A stretch of 58,103 bases of DNA from Anaerolineales bacterium (GTDB taxonomy: Bacteria; Chloroflexota; Anaerolineae; Anaerolineales; Villigracilaceae). The notes below the pieces were generated by a model. That model saw only the letters and a program-made list of their open reading frames with translations. It made no database searches and had not been told where the DNA came from. Both the position numbers and the translations under genes were made by a program. The stretch lies in assembly GCA_014379595.1 (NCBI GenBank), contig JACMLM010000004.1, positions 1-58,103 of the forward strand, read 5' to 3'. Of the stretch, positions 1-58,103 are shown piece by piece (position 1 is the first letter of the stretch; the number at the start of each line of letters is the position of its first letter).

Positions 1-186
1 ACCAGTCTGGCGGCGAGGACGGATCTTGCCCTCTTCGGTTATATATTTGCGGAGCAGGTCAGTCTTCTTGTAATCAATGACCAGCAACTTATCTGCACAA
101 AATTGGCAAAACTTCGGCTTGGCGAAAAACCTGCGGTCACCACCTTCACCGCCCCCCGAATTTCGATCATTTCTATCTTCACTCAT
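1..186 (-). CDS. rpsR: 30S ribosomal protein S18 (3' end outside window)
   Basis: Small-subunit ribosomal protein S18, which binds next to S6 on the 30S platform. The 62 visible codons start with an acidic, Gly-rich N-terminus and go into [13 protein letters not shown], then [18 protein letters not shown], the family's core, with a CxxC pair (KFCQFC) seen in some S18 proteins. The gene runs off the left edge of the window before its stop. The start at 186 follows a GGAG-like site (TTTTGGAGTAAATC). It is the last visible gene of the rpsF-ssb-rpsR operon, 14 nt after ssb. Identification rests on sequence recognition plus the classic operon order and is near certain. Confidence 0.96.
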
Positions 187-200
187 GATTTACTCCAAAA

Positions 201-623
201 CTAAAACGGAAACTCATCTTCCGCTGCGGCAGAGCCGTTATCAGCGGAAGCAGACTCGGCTTCCTGAGTATGGCTATTGTTGGCATCACGCCGTTCGCCC
301 AGCATCATCATCTCATTTGCAACGATCTCCACGCTGGTGTGTTTCTGTCCTTCTTTATCATCCCAGCGGCGGGTTTGCAAACGTCCCTCAATGTAAACCT
401 GTTGACCCTTCACGAGATATTGTTTACATATCTCTGCAAGGTTACCCCAGGCTACTATATTGAACCACTCGGTTTCGCTGTGACGTTCTCCGTCCGCGCT
501 ATTCCACGAACGGCTGACTGCCACAGAATAAGTGGTTACAGGTTTCCCTGAGGGTGTGTAACGCATCTCGGGGTCTTTTCCAAGATGTCCAATGATCTGA
601 ACTTTATTAAGGCCTCGGCTCAT
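201..623 (-). CDS. ssb: Single-stranded DNA-binding protein
   Basis: SSB coats single-stranded DNA and recruits repair and replication enzymes through its C-terminal tip. The 140-residue product has the OB-fold start MSRGLNKVQIIGHLGKDPEM, the TEWFNIVAWGNLAE core and YIEGRLQTRRWDDKEGQ. A low-complexity linker of about 30 residues follows, ending in the acidic tip DEFPF, the usual protein-interaction motif. The reading frame is open upstream, but the start at 623 is chosen because AAGGAG lies 7 nt before it and it gives the family N-terminus. It lies between rpsF (44 nt away) and rpsR, a conserved arrangement in bacteria. Confidence 0.97.
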   Translation of the reverse strand: MSRGLNKVQIIGHLGKDPEMRYTPSGKPVTTYSVAVSRSWNSADGERHSETEWFNIVAWGNLAEICKQYLVKGQQVYIEGRLQTRRWDDKEGQKHTSVEIVANEMMMLGERRDANNSHTQEAESASADNGSAAAEDEFPF

Positions 624-667
624 ATTAATCTCCTTGTCATTAAAGTACCGGGCAATGCAACAAAGAA

Positions 668-952
668 TTAACCAACTACAGAAAGCATGTGACGAATGAT
701 CGGCTCTTGAAAACGCAAATTGCGTTGAAGATCGGCAGTTGCAGTCGGATTCATGGTCATGTTTAACAAAACAAACTGACCTTCGCGATGCTTCTTGATG
801 ATGTAGGCCAGCTTGCGGCGGCCCCAAACATCAACTTTATCTACCGTGCCGCCTGAGTCACTGATCCAGCTTTTAACTTTTTCAAGTACACCGTTAAAAG
901 CAGTCTCGTCCAGATCAGGCTGGATCACACAAACCAATTCATAATTACGCAT
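668..952 (-). CDS. rpsF: 30S ribosomal protein S6
   Basis: Ribosomal protein S6, the partner of S18 on the 30S platform. The 94-residue product has the family N-terminus MRNYELVCVIQPDLDE, the mid-protein VWGRRKLAYIIKKHREGQF, and ends shortly after FQEPIIRHMLSV. Length is normal for a bacterial S6 without a long acidic tail. GGAGG lies 8-12 nt upstream of the start. It is the first gene of the minus-strand operon rpsF-ssb-rpsR. In other bacteria the S6:S18 complex can repress this operon through a leader RNA; a candidate hairpin in the leader is listed separately. Confidence 0.97.
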   Translation of the reverse strand: MRNYELVCVIQPDLDETAFNGVLEKVKSWISDSGGTVDKVDVWGRRKLAYIIKKHREGQFVLLNMTMNPTATADLQRNLRFQEPIIRHMLSVVG

Positions 953-978
953 AGGGAAAACCTCCTTTCCATGGGTTT

Positions 979-1010
979 GTTCCTATCCAAGCCGTAGGCT
1001 CGTTGGGAAC
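979..1010 (-). promoter_or_regulatory. Hairpin in the rpsF leader (possible S6:S18 site)
   Basis: On the minus strand the rpsF leader can fold as GTTCC (outer arm), then GCC-TAC-GGC (tip), then GGAAC, with short internal bulges. It ends about 25 nt before the rpsF start. Leader RNAs bound by S6:S18 are known in several bacterial phyla. I cannot confirm the conserved CCG loop of that motif here, so the regulatory role is inferred from position only. Confidence 0.35.
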
Positions 1011-1128
1011 GGAAAGCACGTTAATAAGACGTACTAATTTAGCGGGCGAAGTTTACCACAAAACCATCTCTGTTGGATGAAAATCCCGCCTCACGCTTAA
1101 CTGTGAACTGATTCTGTCCGAAGGGCAT

Positions 1129-2190
1129 TTATCTTAAATAGATCGGGTTGCTATAAATCCACCCACGCAGCCTTCCCAAGTAACGCCGATATACTTCCAC
1201 ACGATATACACCAGGCTCTGTAGTGATATGTGCGCAGGATAACTGATTCTTCCATGTGTGGATCACCATCCCATCTTTGAGCAGACGAATCTCAGCCAAC
1301 GACGGAATCTTTGCTTGTAAGGTCACCCCGCCCTTTGCGGGTAATTCGTCGCCCATCGAAACGGAAACATCTTTCCCTTGAGCAGTGAAGCGAAAGCTCT
1401 TTGTCGAAGCAGGCAGGTCATATCCAATAAAACAATGACCTTCTGCCAGCGCTTCATAAATTAATTTTCTGTCGCTATGAACATCACCACTTAAAGGCTC
1501 AGAAAGCATCACATGTGTATTCACTGTGCGAAAATGAAAATCATAAGGGAAGATCACACGGCTGACTGGCCCGAGGCTCATATGTAAAGCGTGTGCATCT
1601 GAACCGCCAATTGCGACGACGCGCCGGCCATGGGATAGCAGTTCATCCCACTTTTCGAGTGTAGATGGAATCGGTTGATGTGCTATAAACGCAGGGAAAA
1701 AAGCATAAAATGCGCCGTGTAATTTTGTTGGCACAACTGTTTTGAGTTCACTTAATGCATTCCAGAGTTCAATACCAGTATAGTTTTGGACTGACCAGTC
1801 CACCCAGGAAATATCAGTCTCTTTGAAAGCCTTCGCTTCGGGGTCATCCGGGTGAGCTAGAAAACATAACCCTCCAGCATCACGAACTTGATTGATCAAT
1901 AGCTGCGGATTTTCAGCAAAAGTGGCAAGCTCTCTTGGTGAGCCAAACACAAGGAGGTGATTCTTCTGCGGGTCACGCGCCTGATCATGTACTTCCTCGC
2001 CGATCAGCATCAGAATCTTTTTATTTTTCTCTTTGTAATACCCTTCAAAACCTTGAACAAGCACATTATGGTCGGTGACGATCACCACATCCACGCCTGC
2101 GGTAAATGCTGCTTTGGCAATATCGCGGTGTGTGCCGCTTCCATCTGAATACCGCGTGTGCATATGTAAATTAACGACGACTTCGTGCAT
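1129..2190 (-). CDS. PHP-domain phosphoesterase
   Basis: A 353-residue protein of the PHP (polymerase and histidinol phosphatase) superfamily, metal-dependent phosphoesterases. Visible metal-binding motifs are HMHTRYSDG (residues 9-17), VTDHN (38-42), a GEE segment near 63, LAHPDD near 114 and GGSDAH near 196, all in the expected order. The C-terminal part (about 270-353) is beta-rich, with phrases such as SLAEIRLLKDG and EPGVYRVEVYRR, and looks like an appended beta-sandwich. The start at 2190 has GAGA about 10 nt upstream. It is divergent from secG with 83 nt between the two starts. The substrate cannot be told from sequence. Confidence 0.85.
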   Translation of the reverse strand: MHEVVVNLHMHTRYSDGSGTHRDIAKAAFTAGVDVVIVTDHNVLVQGFEGYYKEKNKKILMLIGEEVHDQARDPQKNHLLVFGSPRELATFAENPQLLINQVRDAGGLCFLAHPDDPEAKAFKETDISWVDWSVQNYTGIELWNALSELKTVVPTKLHGAFYAFFPAFIAHQPIPSTLEKWDELLSHGRRVVAIGGSDAHALHMSLGPVSRVIFPYDFHFRTVNTHVMLSEPLSGDVHSDRKLIYEALAEGHCFIGYDLPASTKSFRFTAQGKDVSVSMGDELPAKGGVTLQAKIPSLAEIRLLKDGMVIHTWKNQLSCAHITTEPGVYRVEVYRRYLGRLRGWIYSNPIYLR

Positions 2191-2213
2191 GAATTTTCTC
2201 TTAATAACCCTTG

Positions 2214-2243
2214 TTGACGATTCACTTCTTGAACAGGTATAAT
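2214..2243 (+). promoter_or_regulatory. Sigma70-type promoter of secG
   Basis: TTGACG (2214-2219) and TATAAT (2238-2243) are separated by 18 nt, 31 nt before the secG ATG. This is among the clearest -35/-10 pairs in the window. It lies in the divergent gap between the PHP gene and secG. Confidence 0.75.
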
Positions 2244-2273
2244 TTGCCCGCTAATTTCAAGGAGGCACATTGT

Positions 2274-2498
2274 ATGACTAGGTTTTTAGATATTGCGTTA
2301 ATTATAACCTCGATAGGTTTGATCCTGGGCGTTATCCTGCAAAGTAAGGGCGCAGGGCTGGGTGGTCTCACCGGTGCGGATACAGGTGGTGTATTCACCG
2401 CCCGCCGCGGTATTGAGCGCATCCTCTTTTGGGTGACGATTGTATTGAGTGTGATCTTTTTCGGTCTCGTTATCACTATTATCATCCTCGGAAGCTAA
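2274..2498 (+). CDS. secG: Preprotein translocase subunit SecG
   Basis: SecG is the small accessory subunit of the SecYEG protein-export channel. The 74-residue product has two hydrophobic membrane segments (about 5-25 and 50-72) joined by a cytoplasmic loop holding the family signature LQSKGAGLGG, followed by FTARRGIERILFW. The frame is open further upstream (to 2211), but AAGGAGG at 2259-2265 places the start at 2274 and gives the standard length. It is transcribed from a strong consensus promoter and followed by a hairpin terminator, so it is probably a single-gene unit. Confidence 0.95.
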   Translation: MTRFLDIALIITSIGLILGVILQSKGAGLGGLTGADTGGVFTARRGIERILFWVTIVLSVIFFGLVITIIILGS

Positions 2499-2513
2499 TT
2501 ATCACGAGCCTGC

Positions 2514-2564
2514 AAAGGCCGCCGGACCATTGCCCTAATACCAAGCAGGGCGGCGGCGGCCTTT
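2514..2564 (+). terminator. Rho-independent terminator after secG
   Basis: An 11-bp GC-rich stem (AAAGGCCGCCG / CGGCGGCCTTT) encloses an inner GCCCT/AGGGC stem and is followed by a T-rich run (CTTTATTTCT). It starts 16 nt after the secG stop and ends just before the next gene at 2584. Confidence 0.85.
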
Positions 2565-2583
2565 CTTTATTTCTATTACCCAT

Positions 2584-4275
2584 ATGAAACGATTACGCTG
2601 GCAGATTTTGGTTGTGACGATCACCGTTGTGATCGTATCTTTGCTATTGCTGAGTCAACAACCAGTAAGTATTATCACCTTGCCCGAAGCGGCACCGGGG
2701 GGTGTTTACACGGAGGCTTTGATTGGTTCCATGGGGCGGCTTAATCCCATGTTGGATTGGAATAACCCGGCCGACCGTGATATCAACCGCCTTATCTTTA
2801 GTGGGTTAATGAAATTTGATTCGCATGGCCTGCCGCAACCTGACCTGGCTGAATCATGGGGCGTATCGCCGGATGGTGTCCAATATAATTTTTCGATAAG
2901 AAAAAATGCTGTTTGGCATGATGGTGAACCCGTCACTACTGATGACGTTATCTTTACGATTGAGCTTATCAAAAGTTCTGGTTCCCTCTTTCCACAAGAT
3001 ATTAAAGACCTATGGTCTCAAATTGAGATAAAGGTAATTGACGATAAAACATTTCAATTTAAATTACCTGAACCGTTTGCGCCGTTTTTAGATTACGCCA
3101 CGTTTGGTATTTTGCCAAAACATTTACTCGAATCTGTTCCTGCCGATCAGCTTGCGAATGCTGAATTCAATTTGAAGCCTATAGGTACCGGACCTTATAA
3201 ATTTGATAGCCTTATGACCAGCGGCGGACAGATCACAGGTGTTGTACTTAAGGTTAATAAAGAATATTATGTGCAAAGCGCGTTTGTCGAACAGATAGTT
3301 TTTCGATTTTATCCAGATGCTGCTTCTGCCTTTGATGCTTATCAACAAGGCGAAGTGCTAGGTATCAGCCAGCTTACAGTGAATGTGTTGCAGCCAGCGT
3401 TAATGGATCAAAACCTCTCGGTTTATACAAGCCGTTTGCCGCAGCTCGGATTGGTATTCTTGAATCTTAATAATCCAAGTGTGCCATTTTTACAAAGCGA
3501 AAAAATTCGCCGTGCGCTTTTACTGGGCTTAAATCGCGGCAGTATCGTTTCACGTATTATGCAAGGCCAGGCTATTGTTGCAGATGGGCCAATTTTGCCA
3601 GGTTCATGGGCGCATTATGATGAGATCGAGAAATTTGATTATGACCCGGATGCTGCGTCAGCTTTGCTAAAAGATGAAGGATATGTGATCCCAGCTGGCG
3701 GCGGGGATATACGCGCGAAAGACGGTCAATTTCTAACCTTTACCATGGTTCATCCCGATGACGCACTCCACACTCAGATCGCACAAGCCATCCAAGCGGA
3801 TTGGGCTTTGATAGGTGTGAAAGTGGATCTTCAATCTGTTCCTTATGACTCATTGGTGAATGACTTTCTCACTACACGTAATTATCAAGCCGCACTTGCA
3901 GATCTGAATACAGCACGCACGCCTGACCCAGATCCTTATCTATTCTGGCATCAATCGGAAGCTACTGGCGGACAAAACTATTCGCAATGGGATAATCGCA
4001 CAGCGAGTGAATTCCTTGAAACTGCACGCACCGAAGCAGACTTTGAAACACGTGCACGTTTATACCGAAATTTTCAAGTAGTATTTGCAAAGGACATGCC
4101 TTCTTTGCCTTTGTATTATCCTGTCTATTCTTATGGTGTGGACGTACAAGTGCAAAGCGTACAGGTTGCGTCGATGTTGTATGATGTCAGTGACCGCCTG
4201 GCTTTGATTAACGAATGGTATCTTGTTACACGCCGTACCTTGGAGCAGACGCCGGAGCCAACTGCCGCGCCGTAG
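2584..4275 (+). CDS. Peptide-type ABC transporter substrate-binding protein
   Basis: A 563-residue family 5 extracellular solute-binding protein (the DppA/OppA type), which captures peptides or similar solutes outside the cell. An N-terminal membrane segment (about 6-23) acts as signal or anchor; there is no clear lipobox cysteine. Typical family phrases are LNPMLDWNNPADRDINRLIF, PDLAESWGVSPDGVQYNF, WHDGEPVTTDDVIFTIE and IGTGPYKFD. The C-terminus ends in EQTPEPTAAP. No permease or ATPase gene is adjacent, so it is an orphan binding protein whose transporter is elsewhere. Hairpins flank the gene on both sides, so it is probably transcribed alone. The ligand is unknown. Confidence 0.88.
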   Translation: MKRLRWQILVVTITVVIVSLLLLSQQPVSIITLPEAAPGGVYTEALIGSMGRLNPMLDWNNPADRDINRLIFSGLMKFDSHGLPQPDLAESWGVSPDGVQYNFSIRKNAVWHDGEPVTTDDVIFTIELIKSSGSLFPQDIKDLWSQIEIKVIDDKTFQFKLPEPFAPFLDYATFGILPKHLLESVPADQLANAEFNLKPIGTGPYKFDSLMTSGGQITGVVLKVNKEYYVQSAFVEQIVFRFYPDAASAFDAYQQGEVLGISQLTVNVLQPALMDQNLSVYTSRLPQLGLVFLNLNNPSVPFLQSEKIRRALLLGLNRGSIVSRIMQGQAIVADGPILPGSWAHYDEIEKFDYDPDAASALLKDEGYVIPAGGGDIRAKDGQFLTFTMVHPDDALHTQIAQAIQADWALIGVKVDLQSVPYDSLVNDFLTTRNYQAALADLNTARTPDPDPYLFWHQSEATGGQNYSQWDNRTASEFLETARTEADFETRARLYRNFQVVFAKDMPSLPLYYPVYSYGVDVQVQSVQVASMLYDVSDRLALINEWYLVTRRTLEQTPEPTAAP

Positions 4276-4285
4276 TGAAAAACAC

Positions 4286-4311
4286 GCAGCAGCGACTTAG
4301 GTCGCTGCTGC
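4286..4311 (+). terminator. Hairpin terminator after the solute-binding protein
   Basis: A perfect 11-bp stem (GCAGCAGCGAC / GTCGCTGCTGC) with a TTAG loop, 10 nt after the stop codon, followed by ATTTATATT. The T-tract is imperfect. Confidence 0.75.
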
Positions 4312-4346
4312 ATTTATATTAATAATGAAATCTTGATGGAGTGACC

Positions 4347-5714
4347 ATGTCTGATGCAGAAAAAGCAATAGAATACGCTCATAAAAATCGTGAACGTTTT
4401 ACCAAGGAATTATCTGAGTTCATTAAAATCGAATCCATTTCTACGGACGATGACTACAAAGCACAGGTGGAAAAAGCCGCGCAGTGGGCGGCAGATCATT
4501 TGCGCAATATTGGAATTGAAAATGTAAAACTCATGCCAACAGGTGGACACCCGGTTGTGTATGGTGATTGGTTGAAGAAACCCGGTGCGCCAACTGTCTT
4601 GATATACGGACATTATGATGTACAGCCTGTTGACCCGATTGAATTATGGGAGACTCCACCTTTTGATGCAACTGTAAAAGGTGATTATCTTTTTGCACGG
4701 GGCTCTTCAGATATGAAGGGACAAGTGATGGCAACAGTAAACGCTGTCGAGTCTATTATGAAGACTGGCGATTTTCCTGTAAACCTTAAGTTCATGTTTG
4801 AAGGCGAAGAGGAAATCGGCTCACTTAATATGGGTACATTTTTACCAAAGCATAAAGACCTCTTCAAGGCTGATTTTTGTTTGAACCCTGATGCAGGCGC
4901 GATCTCTGCAGATGAACCAACGATCACATTTGGTTTGCGCGGACTTGCATATTTTGAAGTTCATGTCTATGGGCCTCCTCGTGATTTACATTCAGGTCTA
5001 TTTGGCGGCACGGTACATAACCCTGCTCAAGCGTTGGCTGAATTGATCGCAGGTATGCATGATGCAAATGGAACGATTACTTTGCCAGGCTTCTATGATT
5101 CAGTGCGGGTTGTGACCGATCAGGAACGCGAAGATACTGCAAAGCTGCCAACAACATCGGAAAGTTATTTACAGCAAACAGGTGTACCTGCTTTATGGGG
5201 TGAAAAGGAATACACGCCTGCGTTACGCACAGGAGCACGACCTACACTTGAAATCAATGGATTGCTTTCAGGCTGGACAGGCGCTGGCTCAAAGACTGTT
5301 TTGCCTGCAAAGGCCATGGCTAAAATATCCTGCCGCCTCGTGCCAGATCAAGACCCTGCTGAAGTTCATAAGCAATTGGTTCGTTATATGGAAGAACATG
5401 CGCCCAAGACAATTACATGGGAAGTAAAGTTGTTAAATGACAGCCCATGGGCGATCACCGATGTAAATACCAATGGTGTGCGAGCGCTGGCTTCGGCCTT
5501 TGAAACTGTATGGAGCAGAGCGCCCTTGTATCGCCGCGAAGGCGGGTCGATCGGCGTGGTTGCAATGCTGCAAAATATTGTTGGCGTTGAGTCAGGTCTC
5601 GTTGGCGGCAGCTTGCCAGATGACAACATCCACTCGCCGAATGAACGTATGCATTTGCCAACATGGCACAAGAACATGGATGCATTCATCCATTTCTTTT
5701 TCAACATGAAATAA
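4347..5714 (+). CDS. M20 family metallopeptidase (dipeptidase-like)
   Basis: A 455-residue zinc-dependent exopeptidase of the M20 family, closest in layout to cytosolic dipeptidase/carboxypeptidase members. The metal ligands are all visible: GHYDVQP (His89), SSDMKG (Asp122), EGEEEIGS (Glu154-155), NPDAG (Asp182) and IHSPNER near residue 428. The dimerisation domain lies between about 200 and 320 and includes LHSGLFGGTVHNPAQAL. Start 4347 is preferred over a GTG six bases earlier, because GGAG lies 5 nt before it. The following DUF1385 gene begins 10 nt after the stop, so the two are probably co-transcribed. Confidence 0.93.
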   Translation: MSDAEKAIEYAHKNRERFTKELSEFIKIESISTDDDYKAQVEKAAQWAADHLRNIGIENVKLMPTGGHPVVYGDWLKKPGAPTVLIYGHYDVQPVDPIELWETPPFDATVKGDYLFARGSSDMKGQVMATVNAVESIMKTGDFPVNLKFMFEGEEEIGSLNMGTFLPKHKDLFKADFCLNPDAGAISADEPTITFGLRGLAYFEVHVYGPPRDLHSGLFGGTVHNPAQALAELIAGMHDANGTITLPGFYDSVRVVTDQEREDTAKLPTTSESYLQQTGVPALWGEKEYTPALRTGARPTLEINGLLSGWTGAGSKTVLPAKAMAKISCRLVPDQDPAEVHKQLVRYMEEHAPKTITWEVKLLNDSPWAITDVNTNGVRALASAFETVWSRAPLYRREGGSIGVVAMLQNIVGVESGLVGGSLPDDNIHSPNERMHLPTWHKNMDAFIHFFFNMK

Positions 5715-5724
5715 AAAGGACTCA

Positions 5725-6603
5725 ATGGAAGATAGAATTATTACTTACGGTGGTCAGGCAGTTATTGAAGGCGTAATGATGCGCGGGCAAAAAGCATTTG
5801 CTGTTGCCATGCGCGCGCCAGATGGCACTATTGCTATTCATACTGAAAAACTTGCGAACGTTTATCGTTCAAGGATTACAAAGATCCCATTTTTGCGTGG
5901 GTCAATTCTTTTATGGGATGCTCTCGGATTGGGAATGCGTGCACTCACGCTTTCTGCGAACACCCAAACAGGTGAGGACGAAAAATTGGAAGGCCCGGCT
6001 CTTTATTTAACTTTGGGCCTGTCTCTAACCCTCGGCATTGGTCTCTTCTTTTTGCTCCCCGCAGGCATTGGCGGTTTGGCAGAACATTATCTTGGTTGGA
6101 GTTCATGGTTAAACAACTTAACTGAAGGTGTATTACGTCTTTTATTCTTTATTGGTTATGTCTGGGCGATCAGTTTCATGCCCGATGTAAAACGCCTCTT
6201 TATGTATCACGGTGCTGAGCATAAGACCATTAATGCCTTTGAAGCGGGCGCAGAGTTGACGCCCGAAGTCGTGGCGAAATATCCTATTGAGCATGCTCGT
6301 TGTGGAACGGCATTTTTACTTACATTGGTTTTGCTTTCCATTTTGGTGTTTACTTTACTGGGCCCCATGCCAATTTTCTGGCGGCTTGCTTCTCGAATAC
6401 TATTTATTCCAATTCTTGCAGGGGTTGCCATCGAATATATTCGATGGACAGCCAAACATTTGGATAATCCATTTGTTCAATTGTTGATCAAGCCTAATAT
6501 GGCTATGCAGCACCTCACCACCCGTACTCCCGATCTTTCCATGCTGGAAGTAGCTATTCAGTCCTTCCAGTCCATGCGAAAGGCAGAGCAGGAAGTGTTA
6601 TAG
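5725..6603 (+). CDS. DUF1385 integral membrane protein
   Basis: A 292-residue member of the DUF1385 (YqhQ-like) family of unknown function. The family signature is present at the N-terminus (ITYGGQAVIEGVMMRG), and the second conserved block reads YHGAEHKTINAFEAG near residue 160. Four to five hydrophobic segments are visible, at about 92-115, 130-155, 190-212 and 215-240, so it is a membrane protein. In other bacteria the family is often next to prfA/rpmE; here it follows an M20 peptidase by 10 nt. Function is not known. Confidence 0.9.
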   Translation: MEDRIITYGGQAVIEGVMMRGQKAFAVAMRAPDGTIAIHTEKLANVYRSRITKIPFLRGSILLWDALGLGMRALTLSANTQTGEDEKLEGPALYLTLGLSLTLGIGLFFLLPAGIGGLAEHYLGWSSWLNNLTEGVLRLLFFIGYVWAISFMPDVKRLFMYHGAEHKTINAFEAGAELTPEVVAKYPIEHARCGTAFLLTLVLLSILVFTLLGPMPIFWRLASRILFIPILAGVAIEYIRWTAKHLDNPFVQLLIKPNMAMQHLTTRTPDLSMLEVAIQSFQSMRKAEQEVL

Positions 6604-6627
6604 GAATAGCTTTTAATAAGATATTTA

Positions 6628-6663
6628 ATATAAAATGCACGGATTAATCCGCGCATTTTATAT
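6628..6663. terminator. Bidirectional terminator between convergent genes
   Basis: Outer arms ATATAAAATGC / GCATTTTATAT enclose a second palindrome CGGATTAATCCG. The A-rich and T-rich flanks would serve both the DUF1385 gene (plus) and the lipoprotein gene at 6726 (minus). Confidence 0.7.
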
Positions 6664-6725
6664 ATGCATAGCTTGCTTGGTCTTCTGGTAGTTTTTGATA
6701 TTACGTATATTAATTGTTTCTTATA

Positions 6726-7229
6726 TTAAGCACATCCTATCAGCGACTGATAGTCTGGATTTGACCAAATAACTTCAAGAATTAAATCGGCAAGGTCTCG
6801 TAAATTAATTTCATCCATATAGGGCGGTTCAGTAAAAATTTCATCTGTCCATACTACAGAATGTATCTGTGAATTAGCAGTAACTGTTAATTTTTGTATC
6901 CCCGAGGGTGCTTGATATCCGCGAATTTGTTCATCTGGAACTATGTAAATTTCGGGGTAGCTGAAAAAATCAATTTCTATTAATTTTTGATAGATTTCAT
7001 CCATTTGTTCATCCAATAAATTTAGAGGGATTGTGTTTGCAATCTCTCCTTCTGGTGTTTTTTGAATAAGTACATTTTGAGTGGTATCCAGAATATCCAT
7101 AAAAATTGTTCCACAAGAAGCGTGCTCAAAAACAAATGCAAAGTCAGCAGGTGTAGAGATTTTTTCTTGACCGTTACAACTGGTCGCTATTAATAGTGTT
7201 GTAAATAAAAGCAATATTCTTTTTCGCAT
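6726..7229 (-). CDS. Hypothetical lipoprotein
   Basis: A 167-residue protein with a lipoprotein signal peptide (MRKRILLLFTTLLIATSC, lipidated Cys18). I do not recognise the mature domain. It contains a beta-rich region with TVTANSQIHSVVWTDE near residue 115 and a C-terminal Cys two residues from the end, which could pair with the Cys near residue 39. It lies 18 nt downstream of the histidine kinase gene on the same strand and is probably in its operon, so it might be a surface sensor partner or a target gene. This role is a guess from position. Confidence 0.7.
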   Translation of the reverse strand: MRKRILLLFTTLLIATSCNGQEKISTPADFAFVFEHASCGTIFMDILDTTQNVLIQKTPEGEIANTIPLNLLDEQMDEIYQKLIEIDFFSYPEIYIVPDEQIRGYQAPSGIQKLTVTANSQIHSVVWTDEIFTEPPYMDEINLRDLADLILEVIWSNPDYQSLIGCA

Positions 7230-7247
7230 GATTTCCTCCTGTGAAAA

Positions 7248-8312
7248 TTAATTAGGCAATTCAATGATAAATCGTGTTCCGCTCCCAACTTCACTTTTTA
7301 CTTCAATCGTCCCGCCGTGTGCGTGGATGAGTTGCTTTGCAATGGCGAGGCCGAGACCACTATGCGTATTTGATTCGCGGGTGCGGGATTTACTTCCGCG
7401 CCAGAATCTGTCGAAAATAAATGGAAGGTCTTCAGCGGGAATGCCATCACCAGTATCTTTCAATTCAATTTGGATCCCTTTTTCAGTGGATTGTGCAGAA
7501 ATGGAAATTGTCCCGCCTTCGGGTGTGTGACGAAGTGCATTTGAAATTAAGTTGGATAGCACTTGATCGATTCGATCATGATCGGCTGTGATTTCTTTTT
7601 TAGAGTCAGAGATACTTGTTTTTAGGTCAATGCCAAGGGATGTGGCTTCGGAGGAAAAACTTGAAGCGAGATCTGCTAATAGGTCAGCAAGCAGGAAGCG
7701 GGTAGGGTGAAGCGGAAGTTGGTCTGCCTCAGCAAGTGACAGAGTTTGCAAGTCATTAATGAGTCGCGTTAATAATTTTGTTTCGTCTAATGTGTTGTTG
7801 ATATGTTCAGGAGTTGGTTTGTAAACACCGTCAATGATGCCTTCAAGGTTGCCCTGAATAATGTGGATCGGTGTGCGGAGTTCGTGAGCGATATCGGCAG
7901 TCAGGTTGCGGCGTTGGGTTTCGTTGCGTTCCAATTCGCTGACCATTTTATTGAAACGTTTAATTAACTCTTGAAATTGTGGCGAATTATCTTCGGCAAC
8001 ACGTATTGAGAGATTACCTTCAGCAACTGAGTCTATGGCGCTGAAAATTTCTTGTAATGGTTTGCCGTAACGAGTGTACATGTTGAAGGCGAAGAAGATT
8101 AAAAAGAGCACAACAGCAAACGGAGCACCACATACGAGCAGCCATATATTTCTGACTCCGACATATTCTGAAAAGAGCAGATAAAAAATGGCAGCTGTAC
8201 CCCCAATAAATAACAAGATGGTGATGATGACGAAGGGCACAAACGGAAAAAAACGTCGACTGTAACGCCAACGACGATGTGACAACTGGGGAGGGTGATC
8301 GTGATGATGCAT
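7248..8312 (-). CDS. HAMP sensor histidine kinase
   Basis: A 354-residue membrane sensor kinase. The N-terminus is His/Arg-rich (MHHHDHPPQLSHRRW). Two membrane segments (about 22-46 and 56-79) follow, with only about 9 residues between them, so there is almost no extracellular sensor domain. After them come a HAMP linker (80-132), a HisKA domain with phospho-acceptor His143 (DIAHELRTP), and an ATPase domain with N box (NLISNALRHTPEGG), G1 (DTGDGIP) and G2 (HSGLGLAIAK). It starts 3 nt after the response regulator stop, so the two are translationally coupled. The near absence of an external loop suggests sensing within the membrane or through a partner. Confidence 0.94.
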   Translation of the reverse strand: MHHHDHPPQLSHRRWRYSRRFFPFVPFVIITILLFIGGTAAIFYLLFSEYVGVRNIWLLVCGAPFAVVLFLIFFAFNMYTRYGKPLQEIFSAIDSVAEGNLSIRVAEDNSPQFQELIKRFNKMVSELERNETQRRNLTADIAHELRTPIHIIQGNLEGIIDGVYKPTPEHINNTLDETKLLTRLINDLQTLSLAEADQLPLHPTRFLLADLLADLASSFSSEATSLGIDLKTSISDSKKEITADHDRIDQVLSNLISNALRHTPEGGTISISAQSTEKGIQIELKDTGDGIPAEDLPFIFDRFWRGSKSRTRESNTHSGLGLAIAKQLIHAHGGTIEVKSEVGSGTRFIIELPN

Positions 8313-8315
8313 GAA

Positions 8316-8993
8316 TTAAGATTCTGTAAAACGATAACCAATTCCATAAACCGTTTCTATCATGGATTGGTTTGATGCAAGTTCAAGTTTCTTGCGTAAA
8401 TTTTTGATGTGTGAATCAACACTGCGGTCAACACTAGATGATGAGCCATGCAAGGTATCAAGAAGTTGTTCACGAGTCAATGTTTGACCTGCGTGACTGG
8501 CAAAAATTTGTAACAGCTTGAATTCGATGGGCGTACATTTGATCGGATTGTTTTGAAAGGTGACAGAATATTTTTCTGAGTCAATTTCAAGGCCTCCAAT
8601 TCGAATGACATTCGGTGTTTTGATATCGCCTTTTGTTCTACGAAGTAAGGCACGGACTCTTGCCACCAAGGCTCGTGGTGAAAATGGTTTGGAGATGTAA
8701 TCATCCGCACCAATTTCTAGACCCGTGATTTGATCCACTTCTTCGGATAATGCTGTCAACATGATGATGGGCACGTCACCTTCACGGCGCAGAATCTTGC
8801 ATACTTCGCGCCCATCTATGTTGGGAAGCATAAGATCCAGAATGATCAAATCTGGTTTTTCGCGACGGGCAGTGGTCAGCGCAGATTGACCGTCTGCGGC
8901 CGTGACGACGCGAAAATTATTTTTTTCCAAATAATCGCGTGCGAGGCGCACAATTTTTGGTTCATCATCTACAACGAGAATGAGTTGTGGCAT
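8316..8993 (-). CDS. OmpR/PhoB-family response regulator
   Basis: A 225-residue two-component response regulator. The receiver domain (1-120) has the acidic pair DDE (9-11), phospho-acceptor Asp53 (ILDLMLPN) and Lys in SKPFSPR near 102. The winged-helix DNA-binding domain (about 130-225) has the family ending DSHIKNLRKKLE and YGIGYRF. Its partner kinase is immediately downstream. Start 8993 is chosen as the first ATG giving the canonical N-terminus. Targets are unknown; neighbouring minus-strand genes (quinone reductase, Gly/His-rich membrane protein, lipoprotein) are candidates by position. Confidence 0.95.
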   Translation of the reverse strand: MPQLILVVDDEPKIVRLARDYLEKNNFRVVTAADGQSALTTARREKPDLIILDLMLPNIDGREVCKILRREGDVPIIMLTALSEEVDQITGLEIGADDYISKPFSPRALVARVRALLRRTKGDIKTPNVIRIGGLEIDSEKYSVTFQNNPIKCTPIEFKLLQIFASHAGQTLTREQLLDTLHGSSSSVDRSVDSHIKNLRKKLELASNQSMIETVYGIGYRFTES

Positions 8994-9016
8994 AGGGGTG
9001 AGTATAAAGGATGAAA

Positions 9017-9062
9017 GACGAAAGAGGAAAGGTAAAGGATGTGTTTCTTTCCTCTTTTCGTC
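9017..9062 (-). terminator. Terminator hairpin downstream of the quinone reductase
   Basis: GACGAAAGAGGAAAG pairs with CTTTCCTCTTTTCGTC across a 15-nt loop with one bulged base. It lies between the end of the reductase gene (9077) and the start of the response regulator (8993), both on the minus strand. Confidence 0.55.
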
Positions 9063-9076
9063 ACTTGGATATGAAT

Positions 9077-10045
9077 CTAGCCTTTCAAAACCTCAATTAC
9101 GACCTTTCCTTTGGTATGTCCATTTTCAACGTGACGATGTGCTGCTGCGATTTGATCCAATGGATATACTTTTTCGATCACAGGTTTAATTTTTCCAGCC
9201 TCGAGAAGTTCTCTTATGAGTTCTAAATTTTCGCCGCCTGTATTTGTAAGCCCAGGCCCTTTCATTTTTTTATCTTTCGTCACAGAACTGAGCAGGACTT
9301 GAACAAGTTGGTATCGCGGCTTTGTAGGATTTTCCGTCATATAAAAACCTGTTTCAGTTAAAGAATCTTTGCAGCTAAAAAAAGTTCGTGCTGCGGATGC
9401 ATCCAAAATAACATCATATCGTTTGCCATTTTTGGTGAAGTCTTCTTTGGTGTAGTCGATCATATGATGCGCCCCAAGCTCTTTCACCCATGAAAGATTG
9501 GAAGTGCTGCAAACAGCAGTTACTTCAGCTTCATAGAATCTCGCAACTTGAACAGAAAAATGTCCAATCCCTCCCGACGCGCCGTTAATCAATACCTTTT
9601 GACCTTTCTTGATTTGAGCTACATCTTTCAATGCTTGCACTGCGGACAAAGCCACGCAGGGTACTGCTGCCGCTTCATTAAATGTCAAGTTCTCAGGTAT
9701 CAGAGTTATTTTGTCTTCACGAACGCGAACATATTCGGCGTGTGACCCCAAGCAGCTTCCGAAAACACGGTCACCGATTTTGAACTTGGTTACATTTTTG
9801 CCTATTGCTTCAACTCTGCCTGAAACGTCTATGCCCATTATTTGTTGTTTGGGTGTGAAAAGACCGTTGGATGCTCTGATCGGCAAAAACCCCATGCGAT
9901 GATAATAGTCAAATGGATTGACTGAAGATGCATGTACTTTGATTAATACTCGATCTTCATGACCTTCTTGAATAGTGGGCTGTTCAACATTTTCTATTTG
10001 TAAAACTTCAGGCGGACCATAAGTTTTGTAAACGGCAGCTTTCAT
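9077..10045 (-). CDS. NADPH:quinone reductase-like alcohol dehydrogenase
   Basis: A 322-residue medium-chain dehydrogenase/reductase of the quinone oxidoreductase branch (QOR/zeta-crystallin type). The N-terminus MKAAVYKTYGPPEVL and the phrases VKVHASSVNPFDYYHRMG and GNRVFG-like KIGDRVFG are typical. The nucleotide-binding motif reads GASGGIGHFSVQVA (about 152-165). The cysteines that hold structural or catalytic zinc in alcohol dehydrogenases are absent. Start 10045 is chosen over the longer frame because GAGGAG lies 8-9 nt before it. It probably reduces quinones or enals with NADPH; the exact substrate cannot be read. Confidence 0.88.
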   Translation of the reverse strand: MKAAVYKTYGPPEVLQIENVEQPTIQEGHEDRVLIKVHASSVNPFDYYHRMGFLPIRASNGLFTPKQQIMGIDVSGRVEAIGKNVTKFKIGDRVFGSCLGSHAEYVRVREDKITLIPENLTFNEAAAVPCVALSAVQALKDVAQIKKGQKVLINGASGGIGHFSVQVARFYEAEVTAVCSTSNLSWVKELGAHHMIDYTKEDFTKNGKRYDVILDASAARTFFSCKDSLTETGFYMTENPTKPRYQLVQVLLSSVTKDKKMKGPGLTNTGGENLELIRELLEAGKIKPVIEKVYPLDQIAAAHRHVENGHTKGKVVIEVLKG

Positions 10046-10083
10046 GAAATCACTCTCCTCTTTAGAATATTTTATATGCATGT

Positions 10084-10112
10084 ACCCAGCCCTATTTGTA
10101 GTAGGGCTGGGT
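10084..10112 (-). terminator. Hairpin between minus-strand genes
   Basis: An 11-bp stem (ACCCAGCCCTA / TAGGGCTGGGT) with a 7-nt loop lies 14 nt past the end of the gene at 10127. There is no T-run after it on the minus strand, so termination may be weak. Confidence 0.5.
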
Positions 10113-10126
10113 GATGGTGATATTGC

Positions 10127-10588
10127 TTATTCTTTTTTGTCAGTGTTATCTGCTGACTTCTCGTCGTGGGCACGTTTGTGCCATTCATCGAACCTGGATG
10201 GGACTCCATTTTCCCAATTCTTGCTCCATGGTCCGTGATTGTGATGTCCCCAGCCACCATGCCATCCGCGGAAGAAGATCATCTTCATAAAGCCAAAGAA
10301 GAGAAATAGGAAGAGAATGGAACCACAGATGCCGAATGGAAAGAATCCGAAGTGATGGCGGCCATAGCCATAGCCGTGGCCATAACCATTTTGATACATC
10401 ATTGGCGGGACGGGTGCAACCTGTCCATTTTCGGCAGCTTGGGAGATGGCTGTTGCAACTGCGGGAGCTTGCATAACACCTTGGGCTTCACCTGCGCGAT
10501 AAGCCATGAATCCGCCAGCGGCGATCAGGCCGAGGAGCAACAGAACACCAATTACTCTAAAAAAGATGAAAGGACCATTACGAGACAT
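10127..10588 (-). CDS. Gly/His/Tyr-rich two-span membrane protein
   Basis: A 153-residue protein I cannot assign to a characterised family. It has a first membrane segment (about 7-29), an Ala/Pro linker, and the aromatic-glycine stretch MYQNGYGHGYGYGRHHFG. A second membrane segment (about 82-102) and a His/Trp/Gly-rich tail (FRGWHGGWGHHNHGPW) with a charged C-terminus follow. The start at 10588 has GGAGG 8 nt upstream; an in-frame TTG 12 nt earlier is less likely. The His-rich stretches could bind metal ions. It is upstream of the quinone reductase and two-component genes on the same strand. Confidence 0.7.
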   Translation of the reverse strand: MSRNGPFIFFRVIGVLLLLGLIAAGGFMAYRAGEAQGVMQAPAVATAISQAAENGQVAPVPPMMYQNGYGHGYGYGRHHFGFFPFGICGSILFLFLFFGFMKMIFFRGWHGGWGHHNHGPWSKNWENGVPSRFDEWHKRAHDEKSADNTDKKE

Positions 10589-10934
10589 TTTTACCTCCAA
10601 TTAGGTTTGATTTGATTTGTTCTTTCGCCCTTACTTTATCAATCAATTGTGGATGTATTGTGGATGAGAGCAGGAGGGTTTGTGGAGGCTGTATAAGAAG
10701 AACGTAAATAGTTTGCCACAGAGTTCACAGAGAAAATGAGATTTAAGAGGTTTTTCTCGAAGGTCTCGGTGTTCTCTGTGGCCTAATTGAGTTATTGGTC
10801 AAGTTGTGTTTCATGCAGTTTTGTAACTGTTCATCCATAAGAGCAGGTGATAAAATGTCCTGCTGTAAAATATAGGCAGGTTGTGTTGTCCTGATAATGT
10901 AAGATAATTCAAATAAAATATAAGAGATGGTCGA
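10589..10934. other. 346-nt divergent intergenic region
   Basis: This gap lies between the minus-strand membrane protein gene and trxB. It holds one copy of a CACAGAG inverted-repeat element (10715-10782, listed separately). The remainder has no open frame with a ribosome-binding site. The 70 nt before trxB are AT-rich and may hold its promoter, but no confident -35/-10 pair stands out. Confidence 0.6.
10715..10782. repeat. CACAGAG inverted-repeat element, copy 1
   Basis: A 68-bp element bounded by GCCACAGAG and its exact complement CTCTGTGGC. The inner left side repeats the unit (TTCACAGAGAAAA) and the inner right side has TTTTTCTC...GTTCTCTGTG. A related element of 96 bp is at 24390-24485. 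The form resembles a small non-coding mobile or REP-like repeat. Confidence 0.7.
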
Positions 10935-11876
10935 ATGACTACAAATGGCGATGAAAGACATGTAAAAGTTTTGGTGGTGGGTGCAGGGCCTGCTGGGCTT
11001 TCTGCGGCGTTATATGCGGCGCGGGCAGAGCTTGCTCCTGTTGTATTAACAGGGTTGCAGCTTGGCGGTCAGGCCGCTTTGACACACGTAATTGAAAATT
11101 ATCCTGGTTTTCCGACAGGGGTGGGTGGAGCCGAGTTGGGCGAGTTGTTCCAGAAACAGGCCGAAAATTTCGGCGCGAAGGTTGAGTTTGATATGGCACA
11201 CGAGATTGATCTTTCTCAGCGGCCTTTTAAGGTGACTACGGATACTGGCGAATACAAAGCTGATACTTTGATCCTGACGACAGGCGCTAACCCGAATCCG
11301 CTCGGCATTCCTGGCGAATCTGAATTAATAGGCCGGGGTGTTTCATACTGCGCAACTTGTGATGGTTGGTTTTTCAAGGATAAAAAAGTTGTGATCGTGG
11401 GCGGCGGAGATAGCGCGTTCGAAGAAGGTCTCTTCATCACACGCTACGCTTCATCCGTGACCGTGATCCATCGCCGCGACGAATTTCGGGCCAGCCCGAT
11501 TTTGCAGAAGCGTGCTAAAGAACACCCGAAGATGAACTTTATTTTGGATACCATAGTGACTGAAGTTGTTGGTTCAGATAAGGTCACGACATTGAAGTTG
11601 AAGAATGTAAAGACGAACGCTGAATCCACTTTTGATACAGATGGTTTATTTATCTTTATTGGTCATACACCCAATACGCAGATGTTCAAAGGTCAATTGG
11701 AAATGAGCGATCTTGGCTACGTTGTGGTCAATGACAAAATGGAAACGAGTGTAGAAGGCGTGTATGCTGCGGGAGAGATCGCTGACCCTCATTTCCGACA
11801 GGTGATCACGTCCGCTGGGATGGGGGCTGCAGCAGCCATTCAGGCGACTCGCTTCCTCGAAGCGGTAACAGCCTAA
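10935..11876 (+). CDS. trxB: Thioredoxin reductase
   Basis: A 313-residue low-molecular-weight flavoprotein that passes electrons from NAD(P)H via FAD to thioredoxin. Visible motifs are the FAD-binding GAGPAG (16-21), the redox pair CATC (Cys139, Cys142), the NADPH-binding GGGDSA (156-161) followed by HRRDEFRA (a HRRxxxR-like motif favouring NADPH), and a C-terminal AGEIADPHFRQVITSAGMG. The usual AGD at that last site is AGE here. Length is standard. A strong hairpin follows the gene, separating it from mdh. No thioredoxin gene is adjacent. Confidence 0.95.
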   Translation: MTTNGDERHVKVLVVGAGPAGLSAALYAARAELAPVVLTGLQLGGQAALTHVIENYPGFPTGVGGAELGELFQKQAENFGAKVEFDMAHEIDLSQRPFKVTTDTGEYKADTLILTTGANPNPLGIPGESELIGRGVSYCATCDGWFFKDKKVVIVGGGDSAFEEGLFITRYASSVTVIHRRDEFRASPILQKRAKEHPKMNFILDTIVTEVVGSDKVTTLKLKNVKTNAESTFDTDGLFIFIGHTPNTQMFKGQLEMSDLGYVVVNDKMETSVEGVYAAGEIADPHFRQVITSAGMGAAAAIQATRFLEAVTA

Positions 11877-11892
11877 CGTTTAGAAAGAAGCG

Positions 11893-11935
11893 AGAGAAGG
11901 ACTTCTTTATCCAAAAGGTAAAGAAGTCCTTCTCT
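11893..11935 (+). terminator. Terminator between trxB and mdh
   Basis: A perfect 17-bp stem (AGAGAAGGACTTCTTTA with its complement) and a 9-nt loop begin 17 nt after the trxB stop and are followed by TTTG. It should separate trxB from mdh. Confidence 0.8.
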
Positions 11936-11959
11936 TTGTCTGCTTATCGGATAAAATAA

Positions 11960-12922
<963 letters not shown>

Positions 12923-12984
12923 ATGCTGAAGGTTAAAACCTCAATTTGCATTTATTTAAAATAAATTTTTAGAAGGAAGTAATC

Positions 12985-14304
12985 ATGATCTTGCACGAAA
13001 AAATTCAATCCCAATTGCCTGCCTGGCGTGAACGCATAAAAACCCTCGCGAAAGAACATGCTGCCGTCGTAGTGGATACCGTCACCATTGAAGAAGTGAT
13101 CGGTGGTATGCGCGATATCAAGTCCTTGTTGACCGATATTTCATCTGTTGACCCAGGCGAAGGTATCCGTTTTCGAGGTATGTCGATCAATGAGGTATTA
13201 AAAGCGCTGCCAAAAGCACGTGGCGGAAAAATGCCTCTCGTTGGTGGTTTGTATTACTTGCTGATGGTTGGAGAAGCACCAAGCAAGGAGCAGGCTCAGG
13301 CAGTCGAGGATGAATGGGCGAAACGCGCCGTGGTTCCTGATTATGTTTTCAAGATGCTGAAGTCCATGCCCAGAGATACACATCCGATGATCTTACTTTC
13401 ACAGGCTGTGCTGGCGCTTGGCAAAGACTCGGTCTTCACCAAAAAATATCATGAAGGCATGAAGCGGGATGTTTATTGGGAAGCAGCTTTGGAAGATAGT
13501 CTGGACTTAACTGCAAAACTTCCAGTTATTGCGGCATATATTTATCGTCTGAAATACTTTGGTGAGTCTGCCAAACCGAAATATAACCCCAAACAGGATT
13601 ATGGCACAAACTTTGCCAGAATGATGAAGGTCTCTGATAAAAAGGGATATGCAGACCTCGCCCGACTTTACTTTATTATTCATTCCGATCATGAATCTGG
13701 AAATGCTTCGGCTCATGCCATGCATTTGGTTGGTTCTACACTATCTGACGCTTACTTCTCCTTTTCAGCTTCTTTAAATGCACTTGCAGGTCCGCTGCAT
13801 GGGCTTGCCAATCAGGAGAGTCTTAGCTGGCTGCTTGAGGTCAAAGAGAAATTTGGCGGAGTGCCAACACGTGATGATCTATATAAATTCGCATGGGATA
13901 CCCTGAATGATGGACATGTGATCCCGGGCTATGGTCATGGTGTTTTGCGTGTGATCGATCCACGTTTTGTCACTCAGTTGGAATTTGCGAAGAAGCGTTT
14001 TCCTGACAATGACCTTCTCCGTCTTGCGGAAATGGTTTTGGATGTTGTTCCCTCAGTTTTGAAGGAACAAGGCAAAGCCAAGAATCCTGCGCCAAATGTG
14101 GATGCTATTTCTGGCACATTGCAGTATTACTATGGCGTGAGGGAGTTTGATTTTTACACAGTGTTATTTGGCGTAGGCCGTGCACTAGGTGTGACCGCTA
14201 ATTATGTATGGGCACGTGCACTTGCAATGCCGATTGAGCGTCCGAAGTCACTGACCACGAAAATGTTGGAAGATGAAGTTGCGAAAGCAAGTCACCCAGC
14301 TTAA
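12985..14304 (+). CDS. gltA: Citrate synthase, mitochondrial type
   Basis: A 439-residue citrate synthase that condenses oxaloacetate and acetyl-CoA. The sequence follows the animal mitochondrial enzyme closely, not the usual bacterial GltA: GIRFRGMSINEVLKALPKA, SDHESGNASAHAMHLVGS, LAGPLHGLANQESL and VIPGYGHGVLRVIDPR. The catalytic triad is complete at His272, His318 and Asp373, each exactly two below the pig enzyme's His274, His320 and Asp375. Its C-terminus (VLFGVGRALGVTANYVWARAL) is also of that type. AGAAGGAAG precedes the start. It follows mdh and ends at a strong terminator. The gene symbol is by function, not by subfamily. Confidence 0.95.
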   Translation: MILHEKIQSQLPAWRERIKTLAKEHAAVVVDTVTIEEVIGGMRDIKSLLTDISSVDPGEGIRFRGMSINEVLKALPKARGGKMPLVGGLYYLLMVGEAPSKEQAQAVEDEWAKRAVVPDYVFKMLKSMPRDTHPMILLSQAVLALGKDSVFTKKYHEGMKRDVYWEAALEDSLDLTAKLPVIAAYIYRLKYFGESAKPKYNPKQDYGTNFARMMKVSDKKGYADLARLYFIIHSDHESGNASAHAMHLVGSTLSDAYFSFSASLNALAGPLHGLANQESLSWLLEVKEKFGGVPTRDDLYKFAWDTLNDGHVIPGYGHGVLRVIDPRFVTQLEFAKKRFPDNDLLRLAEMVLDVVPSVLKEQGKAKNPAPNVDAISGTLQYYYGVREFDFYTVLFGVGRALGVTANYVWARALAMPIERPKSLTTKMLEDEVAKASHPA

Positions 14305-14320
14305 AGACAAGCTTGAAATA

Positions 14321-14350
14321 AAAAAGCTCCTAATGCATTAGGAGCTTTTT
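14321..14350. terminator. Perfect-palindrome terminator
   Basis: A 30-bp perfect palindrome (AAAAAGCTCCTAATG and its complement) with A- and T-runs at its edges. It can stop citrate synthase transcription (plus) and that of the gene ending at 14359 (minus). Confidence 0.88.
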
Positions 14351-14358
14351 TATTTATT

Positions 14359-14613
14359 TTATTCGAGATCAAGTTTGTCTTTTGCGAGGTCAAACTTGAC
14401 AAGACGAACAATACGCGCCTTGTCTCGTAAATACCAGGGGATCATTTGGCGGACGTTTTCAGCGGTTTCAGCTTCGACAATTGCCCAAGCTGTGTGATCA
14501 TCATCTTTGCAACCCCATTCAAAATGATGTAAATACCCAGCGGCGTGTATATCTTGAATAGCCTGTTTGCAGTTTTCGGTAGTGTGAGGGGATTCGATAA
14601 CAAATCTTTCCAT
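14359..14613 (-). CDS. Small alpha/beta protein of unknown function
   Basis: An 84-residue protein that I do not recognise confidently. The layout (MERFVIESPHTTENCKQAI, then AGYLHHFEWGCKDDDHTAW, then IVEAETAENVRQMIPWYLR) suggests a small ferredoxin-like or dimeric alpha/beta-barrel fold, in which a short peptide strand is followed by a helix and a strand. His10 and several acidic residues are candidates for ligand binding. AGCTTGCTCC-derived GGAGCAAGCTC lies before the start. It stands 77 nt from the end of the oligopeptidase gene on the same strand and may be co-transcribed with it. Confidence 0.65.
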   Translation of the reverse strand: MERFVIESPHTTENCKQAIQDIHAAGYLHHFEWGCKDDDHTAWAIVEAETAENVRQMIPWYLRDKARIVRLVKFDLAKDKLDLE

Positions 14614-14690
14614 GAGCTTGCTCCATATTTGTAAATATAAAATAATTATAGACCTTTTTTTATAAAACTACAATCAGAAAATCTCTTGGT

Positions 14691-16745
14691 TTATGTTAAT
14701 CTATCAATCAAGAATGCAAAATCCAGTACATTCTCTTTCAGGAAGTCATAACGGCCGCTTGCGCCTGCATGGCCTGCATTGAAATTGGTTTGCATCAGGA
14801 TCAAGTTGTCACCCTTTTTTATATCCCGTAATCGTGCCATAAACTTGGCAGGCTCCCAATATGCTACACGTGGATCATTGAAGCCTGTGGTAAGCAGCAA
14901 GTGTGGATATTCAACAGGGCGGATATTATCATATGGAGAATACGACAACATATAGTCGAAGGCATCTTTATTTTCGGGGTTGCCCCATTGATCATATTCC
15001 AATGTGGTTAATGGGATGGTTGGATCGCTCATACTGGTTATTACATCTAAAAATGGGACTTTGCAAATCACCACTTTGAACAAATCTGGCCGCATGATCA
15101 TACATGCACCAACTAAAAGTCCGCCTGCAGAGCCGCCGATAATGGCGAGTTTTTCAGGTGACGTAAAACGATCCTTTATCAAGTGTTCAGCGCAGGCAAT
15201 AAAATCTGTGAAAGAGTTTTTCTTGTTGAGCAGCCTTCCTTCATCGTACCAAGTACGTCCCATCTCTGTTCCACCACGGACATGTCCAATCGCGAAAATA
15301 AATCCACGATCAAGGATGCTGAATAAATTCGAGTTGAAAGATGCGTCACTGGATGCGCCATATGCGCCGTAGCCATAAAGTAAAGTTGGATTATGCCCGT
15401 CTTTCCTTAATCCCTTTTTGTATACGATGGATATTGGAACCTCTTTTCCATCAGGCGCATTGGCTCGAATATATTCAGTGACATATTGAGTCTTATCGTA
15501 CCCGCTTGGAATTTCATCTTCCTTCTTTAATTCCCATTCACCAGTGTCCATGTGAAAATCCACTGTGGATGAAGGAGTGATCAACGATGAATATTTTAGG
15601 CGTAGAAGTTTGGTGCTGAACTCTGGATTGGTCTCGACATATACTTCATATGTTGGGTCAGGAAATGGTACATAGCGGACATTACTTGTTCCGTCTGGCT
15701 TGCTTACTCGTAATTGCTTAAGTCCGTCTTTACGTTCGTGCAGCACAATGTAATCTTCAAACACATCGATGTGTTCGATCATCACATTTGCGTTGTGCGG
15801 AATAACTTCCTGCCAGTTCCCTTTGCTTAAGGCCCAAACAGGTGTTTTCATTAATTTGAAATTTGGGGCGTTTTCATTCGTGATAATAAAGAATGAATCG
15901 CCATGATGGGTAGCATAGTATTCAATACCATATTCGCGCGGCTGCAGAATATTTAACTCTGTTTCTGGGTTGTCTGCTGAAATAAAGTGAGTTTCCTGTG
16001 TAAGCGTATTGTAGTGATAAAGCATAATGTAGCGTTCACTGCGCGTTTTATATAAACTAAGGCCATATGTGTCGTCCTGCTCATGGAAGATGATGACATC
16101 TTCTGTTGGATTAGTTCCAAGTTGATGACGTAGTAATTTATAGGCACGATGAGCTTCATCCAACAAGATATAGAACAAAGTTTTATTATCGTTTGCCCAC
16201 TCAACCCCTATACGGTAGTAGACGCTCCCAAAGATGTGGGTGATCTGTTCAGGAAATAATGACCCATTCGTCAAATCTTTAATATAAAGTGTATATACTT
16301 CCGCGCCTTCAAAGTCAACTGAATAAGCGAGTTTTGTTCCATCTGGGCTGACGGTAAATGCGCCTACGCTGCAAAAATCTTTATTTTCAGCAAGTACATT
16401 CTGATCCAGCAAAATTTCCTCTGGCGTATCAAGCGAATCTTTTTTTCGGCAAAAGATCGGGTATTGTTTATTCGTCTCCGAGCGCGAATAGTAAAAATAT
16501 TCCCCAACTTTTTCGGGGACAGTGCTATCTTCTTCTTTGATGCGACTTTTCATTTCCTGAAAGAGCTGTTCCTGAAATGAAACGGTGTGTCCTAATACTT
16601 CCTCCAGATAGTCATTTTCTGTTTGCAAGTATTTCAGTACTTCGGGATCTTCACGTTCCCTCATCCAGTAATATTCGTCATCACGAGCAAAACCATGTTG
16701 TGTGATCGTATATTGACGTTTCAAAGCGTTGGGATTCGATGGCAT
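14691..16745 (-). CDS. ptrB: Oligopeptidase B (S9 family)
   Basis: A 684-residue serine peptidase of the prolyl oligopeptidase family, oligopeptidase B branch, which cleaves short peptides after basic residues. The N-terminal propeller domain includes DDEYYWMRERED (about 22-33) and YYSRSETNKQYP. The C-terminal hydrolase has the nucleophile Ser539 in GGSAGG, Asp624 in NDPRV and His659 in AGHAG. GYGAYG near 460 is the family oxyanion-side motif. GGAG lies 6 nt before the start. There is no signal peptide, so it is cytoplasmic. It is followed by a small unknown gene on the same strand. Confidence 0.94.
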   Translation of the reverse strand: MPSNPNALKRQYTITQHGFARDDEYYWMREREDPEVLKYLQTENDYLEEVLGHTVSFQEQLFQEMKSRIKEEDSTVPEKVGEYFYYSRSETNKQYPIFCRKKDSLDTPEEILLDQNVLAENKDFCSVGAFTVSPDGTKLAYSVDFEGAEVYTLYIKDLTNGSLFPEQITHIFGSVYYRIGVEWANDNKTLFYILLDEAHRAYKLLRHQLGTNPTEDVIIFHEQDDTYGLSLYKTRSERYIMLYHYNTLTQETHFISADNPETELNILQPREYGIEYYATHHGDSFFIITNENAPNFKLMKTPVWALSKGNWQEVIPHNANVMIEHIDVFEDYIVLHERKDGLKQLRVSKPDGTSNVRYVPFPDPTYEVYVETNPEFSTKLLRLKYSSLITPSSTVDFHMDTGEWELKKEDEIPSGYDKTQYVTEYIRANAPDGKEVPISIVYKKGLRKDGHNPTLLYGYGAYGASSDASFNSNLFSILDRGFIFAIGHVRGGTEMGRTWYDEGRLLNKKNSFTDFIACAEHLIKDRFTSPEKLAIIGGSAGGLLVGACMIMRPDLFKVVICKVPFLDVITSMSDPTIPLTTLEYDQWGNPENKDAFDYMLSYSPYDNIRPVEYPHLLLTTGFNDPRVAYWEPAKFMARLRDIKKGDNLILMQTNFNAGHAGASGRYDFLKENVLDFAFLIDRLT

Positions 16746-16782
16746 AAAACTCCAAATTTATATCTTCATGATCTTTTGTGAA

Positions 16783-16857
16783 TCAACGTAATTTCTCCTC
16801 GAATTGAGGCACGAATTCCCTGTTTATCTGTCGAACAATACTTTCAATAGTGATCAT
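16783..16857 (-). CDS. Possible 24-residue peptide gene or gene remnant
   Basis: On the minus strand, just after the DinB-like gene, AGAGGA sits 5-6 nt before an ATG that opens a 24-codon frame (MITIESIVRQ to FEEKLR). The peptide is charged and helix-like. It may be a small translated gene coupled to the DinB-like gene, or the start of a longer gene lost by deletion. Conservation in relatives would decide. Confidence 0.3.
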   Translation of the reverse strand: MITIESIVRQINREFVPQFEEKLR

Positions 16858-16866
16858 AATATCCTC

Positions 16867-17403
16867 TTACGAAAGTGCGGGAAGATAATTTTTATGGAAA
16901 CTTTCCATGTGATGATCCACATGACCAACCAGCATATAGATCAATGCCCGCGCACTGATGGTCGCTCCGCTGGCTGTGCCGCGATATAAAGTGGAATTAT
17001 CAGGCATGTTTTTTATGGACAGTACATTTGCTCGGCGCAGGAATTCAAATTCCTGAATTAAATCTGTGATGGAATAATTATCAAAGCCTGCCTCCCGAAC
17101 AAAATCATCCTGCTCAAAACCTGGCAGGGGAGTTGAGTCATTTCGCGAGATGCGCAGCAGTCGGTACGAGAAGACGCGCTCCACATCGTTCAAGTGGCCG
17201 ATCACTTCTTTGATGGACCATTCCTCAGGTCCGAATTTGAAACGGGCTTGTTCATCCGAAAGATGACCGAGCGCAGACTTTATCTTGTCAATTTGTTGAG
17301 GGAAAGCCGTCAATATGTCCTCTCTGGCCTGCGCACGCTGAACATACTCAGCATAAAAAGGTGCGTATTCTTCGGCAGTTGGGGGAGTGAGTGTGGTTGT
17401 CAT
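16867..17403 (-). CDS. DinB-like four-helix-bundle protein
   Basis: A 178-residue protein of the DinB/YfiT-like putative metalloenzyme family. Family signs are EEWSIKEVIGHLNDVERVFSYRLLRI, in which the His after the I-G pair is a usual metal ligand, and the C-terminal YMLVGHVDHHMESF with the other histidines. The protein is all-helical. Members include thiol transferases (bacillithiol or mycothiol dependent) and proteins of unknown role. Start 17403 is chosen over an ATG 24 nt upstream because AAAGGA lies about 9 nt before it, while the other has none. It is divergent from deoC, with 150 nt between starts. Confidence 0.85.
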   Translation of the reverse strand: MTTTLTPPTAEEYAPFYAEYVQRAQAREDILTAFPQQIDKIKSALGHLSDEQARFKFGPEEWSIKEVIGHLNDVERVFSYRLLRISRNDSTPLPGFEQDDFVREAGFDNYSITDLIQEFEFLRRANVLSIKNMPDNSTLYRGTASGATISARALIYMLVGHVDHHMESFHKNYLPALS

Positions 17404-17481
17404 AACATCAATTCCTTTATTTTTCATTGGATAATTTAATCTTAAATTAATTATACCTTTTGTATGTTATTTGCAAGCAGC

Positions 17482-17507
17482 TTTACACTTGTGAATTACT
17501 GTATAAT
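17482..17507 (+). promoter_or_regulatory. Probable deoC promoter
   Basis: TATAAT (17502-17507) follows TG and lies 46 nt before the deoC ATG. TTTACA (17482-17487) is only 14 nt upstream of it, a short spacing, so the -35 assignment is weak. A second TATAAT on the minus strand (17455-17450) could serve the divergent DinB-like gene. Confidence 0.5.
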
Positions 17508-17553
17508 ATTCTAAGATATTAGTGATTAATGCAACAAGCAGTAGGAGTTCTTT

Positions 17554-18537
17554 ATGACGATAACTCTTGAAACCAAACCAATGACCATGCACAATAACCG
17601 TGTTCCGATTCTTCCTCTGGACCTTGGGCCTGTTGAGGACGTAAAAGTGAATCGTTCTGCAATTGAGCGGCGTGCCGCAACTCTTGCCACCCGACGCACG
17701 GTCAAAAAAGAATGGCAGGCAGCGTGGCTGTTGCAGGCAGTACAAAACATGGACTTGACTACACTTTCAGGAGACGACACACCTGGCACTGTGAAGCGTT
17801 TATGCGCAAAGGCGCGCCAGCCAATTCGTGCTGATCTGTTGAAAGATTTGAAAGTTGATCGCGATCTCACCACAGGTGCAGTGTGCGTCTATCATGGGAT
17901 GGTAACAACTGCTGTTGAAGCTTTGAAAGGTTCTGGGATTCCTGTTGCGGCTGTGTCTACTGGTTTTCCAGCTGGGTTGAATCCGTTCAAACAAAAGATC
18001 CAGGAAATTGAAGCCTCGGTCAAAGCAGGCGCTTCTGAAATTGACATTGTCATCTCCCGTCAACATGTGCTGACTCAAAATTGGCAGGCACTCTATGATG
18101 AAGTGAAAGCCTTCCGCGAAGCCTGCGGACCTGCACACATGAAGTCTATTTTGGCAACCGGTGAACTTGGCACATTAAAAAACGTAATGCGCGCGAGCTT
18201 TGTCTGTATGCAGGCTGGCTCAGACTTTATCAAAACGTCTACCGGCAAAGAGCCAACCAATGCGACATTGCCTGTGAGTTTGGTAATGGTGCGTGCAATT
18301 CGTGCGTACTATGAATCCACTGGCTATAAGGTTGGCTTCAAGCCTGCTGGCGGAATCCGCACTGCGAAGCAATCTGTTGACTGGTTGATCTTGATGAAGG
18401 AAGAACTTGGCGAAGAATGGATGCGCCCTCATTTATTCCGCATCGGCGCATCCGCATTGTTAAATGATATTGAACGCCAGCTTGAACATTTTGCTTATGG
18501 ACGATACGCATCCATGCAGTATCAAGCGTTGGGGTAG
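17554..18537 (+). CDS. deoC: Deoxyribose-phosphate aldolase, eukaryote-like
   Basis: A 327-residue class I aldolase that splits 2-deoxyribose-5-phosphate into glyceraldehyde-3-phosphate and acetaldehyde. The Schiff-base lysine is Lys227 (FIKTSTGKE). The proton-relay residues Asp164 (EIDIVISR) and Lys263 (GFKPAGGIR) are present. The protein is about 70 residues longer than E. coli DeoC and shares with the animal enzyme the segments RRTVKKEWQAAWLL, LTTLSGDDT, RADLLK and SILATGELGTL. GGAG lies upstream (AGTAGGAGTTCTTT). It is monocistronic by position; an aldehyde dehydrogenase that could use its acetaldehyde product is 8.6 kb downstream. Confidence 0.96.
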   Translation: MTITLETKPMTMHNNRVPILPLDLGPVEDVKVNRSAIERRAATLATRRTVKKEWQAAWLLQAVQNMDLTTLSGDDTPGTVKRLCAKARQPIRADLLKDLKVDRDLTTGAVCVYHGMVTTAVEALKGSGIPVAAVSTGFPAGLNPFKQKIQEIEASVKAGASEIDIVISRQHVLTQNWQALYDEVKAFREACGPAHMKSILATGELGTLKNVMRASFVCMQAGSDFIKTSTGKEPTNATLPVSLVMVRAIRAYYESTGYKVGFKPAGGIRTAKQSVDWLILMKEELGEEWMRPHLFRIGASALLNDIERQLEHFAYGRYASMQYQALG

Positions 18538-18575
18538 TTCTTAATAAAATATAAAAGGAAAATATAGATAGGTTT

Positions 18576-18962
18576 ATGAAAAAGGTATTTAAAAAAACAA
18601 TATTTTCGTGCGGTGTTTTACTTTCACTTCCACTGCTTTTGATCTTCACTTTATCTGTTGCTTCATTTCTTTCGTTTTATGTTTATTCTGCAAATATAAA
18701 TACGGATGCGTGTACTCAGTACTATGTTGGCGTGAACAAAGGAACAGTTTGGGACAGCGGCGAATGGCATCACTATGTTGATTTTAAAGTGGATAATTCT
18801 GCGCCATTGAAACTTTGGGAAGTTACCAATGCGCCTCTTCCTTCAGCTTTATGGAAAGATTATTCCGATTCGACAACCAAGCGCGTTGCCTATCGATGGC
18901 CTTCAAATTGGCATGATCCATTCCCCGCTAGTGATTGGAGGATCTGTGTCGTAAGTTCGTAA
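18576..18962 (+). CDS. Small membrane-anchored protein, paralog A
   Basis: A 128-residue protein of unknown function with an N-terminal membrane segment (about 10-38) and an external domain of about 90 residues. The domain has a run of aromatic and acidic residues: CTQYYVGVNKGTVW, SGEWHHYVDFKVDN and YRWPSNWHDPFPASDWRICVVSS. Two cysteines, one near residue 46 and one four residues from the end, could form a disulfide. A paralog of the same length and motif order is at 19872-20252, on the other side of an esterase-like gene. It begins 38 nt after deoC. Confidence 0.7.
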   Translation: MKKVFKKTIFSCGVLLSLPLLLIFTLSVASFLSFYVYSANINTDACTQYYVGVNKGTVWDSGEWHHYVDFKVDNSAPLKLWEVTNAPLPSALWKDYSDSTTKRVAYRWPSNWHDPFPASDWRICVVSS

Positions 18963-19009
18963 ATTCATTCTGTAAAAAACCTTCATATCCAGTTTTATCA
19001 ACGATAAAG

Positions 19010-19792
19010 ATGAAATTAGCGAATTTGCTTTTTTCCTTGGGAATAATGTTTTCTTTCATATCGTGCTCTTCTCATGTGAGTCTATCGGCATTGAAAGATG
19101 TTTGTAAGCAGCCTGGTCAAGTGTTGGACGGGGAAGTGGAGCAGACTAGGCGCGGATATCCTTATTCCTTTAAGATTTATTTGCCTCCGTGTTATGAAGA
19201 TCAGTTAGCAGTAGAATATCCAGTTTTCTACTTTATCCCCGGGCGAGGCAGTGCTCCTTCTGCATGGTTCTCTGCTGGGATAAATGAAATAGCCGATCAA
19301 CTCATCTTGGATAAGGCCCTACCACCCTTTATTATTGTTGTTACTGAAAACACTAATAAAGATTCTCATGGATCAGATATATATAATGATCTTCTTCCAT
19401 ACATTGAAAATAATTATAGAGTTCTTGATGACCGTCGTTATCGCACTGTAGCAGGCGGTTCGCTTGGTGGAATTTCATCTTATCGACTTGGTTTTCAATA
19501 CCCTCAAACATTCTCATCCGTAGGGATGTTTGGGAGTGGCATCATCTCCGGGGAAGAGGAGCAGGTCCGGGCGTGGCTGGAAGCGATTCCTTCAAATCAG
19601 AAACTGCGTGTCTTTATGGATACAGGCGAAGCCGATCCACTGATGCTTGATCGGGCAAAGGTTATGAAATCATTGCTTGATAAATTTTTGATCACGAATA
19701 TGCTTCATATAGGCAAAGGCGGACATGACTATAATTATTGGGTTTCAAATCTAGAAATGTATTTTCTTTGGGTTGCGGAGAATTGGCAGTAA
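19010..19792 (+). CDS. Esterase-family lipoprotein
   Basis: A 260-residue alpha/beta hydrolase of the putative esterase family (the esterase D/feruloyl esterase-like group). A signal peptide ends in FISC, with Cys19 the likely lipid site. The nucleophile elbow is GGSLGG (Ser151), preceded by a typical DRRYRTVAGG stretch. MDTGEADPL near 205 and GGHDYNYW near 242 offer the acid and histidine. The frame is open to 18935, overlapping the previous gene, but 19010 gives the signal peptide directly. The hydrolase would act outside the membrane. It sits between two paralogous small membrane proteins. Confidence 0.82.
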   Translation: MKLANLLFSLGIMFSFISCSSHVSLSALKDVCKQPGQVLDGEVEQTRRGYPYSFKIYLPPCYEDQLAVEYPVFYFIPGRGSAPSAWFSAGINEIADQLILDKALPPFIIVVTENTNKDSHGSDIYNDLLPYIENNYRVLDDRRYRTVAGGSLGGISSYRLGFQYPQTFSSVGMFGSGIISGEEEQVRAWLEAIPSNQKLRVFMDTGEADPLMLDRAKVMKSLLDKFLITNMLHIGKGGHDYNYWVSNLEMYFLWVAENWQ

Positions 19793-19871
19793 AAAGGTCT
19801 GATGTATAATTTATTTTTATTGTAATTTAAGAAGACTAATAAATGTATAAAGGAAAATAAAATAACCATCT

Positions 19872-20252
19872 ATGAAAAAGGCTGCTCAGATCGTATTTTC
19901 ATGTAGTATTTTAGCTGCGATCCCTCTATTTCTTCTTATTGCTTCGGTATATCCTACTTTCCATGTTTCTGCCAGGCGCTGGGATACGAGAACTTGTACT
20001 CGTTATTATGAAGGCGTAAGTAAAGGTATGATATGGGAAGATGGCGAGTGGCATCATTATGTTGACTTCGAAGTTGACAATTTAGAACCTCTTAACAGTT
20101 GGAGAGTAATCGACGCGCCCGTGGATTCAGCCATATGGAGGGAATATTCTACTTCGTCTTCATTTCTTCGGCGTGTAGCCTATCGATGGCCCTCCAATTG
20201 GTGGGACCCATTCCCTGCCAGCTCCTGGAAGATTTGCTTGTTAAGCTCATAG
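19872..20252 (+). CDS. Small membrane-anchored protein, paralog B
   Basis: A 126-residue paralog of the protein at 18576-18962: N-terminal membrane segment (about 7-32), then CTRYYEGVSKGMIW, DGEWHHYVDFEVDN and YRWPSNWWDPFPASSWKICLLSS. The paired cysteines are kept. By eye, about half of the external residues match paralog A, with the WHHYVDF and YRWPSNW blocks nearly identical. The two copies enclose the esterase-like lipoprotein, which suggests a duplication of the small gene around it. Function is unknown. Confidence 0.7.
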   Translation: MKKAAQIVFSCSILAAIPLFLLIASVYPTFHVSARRWDTRTCTRYYEGVSKGMIWEDGEWHHYVDFEVDNLEPLNSWRVIDAPVDSAIWREYSTSSSFLRRVAYRWPSNWWDPFPASSWKICLLSS

Positions 20253-20310
20253 TGTGTTCCGTAATTTTGCATTATGATGGGGATGATAAGAGAAGAGATT
20301 TAATAACCAG

Positions 20311-20634
20311 ATGCCTATTTCATCAAACTATAAAGATTTATTCCATATCCCCCTCACCAAAGATAAGCTGACTCTTTTTCAATTGCTGTTGGATGCGAAC
20401 ACTTTGACTGTAGATCTGGCTTTGGCATTGCTTAAGGTCATCCACAGGGAATTAAGTATCCATCAGAATCGTGATCGATCTGTTTATAAACATTACGCCG
20501 AGGTAATTGCATATCTGGATCATCATATACCGGAGATGCTTCAACAGGTGGTTAATGCCTGGGATACTCGCGGGATTACAGCACCGATGGAATGGTTTTC
20601 TCATAAAGACCCAACTGATCAATCATTTGGCTAA
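20311..20634 (+). CDS. Hypothetical helical protein
   Basis: A 107-residue soluble protein that I do not recognise. It is predicted mostly helical, with leucine-rich N-terminal helices (TLFQLLLDANTLTVDLALAL) and histidines spread through the middle (VIHRELSIHQ, KHYAEVIAYLDHHIPE). There is no signal peptide. It lies 14 nt upstream of the Rid-family gene on the same strand, so the two are likely co-transcribed. A purine-rich stretch AGAAGAG lies about 15 nt before the start; translation initiation is uncertain. Confidence 0.55.
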   Translation: MPISSNYKDLFHIPLTKDKLTLFQLLLDANTLTVDLALALLKVIHRELSIHQNRDRSVYKHYAEVIAYLDHHIPEMLQQVVNAWDTRGITAPMEWFSHKDPTDQSFG

Positions 20635-20648
20635 AGAGGAGTCTACGC

Positions 20649-21041
20649 ATGAAAGAATTTAGAAATCCGCAAAACATGCATCAACCTATTGGCGCATATA
20701 TGCATCAGGCGGAAATCAGTACTGAGCGGATGTTGATTATCTCGGGACAAGTGGGGATGAAAAAAGATGGTACCGTGCCAGAAGACCCTATTGAACAATT
20801 AGATTTGGTATTCGAAAATATCCTGCGCAATCTTGAAGCTGCAGATATGGAAATGAAAGATCTGGTCAAGATCAATTATTACCTCGTAGGCGAATGGGAT
20901 ATAGCCAGGCGCCGTGAAATAGTTGCCTCAAAATTAGCCGGGCATAAACCTTGTTCAACTTTAGTATATGTAGCTGCATTAGCTAGCCCAATTTATAAAG
21001 TGGAAGTGGAAGCTTGGGCAAGTCGCGCAGATAAAAGCTGA
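20649..21041 (+). CDS. Rid family (YjgF/YER057c/UK114) protein
   Basis: A 130-residue member of the Rid superfamily of small trimeric proteins; RidA hydrolyses reactive enamines and imines made by PLP enzymes. The family outline is clear: MLIISGQVGMKKDGTVP, DPIEQLDLVFENILRNLEAA, VKINYYLVGEWDIA and the C-terminal VEVEAWAS. The arginine that defines active RidA, normally in an R-P-x-R-S-like strand, is replaced here by KPCSTLVYVAAL, so deaminase activity of the RidA kind is doubtful. GAGGAG lies 9-10 nt upstream of the start. Genes before and after run in the same direction. Confidence 0.88.
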   Translation: MKEFRNPQNMHQPIGAYMHQAEISTERMLIISGQVGMKKDGTVPEDPIEQLDLVFENILRNLEAADMEMKDLVKINYYLVGEWDIARRREIVASKLAGHKPCSTLVYVAALASPIYKVEVEAWASRADKS

Positions 21042-21071
21042 GCCTTTGTTGTTGTATAAGGAGTGTTTTTT

Positions 21072-21521
21072 ATGAGTGCTATACAGCCACAACCGATTTC
21101 GATTGCTCCTGGTGTGGGCAGGCTATTGAAGCATCTGGGCGTTACACACAAATTAACAAGTGTGCAGACTAGTGGAGCTTATTATCTTTGCGAAGCCGTA
21201 TTTGGACCAGAAAGTGGAAGCCCTCTTCATATTCATCATTTTGAAGACGAAGTTATTTATGTGCTCGAAGGTGCAATTGACGTTCGACTTGATAATGAAA
21301 AGTTGCAGGCTCCTGTAGGTGGAATTATCCACTTGCCAAAAAATATTCCTCATGCACTTTACAACCCTTTGAAAATTCCATTGAAGATCATGGTTTATGC
21401 GATCCCAGGTGGGTTGGAAAATTATTTCGATGAAATGGAAACTGCTTTAGAGGGCGGTGTCTCAGATAATGAAACTTTTAACGAAATCTCAATTCGGTAT
21501 GGGATCGAGTGGTTGGAATAA
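21072..21521 (+). CDS. Cupin-domain protein
   Basis: A 149-residue single-domain cupin. The metal-binding cupin motif 1 reads HIHHFEDEVIYVLEG (about 53-67), with His, His, Glu in place. Motif 2 has the His in NIPHALYNP (about 95). Such proteins are small beta-barrels used as dioxygenases, isomerases or storage proteins, and the substrate cannot be read here. AAGGAG at 21058-21063 fixes the start at 21072, not the in-frame GTG at 21063. It is 30 nt after the Rid gene and 3 nt before the YdeI gene, so these three probably form an operon. Confidence 0.85.
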   Translation: MSAIQPQPISIAPGVGRLLKHLGVTHKLTSVQTSGAYYLCEAVFGPESGSPLHIHHFEDEVIYVLEGAIDVRLDNEKLQAPVGGIIHLPKNIPHALYNPLKIPLKIMVYAIPGGLENYFDEMETALEGGVSDNETFNEISIRYGIEWLE

Positions 21522-21524
21522 GAG

Positions 21525-22106
21525 ATGAATATGAAATCTGAACTTCCAACTCTCACCTTTGTATCCCAAAAGAAATGGGGAGACTGGCTTGCGAAACAGC
21601 ATGACAAATCTGCTGGTGTATGGATGAAATTGGCAAAAAAAGATTCTGGCATTGAATCAATCACAATTACGGAAGCCTTGGATGTTGCTCTGTGCTACGG
21701 CTGGATTGATGGTCAGAGGTTGAGTTTTGACGAAAAATATTATCTGCAAAAATATACCCCTCGTAGACCGAAGAGCATTTGGTCAAAGATCAATGTTGAG
21801 AAAGTAGAGAGATTAATTAAAAGTGGTGAAATGAAACCTGCTGGATTCAAAGCCATCGAAGCTGCCAAAGCTGATGGGCGCTGGGCGCGGGCATATGATG
21901 GGCAGAAAAATATGTCTGTGCCCGAGGATTTTCAATCTGAGTTGAATAAAAGCAAAAAAGCCAAGGCTTTCTTTGAGACACTCAATCGCGTAAACCGGTA
22001 TGCGATTTTATTCAGGATCCAAACTGCAAAGAAGGAAGAAACACGTGTGAAGAGAATCAAGCAGTTTGTGGAGATGCTTGAAAAGAATGAAAAGATTTAT
22101 CCGTAA
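21525..22106 (+). CDS. YdeI/OmpD-associated family protein, copy 1
   Basis: A 193-residue member of the YdeI/OmdA family, annotated in many genomes as bacteriocin-protection proteins with little direct evidence. Typical motifs are EALDVALCYGWIDGQR, YLQKYTPRRPKSIWSKINVEKVERLI and the C-terminal RVKRIKQFVEMLEKNEKIYP. It is soluble. Another family member is at 32895-33458 and a broken one at 36371-36506. An in-frame ATG lies 6 nt downstream and could be the real start. It ends at a long palindromic terminator shared with the convergent WYL regulator gene. Confidence 0.85.
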   Translation: MNMKSELPTLTFVSQKKWGDWLAKQHDKSAGVWMKLAKKDSGIESITITEALDVALCYGWIDGQRLSFDEKYYLQKYTPRRPKSIWSKINVEKVERLIKSGEMKPAGFKAIEAAKADGRWARAYDGQKNMSVPEDFQSELNKSKKAKAFFETLNRVNRYAILFRIQTAKKEETRVKRIKQFVEMLEKNEKIYP

Positions 22107-22114
22107 AAAGAAAT

Positions 22115-22168
22115 AAACCTGAAATGATAAAAGCTCCCAAGCTTGGGAGCTTTTATCATTTCAGGTTT
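22115..22168. terminator. 54-bp perfect palindrome, bidirectional terminator
   Basis: A 27-bp stem without mismatches, centred on AAGCTT, with AAAAGCTCCC in the inner arm and AAACCTGAAATG in the outer arm. It starts 8 nt after the YdeI stop and its last base directly abuts the WYL regulator stop codon (22169), so it fills the whole gap between the two convergent genes. Confidence 0.85.
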
Positions 22169-23119
22169 CTATTTTGCCAAACTTGCTAACTTCTCTGAAT
22201 GTTTCTGCAGCTCTACCTTCAATTCCTCTGGTTCGCGTACAACAAAATCGAATGAGAATACAGATAATTGCCTTGCTAACCAGTCTAGGTCTTCAACACT
22301 CCCGCGCATGATGATCCCATCTTTGTGCGCTTCGAGAACACCCAGCACGTCAAAGACTTCATGTTGAGCTCTTGTAATATCTGTTTTAAGTAAAAGTTCA
22401 AAAGCATATTTGCGCGGCAATGTGGCAATCGCCTGCATCATATGCGCCAGCGGATCAAAACCTTCAGGACGTTCAAAATGTGTATTGATTTCTTTGATCT
22501 GTGTGATGCGGTCTAACCGGAATGAACGCAGGTCTTGACGTAGATGACAATACCCAACCACATACCATTTGTTTAAGTAATAAGTCAGTCCATACGGATC
22601 GAAATCGCGTTCTGTGTCCTCGCCTTGAGTGGGATGATATCCAATATGAACGCGTTGATGAAGTTGTGCGGCACTGCTCATAGTGCTGAGTACTACCTCG
22701 CTCGGTGGTGTGGACGAAGCAGTGCTCTGGTCAAGGGTGATCGTTTCGGTCAGTGCGCGCACACGGCTCTTTAGATCGAGCGGCATGACCCGTTCCAGCT
22801 TGGCGAATGCACTTTCGATAGCGCGGTCGGTATCGGCGAGGTTGAGGCGGCGCGCGGAAATTAATCCGACGGTTAAGGCCAGCGCCTCCTCGTTGGTGAA
22901 CATCATCGGCGGGAGTTTGAATCCCGCCGATAATACATAGGCACCGTTGCGTCCGCGCTCTGATTCGATGGGGATGCCGAGATCTTGCAGCATGATGATA
23001 TAACGCCGCAAGGTGCGGATGTTCACTTCAAGCCGTTGAGCCAGCTCCGGACCGGGCATGCGTCCATGAGCTTGCAACAATGCTAGCACAGCTAAAACAC
23101 GTGTAGTGGGGTGATACAT
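22169..23119 (-). CDS. WYL-domain helix-turn-helix regulator
   Basis: A 316-residue transcription regulator. The N-terminal winged helix-turn-helix (about 5-60: RVLAVLALLQAHGRMPGPELAQRLEVNIRTLRRY is spread over the two helices) is followed by GIPIESERGRNGAYVLSAGF. The WYL domain (about 150-230) has DFDPYGLTYYLNKWYVVGYC, and a C-terminal WCX extension ends the protein. WYL regulators sense small molecules or nucleic acids. A -10 box TATACT (23133-23128) lies only 8 nt before the ATG with no Shine-Dalgarno, so the mRNA may be leaderless. It is the last gene of a minus-strand run including NIPSNAP and three DUF1579 genes, its likely targets. Confidence 0.9.
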   Translation of the reverse strand: MYHPTTRVLAVLALLQAHGRMPGPELAQRLEVNIRTLRRYIIMLQDLGIPIESERGRNGAYVLSAGFKLPPMMFTNEEALALTVGLISARRLNLADTDRAIESAFAKLERVMPLDLKSRVRALTETITLDQSTASSTPPSEVVLSTMSSAAQLHQRVHIGYHPTQGEDTERDFDPYGLTYYLNKWYVVGYCHLRQDLRSFRLDRITQIKEINTHFERPEGFDPLAHMMQAIATLPRKYAFELLLKTDITRAQHEVFDVLGVLEAHKDGIIMRGSVEDLDWLARQLSVFSFDFVVREPEELKVELQKHSEKLASLAK

Positions 23120-23143
23120 ATTCGGCGAGTATACACCAGCCGT

Positions 23144-23890
23144 TTAGATTGCTCCTGTTAAACGTGAACGTGAAGTGGGAATCAATCTCAATATCTCTGG
23201 TTTTCTTTTGAGCCGCTGTGTCAGAAATTTTGAAATTTCCTTGTTCCATAGTTTTGACTTTGCAAGCACGGCGGCCTGACGTTCATGTGCTGCCTGATTC
23301 TGAAAGCCTGCAAACCAAATGAAAACACTTTCGCCTTCACGTACTGGCAAGGCAGGAAATGTATTCGGACTATCCTCTGTGACAAAGTAAGCAAGGATGT
23401 AAGCACCAGCATCTGTTAGTACAGGTTTGATCACGTTTTCAAAGTAGTTAATGAAATCAGAATCTGCCGGTCTACCAAAATAATAGATAGTGGCTGTTAT
23501 AAATCCATTGCGTAACTCAGTACTGCCTAACGGTAGACGATGCTCATTTTCGAGCGAGAATCCAGAGGTCGAGTGAGCGAGGCGCAATAAGAGGACGTTA
23601 TCCGAATCGATCATAGTTGAGTTTGCTACGTTGCGATGTTGCTTCCAAACAGGTCCGCTGTAGAATGCATTCAGTGATTCTTTACGTGCAGACATATCGT
23701 TGAATCCGCGCAGCCAGACAAATTGATCTGGATCATCGAGATTGCGAAATTGTCCAATGACCTGAATACCTACAGCTTCTTGCGTCTCTACAAATTCGCG
23801 GTCGAAGAGCTCGATCAAGATATCGCGTTTGCCGGGGTGCAGTGTATACTGCCTGAGTTCGACGATGGGGGAATAAGTTTGCGAGTTCAT
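23144..23890 (-). CDS. NIPSNAP family protein
   Basis: A 248-residue protein with two ferredoxin-like NIPSNAP domains. The first opens with IVELRQYTLHPGKRDILIELFDREF (residues about 9-33), a family hallmark. The second is near 130-230 (GFITATIYYFGRP). NIPSNAP proteins are small dimeric alpha/beta-barrel proteins of unclear biochemical role. Its ATG overlaps the stop of the upstream DUF1579 gene by 4 nt (ATGA), so translation is coupled and the two products probably act together. The WYL regulator gene follows 24 nt downstream. Confidence 0.88.
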   Translation of the reverse strand: MNSQTYSPIVELRQYTLHPGKRDILIELFDREFVETQEAVGIQVIGQFRNLDDPDQFVWLRGFNDMSARKESLNAFYSGPVWKQHRNVANSTMIDSDNVLLLRLAHSTSGFSLENEHRLPLGSTELRNGFITATIYYFGRPADSDFINYFENVIKPVLTDAGAYILAYFVTEDSPNTFPALPVREGESVFIWFAGFQNQAAHERQAAVLAKSKLWNKEISKFLTQRLKRKPEILRLIPTSRSRLTGAI

Positions 23891-24363
23891 GTTCGTTCAA
23901 ACTCCATCACCCAATTTGTTTCCCAGGTTTTTCCACCATCGGCTGATAAAGCCTGCTCCCATTGACATGAGTTCACTGTGATCTTTGACCAGATGAAGCG
24001 GCTGTATACATGCTTGCTTTCGTGGATTTCCTGCGCATAAAATTCACCACGCCCATCTTTGAATCTGCCGATCATGGGAATGTCCAGATATCCCATTTTG
24101 TCCGTTGACCAGTGGATGCTCCACTCTTTTGACGCTGGATTGAAGACACGCAGACTAATGGCGTGGACTGAACCTGTTTTCATGTGAATGATGTTTTCAT
24201 CCATGTTGCCCAGCCCGTTCATAATTTTTCGGTCAACTGTTTCGCCTTCGAATTCGGCCCAATCCGTTGATCCTTTCAGCCGTGCCGTCAACATGCGGTG
24301 ATGAACCTTCCAGGTGCCGATCAGGAAATCAAAATCATTTCGTCCGTCGTTTTCTGTTTGCAT
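23887..24363 (-). CDS. DUF1579-family protein, paralog 1
   Basis: A 158-residue member of the DUF1579 family, probably a lipocalin-like beta-barrel. It begins MQTENDGRNDFDFLIGTWKV, continues with MIGRFKDGRGEFYAQE and ends WEQALSADGGKTWETNWVMEF. Two further paralogs are upstream in tandem (24500-24979 and 25072-25548), all starting with MQTENDGRNDFDFL. This copy alone overlaps the NIPSNAP gene and lacks the 39-bp repeat found before the other two; a CACAGAG repeat element occupies its upstream space. Function is unknown; family members are often next to NIPSNAP or WYL genes. Confidence 0.88.
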   Translation of the reverse strand: MQTENDGRNDFDFLIGTWKVHHRMLTARLKGSTDWAEFEGETVDRKIMNGLGNMDENIIHMKTGSVHAISLRVFNPASKEWSIHWSTDKMGYLDIPMIGRFKDGRGEFYAQEIHESKHVYSRFIWSKITVNSCQWEQALSADGGKTWETNWVMEFERT

Positions 24364-24389
24364 CTGTTGCTCCTTGTAATAAAACTTTT

Positions 24390-24485
24390 GCCACGGAGTT
24401 CACACACCTGCCCTGGCGGGCGGTGCCAGGGGAGATCTCTGAGAAAGAGCTCTTAAAACTCATTTTTCTCTGTGCGCTCTGTGGC
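24390..24485. repeat. CACAGAG inverted-repeat element, copy 2
   Basis: A 96-bp element bounded by GCCACGGAG and CTCTGTGGC (one mismatch to perfect inversion). It is related to 10715-10782 and contains an extra internal palindrome (CCCTGGC...GCCAGGG) and an AAGAGCTCTT palindrome. It fills most of the gap between DUF1579 paralogs 1 and 2. Confidence 0.7.
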
Positions 24486-24499
24486 TATATTGATTTTAA

Positions 24500-24979
24500 T
24501 TACTCAACTCTCTCGAATGTGTTCATCCAGTTGGTTTCCCATGTCTTGCCACCATCAACGGAAAAAGCCTGTTCCCATTGAGCGGAATTGGGCGTGATCT
24601 TCGACCACGTGAAGCGACAAAAGATGTGCTGACCTTCGTAGACTTCCTGCGAATAAAATTCTCCGATGCCGTTCTTGAAGCCGCCGATCATCGGAGTATC
24701 AAGTACGTTACTTGTGCCCGCTGACCAATAGATGCTCCACTCCTTCGAGTTGACATCGAAGAGCCGTACCGTGTAGCCATAGTTGTATCCCGTGGAGCGG
24801 TTGATGATGACTTCGTCAGTATGACCCAGTCCGTTGAGGATCTTTTTGCCTATGGCTGTTCCATCAAACTCTTCCCATTCTGTGCATCCTTTCAGCCGTT
24901 CCTTCAGCCGTCGGTGACGCATGATAAAGTTCCCCACGAGGAAATCAAAATCGTTGCGGCCATCATTTTCTGTTTGCAT
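24500..24979 (-). CDS. DUF1579-family protein, paralog 2
   Basis: A 159-residue DUF1579 protein. It shares with its neighbours the N-terminus MQTENDGRNDFDFLVG, the middle MIGGFKNGIGEFYSQEVYEG and the end AFSVDGGKTWETNWMNTFER. It is preceded by GGAG-like GGAGCGCAAC before the ATG. A 39-bp repeat (25014-25052) lies 34 nt upstream and contains a possible -10 box TACACT on the minus strand. There is no signal peptide, so it is cytoplasmic. It is a recent tandem duplicate of paralog 3 by spacing and shared upstream sequence. Confidence 0.88.
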   Translation of the reverse strand: MQTENDGRNDFDFLVGNFIMRHRRLKERLKGCTEWEEFDGTAIGKKILNGLGHTDEVIINRSTGYNYGYTVRLFDVNSKEWSIYWSAGTSNVLDTPMIGGFKNGIGEFYSQEVYEGQHIFCRFTWSKITPNSAQWEQAFSVDGGKTWETNWMNTFERVE

Positions 24980-25013
24980 GTTGCGCTCCTTAGATTTTTT
25001 TGAACTACATACT

Positions 25014-25052
25014 CAGTGTAGGAATGAATGCGGACAGGATCGTTCCTAATTT
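25014..25052 (-). promoter_or_regulatory. 39-bp direct repeat, copy 1 (putative operator/promoter)
   Basis: The sequence from 25014 to 25052 recurs at 25585-25623 with 37 of 39 bases identical. On the minus strand it ends in TACACT, a possible -10 box. It contains inverted arms TAGGAA (25019-25024) and TTCCTA (25043-25048) separated by 18 nt. Its position upstream of DUF1579 paralog 2 suggests a binding site for the neighbouring WYL regulator; this is inferred. Confidence 0.6.
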
Positions 25053-25071
25053 AGAAGGGGATTTGAATTAC

Positions 25072-25548
25072 TCATGTCCGTTCAAACTTCATGACCCAGT
25101 TTGTTTCCCATGTTTTCCCCTCATCATCTGAAAGCGCCTGTTCCCATTTGCATAAATTTGGTGTGATGTCATACCAGAGGGAGCGAGCCAGCACTTTTCT
25201 GCCTTCAAATTCCTCTTCTGAAGAAAACTCGCCGACGCCATTTTTGAATTTACCCACTACGGGATCTTGTAGAACTCCATTGGCACTATCCACCCAATAT
25301 TGACTCCACTCTGTTGATTTGGGATTGAATATGCTGAGGGATGTGCCATATAAGCGGCCCGATTCTCTTTCAAAGGTCATTTCTTCTATATTGCCGATGC
25401 CACCCATAATTGCTCGGTCTACAACCGTGCTTTCGAACTCATCCCATTGTGTGGACCCTTTTAACAGTTCTTTCAACCTGCGGTGATGGACTTTCCAGCT
25501 TCCAACGAGAAAATCAAAATCGTTCCGTCCGTCATTTTCTGTTTGCAT
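25072..25548 (-). CDS. DUF1579-family protein, paralog 3
   Basis: A 158-residue DUF1579 protein, first of the three in transcription order. It starts MQTENDGRNDFDFLVGSWKV, has VVGKFKNGVGEFSSEEEFEG in the middle, and ends QALSDDEGKTWETNWVMKFER. AGGAG lies 9-13 nt before the ATG. The second copy of the 39-bp repeat (25585-25623) is just upstream, with TATACT as a possible -10 box. Spacing between the starts of paralogs 2 and 3 is 569 nt, close to the 571 nt between the repeats, so gene and control region were duplicated as one unit. Confidence 0.88.
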   Translation of the reverse strand: MQTENDGRNDFDFLVGSWKVHHRRLKELLKGSTQWDEFESTVVDRAIMGGIGNIEEMTFERESGRLYGTSLSIFNPKSTEWSQYWVDSANGVLQDPVVGKFKNGVGEFSSEEEFEGRKVLARSLWYDITPNLCKWEQALSDDEGKTWETNWVMKFERT

Positions 25549-25584
25549 ATAAAAACTCCTATACTGTGATGTGACTTACATCAT

Positions 25585-25623
25585 CAGTATAGGAGTGAAT
25601 GCGGACAGGATCGTTCCTAATTT
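25585..25623 (-). promoter_or_regulatory. 39-bp direct repeat, copy 2 (putative operator/promoter)
   Basis: The second copy of the element at 25014-25052. Its minus-strand end reads TATACT, a good -10 box, with no matching -35, as expected for an activator-dependent promoter. It overlaps the 3' end of the DMT transporter gene, including its stop codon (25617-25619). An imperfect inverted repeat (25561-25590) partly overlaps its downstream side. Confidence 0.6.
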
Positions 25624-26474
25624 GTGATTTGTTTTTCTTTTGCTGCCTTTGCACTTCCAACTGTGCTGAGAATCACACCGCCTAACACAACAAGCCCGCC
25701 AAACAGAGCGAATTTCCCCATCTTCTCGCCATAAAACAAAAATACCCAAATTGGATTCAGCACAGGCTCCAACGTGCCAATGAGATTCGCTTCTAAGGCA
25801 GGGATGTGTTTAATCCCTTTCGTAAAGAAGATGAAAGCAAACCCGATTTGAAAAATGCCAAGAAAGGCGAGAATCAACCAGCTGTTAACTGTCCATGTTT
25901 CTTTCAAAATAAATGGAATACCGAAGGTCGCTGTAACGAGAAATGCGATGAGATTGCTCTCTTCAGGGCTTCCATCCTTTTGTGCGCGGAAGGAGACCAT
26001 CATGATTGCTGAAGTCACGCCGCTGAGAATAGCAAGCAGGTTGCCGTAGAATCCGTCTGTGCTGAGTTCGTCACCGAAGAAGAGTGTCAGCCCGATAAAG
26101 ATGATCAGGAGCGAGAACCAATCGGTACGCGAGGGTTTTTCGCCGAGAAGCCAATATGCCAATAGAACAACATAAATCGGTGCAGTGTATTGCAGGAAAA
26201 TCGAATTTGCGGCCGTGGTCAACTTGGTGGAGGTGATGAACAAGAATTGAGTCAGGATGAACATCACTGCTGCTAGAACCTGCCAAAAGCTAAAACGAGT
26301 TGGGACTCGGCGCAAGTAGATGAGAAAGACAACTGCTGCAAATAAACTGCGCCCTGCAAGAATGGCGATGGGATGCCAGTCCAGAATTTTGACGAAGAGT
26401 CCGCTGGAGCTCCATAGAATGGCAGTGATAATGAGATAAAAAATCGCCTTACGGCGTTCTGGAAGAGAATCCAT
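25617..26474 (-). CDS. EamA/DMT-family transporter
   Basis: A 285-residue drug/metabolite-type exporter with ten predicted membrane segments in two EamA halves. Marks are LIITAILWSSSGLFVK at the first segment, LGEKPSRTDWFSLLIIF in the first half, and ALEANLIGTLEPVLNPIWVFLFYGEKMG in the second half, which has the usual Pro-containing EamA pattern. GAGG lies 8 nt upstream of the start. The substrate is unknown. The DUF1579 genes follow 68 nt downstream on the same strand, but their own repeat-containing promoter overlaps its stop codon, so it may or may not be in the same transcript. Confidence 0.9.
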   Translation of the reverse strand: MDSLPERRKAIFYLIITAILWSSSGLFVKILDWHPIAILAGRSLFAAVVFLIYLRRVPTRFSFWQVLAAVMFILTQFLFITSTKLTTAANSIFLQYTAPIYVVLLAYWLLGEKPSRTDWFSLLIIFIGLTLFFGDELSTDGFYGNLLAILSGVTSAIMMVSFRAQKDGSPEESNLIAFLVTATFGIPFILKETWTVNSWLILAFLGIFQIGFAFIFFTKGIKHIPALEANLIGTLEPVLNPIWVFLFYGEKMGKFALFGGLVVLGGVILSTVGSAKAAKEKQITN

Positions 26475-26560
26475 GAAACCTCACATAAAGGAAATGTTGA
26501 TTTAGGAATTATAATTACATTCACTTAAAGTGTCGCTCATAAACCCTACAATCATAAACC

Positions 26561-27142
26561 ATGAAAGCAGCCTTTGCTTTACTCGCAGATCACATAACCC
26601 ATAATCAGATACGCAAATTGTCATGGAATATTCACAGAAAATATCATACGGGCATTGATATCTGTCGTTTGCCTCCGCATATTTCGTTGAAACAACCATT
26701 CAATATATCCAAGCTTGATCTGCTTGAAGAATATATGAGCGAATTTGTGAATAGCATTTCTCCCTTTGAGATTAATCTGACAGGGCTTGAATTAATCAAG
26801 ACTACCATGGATGGTTCGGATACAGGAATCCTATGGATGAATGTAGAGGAAACAAAAACACTTCGTCAACTTCATAGTCAGCTTCATGAAGAATTGACAT
26901 CTCGTTTCGGAGATGTCTCTGCACCATTTGACGGTTTGGAGTATCATTTTCATATGACTGTCGCAATAGGCGGACAGCCCTTCGATACTTATCAAAATAT
27001 ATATAGTGAATTTTCAAGTCCACTAAAGAATATTCATTATATTGCACGAGAAATAGGTCTGTTCGTTTATGATGAAAGCGATGAAATTAACGTAGGCTAT
27101 ATAACCTATAAGATATTACCACTCGCAGATTCAAGGAATTAA
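26561..27142 (+). CDS. 2H phosphoesterase (2'-5' RNA ligase-like)
   Basis: A 193-residue member of the 2H phosphoesterase superfamily (LigT, 2'-5' RNA ligase, cyclic phosphodiesterase). Both H-x-S/T motifs are present: His40-x-Ser42 in RLPPHISL and His131-x-Thr133 in YHFHMTVA. Substrates of the group are cyclic or 2'-5'-linked nucleotides and RNA ends. A -10 box TACAAT (26547-26552) lies 8 nt before the ATG and there is no Shine-Dalgarno, so its mRNA may be leaderless. It is followed after 2 nt by the aldehyde dehydrogenase gene, so both probably share one transcript. Confidence 0.85.
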   Translation: MKAAFALLADHITHNQIRKLSWNIHRKYHTGIDICRLPPHISLKQPFNISKLDLLEEYMSEFVNSISPFEINLTGLELIKTTMDGSDTGILWMNVEETKTLRQLHSQLHEELTSRFGDVSAPFDGLEYHFHMTVAIGGQPFDTYQNIYSEFSSPLKNIHYIAREIGLFVYDESDEINVGYITYKILPLADSRN

Positions 27143-27144
27143 CT

Positions 27145-29517
27145 ATGACAATCACTGAAATACTCGACACCCTCGAATATGGACTTGCTCCCGAAGTCTC
27201 TAAACCAGCCGAAGAATGGCTTGCTGAACACAATGGCAAATTCGGACTCTTTATCAATAACGAATGGCGCGATCCATCTCCGAAGGAATATTTCGATTCT
27301 ATCAACCCTGCCAACAAAAACAAACTTGCAGACATTGCCCAAGCCAGCGACGACGATGTGCAGGACGCGGTCAAGGCGGCGCGAAAAGCTTACGGAAAAT
27401 GGAGTCAGTTATCAGGTCACGCGCGAGCGAGATATTTGTATGCCATCGCGCGTCAGATCCAAAAACATTCGCGTCTCTTCGCCGTCCTCGAGACCATGGA
27501 CAACGGCAAGCCCATCCGCGAAACGCGCGATATTGATATCCCGCTTGTCGCTCGTCATTTTTATCATCACGCGGGTTGGGCGCAACTCATGTCCAGTGAA
27601 ATGAAAGGTTATCAATCGCTTGGCGTTGTTGGTCAGATCATCCCGTGGAATTTTCCACTGCTCATGCTTTCATGGAAGATCGCGCCCGCGCTTGCGATGG
27701 GTAACACGGTTGTTTTGAAGCCCGCTGAATTTACGTCGCTGACTGCGCTGCTCTTTGCAGAAATTTGTGAAAAGATTTTGCCGCCTGGTGTTGTAAATAT
27801 TATTACTGGGGATGGACGAACGGGCGCGGCGTTGGTCAATGCAGATGTGGATAAGATCGCGTTCACGGGTTCAACGGACGTGGGACGCATCATTCGTAAG
27901 GCGACGGCTGGTACAGCGAAAAAGTTATCGCTTGAGCTGGGAGGGAAATCTCCATTCATCGTCTTCGACGATGCTGATTTGGATTCTGCGGTTGAAGGTG
28001 TAGTGGATGCGATTTGGTTTAATCAAGGCCAAGTATGTTGTGCGGGTTCGCGTTTGTTGGTGCAAGAAGGCGTTGCTGAAAAAATGTATAAGAAATTAAA
28101 GGCACGCATGGAAAAATTACGCGTCGGCGACCCGCTCGATAAAGCCGTAGACATTGGCGCGATTGTCGCACCTGTGCAATTGCAAAGAATTGAAGAACTT
28201 GTAAAACAAGGTCAAGACGAAGGTGCAGACATGTGGCAGCCATCTTGGTCTTGTCCCACAGATGGATATTTTTATCCGCCGACATTATTTACAAACGTCG
28301 CGCCTGCATCCACAATTGCACAAGTCGAAATCTTTGGACCCGTACTTGCAGCAATGACTTTCAGAACTCCCGAAGAAGCAGTCAAATTAGCTAACAACAC
28401 ACGCTTCGGTCTCGCCGCTTGTATCTGGAGCGAAGATATAAATTTGGCTTTGGATATCGCGACTCAAATCAAAGCTGGAACAATTTGGATCAACTCCACG
28501 AATCTATTCGATGCCGCATCTGGATTCGGCGGTTATCGTGAATCGGGCTTTGGTAGAGAAGGGGGGAAAGAAGGATTGTATGAATACGTGAAAAAGACGA
28601 AAGAGGAAAGAAGCGAATCGAAGGCCGTCAAAGCCAAGAAGAAGGGCACAAAATCAAACGGCCATCTTTCTTCTTCCATCTTTCCTCAAATCGATCGCAC
28701 TGTCAAACTCTTCATCAACGGCAAACAAGCCCGCCCTGATAGTGGATATTCACTTGAAGTGAAAGATACAAACGGAAACTTGATCGCCGAAGTTGGTGCA
28801 GGCAACCGCAAGGACATACGTAACGCTGTCGAAGCCGCGCGTGGCGTTGCAGAAAAATGGTTCAAGACCACAGGTCACAGTCGCGCACAGATTTTGTATT
28901 ATCTCGGCGAAAACCTCGCCGCACGTGCCGATGAATTTGCAAAACGAATCTCCCAACAAACAGGTGCTGACCCTGACTCTGCAAGTCAAGAAGTCGAGCA
29001 ATCCATCGAAGCTTTATTCACCGCCGCAGCTTGGGCAGATAAATATGATGGAGTCGTCCACAACACACCGATCCGCAATGTCACTCTCGCCATTCCCGAA
29101 GCCATTGGTGTAATGGGAATCCTATTACCTGATGACAAACCTTTATTAGCATTGTGTCAATTAGCAGGAACTGCATTGGCAATGGGAAATGCTTTGGTAA
29201 TTGTTCCATCGCCTGTTGCGCCTTTGAGTGCAACAGATTTTTATCAGGTGCTCGAAACATCCGATGTTCCCGCTGGGACGTTCAATATTGTCACAGGGAA
29301 TCGTGATGAATTAGCAAAGACTTTATCCGAACATGATGATGTGGATGTGATTTGGTATGCAGGTTCAAAAGATGGAGGCAAGTCCGTGCAAGCAGCGTCC
29401 GCTGGAAATATGAAGCAGACTTGGGTCATGTCCGCGAGCGGAGAGTTGCCTGAAATGGACGAGATATTGAGACATTCAACTCAAGTGAAGAATATCTGGG
29501 TTCCATACGGTGCATAA
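27145..29517 (+). CDS. Two-domain aldehyde dehydrogenase (ALDH16-like)
   Basis: A 790-residue protein made of two aldehyde dehydrogenase units. The first (about 30-490) is complete, with Asn169 (PWNFP), Glu264 (LELGG) and catalytic Cys298 (GQVCCAGSR), and a GFGREGGKEGLYEY oligomerisation end. A Lys-rich linker (about 490-515) leads to a second unit (about 520-790). The second has the family front half (KLFINGKQARPDSGYSLEV, ALAMGNALVIVPSP, GTFNIVTGNRDELA) but lacks the Cys region and ends early. This layout matches ALDH16, known from animals and some bacteria. It oxidises aldehydes to acids with NAD(P); the substrate is unknown. AAGGA lies 7-11 nt before the start. Confidence 0.92.
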   Translation: MTITEILDTLEYGLAPEVSKPAEEWLAEHNGKFGLFINNEWRDPSPKEYFDSINPANKNKLADIAQASDDDVQDAVKAARKAYGKWSQLSGHARARYLYAIARQIQKHSRLFAVLETMDNGKPIRETRDIDIPLVARHFYHHAGWAQLMSSEMKGYQSLGVVGQIIPWNFPLLMLSWKIAPALAMGNTVVLKPAEFTSLTALLFAEICEKILPPGVVNIITGDGRTGAALVNADVDKIAFTGSTDVGRIIRKATAGTAKKLSLELGGKSPFIVFDDADLDSAVEGVVDAIWFNQGQVCCAGSRLLVQEGVAEKMYKKLKARMEKLRVGDPLDKAVDIGAIVAPVQLQRIEELVKQGQDEGADMWQPSWSCPTDGYFYPPTLFTNVAPASTIAQVEIFGPVLAAMTFRTPEEAVKLANNTRFGLAACIWSEDINLALDIATQIKAGTIWINSTNLFDAASGFGGYRESGFGREGGKEGLYEYVKKTKEERSESKAVKAKKKGTKSNGHLSSSIFPQIDRTVKLFINGKQARPDSGYSLEVKDTNGNLIAEVGAGNRKDIRNAVEAARGVAEKWFKTTGHSRAQILYYLGENLAARADEFAKRISQQTGADPDSASQEVEQSIEALFTAAAWADKYDGVVHNTPIRNVTLAIPEAIGVMGILLPDDKPLLALCQLAGTALAMGNALVIVPSPVAPLSATDFYQVLETSDVPAGTFNIVTGNRDELAKTLSEHDDVDVIWYAGSKDGGKSVQAASAGNMKQTWVMSASGELPEMDEILRHSTQVKNIWVPYGA

Positions 29518-29591
29518 ATAAAAGAATAACTTTTGTATAATGAATTTAATGGACCGTTTAATATAATTGATATCGCAGAAAGGATTGTGTG

Positions 29592-30869
29592 ATGGATTTT
29601 CAACCTGGTGATTTTGGTGAAAACAACCCTGAAGACTCCATTGTCAATGCTTGTCCACACTGTTCGAAACCAGTGGATAAATCTGCTACAGTATGCCCGC
29701 ATTGTCATCTGCCATTAGACGAAATAATTCAGGTCGATTTATCTAGAGAGCTTCCTAACCAACGGCTGCACAGACTACTACAACCCAGAAATATCCTTAT
29801 AGCAGTCTTAACCGTTGCAGTTGCTTTAGGCTTATATGGTTTCTTTGTTGTTCAACAGCTTTCCGGTGATTACTATACTGCAAATGGGGATAGTCTGATA
29901 GCGAATGGGGATATTGCTTCTGCCGCTGAATATTATCGACAAGCAGTGCAATTGAGTCCGCAAGATCCTGAAGCCTACGAAAGGCTGGGCTGGTCAGAGT
30001 ATCAGCTTGCGCAGGATGCTGATGCTTTTAAACATTTTGAGACTGCTCTTTCACTATCCTCAAATCGAATTCTGAGTATATATGGGGCTGGAGTGGCTGC
30101 TTATCGATTGCGTGATTATGAAAAATCGATTTCCTACTTAAGTCGTGTCGTTGAAGTTGAGCCACGTCATGTAGAAGCGTATGAATATTTGGGTCTTGCT
30201 GAGTATCACTTGGAGAGATATGAGATTGCATATGAGCATTTGAATAGAGCTTGGATATACAACCCCCGGAACCCAACAGTTACTTATTATCTAGCCAGGG
30301 TTCAAGCCCAAGGTGGGGAGACCAGCCTTGCAATTCAAAATTTTAATGAAGCGGAGAAACTAGGCTTTGACTCGGGAATCATTGCCTATGCACGTGGACT
30401 TACATATTTACAGGCTGGAGAGCATGAATCCGCTCTCATCGATTTACAGAAAGCTTTATTAGCTTATCCAACACGCAAGGAAGTAACTTTGTCGTTGGCA
30501 AAGGTTCTTTACCTGCTTAAAGATTATGATGCAGCACAAAGTCAATTAGCAGGTATTCAAGCGGATGTCCCACCTGATTTTCAGCTTGAGTATTTGGTGT
30601 TATCGGGATGGGTTGCGTTGCGACAGGGCAATACGGATACTGCTCGCGATATTTTCAATCGTTGGTTAAATCTGGCTCCGAATAATGCGCAGGCTTTAAA
30701 CGCGCTTGGATGGGCAGCCTATTATGCAGGTGATTGCCAGACTGCCAGCTTTTATTTTGAAAGTGCTGCTCAATCATTACAGGGAGAATGGGTGCTTTCT
30801 CCTGATTCCCTTTCTTCTGCACAGGAAACTCCCAAGGATGGGCTGGCTGCTCAATGCCCTGCTGAGTAG
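29592..30869 (+). CDS. Zinc-ribbon, membrane and TPR-repeat protein
   Basis: A 425-residue protein. The N-terminus has a zinc ribbon with Cys21, Cys24, Cys35 and Cys38 (ACPHCSKP and TVCPHCHL). A membrane segment (about 66-86) follows, then at least eight tetratricopeptide repeats (about 90-400), e.g. DIASAAEYYRQAVQLSPQDPE and HVEAYEYLGLAEYHLERYE. The ribbon is inside and the TPR domain probably outside. AAAGGA lies 8 nt before the ATG; the GTG directly before it is not needed. A pilin-like gene follows 17 nt downstream, so the TPR protein may help assemble or display that surface protein. This link is inferred from position. Confidence 0.82.
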   Translation: MDFQPGDFGENNPEDSIVNACPHCSKPVDKSATVCPHCHLPLDEIIQVDLSRELPNQRLHRLLQPRNILIAVLTVAVALGLYGFFVVQQLSGDYYTANGDSLIANGDIASAAEYYRQAVQLSPQDPEAYERLGWSEYQLAQDADAFKHFETALSLSSNRILSIYGAGVAAYRLRDYEKSISYLSRVVEVEPRHVEAYEYLGLAEYHLERYEIAYEHLNRAWIYNPRNPTVTYYLARVQAQGGETSLAIQNFNEAEKLGFDSGIIAYARGLTYLQAGEHESALIDLQKALLAYPTRKEVTLSLAKVLYLLKDYDAAQSQLAGIQADVPPDFQLEYLVLSGWVALRQGNTDTARDIFNRWLNLAPNNAQALNALGWAAYYAGDCQTASFYFESAAQSLQGEWVLSPDSLSSAQETPKDGLAAQCPAE

Positions 30870-30886
30870 GAAAATGAATAAAAAGG

Positions 30887-31462
30887 ATGGATGATGTGAA
30901 CAAGCCTGCTGGTAAATTTTATAACCGTGGCCAGGGATTGGTGGAATATGTGATTCTGATCGTCCTGGTTGGTTTGATCGCAATAGCTGGGCTTGCGCTT
31001 TTTGGTGGATCGATTAAAGGAGGGATGATAAAAGTATGCGCTGCATTAGGAAACGATAATTGCCAGGCTAGTGAAACTGTCTTGATTGACACCACGCCTA
31101 CTACATCTGTTTCATCTACAGCTACAGCTTTGCCAGCTCCCACACCTACACCAAAATTGTCAGAACCTGAAGCGCCGCGTGGTCCCGTCGTAATATTTAC
31201 AAGTACTCCCACACCTGTTGTTGAATTGAAAACAATAAGGATTAAAGTGGTTGTAAGTGGAAAAGGGAAGGCAGGAGGAATACAGGTTGTACTTTACGGC
31301 CCGTCAGGACAGTATGTGACCGAGGGCGTCACCGATGATAAAGGTAACCTTACTTTATCCGTCCCCAATGGAAGTTATACCGTATCCACATTTTATGATG
31401 GCATTTGGCAAAAAGATGGTCCGTTCTCACCAGGCTCAAAAGAGCATGTAATCCACCGTTGA
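30887..31462 (+). CDS. Flp-type pilin-like protein with appended beta domain
   Basis: A 191-residue protein. Near the N-terminus is a Flp-pilin-like signal and helix (YNRGQGLVEYVILIVLVGLI, about 12-31), with the Gly-Gln-Gly-Leu-Val-Glu-Tyr pattern in which the Glu is the position-5 residue of mature type IV pilins. A short soluble part with two cysteines, a Thr/Pro linker (about 65-115) and a C-terminal beta domain follow. The beta domain (IRIKVVVSGKGKAGGIQVVLYGPSG, GNLTLSVPNGSYTV) resembles Cna-B or carboxypeptidase-regulatory-like folds. An in-frame GTG at 30896 has the better ribosome-binding site (AAGG) and may be the true start. Confidence 0.75.
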   Translation: MDDVNKPAGKFYNRGQGLVEYVILIVLVGLIAIAGLALFGGSIKGGMIKVCAALGNDNCQASETVLIDTTPTTSVSSTATALPAPTPTPKLSEPEAPRGPVVIFTSTPTPVVELKTIRIKVVVSGKGKAGGIQVVLYGPSGQYVTEGVTDDKGNLTLSVPNGSYTVSTFYDGIWQKDGPFSPGSKEHVIHR

Positions 31463-31469
31463 ATCTTCA

Positions 31470-32087
31470 ATGAATTACAAAGAAACTGTCAAAGCTGGCT
31501 ATAACGCAATTGCAAATCGCTATCTTGCCGAGCGGACTCGTGATTCGCAAGATGTGTTGTTATTAAACGATCTCATCGAGAGATTACCTGTCAATGCAAG
31601 TGTGTTAGATGCAGGTTGCGGCGCAGGAGTGCCAATTTCTCAGATGTTGAGCGAACGATTCAAAGTTACAGGTGTGGACTTTTCTGAAGCACAAATTGAA
31701 CTCGCAAAGAAAAATGTTCCTAACGCAAATTTTATTTGTCAGGATATGACCAAACTGGATTTCCCCGAAAATTCATTTGACGGGATATGTTCTTACTACG
31801 CCATCATCCACATTCCGCGCGAAGAACATCAATCCTTGCTTGCAAACTTTTACAAAATGCTAAAGCCAAATGGCTGTGTCTTGTTGTGCTTGGGAGCAGA
31901 AAACTTGATAGATGATATTGATGAGAATTATCTTGGCACGCGTATGTATTGGAGTCATTACGATACAGATACTTATCTAAAGATGCTGAAAGATTGTAAC
32001 TTTTCATTAATCTGGTCGAAATATGTAGGCGATGCAAGCTTTGATGAAGGTGCTGGTCATCTGTTTGTGCTTGTACAAAAACTTTGA
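31470..32087 (+). CDS. Class I SAM-dependent methyltransferase
   Basis: A 205-residue methyltransferase of the Rossmann-like class I fold. The SAM-binding motif I is VLDAGCGAGVP (about 41-51); motif II is around VTGVDFSEAQIELAKK, and the acidic VCQDMTKLDFPENSFDGI-like stretch near 92-109 is also visible. No lid or substrate domain is recognisable, so the acceptor is unknown. It starts 7 nt after the stop of the pilin-like gene and lacks a clear Shine-Dalgarno, which suggests coupled translation. The SDR gene follows by 30 nt. Confidence 0.88.
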   Translation: MNYKETVKAGYNAIANRYLAERTRDSQDVLLLNDLIERLPVNASVLDAGCGAGVPISQMLSERFKVTGVDFSEAQIELAKKNVPNANFICQDMTKLDFPENSFDGICSYYAIIHIPREEHQSLLANFYKMLKPNGCVLLCLGAENLIDDIDENYLGTRMYWSHYDTDTYLKMLKDCNFSLIWSKYVGDASFDEGAGHLFVLVQKL

Positions 32088-32117
32088 TTTATATATTTTG
32101 CTTTAGAGAGGTCAGCT

Positions 32118-32888
32118 ATGGAATCAAAACAACCCAATTTTAGTCTTCAAGGTCAGGTGGCAGTGGTCACAGGGGCAAGTCAGGGGATTGGTTATGGCTT
32201 AGCCAAGTTCCTGGTAGGAGCAGGAGCCAAGGTGGCTGTATGTGCACGCAATCTGAATACCTTGGAAAAGCTTTGTAGCGAGATTCATGCTGATGGCGGT
32301 GAAGCAAAAGCCTATGCTTTGGATGTCACGAATGTTAAACAGATTGAATCCGTGATGAAGGCAATTCAACAGGATTTTGGCAGCTTGGATATTTTGGTGA
32401 ACAATGCTGGGCTGGGTGCTAATCATCCAGCCACAGAAGTGACCGAAGCGAATTGGGACGAGTTAATGGATGTAAATCTAAAAGGATTATTTTTTTGTTG
32501 CCAAGCGGCAGGTCGCATCATGCTCGCCCAGGGACATGGTCGCATTATCAATATGAGTTCACAAGCTGGCGAAGTCGGCATTCGCGAACATGCAGTCTAT
32601 TCTGCTTCAAAAGGTGGAGTTAATCTTCTGACAAAGGTGCTTGCGTTAGAATGGTCAGCTCGTGGAGTCACAGTCAATGCAGTTGCACCAACATTTATTT
32701 ATACTCCTGGAACAGCAGAACGTTTGGACGATCCTACTTATCTCGCGGGAGTCTTGAATCGCCTTCCCATTGGGCATGTCGGCACGATCACAGATGTCGC
32801 TTCCGCTGTGATTTATCTTGCATCCCCTGCTGGGGGAATGGTCAATGGGACTGTGCTGCTAGTAGATGGCGGCTGGACGGCACAATAG
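32118..32888 (+). CDS. Short-chain dehydrogenase/reductase
   Basis: A 256-residue classical SDR oxidoreductase. Cofactor motif TGASQGIGYG (about 19-28), structural NNAG near 96, catalytic Ser in NMSSQAGEVG near 145 and Tyr-x3-Lys in YSASKGG near 160-164 are all present. The C-terminus DGGWTAQ is common in the gluconate 5-dehydrogenase-like and 3-oxoacyl-reductase-like groups. Arg in CARN after the second strand suggests NADPH, tentatively. GAGAGG lies 7-12 nt before the start. It is convergent with the YdeI gene, with only 6 nt between stops and no obvious terminator. Confidence 0.92.
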   Translation: MESKQPNFSLQGQVAVVTGASQGIGYGLAKFLVGAGAKVAVCARNLNTLEKLCSEIHADGGEAKAYALDVTNVKQIESVMKAIQQDFGSLDILVNNAGLGANHPATEVTEANWDELMDVNLKGLFFCCQAAGRIMLAQGHGRIINMSSQAGEVGIREHAVYSASKGGVNLLTKVLALEWSARGVTVNAVAPTFIYTPGTAERLDDPTYLAGVLNRLPIGHVGTITDVASAVIYLASPAGGMVNGTVLLVDGGWTAQ

Positions 32889-32894
32889 ATATTT

Positions 32895-33458
32895 TTAATA
32901 ATGCTTCTCAATTCCGCCAAACCCAAACATCTTATTCTTCTCTGTCATTTCAATAAAATGTCTTAATCGCTTCTTGAATTCCTCAGGACGCTTTCTGGCT
33001 CCATCAATAAAAGCAATGCGGATTCGTTTATAAGAATCTGAAAATTTCTGATAGTTCTTCCAAGCTTCTTTGTTCGATTGAATGGCTTTCAAAATATCGG
33101 GCGGAAATATAAACTTTTCTTGTAAGATACCATCAAGGTTTTCAGCTACTTCTTTTATAACTTTTTTCTTTGCTACCAAAGTCCGCAAGCGTTCAATATT
33201 GGCTTGCGAGTATTTCGCTTTTGGTTTCCTCGGGGAAAAACGTTGGACCGTGCTTTCGTCATCAAGTTTTTTGATAATGCTATCGATCCAGCCGAAGCAC
33301 AAAGCTTCTTCCATTGCGTCGTTATATTGAATACGGGGCTTGTCTGTTTCTTTTTTGTAATAGACCAACCAAATCTCTTTTTCGGTTTTGTAATTTCTCT
33401 TTAGCCACGTACGCCAATCTTTTGGATTTGTGACATAAAGTGTTTTAGTTATTTCCAT
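32895..33458 (-). CDS. YdeI/OmpD-associated family protein, copy 2
   Basis: A 187-residue YdeI/OmdA family protein. Family blocks are DAMEEALCFGWIDSIIKKLD, QRFSPRKPKAKYSQANIERL and the C-terminal WKNYQKFSDSYKRIRIAFID. The start at 33458 gives a TAATG overlap of 1 nt with the sulfotransferase gene; the frame extends upstream into that gene but has no reason to begin there. It differs from the copy at 21525 by its C-terminal DGARKRPEEFKKRLRHFIEM region. A broken relative, 3 kb away at 36371-36506, matches this C-terminal region. Confidence 0.86.
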   Translation of the reverse strand: MEITKTLYVTNPKDWRTWLKRNYKTEKEIWLVYYKKETDKPRIQYNDAMEEALCFGWIDSIIKKLDDESTVQRFSPRKPKAKYSQANIERLRTLVAKKKVIKEVAENLDGILQEKFIFPPDILKAIQSNKEAWKNYQKFSDSYKRIRIAFIDGARKRPEEFKKRLRHFIEMTEKNKMFGFGGIEKHY

Positions 33459-34210
33459 TACCAGCCTCGATTCTGCCAACCATCCTGACGTTCCTCGCGA
33501 AAGCGCTGTGCCCATTCTTCTGAAACAGCGTCTGCGAGTTTTGTCAGTGCTGGCGAGGCAATCATTACAGACCGCGAATCCAGATCGAGATAATCAAGGA
33601 TGACACGAACGGTCTGCTCATAGTTTTGAATAAAGTCCTCGTAGAAGATATTTAATGGGGTGATGCCACCTTCGGCCAGGAATTCCTGAATGCCTGCTTC
33701 GCGCATGGAACATTCGTTGTACAAGTGGTTAATCGCATCAAACGAATACGCGTTGGAAAGATCGGCAGGCTTTCGAGGCTCAACCGTTGACAAATGCCAT
33801 TCCTCAGATTGGATCGCCCTCCACCATGAGACAGCCAGCCGAACCTTGTTACGACGCGTCATGAAGATGTGGCGGTGATTGGGAAAGACCTGTTCCCAAA
33901 TAGCAGCCCGTCTTGTCTCTTCTGGTGAACAGGCTGGGAATTTTCGAAGTGTTTCGGTCAGCTGACTGAAATGAGGTTCATGGAAGGAGTGATTGATAGC
34001 AAAAACTTCATTTGGGGTGCTACCAAGTTTATATAAGTATTCTTGAAGCTCAGAATGGTTTGACTTGTGAAAAGTAGTCAGAAGATCAGGTTTGCAGTTG
34101 AACCATTCGCGCGGTACTCCAGCAATGCCTGTGGATTCTAGGGCCTGGCATAGTAATGTACTGCCTGTCCGTTGGGTGAACCAGATCGTATAAGATAATT
34201 TTGGTGTCAT
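33458..34210 (-). CDS. Stf0-type sulfotransferase
   Basis: A 250-residue sulfotransferase of the Stf0 family, whose known member sulfates trehalose in mycobacteria. The PAPS 5'-phosphosulfate loop is FTQRTGSTLLC (about 11-21). The family block GIAGVPREWFNC (about 28-39) and a central MTRRNKVRLAVSWWRAIQ (about 132-149), with the 3'-phosphate contacts, are present. SSEEWHLST-like and YEDFIQNYEQTVRVILDYL segments follow. AGGAAA lies about 8 nt before the ATG. Sulfonate acceptor is unknown; no sugar gene is adjacent. It is co-translated with the downstream YdeI gene by a 1-nt overlap. Confidence 0.86.
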   Translation of the reverse strand: MTPKLSYTIWFTQRTGSTLLCQALESTGIAGVPREWFNCKPDLLTTFHKSNHSELQEYLYKLGSTPNEVFAINHSFHEPHFSQLTETLRKFPACSPEETRRAAIWEQVFPNHRHIFMTRRNKVRLAVSWWRAIQSEEWHLSTVEPRKPADLSNAYSFDAINHLYNECSMREAGIQEFLAEGGITPLNIFYEDFIQNYEQTVRVILDYLDLDSRSVMIASPALTKLADAVSEEWAQRFREERQDGWQNRGW

Positions 34211-34280
34211 ATTTTGTTTCCTATACTTATATTGTAATCAAATACTAAAATCAGGAAAATACTTTATTTTGGTTATATAA

Positions 34281-34318
34281 AAACACAAAGCCAGCCTTTA
34301 AAGGCTGGCTTTGTGTTT
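34281..34318. terminator. 38-bp perfect palindrome terminator
   Basis: A 19-bp arm (AAACACAAAGCCAGCCTTT and its complement) follows the ftsH stop on the minus strand by 16 nt, with T-rich flanks on either side. It should end ftsH transcription and insulate the sulfotransferase gene that starts at 34210. Confidence 0.85.
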
Positions 34319-34334
34319 AAGTTATGCAATATAT

Positions 34335-36128
34335 TTATAACAACGCTACGAACTCTTCACGTGATAGTGTCTCTTGTTTGAGCAGGCTCTGTGTCACTCG
34401 TTCAACTGTATCGCGTTTTTCGTTGACGATGCGTTTGGCTTCTTCATAACATTCATCAAGAATTTGATTGATCGCTTTATCAAGCGCTTCAAATGTTTTT
34501 TGACCAGTATGCGGTGCTGTCAAGCCTTCTGGTCGGCGGAAAACTCGCAAACCGCTAATGCTCATTCCCATGCGCATGACCATATCCTCTGCCAATTGTG
34601 TGGCAACATGCAAATCGTTGGATGCGCCGCTGGTAATGTCATTGCAGAATAATTCTTCTGCCACACGCCCACCCATTAGGCCAATGATGCGCGCCATGAT
34701 CTGGTTGCGGAACATGAGGATGCTATCCTGCTCGGGGAGCGCCATGGTAAAACCTCCTGCTCCTCCTCTTGGGATGATCGTGATCTTATAGACTGGGTCA
34801 GAGTGAGGTGTTTCATGCATTACGACAGCATGACCCGCTTCATGATAAGCGATCGTGCGGCGTTCGTCTTCACTGATGACGCGGCTCTTTAATTGAACGC
34901 CGCCTATTAATGATTTTTCGATAGCTTCCTGAAAATCGAGCACTGAGATCACATCATGTCCACCGCGTACAGCAAGGATCGACGCTTCGTTGACAATATT
35001 AGCCAGGTCCGCTCCGACCAATCCAGGAGTGGATTTAGCAATGTCCATCAGATTTACATCCTCTGCGAGTCGCCTATCTTTGACATGCACTTCCAGAATA
35101 GATACGCGGCCTTTCACATCGGGACGGGCTATGTTCACGTGCCGGTCAAAGCGACCGGAACGGATCAAGGCCGGGTCGAGTACATCTACACGATTGGTGG
35201 CGGCAAGGACAATGACTCCGTCAGTGGCGGAAAATCCGTCCATTTCAACGAGCAGCTGATTCAGAGTCTGATCCGCCTCCATTTCTCCACCTCCGCCTCC
35301 ACCTGAATGGCGCTTACGTCCAACAGCATCGATTTCATCAATGAAAATAATACAAGGAGCTTTAGCTCGGGCCTTCTTAAATAGCGCACGTACTCGGCTC
35401 GCGCCCACGCCCACAAATACTTCAACAAATTCAGAACCAGATGTACTGAAGAACGGCACACCAGCTTCCCCGGCAATTGCTTTGGCTAGCAAAGTTTTTC
35501 CGGTCCCAGGCTCGCCTGCCAATAGCACGCCGTGCGGCATGCGCGCGCCCATGCGCTCGTAGATCTGATTATCCTTCAGGAAAGCAACGATATCTACCAA
35601 TTCCTCACGGTTTTCGTCCATACCGGCTACATCCTTAAAAGTGACGTTCGGAATTATCCCTTCCGTATACTTTTTACGGCCAATCATCCCACCTGACATC
35701 CGCGTTAAGGCAAAGCCCATCATGCCTAGCATGGCTATACTGACTACGGCGCCAAAAGTTTTTTCGCTGGTGGCTGTCTTTGACTCCACGACCTCATATT
35801 CCAGCTTCGATATCTGGGTTCTGCTTACCCCAAGAAACTGCATTTGTTCAAGAAAGGATGATGCCTGATCTCGCCGCGTTGTGTCCTCGGACCCATCTTT
35901 GTAGTGGATGACCAGGGAATTGCTGCCCTGAAGTTCTTCAATTCTTACTACTTGCCCAGCAGTGATAGACGCTGCCACCGTGCTCAGGGCGATTGGTTTT
36001 TCTTCCATACTTGATCTAATGAACATCGCGCCAAAGACGACCAGCCCAAGAAGTAAAAGGATCAGGCTTATCCGACCGTATTTGTGTTTTCTAAAGAACT
36101 CTAATACTTGATTTACAGATTGTTTCAT
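34335..36128 (-). CDS. ftsH: ATP-dependent zinc metalloprotease FtsH
   Basis: A 597-residue membrane AAA+ protease that degrades unassembled and regulatory membrane proteins. It has two membrane segments (about 19-37 and 124-144) around an external domain of about 85 residues. The AAA module has Walker A GEPGTGKT (205-212), Walker B IIFIDEID (260-267) and SRH near [21 protein letters not shown]. The M41 protease has HEAGH (429-433) and third ligand Asp505 (ASNDLHVAT). Start 36128 is chosen because GAGGAA lies 5-10 nt before it; the frame continues upstream without a better site. Pore motif FVEVFVGVG is standard. Confidence 0.97.
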
Positions 36129-36512
36129 GTTTCCTCTATGGTGATAAAGATTCGATACAGAATGCATCAAATAATATTTATGGTATCTCATTAAGAGAGA
36201 GGTTCCCTTAACAATTTCATTAGGACTATTAACAAAGTTGACAGGAAAAAAGGTAAGACCGCAGTTTATGAAAATCATTGCTCAAAGCACGGGATATACC
36301 ATATATTAATTTATATACTTCCCCCGGTTAAATTGAAGCTGAAATTTAGGTAATATTAATTAACTCTAATAATGCCTCGCGATTCTGCCAAATCCAAAAA
36401 TATCTCAATTTCTTCTTGAATTTTGAGGTTGTTGCGTTGCCCTGTCAATAAATGCAAAACAGATTCGCTTATATAAACCTGCAAACTTCTGGTAGTTGTT
36501 CCAAATCAAATA
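36129..36512. other. 384-nt AT-rich intergenic region with a gene remnant
   Basis: This region between ftsH and the prenyltransferase gene is AT-rich. Positions 36371-36506 hold a broken YdeI-family 3' end (listed separately). The rest (36129-36370) has no open frame with a ribosome-binding site; it contains an imperfect TTGACA-like site (AGTTGACAGG, near 36236) on the plus strand, with no fitting -10 box. Confidence 0.5.
36371..36506 (-). pseudogene. C-terminal remnant of a YdeI-family gene
   Basis: On the minus strand the text reads WNNYQKFAGLYKRICFAFID, close to WKNYQKFSDSYKRIRIAFID of the intact gene at 32895-33458. Nucleotide similarity continues to the end of that gene (AATGCCTCGCGATTCTGCCAAA against AATGCTTCTCAATTCCGCCAAA, in part), but with deletions and a frame change, and all of the N-terminal coding part is gone. 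It is therefore a decayed duplicate, left between ftsH and the prenyltransferase gene. Confidence 0.75.
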
Positions 36513-37157
36513 CTATCCCCCAAGCGTAATATCCTGTTTTGAATACCACTCCAATGCCTGATCTAAATGCTCAGGTTTGAAATCTGGCCAGAATTCCTCT
36601 ACTATATAGATATCAGAATATATGGATTGCACGGGCAGGAATCCGCTTAATCTGCTCCAGCCTCCCCATCGAATGATCAGGTCTATTTTTGATATCTGAC
36701 AGGATTTCAAGTGATTGATAATGCCGGCTTGTTTGGAATCAATCGACTTCAAATTATCCAAATCCCATTCCCAGCCGTAATTGATTAAAAAATTAACCTT
36801 GATGCCTCCCTTACCAAAAGTTTTTCTTTGGGAAGTATAGGGCAGCATTTCCTTGGGAAACATTTTTGAATCAGTATTGCCCACTACCAGCAAATCTGCA
36901 TTCTCTTTGGAAAGTATTTTTACGCCCTGGATGCAGGCATTAATGATCGCATTCCTTTGTATTAACGGCCTTCGCGCATTCTCCATGGTGTAGCCGTAAT
37001 AAGTAACCTCTTCAATACCAGCTTTTTGGATCAATTTAAAAAGATCATAGCCTGGGTCTATTCCCTTATCCCATCCTTTTATTTTTGGTATGCCTTTAGA
37101 GTCTGCCCATCTTCTATTCCCGTCTGGAATAATGCCAATATGTTTGGGTAATCGCAT
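36513..37157 (-). CDS. Short cis-prenyltransferase (UppS-like)
   Basis: A 214-residue protein of the cis-prenyltransferase family, shorter than the roughly 240-250 residues of housekeeping undecaprenyl diphosphate synthase. The catalytic Asp12 is in HIGIIPDGNRRWADSKG. YYGYTMENARRP takes the place of the usual YAFSTENWKRP, and FLINYGWEWDL that of FNYGGR. The C-terminal RWGGWSRLSGFLP and EEFWPDF match the substrate-binding and end motifs (RTGGEQRLSNFL, WPDF). The changes near the active site suggest a short-chain or specialised prenyl product; this is inferred. GAGG lies about 10 nt before the ATG. The surroundings are AT-rich. Confidence 0.8.
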   Translation of the reverse strand: MRLPKHIGIIPDGNRRWADSKGIPKIKGWDKGIDPGYDLFKLIQKAGIEEVTYYGYTMENARRPLIQRNAIINACIQGVKILSKENADLLVVGNTDSKMFPKEMLPYTSQRKTFGKGGIKVNFLINYGWEWDLDNLKSIDSKQAGIINHLKSCQISKIDLIIRWGGWSRLSGFLPVQSIYSDIYIVEEFWPDFKPEHLDQALEWYSKQDITLGG

Positions 37158-37314
37158 TTTAACAACCTCAGTGTTCGTTTATATTGGAATTTTTAAAAAA
37201 CTCTGCAGCCCTATTTTATAGATCAATTACTTACGCTGAAGTTTTATAGGCAGAATTATATAAGTATGTAAACCAAAAAGCAATAACCAAATAGTCCCAA
37301 ATTAGTTTCTTCTA

Positions 37315-37342
37315 TTGCAGAAAATAAAATGCATTATATAAT
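37315..37342 (+). promoter_or_regulatory. Promoter of a probably leaderless DUF72 mRNA
   Basis: TTGCAG (37315-37320) and TATAAT (37337-37342) are separated by 16 nt. The -10 box ends 6 nt before the ATG at 37349, so transcription should begin at or next to the start codon. No Shine-Dalgarno is present between them. Confidence 0.7.
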
Positions 37343-37348
37343 ATTTCC

Positions 37349-38227
37349 ATGAGCATCTATCTTGGTTGTCCAATATGGTCGTTCAAAGGCTGGGTGGGGA
37401 ATTTTTATCCCAAAGGCACAAAGCCATCTGAATTTCTGCGGGAATATTCACGTCGTCTCACAACGATCGAAGGTAACACTACGTTTTACGCAGTTCCAGC
37501 TCAGAAAACAATTGAAACATGGGTTGCTGAAACACCGGAGAGCTTTCGTTTTTGTCCAAAGATTCCAAAGGCCATCAGCCATCAGGGTAAGTTGGAAGAT
37601 ATGATCGATAGGGCACAGGGATTTGTGGATGTGATGAAGCAGCTTGGAACCAGACTCGGCCCGATGTTTTTACAGCTTCCGCCTCGTTACTCCCCAAGCC
37701 TGCTTGCTGACCTAAAATCATTTCTCGCCGTTTGGCCGCGTGACGTGCGACTCGCTGTTGAAGTCCGCCATTTAGATTGGTTTGAAGCACCTCACAGTGA
37801 TGCTTTGGATCAATTGCTAACGGATCATAATATGGCACGTGCAACGATTGACACTCGTCCCATTCGTGATTTGATCGGGGATAAAAGGTTGGCTGAATCC
37901 ACCTACGAGAGTTTGCTTGAGGCCCGGGAGCGCAAACCAGACGTCCCCGTAATTCCGAAGCGCACATCAGACTTTGTATTTGTCAGATATATAGGCCATC
38001 CTGAATTAAATGTAAATGTCCCATTTTTGGATGAATGGGGAAATTATTTCGCTTCACAGATGAAAGAGGGAGTAAATGTATTTGCGTTTTGTCATTCGCC
38101 TGAGAATTTGATCGCGCCTGACCTGTGCCGTGAAGTTCATCAACGTGTTGCAAGCCAAATAGATATTTCACCGTTGCCATGGGATGAAATTAAACCAGAT
38201 CAACCTGAACAACCCAGCTTGTTTTAA
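37349..38227 (+). CDS. DUF72 domain protein
   Basis: A 292-residue protein of the DUF72 (YecE-like) TIM-barrel family. Opening IYLGCPIWSFKGWVGNFYP, then IEGNTTFYAVPAQKTIETWVAETPESFRF and PKIPKAISH, are diagnostic. Later blocks are LPPRYSPS, VEVRHLDWF and FVRYIGH. Biochemical role is not established for the family. The promoter predicts a leaderless transcript. It stands apart from its neighbours: 191 nt follow the divergent prenyltransferase start, and 70 nt separate it from the HhH gene. Confidence 0.9.
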   Translation: MSIYLGCPIWSFKGWVGNFYPKGTKPSEFLREYSRRLTTIEGNTTFYAVPAQKTIETWVAETPESFRFCPKIPKAISHQGKLEDMIDRAQGFVDVMKQLGTRLGPMFLQLPPRYSPSLLADLKSFLAVWPRDVRLAVEVRHLDWFEAPHSDALDQLLTDHNMARATIDTRPIRDLIGDKRLAESTYESLLEARERKPDVPVIPKRTSDFVFVRYIGHPELNVNVPFLDEWGNYFASQMKEGVNVFAFCHSPENLIAPDLCREVHQRVASQIDISPLPWDEIKPDQPEQPSLF

Positions 38228-38297
38228 AAATCTTATTTTGATTGTCATCAGTTATAATTTTTATAGAAATAAGATCATCTTTTCATGAGGAATAACC

Positions 38298-38678
38298 ATG
38301 AACATCGCCGTTGCACTTGTCCTGGGAATATTAATTGGATGGTTAATTGAATGGGTAATCGACTGGTTCTATTGGCGTCGCCCTCGTAATGAATCAAGAA
38401 ACCTGCCTGCTGCAATTCCAGTTAAAACTCAAAAGATAAGATATAAAACTCCGCCAGCTGATGCCGATGATTTGAAACAAATTAAAGGTGTTGGGCCTGT
38501 AATTGCAAAACGGTTGAATCAAGCGGGCATTTATAAATTTGAACAAATTGCAGATCTAACGCTGGATGAATTTGAAGAAGCACTTGGCGATTTATTGCAG
38601 CGCTTCATTAATGAACGCGCGATATTGAGACATGCACGCGAACTCGCAGACCAAAAGGCTAATGGGGAATTAAAATGA
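38298..38678 (+). CDS. Membrane-anchored helix-hairpin-helix protein
   Basis: A 126-residue protein with an N-terminal membrane segment (about 4-25) and a short basic linker. A C-terminal domain follows, beginning DADDLKQIKGVGPVIAKRLN, which is the helix-hairpin-helix signature of the predicted 5' flap endonuclease-like or LPXTG-adjacent HhH group. The KGVGPVIAKRL hairpin is the likely binding loop for a nucleic acid backbone or protein. Its end overlaps the next gene by 4 nt (ATGA). The membrane anchor with HhH is recurrent in many bacteria; function is unclear. Coupling with an SH3 surface protein suggests an envelope role. Confidence 0.82.
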   Translation: MNIAVALVLGILIGWLIEWVIDWFYWRRPRNESRNLPAAIPVKTQKIRYKTPPADADDLKQIKGVGPVIAKRLNQAGIYKFEQIADLTLDEFEEALGDLLQRFINERAILRHARELADQKANGELK

Positions 38679-39316
38679 AATCAGATGGGACAAAGTATGT
38701 CCCTGGTTATGATCTTTTTAAATTAATAGTTGCAATAATCCTGACGATTATTTTGATTTTATTGTTATTGGCTGAGAAACAAAATCGTTTTGAAGAATTA
38801 AGCCTAATGCTGGCTGCAACTCAACGAGTCGCCTTGCCCACGATGACAGCTCAACCATCTTCGACGCCTCTTCCAACTTCTAGAGTAGAGCCAACTTCAA
38901 CAACATCAGCTCCAACTGTAACTTTAGAGCCAACCGCTGTTCCAGTTGAACCAACACCGACAGTTGTTGTAGCTGCAACTCCGCCTACACCAGAACCAAC
39001 TCCAACTGAATCAGTTGCAGCATCTGACCCAAATGGGTGTCCATCCAACCCAACGCAGATTCAAGTAAATAATAAAGTTATAGTAAACGATTGGTTGAAT
39101 TTCCGTACCGGCCCCGGTTTGCACAATGAGATTCAACGCACAAATCGACCCGGCACGGAGATGGAAGTCATTGGCGGCCCCGTTTGCACAGTGATAGGCG
39201 GCGATCCTCCTCGAGGTTATCTTTGGTGGAACGTCCGCATGGAAGATGGTCGTGAAGGCTGGTCTGCCGAAGCACCCTTGAATTTTCCCAATTATTTTTT
39301 GGAGCCAAATCCTTAA
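38675..39316 (+). CDS. Membrane-anchored SH3-domain protein
   Basis: A 213-residue protein with one membrane segment (about 15-34), a Pro/Thr/Ser-rich spacer (about 52-110) built of units like EPTPTPT, and a C-terminal bacterial SH3-like domain (about 125-210: NDWLNFRTGPGLHNEI, WWNVRMEDGREGWSAE). Two cysteines in the domain may pair (PNGCPSNP and GPVCTVIG). Such domains bind cell-wall or surface ligands. Overlap of 4 nt with the HhH gene indicates coupled translation. A terminator hairpin starts at its stop codon. Confidence 0.85.
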   Translation: MKSDGTKYVPGYDLFKLIVAIILTIILILLLLAEKQNRFEELSLMLAATQRVALPTMTAQPSSTPLPTSRVEPTSTTSAPTVTLEPTAVPVEPTPTVVVAATPPTPEPTPTESVAASDPNGCPSNPTQIQVNNKVIVNDWLNFRTGPGLHNEIQRTNRPGTEMEVIGGPVCTVIGGDPPRGYLWWNVRMEDGREGWSAEAPLNFPNYFLEPNP

Positions 39317-39352
39317 ACAAAATAATCGTCACAATTGACGATTATTTTGTTT
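39315..39352. terminator. Bidirectional terminator at the SH3 gene stop
   Basis: A 17-bp stem (AAACAAAATAATCGTCA with its complement) and a CAAT loop. The left arm overlaps the last base pairs of the TAA stop codon. It can also serve the SnoaL-like gene ending at 39374 on the minus strand. Confidence 0.82.
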
Positions 39353-39373
39353 AGCTTTTTATGAAATGACCTG

Positions 39374-39748
39374 CTAAATCTTTTCCACCCAGTTGGCACG
39401 CCAGGCAGGTGCTTCAAATGGCTCGGGCCAAAACTCAATCTGCTTCCATATCTTTCCATCTCGAAGGGTTGAAAAAGTAATAGCACGATCTTGCCGTGTT
39501 CCATCTGAAATATTGACGTCGGTCACAACTATATCTCCATCTGCTACGATGTGATTGATCTGAAATGTCCATTTTCCTTCGGCAGGATAATAAGTATTGA
39601 TCGCAGTAAAGTTAGCCAGTCCTCGAATTCGTTCGCTAGACTGCGGCCATTCCAAAATATAGTCATCATGCAGAAGTTGGGCAACTGCATAAAAATCATT
39701 GGTTGCCATTGTCTTCCAAAAACTTTCAACGAGCTGTTTGTTGTTCAT
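39374..39748 (-). CDS. SnoaL/NTF2-like protein
   Basis: A 124-residue protein with the cone-shaped NTF2 fold of the SnoaL-like group: KQLVESFWKTMATNDFYAVAQLLHDDYILEWPQS is the N-terminal helix-helix-strand region, and TFSTLRDGKIWKQIEFWPEPFEAP the C-terminal sheet. Members bind small hydrophobic ligands or catalyse ring reactions. Its ATG overlaps the TGA of the GMC oxidoreductase gene by 4 nt, so it is co-translated with it; a shared substrate is plausible but unproven. Confidence 0.86.
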   Translation of the reverse strand: MNNKQLVESFWKTMATNDFYAVAQLLHDDYILEWPQSSERIRGLANFTAINTYYPAEGKWTFQINHIVADGDIVVTDVNISDGTRQDRAITFSTLRDGKIWKQIEFWPEPFEAPAWRANWVEKI

Positions 39749-41373
39749 AATTTTGGCCTTATCTTACTCATGGCATATTCTGCCAATGCCGTAATTGTCA
39801 ATGATGGATTTACACCTGGATTCGCAGGCATGACCGAGCCATCAATAATATACAAACCTTCATAATTATGGATTTCAAAGCTTTCATTGATAACCCCTTC
39901 TTCAGCATTTTGTCCCATCGGAGCGCCGCCCAAAATGTGAGCGGTGGTTGGCAGGTTTAATAGATTTTCACCGAGCGAGCCAAGCGCAACTCCATTCGTG
40001 CGTTTTGCAAATTCGCGTGTCACTTCATGTGAGCCTTTGACCTGTGCATTAATTTCATAGCCAGGTTCTTCATCCGCAACCATGCCAGTTCTAAAAAGTG
40101 TAAACAAACTGCGTCCGATCCTGAAACGCATTCGGTTATCTGCATGTTGCATCACCAACAGAATTGTCACATTGTGCGCCCAGCCTGGTAAAAATGATGC
40201 TTTCGCAAAGTCAATTGGATGGGTGACTGCCCACCAGAAAAATTTTAAAATACGAATTGGAATGCTGACATTTGTTTCGATCAAAGGCGCAGCGAGAAAG
40301 CGCATTAATGACGAACCATCAGGATAACGAACAGGCTCGATACGTGTCATTTCATCGTGATTGTAAATTGATGATATCGCGACACCTTGTGAATAATTAA
40401 TATCGGATTTACGCGCCACGCTTCCCAACAGACCCTCAGAGTTAGTCCTGACCATTGTGCCTAAGTTCGCTGACAGTTTTGGCAATGATTTTTTTACATC
40501 ACGGAGATTTAATAATAATTTCATTGTCCCCATTACGCCCGCAGAGAAAATCACATTCTTTGCATAGATAGTTTGTGCTTGTTTGAAAAGTTTAGTGGAA
40601 GATTGGTAGGTGATGGCATAGCGTGTTTCAGTTTCAGACCGTAGCCCGTTGACCATAGACGGTCCATCGCCCACCGTCAACGGTCTGACATCAATTACTT
40701 CAACCCCAGCAACAACCCTCGCTCCATTTTTCTCTGCAAAATATAAATAATTCTTTGGTAAAGTATTTTTTGCATTATGACGACACCCCACCATGCATCC
40801 GCCACAATGTTGGCATCCCGCTCTATCTGGACCTTCACCGCCAAAAAATGGATCAGGAACAGTCACTCCTGCTTCTCCAAAATAAGAACCAACATCCGTC
40901 GCGCGGAATGTATGTCCCATACCGATCTCTTCCGCCATTTCTTTGAGAAGTAAATCTGCTTTCCATAATTTTGGATTGCGCGAAACGCCAAGCATTTTTT
41001 TTGCTGTTTCATAATGCGGTTTCAACACCTCACCCCATTTCACATTTTGATTCCATGCAGGCGTTGCAAAAGTTTTGTCACTCGGCACTTCCAGTACATT
41101 GGCATATCCCAAACTTCCGCCACCGACCCCTGCTCCATGCAGAACCATTACACCTTTGAGAATACTGATCTGTAAAATTCCATGCGCACCAATAGCTGGC
41201 ATCCAAACGTATTTCCAATATTGCCAATTTGTTTTTGCGAAATCTTTATCTTCGTATCGCTTTCCCTTTTCAAGAACTAAAACAGAATAACCTTTTTCTG
41301 TAAGCCTCATTGCAGAGACACTTCCCCCAAATCCAGAACCGATGATAACGTAGTCATAAGTTGTTTCAGCCAT
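39745..41373 (-). CDS. GMC-family oxidoreductase (cholesterol-oxidase-like)
   Basis: A 542-residue flavoprotein. The FAD motif is VIIGSGFGGSVSAMRLTEKG (about 8-27). The segment GCQHCGGCMVGCRHNAKNTLP (about 186-206) is Cys-rich, a feature of the cholesterol-oxidase-like GMC subgroup in bacteria. The C-terminus has AHILGGAPMG and NPGVNPSLTITALAEY, the FAD-binding end. Substrate could be a sterol-like or other alcohol; not decided by sequence. A -10 box TATAAT on the minus strand (41386-41381) ends 7 nt before the ATG, with no Shine-Dalgarno, so the mRNA is probably leaderless. It is co-transcribed with the SnoaL gene. Confidence 0.88.
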   Translation of the reverse strand: MAETTYDYVIIGSGFGGSVSAMRLTEKGYSVLVLEKGKRYEDKDFAKTNWQYWKYVWMPAIGAHGILQISILKGVMVLHGAGVGGGSLGYANVLEVPSDKTFATPAWNQNVKWGEVLKPHYETAKKMLGVSRNPKLWKADLLLKEMAEEIGMGHTFRATDVGSYFGEAGVTVPDPFFGGEGPDRAGCQHCGGCMVGCRHNAKNTLPKNYLYFAEKNGARVVAGVEVIDVRPLTVGDGPSMVNGLRSETETRYAITYQSSTKLFKQAQTIYAKNVIFSAGVMGTMKLLLNLRDVKKSLPKLSANLGTMVRTNSEGLLGSVARKSDINYSQGVAISSIYNHDEMTRIEPVRYPDGSSLMRFLAAPLIETNVSIPIRILKFFWWAVTHPIDFAKASFLPGWAHNVTILLVMQHADNRMRFRIGRSLFTLFRTGMVADEEPGYEINAQVKGSHEVTREFAKRTNGVALGSLGENLLNLPTTAHILGGAPMGQNAEEGVINESFEIHNYEGLYIIDGSVMPANPGVNPSLTITALAEYAMSKIRPKL

Positions 41374-41420
41374 TGCGTGAATTATACTTTAGCAAATTTA
41401 TTACTTTAAGCGAGGCAATC

Positions 41421-43055
41421 ATGACAACCCCAATTTTCAATTCACGACGTTCGCCCGTTTATAGCCGCCGCGGAATTGTCGCCACGTCTCAGCCGCTGGC
41501 AACTGCCGCGGGTATTGAGATTCTTTCCAAAGGCGGCAACGCCGCCGATGCTGCTGTTGCTTGTGCTGCGGCGTTGAATGTCACCGAGCCAACGTCCACT
41601 GGAATTGGTGGGGACATGTTTGCTTTGTATTTTGACTCGAAAACAAAACAAGTGACTGCATTAAATGGATCGGGGCGCGCTCCTTCTGCGCTGACACTAG
41701 ATCGGCTAAAGAAAGAAAATTTACTAGCCGACGAATTGCCGCCATATCATGCGCATACGATCACTGTCCCAGGGGCATGTGCAGGTTGGTGTGACTTGAT
41801 TGAAAAGCACGGCTCCCTTTCATTATCAGAAATTCTTGCGCCTGCGATTCAACTTGCAGACGAAGGCTTTCCTGTTGCGCCATTAACATCATATTTTTGG
41901 GCAAGTGGTGTCAACAGACAATTGAAGTCCGCTTTGAATGGACATGAATTAACGATTGATGGACGTGGGCCAAAGGCGGGTGAAATTTTTCGAAATAAAG
42001 GATTGGCAAAAACTTTGTCAGTGGTTGCTGAGAAAAAGGCGGAAGGGTTTTATCAAGGTCAAATCGCAGAAGCAATTGTCAGTGTAATTAAAGAGGCGGG
42101 CGGATGTATGTCAAGTGAAGATTTAGCGTCGCATGTATCCACTTGGGAAACTCCGATATTAGTCAACTATCGTGGATTGCGGGTCTATGAATGTCCACCC
42201 AATGGACAGGGCATCACGGCATTAATCGCATTGAATATTTTAGAAGGCTTTGATTTAACATCATTGGATTCTTTATCGCCTGAAAAAATGCACTTGATGA
42301 TCGAAGCCATGCGACTCGCATTTGCAGATGCGAGTTGGTATGTGGCTGACCCTGCGTTTGCGAAAATTCCGATCCCTTTGGGCGAATTGTTATCGAAAGA
42401 ATATGCAACCGAGAGAAGAAAATTAATTAATTTGAAGCGCGCAACCATTGACCAAAAACGCGGCACGCCTGTGGCTTCGTCGAACACGGTGTATTTGAGC
42501 GTGGTGGATGGGTTTGGAAATGCATGTTCATTTATCAATAGCAATTACATGGGGTTTGGCACAGGCATTGTGCCGAAGGGTTGGGGATTCACTTTACAAA
42601 ACCGCGGACATAACTTTAGCCTTGACTCGAATCATCCGAATGCACTTGAGCCGCGTAAACGTCCGTATCATACGATTATCCCTGCCATGGTGACTCGTGA
42701 ATCAGATAATTCTTTGTATGCTTCGTATGGCGTGATGGGCGGATTCATGCAGCCACAGGGACATGTGCAAGTGTTATCTGCGTTGAAAGATGCAGGGCTT
42801 GACCCACAATCTGCATTAGACCTGCCACGTTTTTGTATTGATGTAGAAGAGTCAGGTGGCAAGGTTGCAATTGAAGAAGGTATGCCAAAGAATACAATGG
42901 ATGCCCTTCAAAAGATGGGACATCCATTGTATGAAGTAGGTGGCTATAATCGCGCCTTGTTTGGAAGAGGCCAGGTGATTATGCGCGATAACGAGACTGG
43001 TGTTTTATGCGGCGGGAGCGATCCACGAGCTGATGGATGCGCGATGACTTTGTAG
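41421..43055 (+). CDS. ggt: Gamma-glutamyltransferase
   Basis: A 544-residue Ntn-type gamma-glutamyltransferase, which hydrolyses or transfers the gamma-glutamyl group of glutathione-like compounds and cleaves itself into large and small chains. Family blocks are GGNAADAAVACAAALNVTEP, TGIGGDMFALYFD, VPGACAGW and NGQGITALIALNILEG. The predicted nucleophile is Thr356 (SSNTVYLSVVDGFGNACS), where many members have TTH. GCGAGG lies 6 nt before the start. There is no signal peptide, unlike the periplasmic enzymes of some bacteria, so it is likely cytoplasmic. The start upstream at 41361 would lie inside the divergent gene's leader. Confidence 0.93.
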   Translation: MTTPIFNSRRSPVYSRRGIVATSQPLATAAGIEILSKGGNAADAAVACAAALNVTEPTSTGIGGDMFALYFDSKTKQVTALNGSGRAPSALTLDRLKKENLLADELPPYHAHTITVPGACAGWCDLIEKHGSLSLSEILAPAIQLADEGFPVAPLTSYFWASGVNRQLKSALNGHELTIDGRGPKAGEIFRNKGLAKTLSVVAEKKAEGFYQGQIAEAIVSVIKEAGGCMSSEDLASHVSTWETPILVNYRGLRVYECPPNGQGITALIALNILEGFDLTSLDSLSPEKMHLMIEAMRLAFADASWYVADPAFAKIPIPLGELLSKEYATERRKLINLKRATIDQKRGTPVASSNTVYLSVVDGFGNACSFINSNYMGFGTGIVPKGWGFTLQNRGHNFSLDSNHPNALEPRKRPYHTIIPAMVTRESDNSLYASYGVMGGFMQPQGHVQVLSALKDAGLDPQSALDLPRFCIDVEESGGKVAIEEGMPKNTMDALQKMGHPLYEVGGYNRALFGRGQVIMRDNETGVLCGGSDPRADGCAMTL

Positions 43056-43085
43056 TGCTGCGTGCTGTGCTTTCTTCTTGTGATG

Positions 43086-43676
43086 TTACTTGGTCAAAAC
43101 ACCAGCTACAGCGACGAAACGAGATTGATCATCTGGGTCAACAGCATAAAAATGGAACAAGCCTTGCCACGAATCTCCAGTTGCACCTAAATCTATATCT
43201 CCATAAAGACTTTCGAAGGTGTCTGGAGCAGCATCTCCAAGATATTCAAAACGTGCTGTGATACCTTCTTCTTGCTCGATGAGGTTCACAATGTCATATG
43301 TACCGGGTTGAATACCTTCTGGTAGGAAGATGTATATTGTTACGGGTTCCGCGTATGATAGGAAAATTTCGACTTGTCCATTGAGGACGCTGATCTCCGG
43401 ACTCTCGGCGAAAGTTGTTGTTATGTTATATGCCCCATCGGTGGTTATATTGGCTGGAGGAAAAAACATGAGTGAAAAATCATATCTGGGTGCTTCTGTT
43501 GCCGTTTCTTGAGGGACAGGGGCCTCTGTTGCTGGTTCATTTTCTTCTGATTCGCTGACTTCTGTAGCTGATTCACTTTCAGAGGCTGGATTGGTTGCAG
43601 CTGAACCTCCTAAACAACTAAGAAGTAACAAGATGAATACTGCAATACTAATTAATGACCGAGTTAATTTGCTCAT
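43086..43676 (-). CDS. Hypothetical lipoprotein
   Basis: A 196-residue protein with a lipoprotein signal (ISIAVFILLLLSC, Cys21), an acidic Glu/Ser/Thr spacer (about 24-60, with ESESATEVSESEENEP) and a C-terminal beta-rich domain of about 130 residues. I do not recognise the domain. AGGAG lies 7-11 nt before the start, and the minus strand shows TATACT about 45 nt upstream as a possible -10 box. It is convergent with ggt (30 nt between stops) and follows the 3-hydroxyacyl-CoA dehydrogenase gene by 66 nt on the same strand. Confidence 0.7.
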   Translation of the reverse strand: MSKLTRSLISIAVFILLLLSCLGGSAATNPASESESATEVSESEENEPATEAPVPQETATEAPRYDFSLMFFPPANITTDGAYNITTTFAESPEISVLNGQVEIFLSYAEPVTIYIFLPEGIQPGTYDIVNLIEQEEGITARFEYLGDAAPDTFESLYGDIDLGATGDSWQGLFHFYAVDPDDQSRFVAVAGVLTK

Positions 43677-43742
43677 AACTTCTCCTGATATTAATGATTT
43701 TTGGCAGTATACATCTGTAAATGGATTTTGCACATCCAACAA

Positions 43743-44588
43743 TTAATAATTATAAAACCCCCTCCCTGACTTTCTTCCCAAATATCCCGCATCCACCATC
43801 TTACGCAACAGCGGCGCGGGACGATATTTATCTTCGCCTAAATCGCGTTGCAACACTTCCATAATGAATAACACGACATCCAAGCCGATCAAATCCGCGA
43901 GTGTGAGCGGACCCATAGGGTGATTCATTCCCAATTTCATCACAGCATCAATCGCCTCAGGTGTGCCGACTCCATCTTGCAAAGCGAAAATTGCTTCGTT
44001 GATCATCGGGCATAATATTCTGTTTGAAATAAAGCCAGGGGAATCATTTGCTTCCCAGGCTTCTTTGCCCATAGCTTTGCATAAGTCTAGTGTGATTTTA
44101 AGAGTCTCTTCATCGGTGGCTAACCCTTTGATGACTTCTACTAATTTCATTAATGGCACTGGATTCATAAAATGCATCCCGATGACTTTGTCAGGTCGTT
44201 TGGTCTGCGCGGCGATCTTTGTAATTGAAATCGAAGATGTATTGCTGGCTAATATCACACCTTTGCGTGCATTGGAATCCATATCTTTGAAAATCTTGAA
44301 TTTTAGTTCAGGGTTTTCTGTTGCCGCTTCAATGACAAAATCAGCTTCTTTCATCGTATCCATATTGCTGACGTAAGATATGGCATCCGCTGAGGATTTT
44401 TGTTCTTGTGTGATCGTTCCCTTTGCTAAAAGTTTCTCTGTTGATTTTCCTATCGCCGCTTTTGCTTTTTCCAATGCAACCGATTGGACGTCCATGCAGG
44501 TGACTTGATAGCCAGAGGTCGCCGCGACTTGTGCAATGCCGTTGCCCATAGTCCCTGCGCCGATGACGAAGATATGCTTGATGGTCAT
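43743..44588 (-). CDS. hbd: 3-hydroxybutyryl-CoA dehydrogenase
   Basis: A 281-residue 3-hydroxyacyl-CoA dehydrogenase of the single-function Hbd type, which interconverts acetoacetyl-CoA and 3-hydroxybutyryl-CoA. The NAD motif is GAGTMG (10-15). The catalytic region is [16 protein letters not shown] (about 133-148) with its His, and the C-terminus has [11 protein letters not shown]. The start at 44588 lies 1 nt from the DinB stop. An upstream in-frame ATG would give a foreign leader sequence and has no support. With the thiolase two genes upstream it forms the usual acetyl-CoA to hydroxybutyryl-CoA pair. Confidence 0.93.
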
Positions 44589-44589
44589 G

Positions 44590-45078
44590 TTATCTATCTT
44601 CCCACAACTTAATATTGTTCTGTATCTGCTCAATATGACCTGGGATATGCGCGGAGTAAATATTGATCCACTTTTCAAAAGTATAGGGTTCTTCATATTC
44701 AGGATGAATGATGAAGTGATTGAAAACATCTTCGGGCTGCCGCTTCAATAATTCATAAGTTGTTTTTCTAGCAAGCCTTGTCACTTCAAGTGCATCTTCA
44801 AAATTATGTTCATGATAATTAAGCACGTCTGCCCATAAGGCTTGATCATAGCCCATGATTGATCCACCTGGCTCCACGATCAATTTTCGTGCACGTAATG
44901 CTGCATTGGTTTCACTGTCCGCGATGTGGATGATGATTTCGTACACACTCCACTCTTTTGGTTCAGGCTTGAAGGACATTGCTTCTTGCGGAACCTCAGC
45001 CAGAGTAGCTTTTAATAAATCGTATCCACGACCGTAGAGTTCTATCTTTTCGTTGCGTTCTTGTGTGTTCATTTTCAT
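44590..45078 (-). CDS. DinB-family protein
   Basis: A 162-residue DinB/YfiT-type four-helix protein. Marks are [22 protein letters not shown] (about 50-71) with the first His ligand, and the C-terminal [16 protein letters not shown] with the pair of histidines. GAGG lies 4-5 nt before 45078, abutting the edge of a 126-bp inverted repeat. A second ATG 6 nt downstream (45072) is possible. It is placed between thiolase and Hbd, only 1 nt from Hbd, so a role in acyl-CoA metabolism or a thiol/metal function in the same pathway is possible. A second DinB-like gene is at 16867. Confidence 0.85.
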
Positions 45079-45084
45079 TTTTCC

Positions 45085-45210
45085 TCGGTGGTTGAGTAGT
45101 CCTGAGCGGAAGCGAAGGGCGTATCGAAACCACCACTTATTAAGAGTTTTCAATTAACAGGTGGTTTCGATACGCGCCTCAAAAAGCATTCGGCGCTACT
45201 CAACCACCGA
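45085..45210. repeat. 126-bp GGTTGAGTAG inverted-repeat element
   Basis: Outer arms TCGGTGGTTGAGTAG (45085-45099) and CTACTCAACCACCGA (45196-45210) are exact complements. Inner arms GCGTATCGAAACCACC (45119-45134) and GGTGGTTTCGATACGC (45160-45175) are a second exact pair. The element starts 6 nt upstream of the DinB start codon and ends 7 nt from the thiolase stop, filling the gap. Repeats with this kind of sequence are scattered in Actinobacteria and Chloroflexota genomes. Confidence 0.8.
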
Positions 45211-45217
45211 TTACAAC

Positions 45218-46423
45218 TTACTCTATTTCAACCGCCATCGCGACCGCCTCGCCGCCGCCCAAACATAACGAAGCAATGCCTCGTTTCAAGCCACGATCTT
45301 TCAAGGCATAAATAAGAGTTGTCAACACACGCGCGCCACTTGCACCGAGCGGATGTCCCAGTGCAATCGCGCCGCCATTCACGTTGACCTTGTCCCAATC
45401 CCAACCTTGATCGGCGAGAGCATAACCGTCCGCTAAAACTTGTGCGGCGAAGGCTTCATTGAGTTCGATGAGGTCAACGTCGCTGAGTTTCCAGTCAATT
45501 TTCTTTAATAATTTGGGGATTGCGTAAGCAGGCGCGGCGAACAAATATTTTGGCTCTACAGCTGCTTGCGCGTAGCCAATTATGGTAGCTAGTGGTTTGA
45601 GATTATTTTTTTCCGCATAAGCACGTGATGAGATCACAACGGCTGCTGCTCCATCATTCATGGATGAAGCGTTCCCCGCAGTCACTTTGCCATCAGGTTT
45701 GAATGCAGGTTTCAACTTTGCCAACGATTCAAGTGACGCATCCTTACGCGGACCTTCGTCTGTGTCGAAGAGAGTCACTTCACCTTTTCTACCAGGGATT
45801 TGGACGGGAACGATCTCAGCTTTGAATCTGCCCGCTTCTTGAGCCTCAACAGCTTTCTGGTGAGAGCGAAGCGCGAATTCATCCATCGCCTCGCGTGTGA
45901 CCTCGTATTCATCCGCGATAAATTCTGCAGCGTTGCCCATGCTCCAATTTTCAAAAGGATCCCACAAGCCATCATTTAATAATGCATCGGTCAATGACTG
46001 ATTGCCAAATTTGAGTTCGCCCGAACGCCCGCTGACGAGATACGGCGCACGACTCATGGACTCCATTCCGCCTGCTACAAATAAATCGGCATCGCCAGCG
46101 CGAATAGCCTGAGCAGACATCATCGCCGCCTTCAAGCCTGATCCGCAAACTTTATTAACAGCAGTTGCGCTGACGGTTGCTGGCACGCCCGCAAAGATCG
46201 CCGCCTGACGCGCAGGAGCCTGTCCTTCGCCAGCCTGCACTACGTTGCCCATCAATACTTCTTCAATATCTTTTGGGTCAATGCCAGCGCGTTCTACCGC
46301 AGCTTGCACTGCAACTGCGCCCAGTTTCACGGCAGGGACATTGCTCAATGCGCCCTGAAATTTTCCAACGGCTGTTCGTGCCGCACTTAGGATGACAGCT
46401 TCATTATCTTTATCTTTGCTCAT
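45218..46423 (-). CDS. atoB: Acetyl-CoA acetyltransferase (thiolase)
   Basis: A 401-residue thiolase that condenses two acetyl-CoA to acetoacetyl-CoA (or the reverse). The acylated Cys93 is in [10 protein letters not shown]. His357 is in [10 protein letters not shown] and the second Cys387 in SLCLGGGEA. The overall length and motifs, including [13 protein letters not shown], are of the biosynthetic acetyl-CoA acetyltransferase group. It is first in the minus-strand run thiolase-DinB-Hbd. The sequence AGGAGA lies before the ATG. An inverted-repeat element separates it from DinB and may reduce downstream expression. Confidence 0.94.
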
Positions 46424-46461
46424 CGTCTCTCCTGTTGAGTGGTATTTATATTATAAATCAC

Positions 46462-46514
46462 CGTCCCGCAGGTTTGTTAGCAAACTTCTGTAAATCGCTA
46501 AAACCTGCGGGACG
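46462..46514. repeat. CGTCCCGCAGG hairpin element
   Basis: A 14-bp exact inverted repeat, CGTCCCGCAGGTTT (46462-46475) and AAACCTGCGGGACG (46501-46514), with a 25-nt interior. It sits in the divergent gap between thiolase and truncated hemoglobin genes. There is no T-run in the proper place for either gene, so it is more likely a repeat element than a terminator. Confidence 0.55.
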
Positions 46515-46540
46515 ATTTATTTGTAAGGTAAAATTTTGTT

Positions 46541-46927
46541 ATGAATGAAACTCAATCTCTTTATGACCAGATGGGCGGTGAAAAGGGCATACTTGCCTTA
46601 ATAACCCGCTTCTACGATTTAATGGAAACTGCTCCCGAAGCCAAAGATGTACGTGCTGTGCATCCCAAAAGTTTGAATCAATCACGCCAAAAGTTTTTTC
46701 TATTTTTGGTGGGCTGGTCTGGTGGACCACAAACCTATATTGAAACACGTGGACATCCACGTTTGAAAATGCGCCATCAACCGTTTCCTATCGGCCCGCG
46801 TGAGCGTGATCAATGGTTTTGGTGTATGGATAAAGCTTTGGATGAAAGTGGATATGATAGGGAAGTCGTTGCTTATCTCAAAAATCATTTCAAAGATGCG
46901 ACAGAGTTTTTGAGAAATAGAGAATAA
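46541..46927 (+). CDS. Group II truncated hemoglobin
   Basis: A 128-residue heme protein of truncated-hemoglobin group II (trHbO). The proximal histidine is His79 in RLKMRHQPFPIGP. Trp92 in RDQWFWCMDKAL is the conserved G8 tryptophan of the group. Tyr25 (FYDLM) is at the B10 position. Group II proteins bind oxygen and peroxide and are linked to oxidative or nitrosative stress. A possible -10 box (TAAAAT, 46529-46534) lies 6 nt before the ATG; AAGG farther upstream is at a poor distance. It is divergent from the thiolase gene. Confidence 0.94.
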   Translation: MNETQSLYDQMGGEKGILALITRFYDLMETAPEAKDVRAVHPKSLNQSRQKFFLFLVGWSGGPQTYIETRGHPRLKMRHQPFPIGPRERDQWFWCMDKALDESGYDREVVAYLKNHFKDATEFLRNRE

Positions 46928-46959
46928 GACATATAGTTCTTTATTAAGAAGGCTGTCAA

Positions 46960-47376
46960 ATGAAAGCAAAACATGTTCTGTTGACGATAAGTTTTTTATT
47001 CATGCTAACTTGTATATATGCAGGCTTAAAAGGAATCTATAAATATCGAGAGTATAAGAAAAGAGACGAAATTGCTCTTAGTAATTTAGCATCTAATTTA
47101 AATGTGGACGCTGATTGGTCAGTTATTCAGAATGAGATTTATTGTAAGAAAATACCTTTCGGTATTACATTAGACGAAATAAGACAAGAACTAAGTGATA
47201 TTACGCCGATTGATATAGTGAGAACTGATGATGTTTATCTGTACTACGACTTATATTTTTTAGACTTCGATGTAAGACTAAATGATATGGCTCTTGCATT
47301 TGATAGTGAAAATAAATTGAAGGAGAAACTCCTTTGGACTGGACTTGGGGAAACAATGCCCGTTGAATGTTCATAA
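46960..47376 (+). CDS. Hypothetical membrane-anchored protein
   Basis: A 138-residue protein with one N-terminal membrane segment (about 5-24) and an external, charged domain. I do not recognise the domain: NLNVDADWSVIQNEIYCKKIPFG, then LDEIRQELSDITPIDIV and YDLYFLDFDVRLNDMALAFDSE. Two cysteines, one near 63 and one next to the C-terminus, may pair. Local sequence is AT-rich compared with neighbours. The GT39-like gene begins 27 nt later. Confidence 0.6.
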   Translation: MKAKHVLLTISFLFMLTCIYAGLKGIYKYREYKKRDEIALSNLASNLNVDADWSVIQNEIYCKKIPFGITLDEIRQELSDITPIDIVRTDDVYLYYDLYFLDFDVRLNDMALAFDSENKLKEKLLWTGLGETMPVECS

Positions 47377-47403
47377 AAACAACTATTTGGGAGATCGTAA
47401 AAC

Positions 47404-49023
47404 GTGAAGGCAATTAGTTTAAAAAGATCTAAAACTGCAATCCTTATTTCAATTTTCGTTTTTGTTTTGCTCGTGGCAACTGCCCCCAATATCGGACTCA
47501 CTTGGGACGAGCCTGCTTATATCGCAGCCTCTGAATCTTATATGGATTGGTATGGGCAAGTATTCACCGACATAACAGAAGCATTTAGCGAGGAAGGAAT
47601 TACCGATGCATGGATGGTCAATAACGAACATCCTCCGTTGGATAAGATTTGGTCAGGGGCTGTTTGGACTGTGGCGCGTAACTTCACCAGTGACTTGACT
47701 GCTCACCGCATGGGCAATATGATTTTGGTGGCTTTACTAGCTGGGCTTTTGTATCTGTTGATTCGCGATGCGTATGGTCAATTGGCTGGGCTGGCTGCAA
47801 TTGTTGCGTTACTTACCATGCCGCGTTTTTTCTTTCACGCGCATCTATCCGCGTTGGATGTGCCAGCTGCGGTTTCAGTGTTCATTGTCACATTTGTGTT
47901 TTGGAAAACTCTGGAGCGCAAGAAATGGACTTGGGGGTTGTTATTAGGATTAATTTGGGGGCTTGCATTGGCAACCAAGATCAACGCAGTTTTTGTGCCA
48001 GTCACGCTGGGATTATGGTGCTTGATCTTCCGCCGAGAAGTAAGACTCTTTGTCCGCTTGTTCATTATGGGAATTACGGCTATCCCAGTTTTTATAGCTG
48101 TCTGGCCCTGGCTTTACGTTGACACATTTGAGCGCCTGACAGCTTACATTCATTTTGTGACAGATGAACACTGGGAAATTGGACAATATTATTTAGGTCA
48201 ATTCTTTATGCCGCCACCCTGGCATTTTGGATTTGTAATGCTCTGGGCAGTTTTGCCGTTGGGATTAACTATCATCTATCTTATTGGCATAGTCTGCGCT
48301 GGAAATGGAAAACGGGACAACGGTTTGAGCTGGCTGCTGTTCCTATCAGCACTGACTCCCATCCTAGCGATTGCAACGGGCAAGAGCATGGTCTATGACA
48401 ATGAACGTTTGATCATGGTTTCATTCCCATTTCTGGCTGGCTTGGCTGGAGTTGGGTTTGGTTGGATTGTTTCAAGCTGGGAAAATCTATCTTTACAATG
48501 GAACAGGCCAATCTTGAGTCGAGTTGGCTTAGTCATCTTAGCGCTACTGGCTTTTGCACCTCAGCTTGTCACAACGACAAAGCTGTATCCACATCTTTTA
48601 TCCTATTATGGAGAAAGTGTAGACGGATTAAGCGGGGCAACGCGTATGGGATTGGAGACTACATATTGGTGTGAGTCTTATAATATTGCTCTTTCTATCA
48701 TCAACGAGCAAGCTAATCCAAAGGATCGGATCTGGGTTGACCCATGGAGTCACGATGTTTTGATCTATTATCAAACTCAAGGTTTGCTGCGAGATGATGT
48801 ATTAATTTTGGCTCCATTTCCCACAGCCAGCATTCTTGGATTAGACGCGCCTTCACCACTAAGCATGCCAATGGAATCGGCTGATTGGTATATATTCCAG
48901 CATCGGCAATCCATGCTGGGGTTTGATGGTGAAAATAATTCAATATTAAAAACGTTGAATCAAAAAGAAGTGGTGTATGAATATAGTTTTGATGGGGTAC
49001 CCGTCATGACTCTGTATAAATAA
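47404..49023 (+). CDS. GT39/ArnT-like integral membrane glycosyltransferase
   Basis: A 539-residue membrane protein of the GT-C (ArnT/PMT) superfamily, which moves sugars from polyprenyl-phosphate carriers to acceptors outside the membrane. The first loop carries LTWDEPAYIAASESYM (about 30-45), with the Asp-Glu pair expected at the active site of GT-C enzymes. There are about eleven or more hydrophobic segments, then a soluble C-terminal part from about 440 on. The start is a GTG (47404) preceded by GGGAG at 47390-47394. Acceptor and donor are unknown. A terminator follows 33 nt after the stop. Confidence 0.85.
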   Translation: MKAISLKRSKTAILISIFVFVLLVATAPNIGLTWDEPAYIAASESYMDWYGQVFTDITEAFSEEGITDAWMVNNEHPPLDKIWSGAVWTVARNFTSDLTAHRMGNMILVALLAGLLYLLIRDAYGQLAGLAAIVALLTMPRFFFHAHLSALDVPAAVSVFIVTFVFWKTLERKKWTWGLLLGLIWGLALATKINAVFVPVTLGLWCLIFRREVRLFVRLFIMGITAIPVFIAVWPWLYVDTFERLTAYIHFVTDEHWEIGQYYLGQFFMPPPWHFGFVMLWAVLPLGLTIIYLIGIVCAGNGKRDNGLSWLLFLSALTPILAIATGKSMVYDNERLIMVSFPFLAGLAGVGFGWIVSSWENLSLQWNRPILSRVGLVILALLAFAPQLVTTTKLYPHLLSYYGESVDGLSGATRMGLETTYWCESYNIALSIINEQANPKDRIWVDPWSHDVLIYYQTQGLLRDDVLILAPFPTASILGLDAPSPLSMPMESADWYIFQHRQSMLGFDGENNSILKTLNQKEVVYEYSFDGVPVMTLYK

Positions 49024-49055
49024 CTTCGTACATCAATTAAAATAACTGATACTAA

Positions 49056-49094
49056 AAACAAAAAGCCAATCACTTAGTGATTGGCTTTTTGTTT
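49056..49094. terminator. Terminator between convergent genes
   Basis: An 18-bp exact stem (AAACAAAAAGCCAATCAC and its complement) with a TTA loop. T-rich and A-rich tracts flank it, so it can serve both the GT39-like gene (plus) and the gene ending at 49103 (minus). Confidence 0.85.
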
Positions 49095-49102
49095 GAAAAT
49101 AT

Positions 49103-49567
49103 TTATTCCATTGGAGCGCTGGTAGGAGCCTGCTCTTGAGTGGACATGTATCCAACGCCTGCGCCAACGCCTGCAGCTAAGACTGCGCCAACAATGCCAA
49201 GGCATATGCCTGTACCCAAGCCTCCAAGATAATAGCCGATCATTCCTGATGGATCACCTGAAAGAGCTGGCACTTCACCAAAAGGCAGCTGCGTACCAGA
49301 TACTTGCATAATTGCCAGAGCACCTACACCGCCAATGACTTGACCAATAATAACCAGCGCCCCCGCAATTCCGCCAGCCATTGCGCCTGCTTTTGCACCT
49401 TCATTTTTTGTGGATGGTTTCTCTTGCTGTACAGCAAAGTAACCAGCGGCTCCACCCGCTAATAGCGAAATGATCGGGCCACATAAGCCAATGAAACCAG
49501 CTACACAAACATTTAATGCCAGACCAATTGCACCTACACTTAATCCCATTTTGATTCTTGGTTGCAT
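49103..49567 (-). CDS. Gly/Ala-rich multi-span membrane protein
   Basis: A 154-residue protein with about four hydrophobic, Gly/Ala-rich segments (about 8-30, 32-48, 60-85 and 110-138) separated by a polar stretch EKPSTKNEGAK and a loop with SGTQLPFGEVPALSGDPSG. I do not recognise a family. The GxxxG-like spacing (GGIAGALVIIGQVIGGVGAL, GGLGTGICLGIVGAVLAAG) suggests tight helix packing. AAAGGAG lies before the ATG. It is 54 nt downstream of the DUF3048 lipoprotein gene and may share its transcript. Confidence 0.65.
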   Translation of the reverse strand: MQPRIKMGLSVGAIGLALNVCVAGFIGLCGPIISLLAGGAAGYFAVQQEKPSTKNEGAKAGAMAGGIAGALVIIGQVIGGVGALAIMQVSGTQLPFGEVPALSGDPSGMIGYYLGGLGTGICLGIVGAVLAAGVGAGVGYMSTQEQAPTSAPME

Positions 49568-49621
49568 GACATTCTCCTTTTTTGATTTTCTTCTATTTTC
49601 TCATATTTTATTGACGATAAA

Positions 49622-51244
49622 TTATTTCGCGCCTTCAGGTGGATAATACCTCAACTTCCAAGCACCATCGCCTTCATCGGATAAGACAGAATATGGCGTT
49701 GCCACAAATATCCATGTGCTGCCTGGTTTGAGCGCAACTGGACTTCCATCTGCGTTGGAGAATTTTATGGGTCGCGGCAAACCAGTTTTCTTTTCAAATT
49801 CATCAGCTTTCATGTTCCAACTAATATCATATTTCATGCCATCGCGAAACAAAACGGCAGATCCATATAAACCTAATTCCAAATGGATATCCAAATTAGT
49901 TGGCGTGATCACATCATGTTCTGTATAAACCACGATCACATTTTCGAAATGTAATTGTCGACCCGTTAATCTATCTATTTCTGGGTGAAGTAGCCCCGCT
50001 GTTTCAGTCTTAGCATCATCCACAAATCTTAACCATGAGTTATATAGTGGATCATACGTCCAACCTGATTGATTCAGATATCCCACATAAATGTTCAACT
50101 GATTTGCAGGCACGCCTCCAGCAGGAGCTTCTTCTCTAAATACATTGCCAGAGTAATTGAAATTATTCGGTGTATGTTTTTTATTGTCTTCTGCAATCGC
50201 TTTGAATCGGTCAAGCTGTAACATTGAGCCGCCGCCTTGAAAGTTATGCGTCACAAATGAACAATGCGGAATTTCTGATAAGACTTCTGATGAAGCAAAG
50301 GCATAGATCAGGCACGAACTGCGGAAAAAAGCTGCAATGTCTGCATAGATCAAACGGCCTGAGCGGACGGGTCCTATCTCTGCCTTGGGCATTTGGGTGG
50401 ATTCATTTCTAGGCTGACTCATTTCTTCGGACGGAACCAGGCCTGCATCTAAATAAAGAAACGATGGATTAACCTCCGCATCTGCCTTACCTGAAAATTG
50501 GTCAGCGTCACTATCAGCATTTTCATCCCCGATATTTTGACTCGTGAAGTCCAGCCAGTCAGGCAAAATAAATTCAACAGTATATTTTGCAGGGCTGACG
50601 TTGAATCCATAATATCCATTTGAATCTGTGGTCGTGGACTCTATGAATTGACCTGCGGCATCATAAAGATTCACGCAAATGCCGCCAATGCCAGGCTCGT
50701 AAGGCTCATGCCGTCCATTTTTATTTTTATCAAGCCAGACTTGATTGCCGAGAATATTTTTTGACGTTTGGTTGAAAACGCCTTTGCGAATTTCACAATC
50801 ACCTGTGACTGGAATCTCGGGTTCGGGAAAAATCCCATGAAAGACAGATAGAAAACGAGTGGCGCCTTCAGTGATATAAAATTCAAAAACCCATGGTGCA
50901 AAAGATAATCCCGCCTGCGGTCGTGCGGCAGGTGGAAAATGCGATATGGAAATTAACATCGCAGGATACGTTAACAGATTTGGATCTTCCACCTCCAACC
51001 CTGAAAGCGGATTATAGTTCGTAGGAAAATCTTGCCTATCTGGGCCAAATGATTCTGGCATTGATAAAGACTGCGGCGTGGGTGTTACAGCAGGAGTGAA
51101 AGTTGGGGTAACTGTGGGTGAAGTAATTGTCTCAGCTTCTGGCTGTGCTGTTGAGTCCGTAGTTGCGCTACAAGATGTGACAAGAGTCATTAAGATCGTA
51201 ATACTCATTGCGAGTATTGTTTTTGTGCGGTGTTTGTAAATCAT
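49622..51244 (-). CDS. DUF3048-type lipoprotein with an inserted SdrD_B-like domain
   Basis: A 540-residue lipoprotein. The signal peptide ends in VTSC (Cys25) and is followed by a Thr/Pro spacer. DUF3048 (YerB-like) begins at NPLSGLEVEDPN with PAMLISISHFPPAARPQAGLS, and continues to RFLSVFHGIFPE. At about 160-280 another domain is inserted: GNQVWLDKNKNGRHEPYEPG, GGICVNLYDAAG and GYYGFNVSPAKY, a SdrD_B or Cna-B-like fold with a Ca-type DxDxNG-like loop. DUF3048 resumes at EIGPVRSGRLIYADIAAFF and runs to the end. The function of DUF3048 is unknown. It is the first of two minus-strand genes. Confidence 0.82.
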   Translation of the reverse strand: MIYKHRTKTILAMSITILMTLVTSCSATTDSTAQPEAETITSPTVTPTFTPAVTPTPQSLSMPESFGPDRQDFPTNYNPLSGLEVEDPNLLTYPAMLISISHFPPAARPQAGLSFAPWVFEFYITEGATRFLSVFHGIFPEPEIPVTGDCEIRKGVFNQTSKNILGNQVWLDKNKNGRHEPYEPGIGGICVNLYDAAGQFIESTTTDSNGYYGFNVSPAKYTVEFILPDWLDFTSQNIGDENADSDADQFSGKADAEVNPSFLYLDAGLVPSEEMSQPRNESTQMPKAEIGPVRSGRLIYADIAAFFRSSCLIYAFASSEVLSEIPHCSFVTHNFQGGGSMLQLDRFKAIAEDNKKHTPNNFNYSGNVFREEAPAGGVPANQLNIYVGYLNQSGWTYDPLYNSWLRFVDDAKTETAGLLHPEIDRLTGRQLHFENVIVVYTEHDVITPTNLDIHLELGLYGSAVLFRDGMKYDISWNMKADEFEKKTGLPRPIKFSNADGSPVALKPGSTWIFVATPYSVLSDEGDGAWKLRYYPPEGAK

Positions 51245-51349
51245 TTAATCTCCAATTTCAATAAAGATAATGGATAGTATGATTTTCTGTCATTCCCCCG
51301 TGTAGCCTATGTCACACCTGTACTCTTGTACCGTGCAGTGACCTTGAAA

Positions 51350-51832
51350 TTATCTTTCAAACGCCTCATGCACACGCTTATATGTATCCTCCAACGACTC
51401 TGGTAATACACGTGTCTCACCAAGCGTAGACATAAAATTCGTATCCCCGTTCCAGCGCGGAACAATATGAATATGGACATGATCCAGCACGCCTGCACCA
51501 GCAGCTTCACCGATATTCGCGCCCATGTTAAATCCCTGTGGATTATATATCTTCCGCAACACTGTCATACATCGAGACGTAAGTTCCATCATCTCAGTAC
51601 GTATAGAAGAATCTAATTCCTCAAGTGTGGCTTTATGCTCAAAAGGCACAACCATTAAATGTCCGCTTGCGTAAGGGTAGAGATTGAGAATGACAAAGGC
51701 ACGCTGGCCGCGAAAAGCGATCAGGTTCGCCGCGCTGTCTTCTTTGGCTTGTGCATTGCAAAATACACAGCCTTCCACTTTTTCATGTTTTTCAATGTAT
51801 TTCATACGCCAAGGTGACCATAGGTGATTCAT
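51350..51832 (-). CDS. HIT-family hydrolase
   Basis: A 160-residue HIT protein with the histidine triad HVHIH (118-122, in VLDHVHIHIVPRW). The front has a Cys pair in CVFCNA (22 and 25), typical of the AP4A-phosphorylase/HIT branch that binds zinc, followed by NLYPYASGHLMVVP. Likely substrates are nucleotide phosphates such as AP4A or AMP-linked groups. A minus-strand TACAAT preceded by TGC (51852-51844) lies 11 nt from the ATG, so the leader is about five nucleotides or less. It is 28 nt from the HEAT-repeat gene that precedes it. Confidence 0.9.
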   Translation of the reverse strand: MNHLWSPWRMKYIEKHEKVEGCVFCNAQAKEDSAANLIAFRGQRAFVILNLYPYASGHLMVVPFEHKATLEELDSSIRTEMMELTSRCMTVLRKIYNPQGFNMGANIGEAAGAGVLDHVHIHIVPRWNGDTNFMSTLGETRVLPESLEDTYKRVHEAFER

Positions 51833-51860
51833 AGGATGATACGATTGTAGCAGGATTTTT

Positions 51861-52538
51861 TCAATTAATTATTGACTCCCAGTTTTGGAACTGCCCAGTT
51901 TCAAGCCACCATTTTCTTGCGTCTAATACAATTAGGGGAATATGATTTTCATTAAGCCTGTATCCTGTTGAGTCCGAGTCAGTAAATTTTTCACCTGTAA
52001 TTTTTGCTATAGATTTGGCGCAATAGATTGGATCTTTATAATCAAACCTTTCAATTCTGTCATCGCTATTATCAAATAGGCACGCTCCAAGCGCTGGTAT
52101 CGACGATAAGTCGCCAATTTCGCCTAATGCTATAGCTGCATCACTTCGATTGTGAATATAGTTGTCGTTTTTCAAGGCTTCTATCAAATCTGGTACTGCT
52201 ACTTTCGCCTCTGGCCCTAATTTTCCAAGAGCATAGATTGCAGCTGCGCGTAGATCAAGATCGTTCGCATTTAAATTGCTAATTAAAGCTGGTAGAGCGG
52301 ATATAGCTTCATCTCCATATTTTTCTAAAGCATAGATTGAAACTATCCGAGTGGCTATATCTTCACTAGATATATTTGTGATTAATTCTTGCAAAGTTGA
52401 TGCTGGGGTAGGCCAAACACCTTCTTCCATAACAGGGGTTGGAGTAATATTCTTTGCGGCGCAACTATAGTTTAGACAAGTTATAGTGAAGGTAATAAGT
52501 GTTAAGCGTGTAAGTCGATTGAGTAAAAAAAATTTCAT
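51861..52538 (-). CDS. HEAT-repeat lipoprotein
   Basis: A 225-residue protein with a hydrophobic N-terminus and probable lipid Cys26 (LNYSC), then about four HEAT-like helical repeats (about 45-160): IVSIYALEKYGDEAISALPAL, AAAIYALGKLGPEAKVAVPDL, DAAIALGEIGDLSSIPALGA. The later segment has a polar region with KSIAKITGEKF and a C-terminal NARKWWLETGQFQNW, found in related HEAT-repeat proteins. It is a protein-binding scaffold outside the membrane. No enzyme motif is seen. AGGAG lies about 14 nt before the ATG. The HIT gene follows. Confidence 0.78.
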   Translation of the reverse strand: MKFFLLNRLTRLTLITFTITCLNYSCAAKNITPTPVMEEGVWPTPASTLQELITNISSEDIATRIVSIYALEKYGDEAISALPALISNLNANDLDLRAAAIYALGKLGPEAKVAVPDLIEALKNDNYIHNRSDAAIALGEIGDLSSIPALGACLFDNSDDRIERFDYKDPIYCAKSIAKITGEKFTDSDSTGYRLNENHIPLIVLDARKWWLETGQFQNWESIIN

Positions 52539-52610
52539 AATTTCTAACTCCTATCAGTAGGATATTTTACTTATCTTCTTCCTGTTTTGTAAGTTGTCAA
52601 TTATAAGGGC

Positions 52611-52639
52611 TTGTAAGAGTTCTCATATTCGATTATCCT
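52611..52639 (+). promoter_or_regulatory. Promoter of a probably leaderless xseA mRNA
   Basis: TTGTAA (52611-52616) and TATCCT (52634-52639) are separated by 17 nt. The -10 box ends 7 nt before the ATG at 52647. The intervening CGCCTCA has no Shine-Dalgarno, so transcription probably starts at the ATG. Confidence 0.6.
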
Positions 52640-52646
52640 CGCCTCA

Positions 52647-53855
52647 ATGTCTCAGCCTTCATTATTTTCCTCCATTCATCTAACAGTCTCCCAACTCACA
52701 TTCCATATCCGCAAGCAATTGGAGAATGACCCGACCTTGCAGGATGTGTGGGTGGAGGGTGAAATATCAAATCTTTCAAGACCAAATTCTGGTCATGTCT
52801 ACTTTACGCTCAAGGATAAAAATGCTTCATTGCGTTGCGTGATGTGGAAGACCGATGCAATACGTTTGCGAGTCAACTTGCAGGACGGCATGGCGATTGA
52901 AGCGCACGGCAAGATCACTGTCTATGAGCCGCAGGGACAATATCAGCTCGCAGTTAATCTTATTCAACCAAAAGGCGAAGGCGCGTTGTATCAGGAGTTT
53001 TTGCGTCTCAAAGCCATGCTTGAGGCTGAAGGTCTTTTTGACCTCGAACGCAAACGTTCCATTCCTGAATTGCCAAACAAAATTGGAATTGTCACTTCAC
53101 AAACAGGTGCGGCTTTGCGCGACATGCTCAACACACTCCGCCGCCGATTATCTCTTGCGAAAGTTATTCTCGCGGCTTCGCTAGTGCAGGGTGTCGAAGC
53201 GCCGCTTGCATTGGTCAATGCACTTACCTCTCTCAACAAACAGAATCCAGATGTGATTCTGCTTGCTCGCGGCGGCGGCTCCATTGAAGACTTATGGGCT
53301 TTCAATGATGAACGTGTTGTGCGCGCAGTTGTGGATTCAAAAGCACCTGTCATTTGCGGTGTGGGTCATGAAACGGATTTCACCCTCTGCGATTTCGCTG
53401 CTGACTTACGTGCGCCGACGCCCACCGCCGCCGCAGAACTCGCTACTCAAACCACATTGATTGACATCCAGACACAACTCACATATTACGCATCACGCAT
53501 CACGGACTTAACCTTCAACCTGCTCGCTGAACACAAGGCAGTAATCTCATCTTTTATATCTCGCCTTAGATATGTTTCTCCCGAACGACGCATCCAATTT
53601 GAATATCAAACTCTCGATGAACTCACGCGTAGAGCATTTTCCGCCTTGAATCACCGCATCCAAATGCAGTCTTCCAACGTAGATGGAATATCAAAACGCT
53701 TGCAATCGTTGAACCCCGAGGGTGTTTTGTCTCGTGGATATGCTATCATCACCCGCAAAGAAGATGGTGTAGTGATCGCGAAAGTTTCACAGGCACGTGG
53801 TGACATGAAAGTCCGCGTGAGTGATGGTGAGTTTGAAGTTAAATCAAAAACCTGA
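52647..53855 (+). CDS. xseA: Exonuclease VII large subunit
   Basis: A 402-residue large subunit of exonuclease VII, which degrades single-stranded DNA from both ends in repair. The N-terminal OB-fold (about 10-105) reads LTFHIRKQLENDPTLQDVWVEGEISNLSRPNSGHVYF across its strands, and the catalytic domain has GIVTSQTGAALRDMLNTL, LARGGGSIEDLWAFNDE and GVGHETDFTLCDFAADLRAPTPTAAAE. The C-terminus LQSLNPEGVLSRGYAI is standard. The partner subunit xseB follows after a 108-nt gap that contains a 96-bp inverted-repeat element overlapping the xseA stop codon. The promoter predicts a leaderless mRNA. Confidence 0.96.
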   Translation: MSQPSLFSSIHLTVSQLTFHIRKQLENDPTLQDVWVEGEISNLSRPNSGHVYFTLKDKNASLRCVMWKTDAIRLRVNLQDGMAIEAHGKITVYEPQGQYQLAVNLIQPKGEGALYQEFLRLKAMLEAEGLFDLERKRSIPELPNKIGIVTSQTGAALRDMLNTLRRRLSLAKVILAASLVQGVEAPLALVNALTSLNKQNPDVILLARGGGSIEDLWAFNDERVVRAVVDSKAPVICGVGHETDFTLCDFAADLRAPTPTAAAELATQTTLIDIQTQLTYYASRITDLTFNLLAEHKAVISSFISRLRYVSPERRIQFEYQTLDELTRRAFSALNHRIQMQSSNVDGISKRLQSLNPEGVLSRGYAIITRKEDGVVIAKVSQARGDMKVRVSDGEFEVKSKT

Positions 53856-53943
53856 CATGTCTCCGCGAGGCTATGATTAATTATCATCATTGTCCGCGCA
53901 TGGATCATTGATGATCGGGATGCAAATGAGACATGTCAGGTTT
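53848..53943. repeat. 96-bp CCTGACATGTC inverted-repeat element between xseA and xseB
   Basis: Outer arms AAACCTGACATGTCTC and GAGACATGTCAGGTTT are exact complements, 16 bp each. The interior (53864-53927) includes GATTAATTATCATCATTG and CATTGATGATC, a weaker internal pair. The left arm contains the last codons and stop of xseA. The right arm ends 20 nt before the xseB start. Confidence 0.75.
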
Positions 53944-53963
53944 AGAAATTCATGGAGTTTATT

Positions 53964-54215
53964 ATGGCAAAATCAGCAGCTAAAAAATCAGAGAAAGCAG
54001 TTGAAGAATTATCTTATGAAGAAGCAGTGGCCGAACTGGAAGGTGTCGTCGAATCTTTGGAAGGGGAGCAGAGTCCGCTTGAAGATGCGATGAAACTATT
54101 TGAACGGGGACAGGCTTTGGCGGCGCATTGCAGCGCGTTACTTGAGTCCGCTCAACTCAAAGTGCAGAAGCTTGCCGGGGATATGTTGATTCCATTCGAG
54201 GAAGAATCCGAATGA
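53964..54215 (+). CDS. xseB: Exonuclease VII small subunit
   Basis: An 83-residue small subunit of exonuclease VII, which supports the large subunit. The family core is LSYEEAVAELEGVVESLEGEQSPLEDAMKLFERGQAL (about 12-48). The predicted coil continues to KVQKLAGD. Start 53964 is chosen because GGAG lies 6 nt before it; an in-frame ATG 12 nt earlier has none. The end overlaps the next gene by 4 nt (ATGA). The separate inverted repeat upstream leaves no room for a promoter of its own, except within that repeat. Confidence 0.94.
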   Translation: MAKSAAKKSEKAVEELSYEEAVAELEGVVESLEGEQSPLEDAMKLFERGQALAAHCSALLESAQLKVQKLAGDMLIPFEEESE

Positions 54216-54664
54216 ATCTTGTTGCCATTTTACAAAACAAAGTTTTATTCGCTGTAATGTTTGGCTGGATATTTGCCCAGGCGTTGAAGATTCCCACTGA
54301 ATATTTACGTTCACGCCGTTGGATGTGGGCTATGTTTTTTGCAGCAGGTGGAATGCCATCATCTCATTCCGCCTTATTAGTAGCTGGTACTTTAGCTGTA
54401 GGTTTGTATCACGGCTTTGACAATCCGTTATTTGGAATTGCCGTTGCTATCACGATGATCGTTGTCCATGATGCGGCGGGGGTACGCAGGCAGGCAGGGA
54501 TGCACGCAGAACGCATCAATTTGCTTTTTGGAGAATTATTAAAAGGTCATATGTTGAATGAGAAAGATTTAAAGGAAGTCATCGGTCATACCCCACTTGA
54601 AGTATTGGGTGGAATTTTACTAGGTATCTTTGTGGCAATCGCGCAGTGGTTGATTTGGCCTTGA
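54212..54664 (+). CDS. Divergent PAP2-family membrane protein
   Basis: A 150-residue membrane protein of the divergent PAP2 (DUF212) family. The PAP2-like motifs are GGMPSSHSALLVAG (about 46-59) and VHDAAGVRRQAGMHAE (about 88-103). There are about four membrane segments. Members are related to acid phosphatase and lipid phosphatase enzymes. It overlaps xseB by 4 nt and is probably co-translated with it. It converges with murJ, with 1 nt between stops and no terminator hairpin in between. Confidence 0.9.
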   Translation: MNLVAILQNKVLFAVMFGWIFAQALKIPTEYLRSRRWMWAMFFAAGGMPSSHSALLVAGTLAVGLYHGFDNPLFGIAVAITMIVVHDAAGVRRQAGMHAERINLLFGELLKGHMLNEKDLKEVIGHTPLEVLGGILLGIFVAIAQWLIWP

Positions 54665-54665
54665 T

Positions 54666-56237
54666 TTATCGTTTTAATCTCCTCAACACACCACTCACCA
54701 TATATTGCAATTCAGGTACACGGAGGAGCCATAACGCGGCGAAATAAACACTTCCGCCAATGATTACGCCAAGGGGGGCAAGAATCCACAGGCTTGTATT
54801 CTTCCCAAGATAAAGCCAGCCGAATATACAAAGTGACATTGCCATAGCGGCCACAATAGAGGGAATAGTGCCGCGTAGTATATGATTTCCATCAATTCCA
54901 TTTAATCGTTTTCTCATTACGATAAATAATACAGTTGCTTCAAGAGCGGTTGCAAAAGAATTCGCTAGCGCGAGTCCGCCATGCGGCATCCAGCCAATGG
55001 ATGCAAATAGTTTTGAGAACATAATACTAAACACCACATTCAATCCCATCGCGATGGTGCCGATGATGACAGGAGTCTTTGTGTCGTGTTGCGCATAAAA
55101 GGCACGAGTCAAGATTTCCATAATGGAATGACCAACTATTCCTGCGGCATACCAAAGCAAAGCCCAGGAGACGATTTGCGTATCGAGGGCATCAAACTGT
55201 CCGCGTTGATATAGCAATGTGATCAATGGTTCACGCAGGAGCATTAATCCAATGCTGGCGGGTAAAGCTAGAAGAATCACACCCCGCAATGAAGCCGCCA
55301 ATGATGACCGCATTTCGTCCGTTTGACCGAGTGCGTGTTGCGCTGAAAAAGTTGGCATCACTGCAATGGCAACAGATTGCGCGATGATCGCTTGCGCCAT
55401 AAGCATTAGTGAGAATCCAATAGTCAAGCCAGAGACACTTCCCTCGGGCATTTGCGTAGCCAATCGAATATTGACCCAAAAATTAAGCTGCACCACCGCC
55501 ACACCCAATAGTCGTGGCCCCATTAAAAGAATCACTTGTTTTGTGTGCGGATTATCAAGGCCTAAGGTAGGTGTATATGAACCTTTTTGTTTTATAAGTG
55601 ATGGAATCAATACTAATAAATATAAACCAGCGCCGATGACCACGCCCCAGGCGAGTCCGTAGATTCCCATCCTTGGAGAGAGTACAAGTGCGCCAAAGAT
55701 AATTCCAAATTGATACATGGCGGGAGTTAGCGCGGGGATCAAGAATACTTGATGCGCGTTTAAGATTCCAATGATCAATCCACCCAGGCCGAACATTACA
55801 ACAGATATCAATTGAATACGCATTAATGAAATTGTCAGCGCGAAAATTTGTGAATCTTTGGAGAGGCCGAAAGCATAGTGAACCACTTGCGGGGCAAATA
55901 ATGCAACGAGCAGGCCAAGCAGGCTGAGGGTGAGTGTGACCGCGTTTGCTATAGCAGAGGCAAGTTTCCAAGCTGAGTCGTTTTCTTTTTTGGCAAGCAA
56001 TCCAGTAAATGTCGGAATAAAAGCAGAACCAAGTGCACCCCCTGCCACTAATAAAAATAAAGTTTCGCTGACGCGATTGGCCGCCGAGAATGCATCAAGT
56101 TCAAGCGATGTGCCAAATGTGCTGGCAACAATAATCCCGCGCACCAGCCCGGCAATTTGCCCAAGTAAAATTGCGAACATCACTGTGCCAGCCGCGCGCG
56201 CGATCTGACGATTAACGTTTGTATTTGTTTCTGTCAT
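54666..56237 (-). CDS. murJ: Lipid II flippase MurJ
   Basis: A 523-residue MurJ/MviN-family membrane protein with about fourteen membrane segments, which moves lipid-linked peptidoglycan precursors across the membrane. The N-terminal VMFAILLGQIAGLVRGIIVASTFGTSLELDAFSAANRV spans the first segment and loop, with the family FSAANR and LIVAGG-like (LLVAGGALGSAFIPTF) motifs. ARAFYAQHDTKTPV near 375-388 is the usual conserved loop. The palindrome ATTATAAT (56249-56256) gives minus-strand TATAAT 11 nt before the ATG, so the leader is at most a few nucleotides and has no Shine-Dalgarno. Confidence 0.95.
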   Translation of the reverse strand: MTETNTNVNRQIARAAGTVMFAILLGQIAGLVRGIIVASTFGTSLELDAFSAANRVSETLFLLVAGGALGSAFIPTFTGLLAKKENDSAWKLASAIANAVTLTLSLLGLLVALFAPQVVHYAFGLSKDSQIFALTISLMRIQLISVVMFGLGGLIIGILNAHQVFLIPALTPAMYQFGIIFGALVLSPRMGIYGLAWGVVIGAGLYLLVLIPSLIKQKGSYTPTLGLDNPHTKQVILLMGPRLLGVAVVQLNFWVNIRLATQMPEGSVSGLTIGFSLMLMAQAIIAQSVAIAVMPTFSAQHALGQTDEMRSSLAASLRGVILLALPASIGLMLLREPLITLLYQRGQFDALDTQIVSWALLWYAAGIVGHSIMEILTRAFYAQHDTKTPVIIGTIAMGLNVVFSIMFSKLFASIGWMPHGGLALANSFATALEATVLFIVMRKRLNGIDGNHILRGTIPSIVAAMAMSLCIFGWLYLGKNTSLWILAPLGVIIGGSVYFAALWLLRVPELQYMVSGVLRRLKR

Positions 56238-56248
56238 AGAGTGGCGGG

Positions 56249-56256
56249 ATTATAAT
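56249..56256. promoter_or_regulatory. Shared -10 palindrome of murJ and the PLD gene
   Basis: ATTATAAT reads TATAAT on the plus strand at 56251-56256 and on the minus strand at 56254-56249. Both divergent genes could use it as -10 box, 11 nt before the murJ ATG and 15 nt before the PLD ATG. Polymerases could not occupy both at once. Confidence 0.5.
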
Positions 56257-56271
56257 GCTTATGGAGATTTC

Positions 56272-57378
56272 ATGAAAAAGATATTCGTTTTGTTTTTTAT
56301 ATTCTCGATCTTATTAACAGCATGTGCAAATGCATCGCCTCTCAATTTACCGGTAACTGATTCTGTTACTGCATCACCTTCCACGCTGACAGAGATCCAA
56401 CTCCCTGCGGGATATGGCGTAAGAGGTTCGTGGTTTGAATTGTATTTTACGAATCCAAACAGTCCACTGGCCTCGCAAAAAACTGGTGGTATTGATGGTC
56501 CATTAGTAAAAGCGATTGACTCAGCGCGTTTATCCATAGATGTTGCAATTTATAGTTTTAGCTTGAACAGTATCCGTGATGCCTTATTACGCGCGCATGA
56601 TCGCGGTGTGCAAGTCCGCATAGTGATGGAGAGTGATAATTTAGATCGCACCGATCCACAGCGATTAAAAGAGGCTGGCATTCCTATGCTAGGGGATCGG
56701 CGTGAAGGATTAATGCACGATAAATTTGTAGTGATCGATGGCTCTGAAGTATGGATGGGTTCAATGAATTTCACAGACACGGGTGGATATGCAGATAATA
56801 ATAATTTGATCCGCATCCGTTCGGTGAAGATGGCTGAGAATTACACCAAAGAATTTAACGAAATGTTTGTGGACGATAAGTTTGGTGACAACATTATCGC
56901 TGAGACGCCAAATCCGCGTGTAACGATTGATGATACGCCCATTGATGTCTACTTTGCGCCAGATGACAACGTGCAGGCTAATTTTATTGAATTGGTTAAT
57001 AATGCAATGCACAGTATTTACTTTATGGCTTTCTCTTTCACAGCGGATGAGATCGGTGCTGCTGTGCGCGCTCGTGCACAAGAAGGGGTGACCGTTGCTG
57101 GTGTGATGGAAACCGAACAAATCAACTCAAATATAGGCACCGAATTTGATCTGTTTCAGCAGGCAGGCTTGGATGTGTTCCGTGACGGCAATGAAGGTCA
57201 AATGCACCACAAGGCGATGGTCATTGATGAGAGCATCGTCATCTTTGGTTCGTATAACTTTACCAACGCTGCCGAAACAAGGAATGACGAGAATTTACTG
57301 GTTATCTATAATAAAGATATTGCTGCACAATTTGTCGCTGAATTTCAGAGGGTGTACGCGCAAGCGCAGTTGAGGTGA
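56272..57378 (+). CDS. Phospholipase D-family lipoprotein
   Basis: A 368-residue lipoprotein (signal MKKIFVLFFIFSILLTAC, Cys18) of the PLD phosphohydrolase/nuclease superfamily. Both HKD motifs are present: His149-x-Lys151-x4-Asp156 (MHDKFVVID, then GSMNFTD) and His312-x-Lys314-x4-Asp319 (MHHKAMVID, then GSYNFTNAAE). The two half-domains form one active site. Members act on phospholipids or on nucleic acid; here the location is extracellular. GGAG lies 8-9 nt before the start. It is not preceded by other plus-strand genes and is followed by an Asn/Asp-repeat lipoprotein. Confidence 0.91.
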   Translation: MKKIFVLFFIFSILLTACANASPLNLPVTDSVTASPSTLTEIQLPAGYGVRGSWFELYFTNPNSPLASQKTGGIDGPLVKAIDSARLSIDVAIYSFSLNSIRDALLRAHDRGVQVRIVMESDNLDRTDPQRLKEAGIPMLGDRREGLMHDKFVVIDGSEVWMGSMNFTDTGGYADNNNLIRIRSVKMAENYTKEFNEMFVDDKFGDNIIAETPNPRVTIDDTPIDVYFAPDDNVQANFIELVNNAMHSIYFMAFSFTADEIGAAVRARAQEGVTVAGVMETEQINSNIGTEFDLFQQAGLDVFRDGNEGQMHHKAMVIDESIVIFGSYNFTNAAETRNDENLLVIYNKDIAAQFVAEFQRVYAQAQLR

Positions 57379-57403
57379 TTAGTGTATTTTTTCACAAATG
57401 TGG

Positions 57404-57409
57404 TATACT
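57404..57409 (+). promoter_or_regulatory. Extended -10 box of the Asn/Asp-repeat lipoprotein gene
   Basis: TATACT (57404-57409) is preceded by TGG, an extended -10 arrangement. No good -35 is visible. The 5' leader has an exact 7-bp hairpin, GGAGGTA / TACCTCC (57424-57450), which could regulate or stabilise the leader. Confidence 0.45.
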
Positions 57410-57479
57410 TCCAACACTGATTTGGAGGTAGCCGCACTTATTTACCTCCAGGCAGACGATGTAAAAAAGAGGTAATAAA

Positions 57480-58034
57480 ATGAAAAAAATCTCCAAAATT
57501 CTTATTCCGATGCTGGTGCTTGCCACTCTGCTGGTCAGTGCTTGCGCTGGGGCCGTTGCCCCTGTCGACACTGCAGGCGGAAGCAAGGTGAAAGCTGCTC
57601 CTATTCAATTTACAGGCGTGATCGAAGTTATGGACGGAAACAAGTGGACAGTGGGCGGGCAGGTGATCACAGTTAGTCCTTCTTTGACGGGCGACGGTCC
57701 TTTCAATCTTGGTGATACCATCAAAGTGGAAGTGGAAGTTCAGGAGGATGGCTCCCTGGTTGTGACTCGCGTTGAAGCCTCGGCTACCGATGACAATTCG
57801 AATGATGCCAACAGCAACGATGCTAATTCGAACGATGTCAACAGCAATGATGATAACTCTAATGATGTCAATAGCAACGACGATAATTCCAATGATGACA
57901 ACGGAAACGACGACAATTCCAATGACGATAATGGAAACGATGACACTTCCAACGATGATGACTCCAATGATGACAATGGAAATGACGACAATTCTGGCGG
58001 CGGCGGTGATGACGATAACAGTAACGATGACTAA
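57480..58034 (+). CDS. Lipoprotein with a DUF5666-like domain and Asn/Asp-repeat tail
   Basis: A 184-residue lipoprotein (signal MKKISKILIPMLVLATLLVSAC, Cys22). Residues about 42-100 form a small OB-like domain (QFTGVIEVMDGNKWTVGGQVI, GDTIKVEVEVQEDGSLVV) resembling DUF5666. The remaining about 80 residues are almost only Asn, Asp and Ser in units such as DDNSND, then a GGGGDDD break and NSNDD end. The tail is highly acidic. GAGG lies upstream (AAGAGGTAATAAA). The repeated 15- or 18-nt DNA units may vary in number. A hairpin follows within 31 nt. Confidence 0.82.
   Translation: MKKISKILIPMLVLATLLVSACAGAVAPVDTAGGSKVKAAPIQFTGVIEVMDGNKWTVGGQVITVSPSLTGDGPFNLGDTIKVEVEVQEDGSLVVTRVEASATDDNSNDANSNDANSNDVNSNDDNSNDVNSNDDNSNDDNGNDDNSNDDNGNDDTSNDDDSNDDNGNDDNSGGGGDDDNSNDD
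57784..58031 (+). repeat. Short in-frame repeats coding for Asn/Asp-rich tail
   Basis: A run of imperfect 9-, 15- and 18-nt units with the pattern AA(C/T)GATGA(C/T)AA, coding for DDNSND-like units. Synonymous changes break up the units, so the amino-acid pattern is conserved better than the DNA pattern. Confidence 0.7.
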
Positions 58035-58065
58035 TCATCAAGCCAGTATTAGCAAATGATTTTAT

Positions 58066-58101
58066 GGGTCGTCTGGAACCTTCGAAGGTTACAGACGACC
58101 C
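58066..58101 (+). terminator. Hairpin terminator after the Asn/Asp-repeat lipoprotein
   Basis: GGGTCGTCTG (58066-58075) pairs with CAGACGACCC, with one unpaired position, and the interior AACCTTCGAAGGTT is itself a palindrome. It starts 31 nt after the stop. The window ends two bases later, so the T-run cannot be seen. Confidence 0.65.
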
Positions 58102-58103
58102 AA

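Follow-up and report, generated by a model that had tools for sequence, protein, structure and literature searches.

A WYL-NIPSNAP cassette with DUF1579-like barrel genes and a candidate promoter element in an Anaerolineales bacterium suggest a shared stress switch

The window analyzed here is a 58,103-nucleotide stretch of contig JACMLM010000004.1 from an Anaerolineales bacterium (assembly GCA_014379595.1). Inspection of its ORFs located a minus-strand cassette transcribed in the order D3 (25072 to 25548, 158 amino acids [aa]), D2 (24500 to 24979, 159 aa), D1 (23887 to 24363, 158 aa), NIPSNAP (23144 to 23890, 248 aa) and WYL transcriptional regulator (22169 to 23119, 316 aa), D1 to D3 being members of one family of DUF1579-like ten-stranded barrel proteins. 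The ORF check agreed with the initial annotation on the five genes, their order and strand and the 4-nt overlap between NIPSNAP and D1. Between the WYL gene and its convergent YdeI/OmdA-like neighbor, a terminator-like hairpin (22118 to 22165) is predicted to mark the cassette end; terminator-like sites in the region numbered 9 (shuffle mean, 4.7). The D2-D1 gap is filled by a dispersed palindromic repeat (24378 to 24499) with strong hairpin potential (folding z −4.65) and 22 matches in its own genome, including itself, most of them partial. Known RNA elements and tRNAs were not found within the window.

The WYL gene scored above Pfam cutoffs for HTH_11 (47.3 bits versus 25), WYL (PF13280; 76.7 versus 21.8) and WCX (28.0 versus 23.9), and is a WYL transcription factor by its N-terminal HTH, WYL and WCX domains. 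A profile of 24 WYL homologues matched PafBC best (2.3e-30), followed by DriD (8tp8; 1.2e-8), BrxR (6e-8) and CapW (5.3e-6 and 1.6e-5). Residues R171, Y186, R194 and R198 align with PafB R181, Y196, R204 and R208 if the PafB chain numbering is offset by two, as was assumed; the PafB single-stranded DNA (ssDNA)-binding residues are conserved in the window protein and are common in WYL domains generally. The NIPSNAP gene is assigned by both score (PF07978; 45.2 bits, cutoff 22.3) and fold: its AF2 model (mean pLDDT 92.3) has two ferredoxin-like halves of the dimeric alpha/beta barrel type, the first of which superposed on 5k9f (Z 9.7, rmsd 1.6 Å, 102 residues).

Initially annotated as three DUF1579 paralogs, the D proteins did not reach the Pfam threshold: D3 scored 17.2 bits against DUF1579 (PF07617; curated cutoff 25.2), and the profile search gave no DUF1579 match for D1 or D2. 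The same genome holds a genuine DUF1579 gene (contig C38, 114.5 bits), and hhalign found no match between the D family and the product of this gene, the one true DUF1579 protein of the genome. Across the family, 28 of 78 members matched DUF1579 at E ≤ 0.01 (best 2e-6). On these profile comparisons D1, D2 and D3, all below the Pfam cutoff, appear to be distant DUF1579 relatives. Kinship with kelch or sialidase proteins was rejected, the profile matches being short, repeat-like and similar to the Asp-box (SxDxGxTW). The folds nearest to the D model were those of OlmO/OssO (7sfn and 7sfp: Z 19.1 and 17.9, with rmsd 2.0 Å across 140 residues and 2.5 Å across 143, respectively), with weaker matches to nitrobindin, a haem-binding barrel with an axial histidine (Z 14.5, rmsd 3.5 Å), and to fatty-acid-binding proteins, and the D proteins are thus predicted to share the OlmO/OssO barrel fold. 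These spirocyclases (PMC6490886) are only 11 to 12% identical to D and form spiroacetals in a polyketide cluster, whereas the window ORFs show no visible polyketide synthase context around D. The earlier statement that no function is known still holds for the D family.

Recent duplication, with copies kept for dosage, had been proposed for the D genes. The three copies stand in tandem and are, as annotated, identical over their first 14 residues (MQTENDGRNDFDFL), the D2 and D3 promoters are 88% alike over 52 nt, and at least two D copies occur at 28 of 80 loci elsewhere. However, mutual protein identity is 53 to 59% and synonymous sites are saturated, so “recent” is wrong. The 78-row tree paired D1 with copy b of locus L020 (support 100/99), D2 with copy a of L020 (100/99) and D3 with L064 (100/100). 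D2 is 93% identical to its L020 ortholog (dN 0.04, dS 1.07) and D1 82% identical to its own (dN 0.11, dS 1.85). With each copy having its own ortholog in another genome, the duplications are old, and the separate orthologs together with the dN/dS values point to long separate retention under purifying selection; a recent gain in dosage is very improbable.

To establish how far the gene combination recurs, 80 D-family loci elsewhere were surveyed. A WYL gene was found within 3 kb in 25 loci, a NIPSNAP gene within 3 kb in 24 and both in 18 (linkage control: 0 of 359 flank-side bins at 3 to 6 kb), counts that reject a chance neighborhood. D-WYL and D-NIPSNAP linkage recurs across unrelated phyla, and 14 of the 18 loci with both partners are from Lysobacteraceae and carry a different WYL subfamily. 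The survey proposed in the initial annotation therefore found the arrangement in other genomes, rather than absent from them, and the reading of WYL, NIPSNAP and D as one cassette is upheld. In the literature library searched, there was no publication on this combination or on the promoter element described below, and nothing on DUF1579; matches for NIPSNAP with WYL were unrelated by title.

Upstream of both D2 and D3 lies a 21-bp imperfect palindrome (TTAGGAC-N7-GTCCTAA) followed after 8 nt by TAnACT, without a −35. On the minus strand, the D2 promoter spans 25015 to 25049 (palindrome TTAGGAACGATCCTGTCCGCA at 25029 to 25049; −10-like TACACT at 25015 to 25020) and the D3 promoter spans 25586 to 25620 (palindrome at 25600 to 25620; −10-like TATACT at 25586 to 25591). 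Within the window the palindrome has a degenerate right arm, in which 4 of 7 positions pair. The element matched twice in the window and not once in 100 shuffles. When the whole 58 kb was scored with a matrix trained on 20 sites from other genomes, none of them before D genes (the non-D matrix), the top two scores were those of D3 (39.4) and D2 (34.3), the next being 10.2. A shared operator upstream of D1 was rejected: none was found there, the best matrix score was worse than that of 102 of 200 shuffles, and the gap holds the dispersed repeat instead. The suggestion that the copies had kept their upstream elements is thus right for D2 and D3 and wrong for D1. Some 12 nt separate TGTC from the −10, a spacing also found in the RecA-NDp motif and hence a likeness to PafBC. 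The EamA gene has its stop codon (25617 to 25619) inside the left arm of the D3 palindrome.

Searching 400 Chloroflexota genomes for TTAGGRWCRATCCTGTCC-N11-TANACT (≤3 mismatches) returned 30 sites in 19 genomes (reversed control, 0), although many of these sites, and of the 29 WYL-homologue loci considered below, are near-duplicates from related genomes. A gene directly follows 26 of the 30 sites. The families represented among the 17 targets scanned were Glyoxalase/Glyoxalase_6, DinB_2/DUF1706, AHSA1, Polyketide_cyc2, Isochorismatase, EHN, DJ-1_PfpI, DUF3224 and MFS_1, and the genes behind the element include VOC, DinB, SRPBCC, isochorismatase, MFS and D genes; the promoter connects the D family with a broader range of detoxification-type genes. 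Palindromy of the sites was 4.30 of 7 arm positions (1.06 to 2.33 when shifted), and in 18 of 33 sites the best −35 match reached only 2 of 6. The strict form TGTC-N12-TAnnnT, tried as a universal WYL-linked signal, proved too narrow (5 in 29 WYL loci; control, 1), a rarity indicating that the half-site drifts, and the matrix was used instead. The strict element form is present in just 8 of 86 D upstream regions, most D genes being without it. Element arrangements are shared by the WYL-D divergent gaps of Acidobacteria L061 and Colwellia L092 (0 of 200 shuffles as good in each) and of Undibacterium L081 (2 of 200 shuffles, falling to none of them with the non-D matrix). The palindrome search across 25 D-WYL loci was noisy, and only L020, L030, L081 and L092 (D upstream, TAGG/CCTA-type arms) were used from it; it gave nothing convincing at the Lysobacteraceae loci.

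Association of the element with WYL genes bears on which regulator it serves. In 20 of 25 wider stretches around element sites there was no WYL match within ~6 kb, so that action in trans must be assumed there, and the Anaerolineales genome holds two further WYL genes. Both observations would suit an element that belongs to another trans-acting regulator, WYL genes being merely frequent neighbors of its targets. This is quite unlikely, however, given that the strand upstream of and divergent from the WYL gene beat all 100 shuffles with the matrix at 27 of the 29 WYL-homologue loci, placing the element in the divergent gap and directed away from the WYL gene. No same-direction site beat all shuffles at any of the 29, and among them the element was not found at L162 and L163.

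Few WYL activators have been described: PafBC, DriD and SiwR. According to PMC12340889, DriD of Caulobacter crescentus is a WYL activator driven by ssDNA, and its site (ATACGAC-N7-GTCGTAT) overlaps a poor −35 at a fixed distance from the −10. The window element has the same geometry, a 21-bp pseudo-palindrome with 7-nt arms, a 7-nt spacer, inner GAC/GTC, a poor −35 and a fixed −10 distance. In contrast, its arm reads TTAGGAC, and the DriD targets, the SOS-independent damage genes didA, bapE, recJ and dnaG, are unlike those in the window. SiwR (PMC10693628) is an activator whose 19-bp palindrome lies between −35 and −10 and whose neighbors include DinB and pfam18029 genes. Its dinS operon in Mycobacterium smegmatis resembles the window in pairing a WYL regulator with small-molecule-type genes and an imperfect palindrome, and targets of its type (DinB and pfam18029 glyoxalase-like) also lie behind the element here (L109 and L114). 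Whereas the actinobacterial SiwR gene is divergent from its DinB-superfamily operon, the window WYL gene is co-directional with its presumed D and NIPSNAP targets, at the operon end; WYL relatives with divergent DinB-like genes were seen by eye at L164, L168 and L170. The element geometry resembles that of DriD sites and the target types resemble those of SiwR. Mycobacterial PafBC, the closest solved relative by sequence, is described in PMC11804915, PMC6789036 and PMC8223512 as a heterodimer (adjacent pafB and pafC) with a non-palindromic motif, while the window has a single WYL gene and a palindromic motif.

Computation supports the genes, their folds and linkage, the old paralogs, and the promoter element with its association with WYL and detoxification-type genes, and the cassette and its shared promoter suggest a shared stress switch. 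Our favored reading, which we hold to be reasonably probable, is that D3 and the unit D2-D1-NIPSNAP-WYL are induced through the element by a WYL activator that nucleic-acid stress probably turns on, and that the products handle small molecules. The WYL protein would act as a homodimer whose WYL domain most likely binds ssDNA from damaged nucleic acid, or possibly another ligand. Ligand-bound, it would engage TTAGGAC-N7-GTCCTAA in place of a −35 region, 8 nt before TAnACT, and bring in a sigma70-type RNA polymerase; encoded inside the second unit, it would thereby increase its own abundance. NIPSNAP, predicted to be an alpha/beta barrel of the ABM/cofactor-free monooxygenase type, may act together with the D proteins, predicted to form small beta-barrels that each have a pocket for a ligand, in binding or converting harmful small molecules.

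The same palindrome could instead be occupied by the WYL protein as a repressor, as with CapW and BrxR, blocking RNA polymerase until freed by ligand. It spans the −35 region, a position also suited to a repressor; the WYL profile matches BrxR about as closely as DriD, and it matches CapW too. Nevertheless, we regard repression as unlikely: the best profile match, PafBC, is an activator, the regulator sits within its own presumed target unit, and the sites are without a −35 hexamer, as are DriD promoters, which suits activation. A similarly low probability is given to an ordinary metabolic or ligand-carrier role for D and NIPSNAP (lipid, haem or polyketide-like intermediate), with the WYL protein sensing that metabolite. 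The likeness of D to the OlmO/OssO spirocyclases and, more weakly, to nitrobindin and fatty-acid-binding proteins would accord with such a role, as would the differing ligands of WYL proteins (PMC10693628), but the same promoter precedes unrelated detoxification-type families.

More tentatively, activation through the element may represent an undescribed WYL-dependent promoter class, common to Chloroflexota, Acidobacteriota and Proteobacteria, that couples a nucleic-acid-damage signal to diverse small-molecule detoxification proteins. Each local cassette would then hold a single gene family, and the D barrels would be a new family of OlmO-like enzymes or scavengers in this class. If the element is what it appears to be, targets of a large group of uncharacterized WYL regulators would be predictable from sequence, and the D, NIPSNAP, DUF3224 and DUF1706 families would gain a common context, in which DNA damage, or the toxic compounds behind it, would be expected to induce them. 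As a separate observation, the D genes of Mesorhizobium, near which no WYL gene was found, carry a different palindrome, TGACA-N6-TGTCA.

The grouping of a WYL regulator gene, a NIPSNAP gene and three DUF1579 copies described by the initial annotation is present on the minus strand, in the transcription order D3 (25072-25548), D2 (24500-24979), D1 (23887-24363), NIPSNAP gene (23144-23890; the reported 4-nt overlap with D1 included) and WYL gene (22169-23119, 24 nt after NIPSNAP), followed by a terminator-like hairpin (22118-22165). The source genome is a draft (4.47 Mb, 72 contigs) related to Anaerolineales MAG L020. Pfam cut-offs were passed by WYL, HTH_11, WCX and NIPSNAP among the cassette proteins, and the DUF1579 cut-off by none of the three D proteins of the window. 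Their assignment to DUF1579 was therefore too strong; since 28 of 78 aligned D-family members match that model at E 0.01 or better, “DUF1579-like” is fair. On the plus strand next to the cassette (20649-22106), RidA-like (Ribonuc_L-PSP), cupin and YdeI/OmdA-like genes make up a small group of further stress-type genes.

Protein identity between copies is 59% (D1-D2), 58% (D1-D3) and 53% (D2-D3), with saturated synonymous sites. L020 keeps the order D2-like, D1-like, NIPSNAP, WYL, and its copies are 93% identical to D2 (copy a; dN 0.04, dS 1.07) and 82% to D1 (copy b; dN 0.11, dS 1.85). In a D tree of 78 rows (74 relatives thinned at ∼72% identity, the three window copies and L008), D1, D2 and D3 each paired with a different row from other genomes (support 100/99, 100/99 and 100/100). 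The saturation and the separate orthologs contradict the recent duplication originally proposed, and by these sequence comparisons the D copies are old duplications. The first four residues, MQTE, are common to the window copies and differ in orthologs (MATQ, MQVE), an identity that may reflect local homogenisation in the window lineage.

Upstream elements, said to be kept across the copies, were found before D2 and D3 (TTAGGAACGATCCTGTCCGCATTCA[TC]TCCTA[CT]ACT, 36-38 nt before the start codon) and not before D1. The element is also kept upstream of the D2 ortholog in L020 and of a D3 relative in L064. A matrix built from 20 sites, none before D genes, placed its two best window hits at D3 and D2, with no site before D1, NIPSNAP, WYL or EamA. 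TGTC-N12-TAnnnT was counted in 86 upstream regions, of which 81 belong to D-family genes elsewhere and five to the window; eight carried it (shuffle mean 0.155) and 78 did not. The EamA transporter gene upstream ends inside the D3 operator (25600-25620): its stop codon falls in the operator's left arm, which embeds the D3 promoter in the gene's end. The D2-D1 gap (24378-24499) holds a dispersed palindromic repeat with a strong hairpin (z -4.65) and 22 matches in its own genome, itself counted; the hairpin may weaken read-through. A further partial match within the window lies at 10715-10767. Mesorhizobium D genes (L029, L031, L032, L036, L088) carry a different upstream palindrome, TGACA-N6-TGTCA, preceding a CTATNN -10-like box at about the same distance, and no WYL gene was found near them.

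A longer pattern (≤3 mismatches) gave 30 sites in 19 of 400 Chloroflexota genomes, and the reversed control pattern none; near-duplicates from related genomes are included (L102-L104, L113/L123, L114/L115, L125/L128). Twenty-six sites lay directly before a gene, and four (L101, L105, L106, L118) had no gene close by. Targets were D genes (6, two of them the window's), VOC/glyoxalase (6), SRPBCC-type (AHSA1 or Polyketide_cyc2; 4), DinB-like, isochorismatase and MFS (2 each), and one each of epoxide hydrolase, DJ-1/PfpI, DUF3224 and no known family. The Pfam scan covered 17 targets; for L103, L104, L107, L115, L123, L124 and L128 the family was judged from similarity or by eye, and the L111 target was called DinB-like by eye, the scan giving no match.

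Six of the 30 sites (L102, L103, L104, L106, L108, L110) separate a WYL gene from a divergent position, and of 25 wider stretches around sites, five held a WYL gene and 20 none. In the reverse direction, the window WYL protein matched 49 of 301 Chloroflexota genomes at 1e-40. Twenty-nine other loci from its best matches were scanned with a 28-site matrix over 260 nt upstream of each WYL start; the score on the divergent strand exceeded all 100 shuffles at 27 (one of which, L176, is training site L108), and did not at L162 and L163 (the latter with corrected start). Near-identical loci are among the 29 (L160/161, L170/171/173/174, L184-186). By eye, divergent neighbours were DinB-like (7), VOC-like (6), isochorismatase-like (4) and epoxide-hydrolase-like, dienelactone-hydrolase-like and SnoaL-like (1 each), with no clear call at nine loci. 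Divergent WYL and D genes likewise enclose the element in an Acidobacteria MAG (L061) and in Colwellia (L092), with a weaker match in Undibacterium (L081). By sequence, the novelty lies in a putative promoter element that is associated, across several phyla, with WYL genes and with genes of detoxification type.

In layout the element is palindromic, though imperfectly: the arms TTAGGAC and GTCCTAA enclose 7 nt, and 8 nt and then TAnACT follow. In 33 selected sites, the arms paired at a mean of 4.30 of 7 positions (1.06-2.33 when shifted by 1-3), and the best -35 match at 16-18 nt was no better than in shuffles (2 of 6 in 18 sites, never >4). The DriD site (ATACGAC-N7-GTCGTAT) lies at a constant distance from the -10 and overlaps a poor -35 (PMC12340889), and SiwR uses a 19-bp imperfect palindrome between -35 and -10, activates DinB genes and is accompanied in some genomes by a pfam18029 gene (PMC10693628); pfam18029 (L114) and DinB_2 (L109) genes are among the element targets here, a likeness to SiwR. 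The WYL profile matched PafBC best (2.3e-30), then DriD (8tp8; 1.2e-8) and BrxR/CapW (6e-8 to 1.6e-5), and PafB's ssDNA-binding residues are conserved in the alignment. Because the sites have no good -35, resemble those of DriD and SiwR, and go with a PafBC match and kept ssDNA residues, the window WYL protein is read as a predicted activator at the element; that it represses there instead is less likely. Unlike in the divergent cases, the WYL gene of the window comes last in its own presumed target unit, where activation would give positive feedback. Cassette regulation is a candidate variant of the SiwR/DriD kind with new effectors.

A neighbourhood survey of the kind the initial annotation had proposed, scanning one genome per species, confirmed 130 D relatives. 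Among the best 80 of 130, a WYL gene lay ≤3 kb from a D gene at 25 loci, NIPSNAP at 24 and both at 18 (Lysobacteraceae 14, Chloroflexota MAGs 2, a Rhizomicrobium MAG and an Acidobacteria MAG, whose NIPSNAP is partial at a contig end), and 28 had at least two D copies. Neither gene was matched at 3-6 kb in 359 flank-side bins. The Lysobacteraceae WYL protein (∼230 aa), like those of Rhizomicrobium, Dyella and others, falls into WYL subfamilies different from the window's, so the D-WYL pairing arose more than once. The D family is patchy in the window's own order (13 of 201 genomes; strong matches, E below 1e-40, in only two besides its own). Judged by eye, the D frame in Lysobacteraceae (L043, L058, L062 and others) opens with a signal-peptide-like stretch; in contrast to the window, these barrels may therefore be exported.

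The predicted D structure is a ten-stranded barrel (mean pLDDT 96.1) whose closest fold matches are the spirocyclases OlmO (Z 19.1) and OssO (Z 17.9), followed by nitrobindin (Z 14.5). The NIPSNAP model (pLDDT 92.3) consists of two ferredoxin-like halves and most resembles sulfur oxygenase reductase (Z 16.7), followed by PenE monooxygenase (15.3) and an anthrone-oxidase-like protein (15.2); the first of the two halves can be superposed on NIPSNAP 5k9f. Function is not given by these predicted folds alone. Together with the detoxification-type company of the promoter, they suggest that D and NIPSNAP most likely bind or convert harmful small molecules. The D family also has an Asp-box-like SxDxGxTW turn (residues 140-147 in the window copies), which yields weak BNR/sialidase matches.
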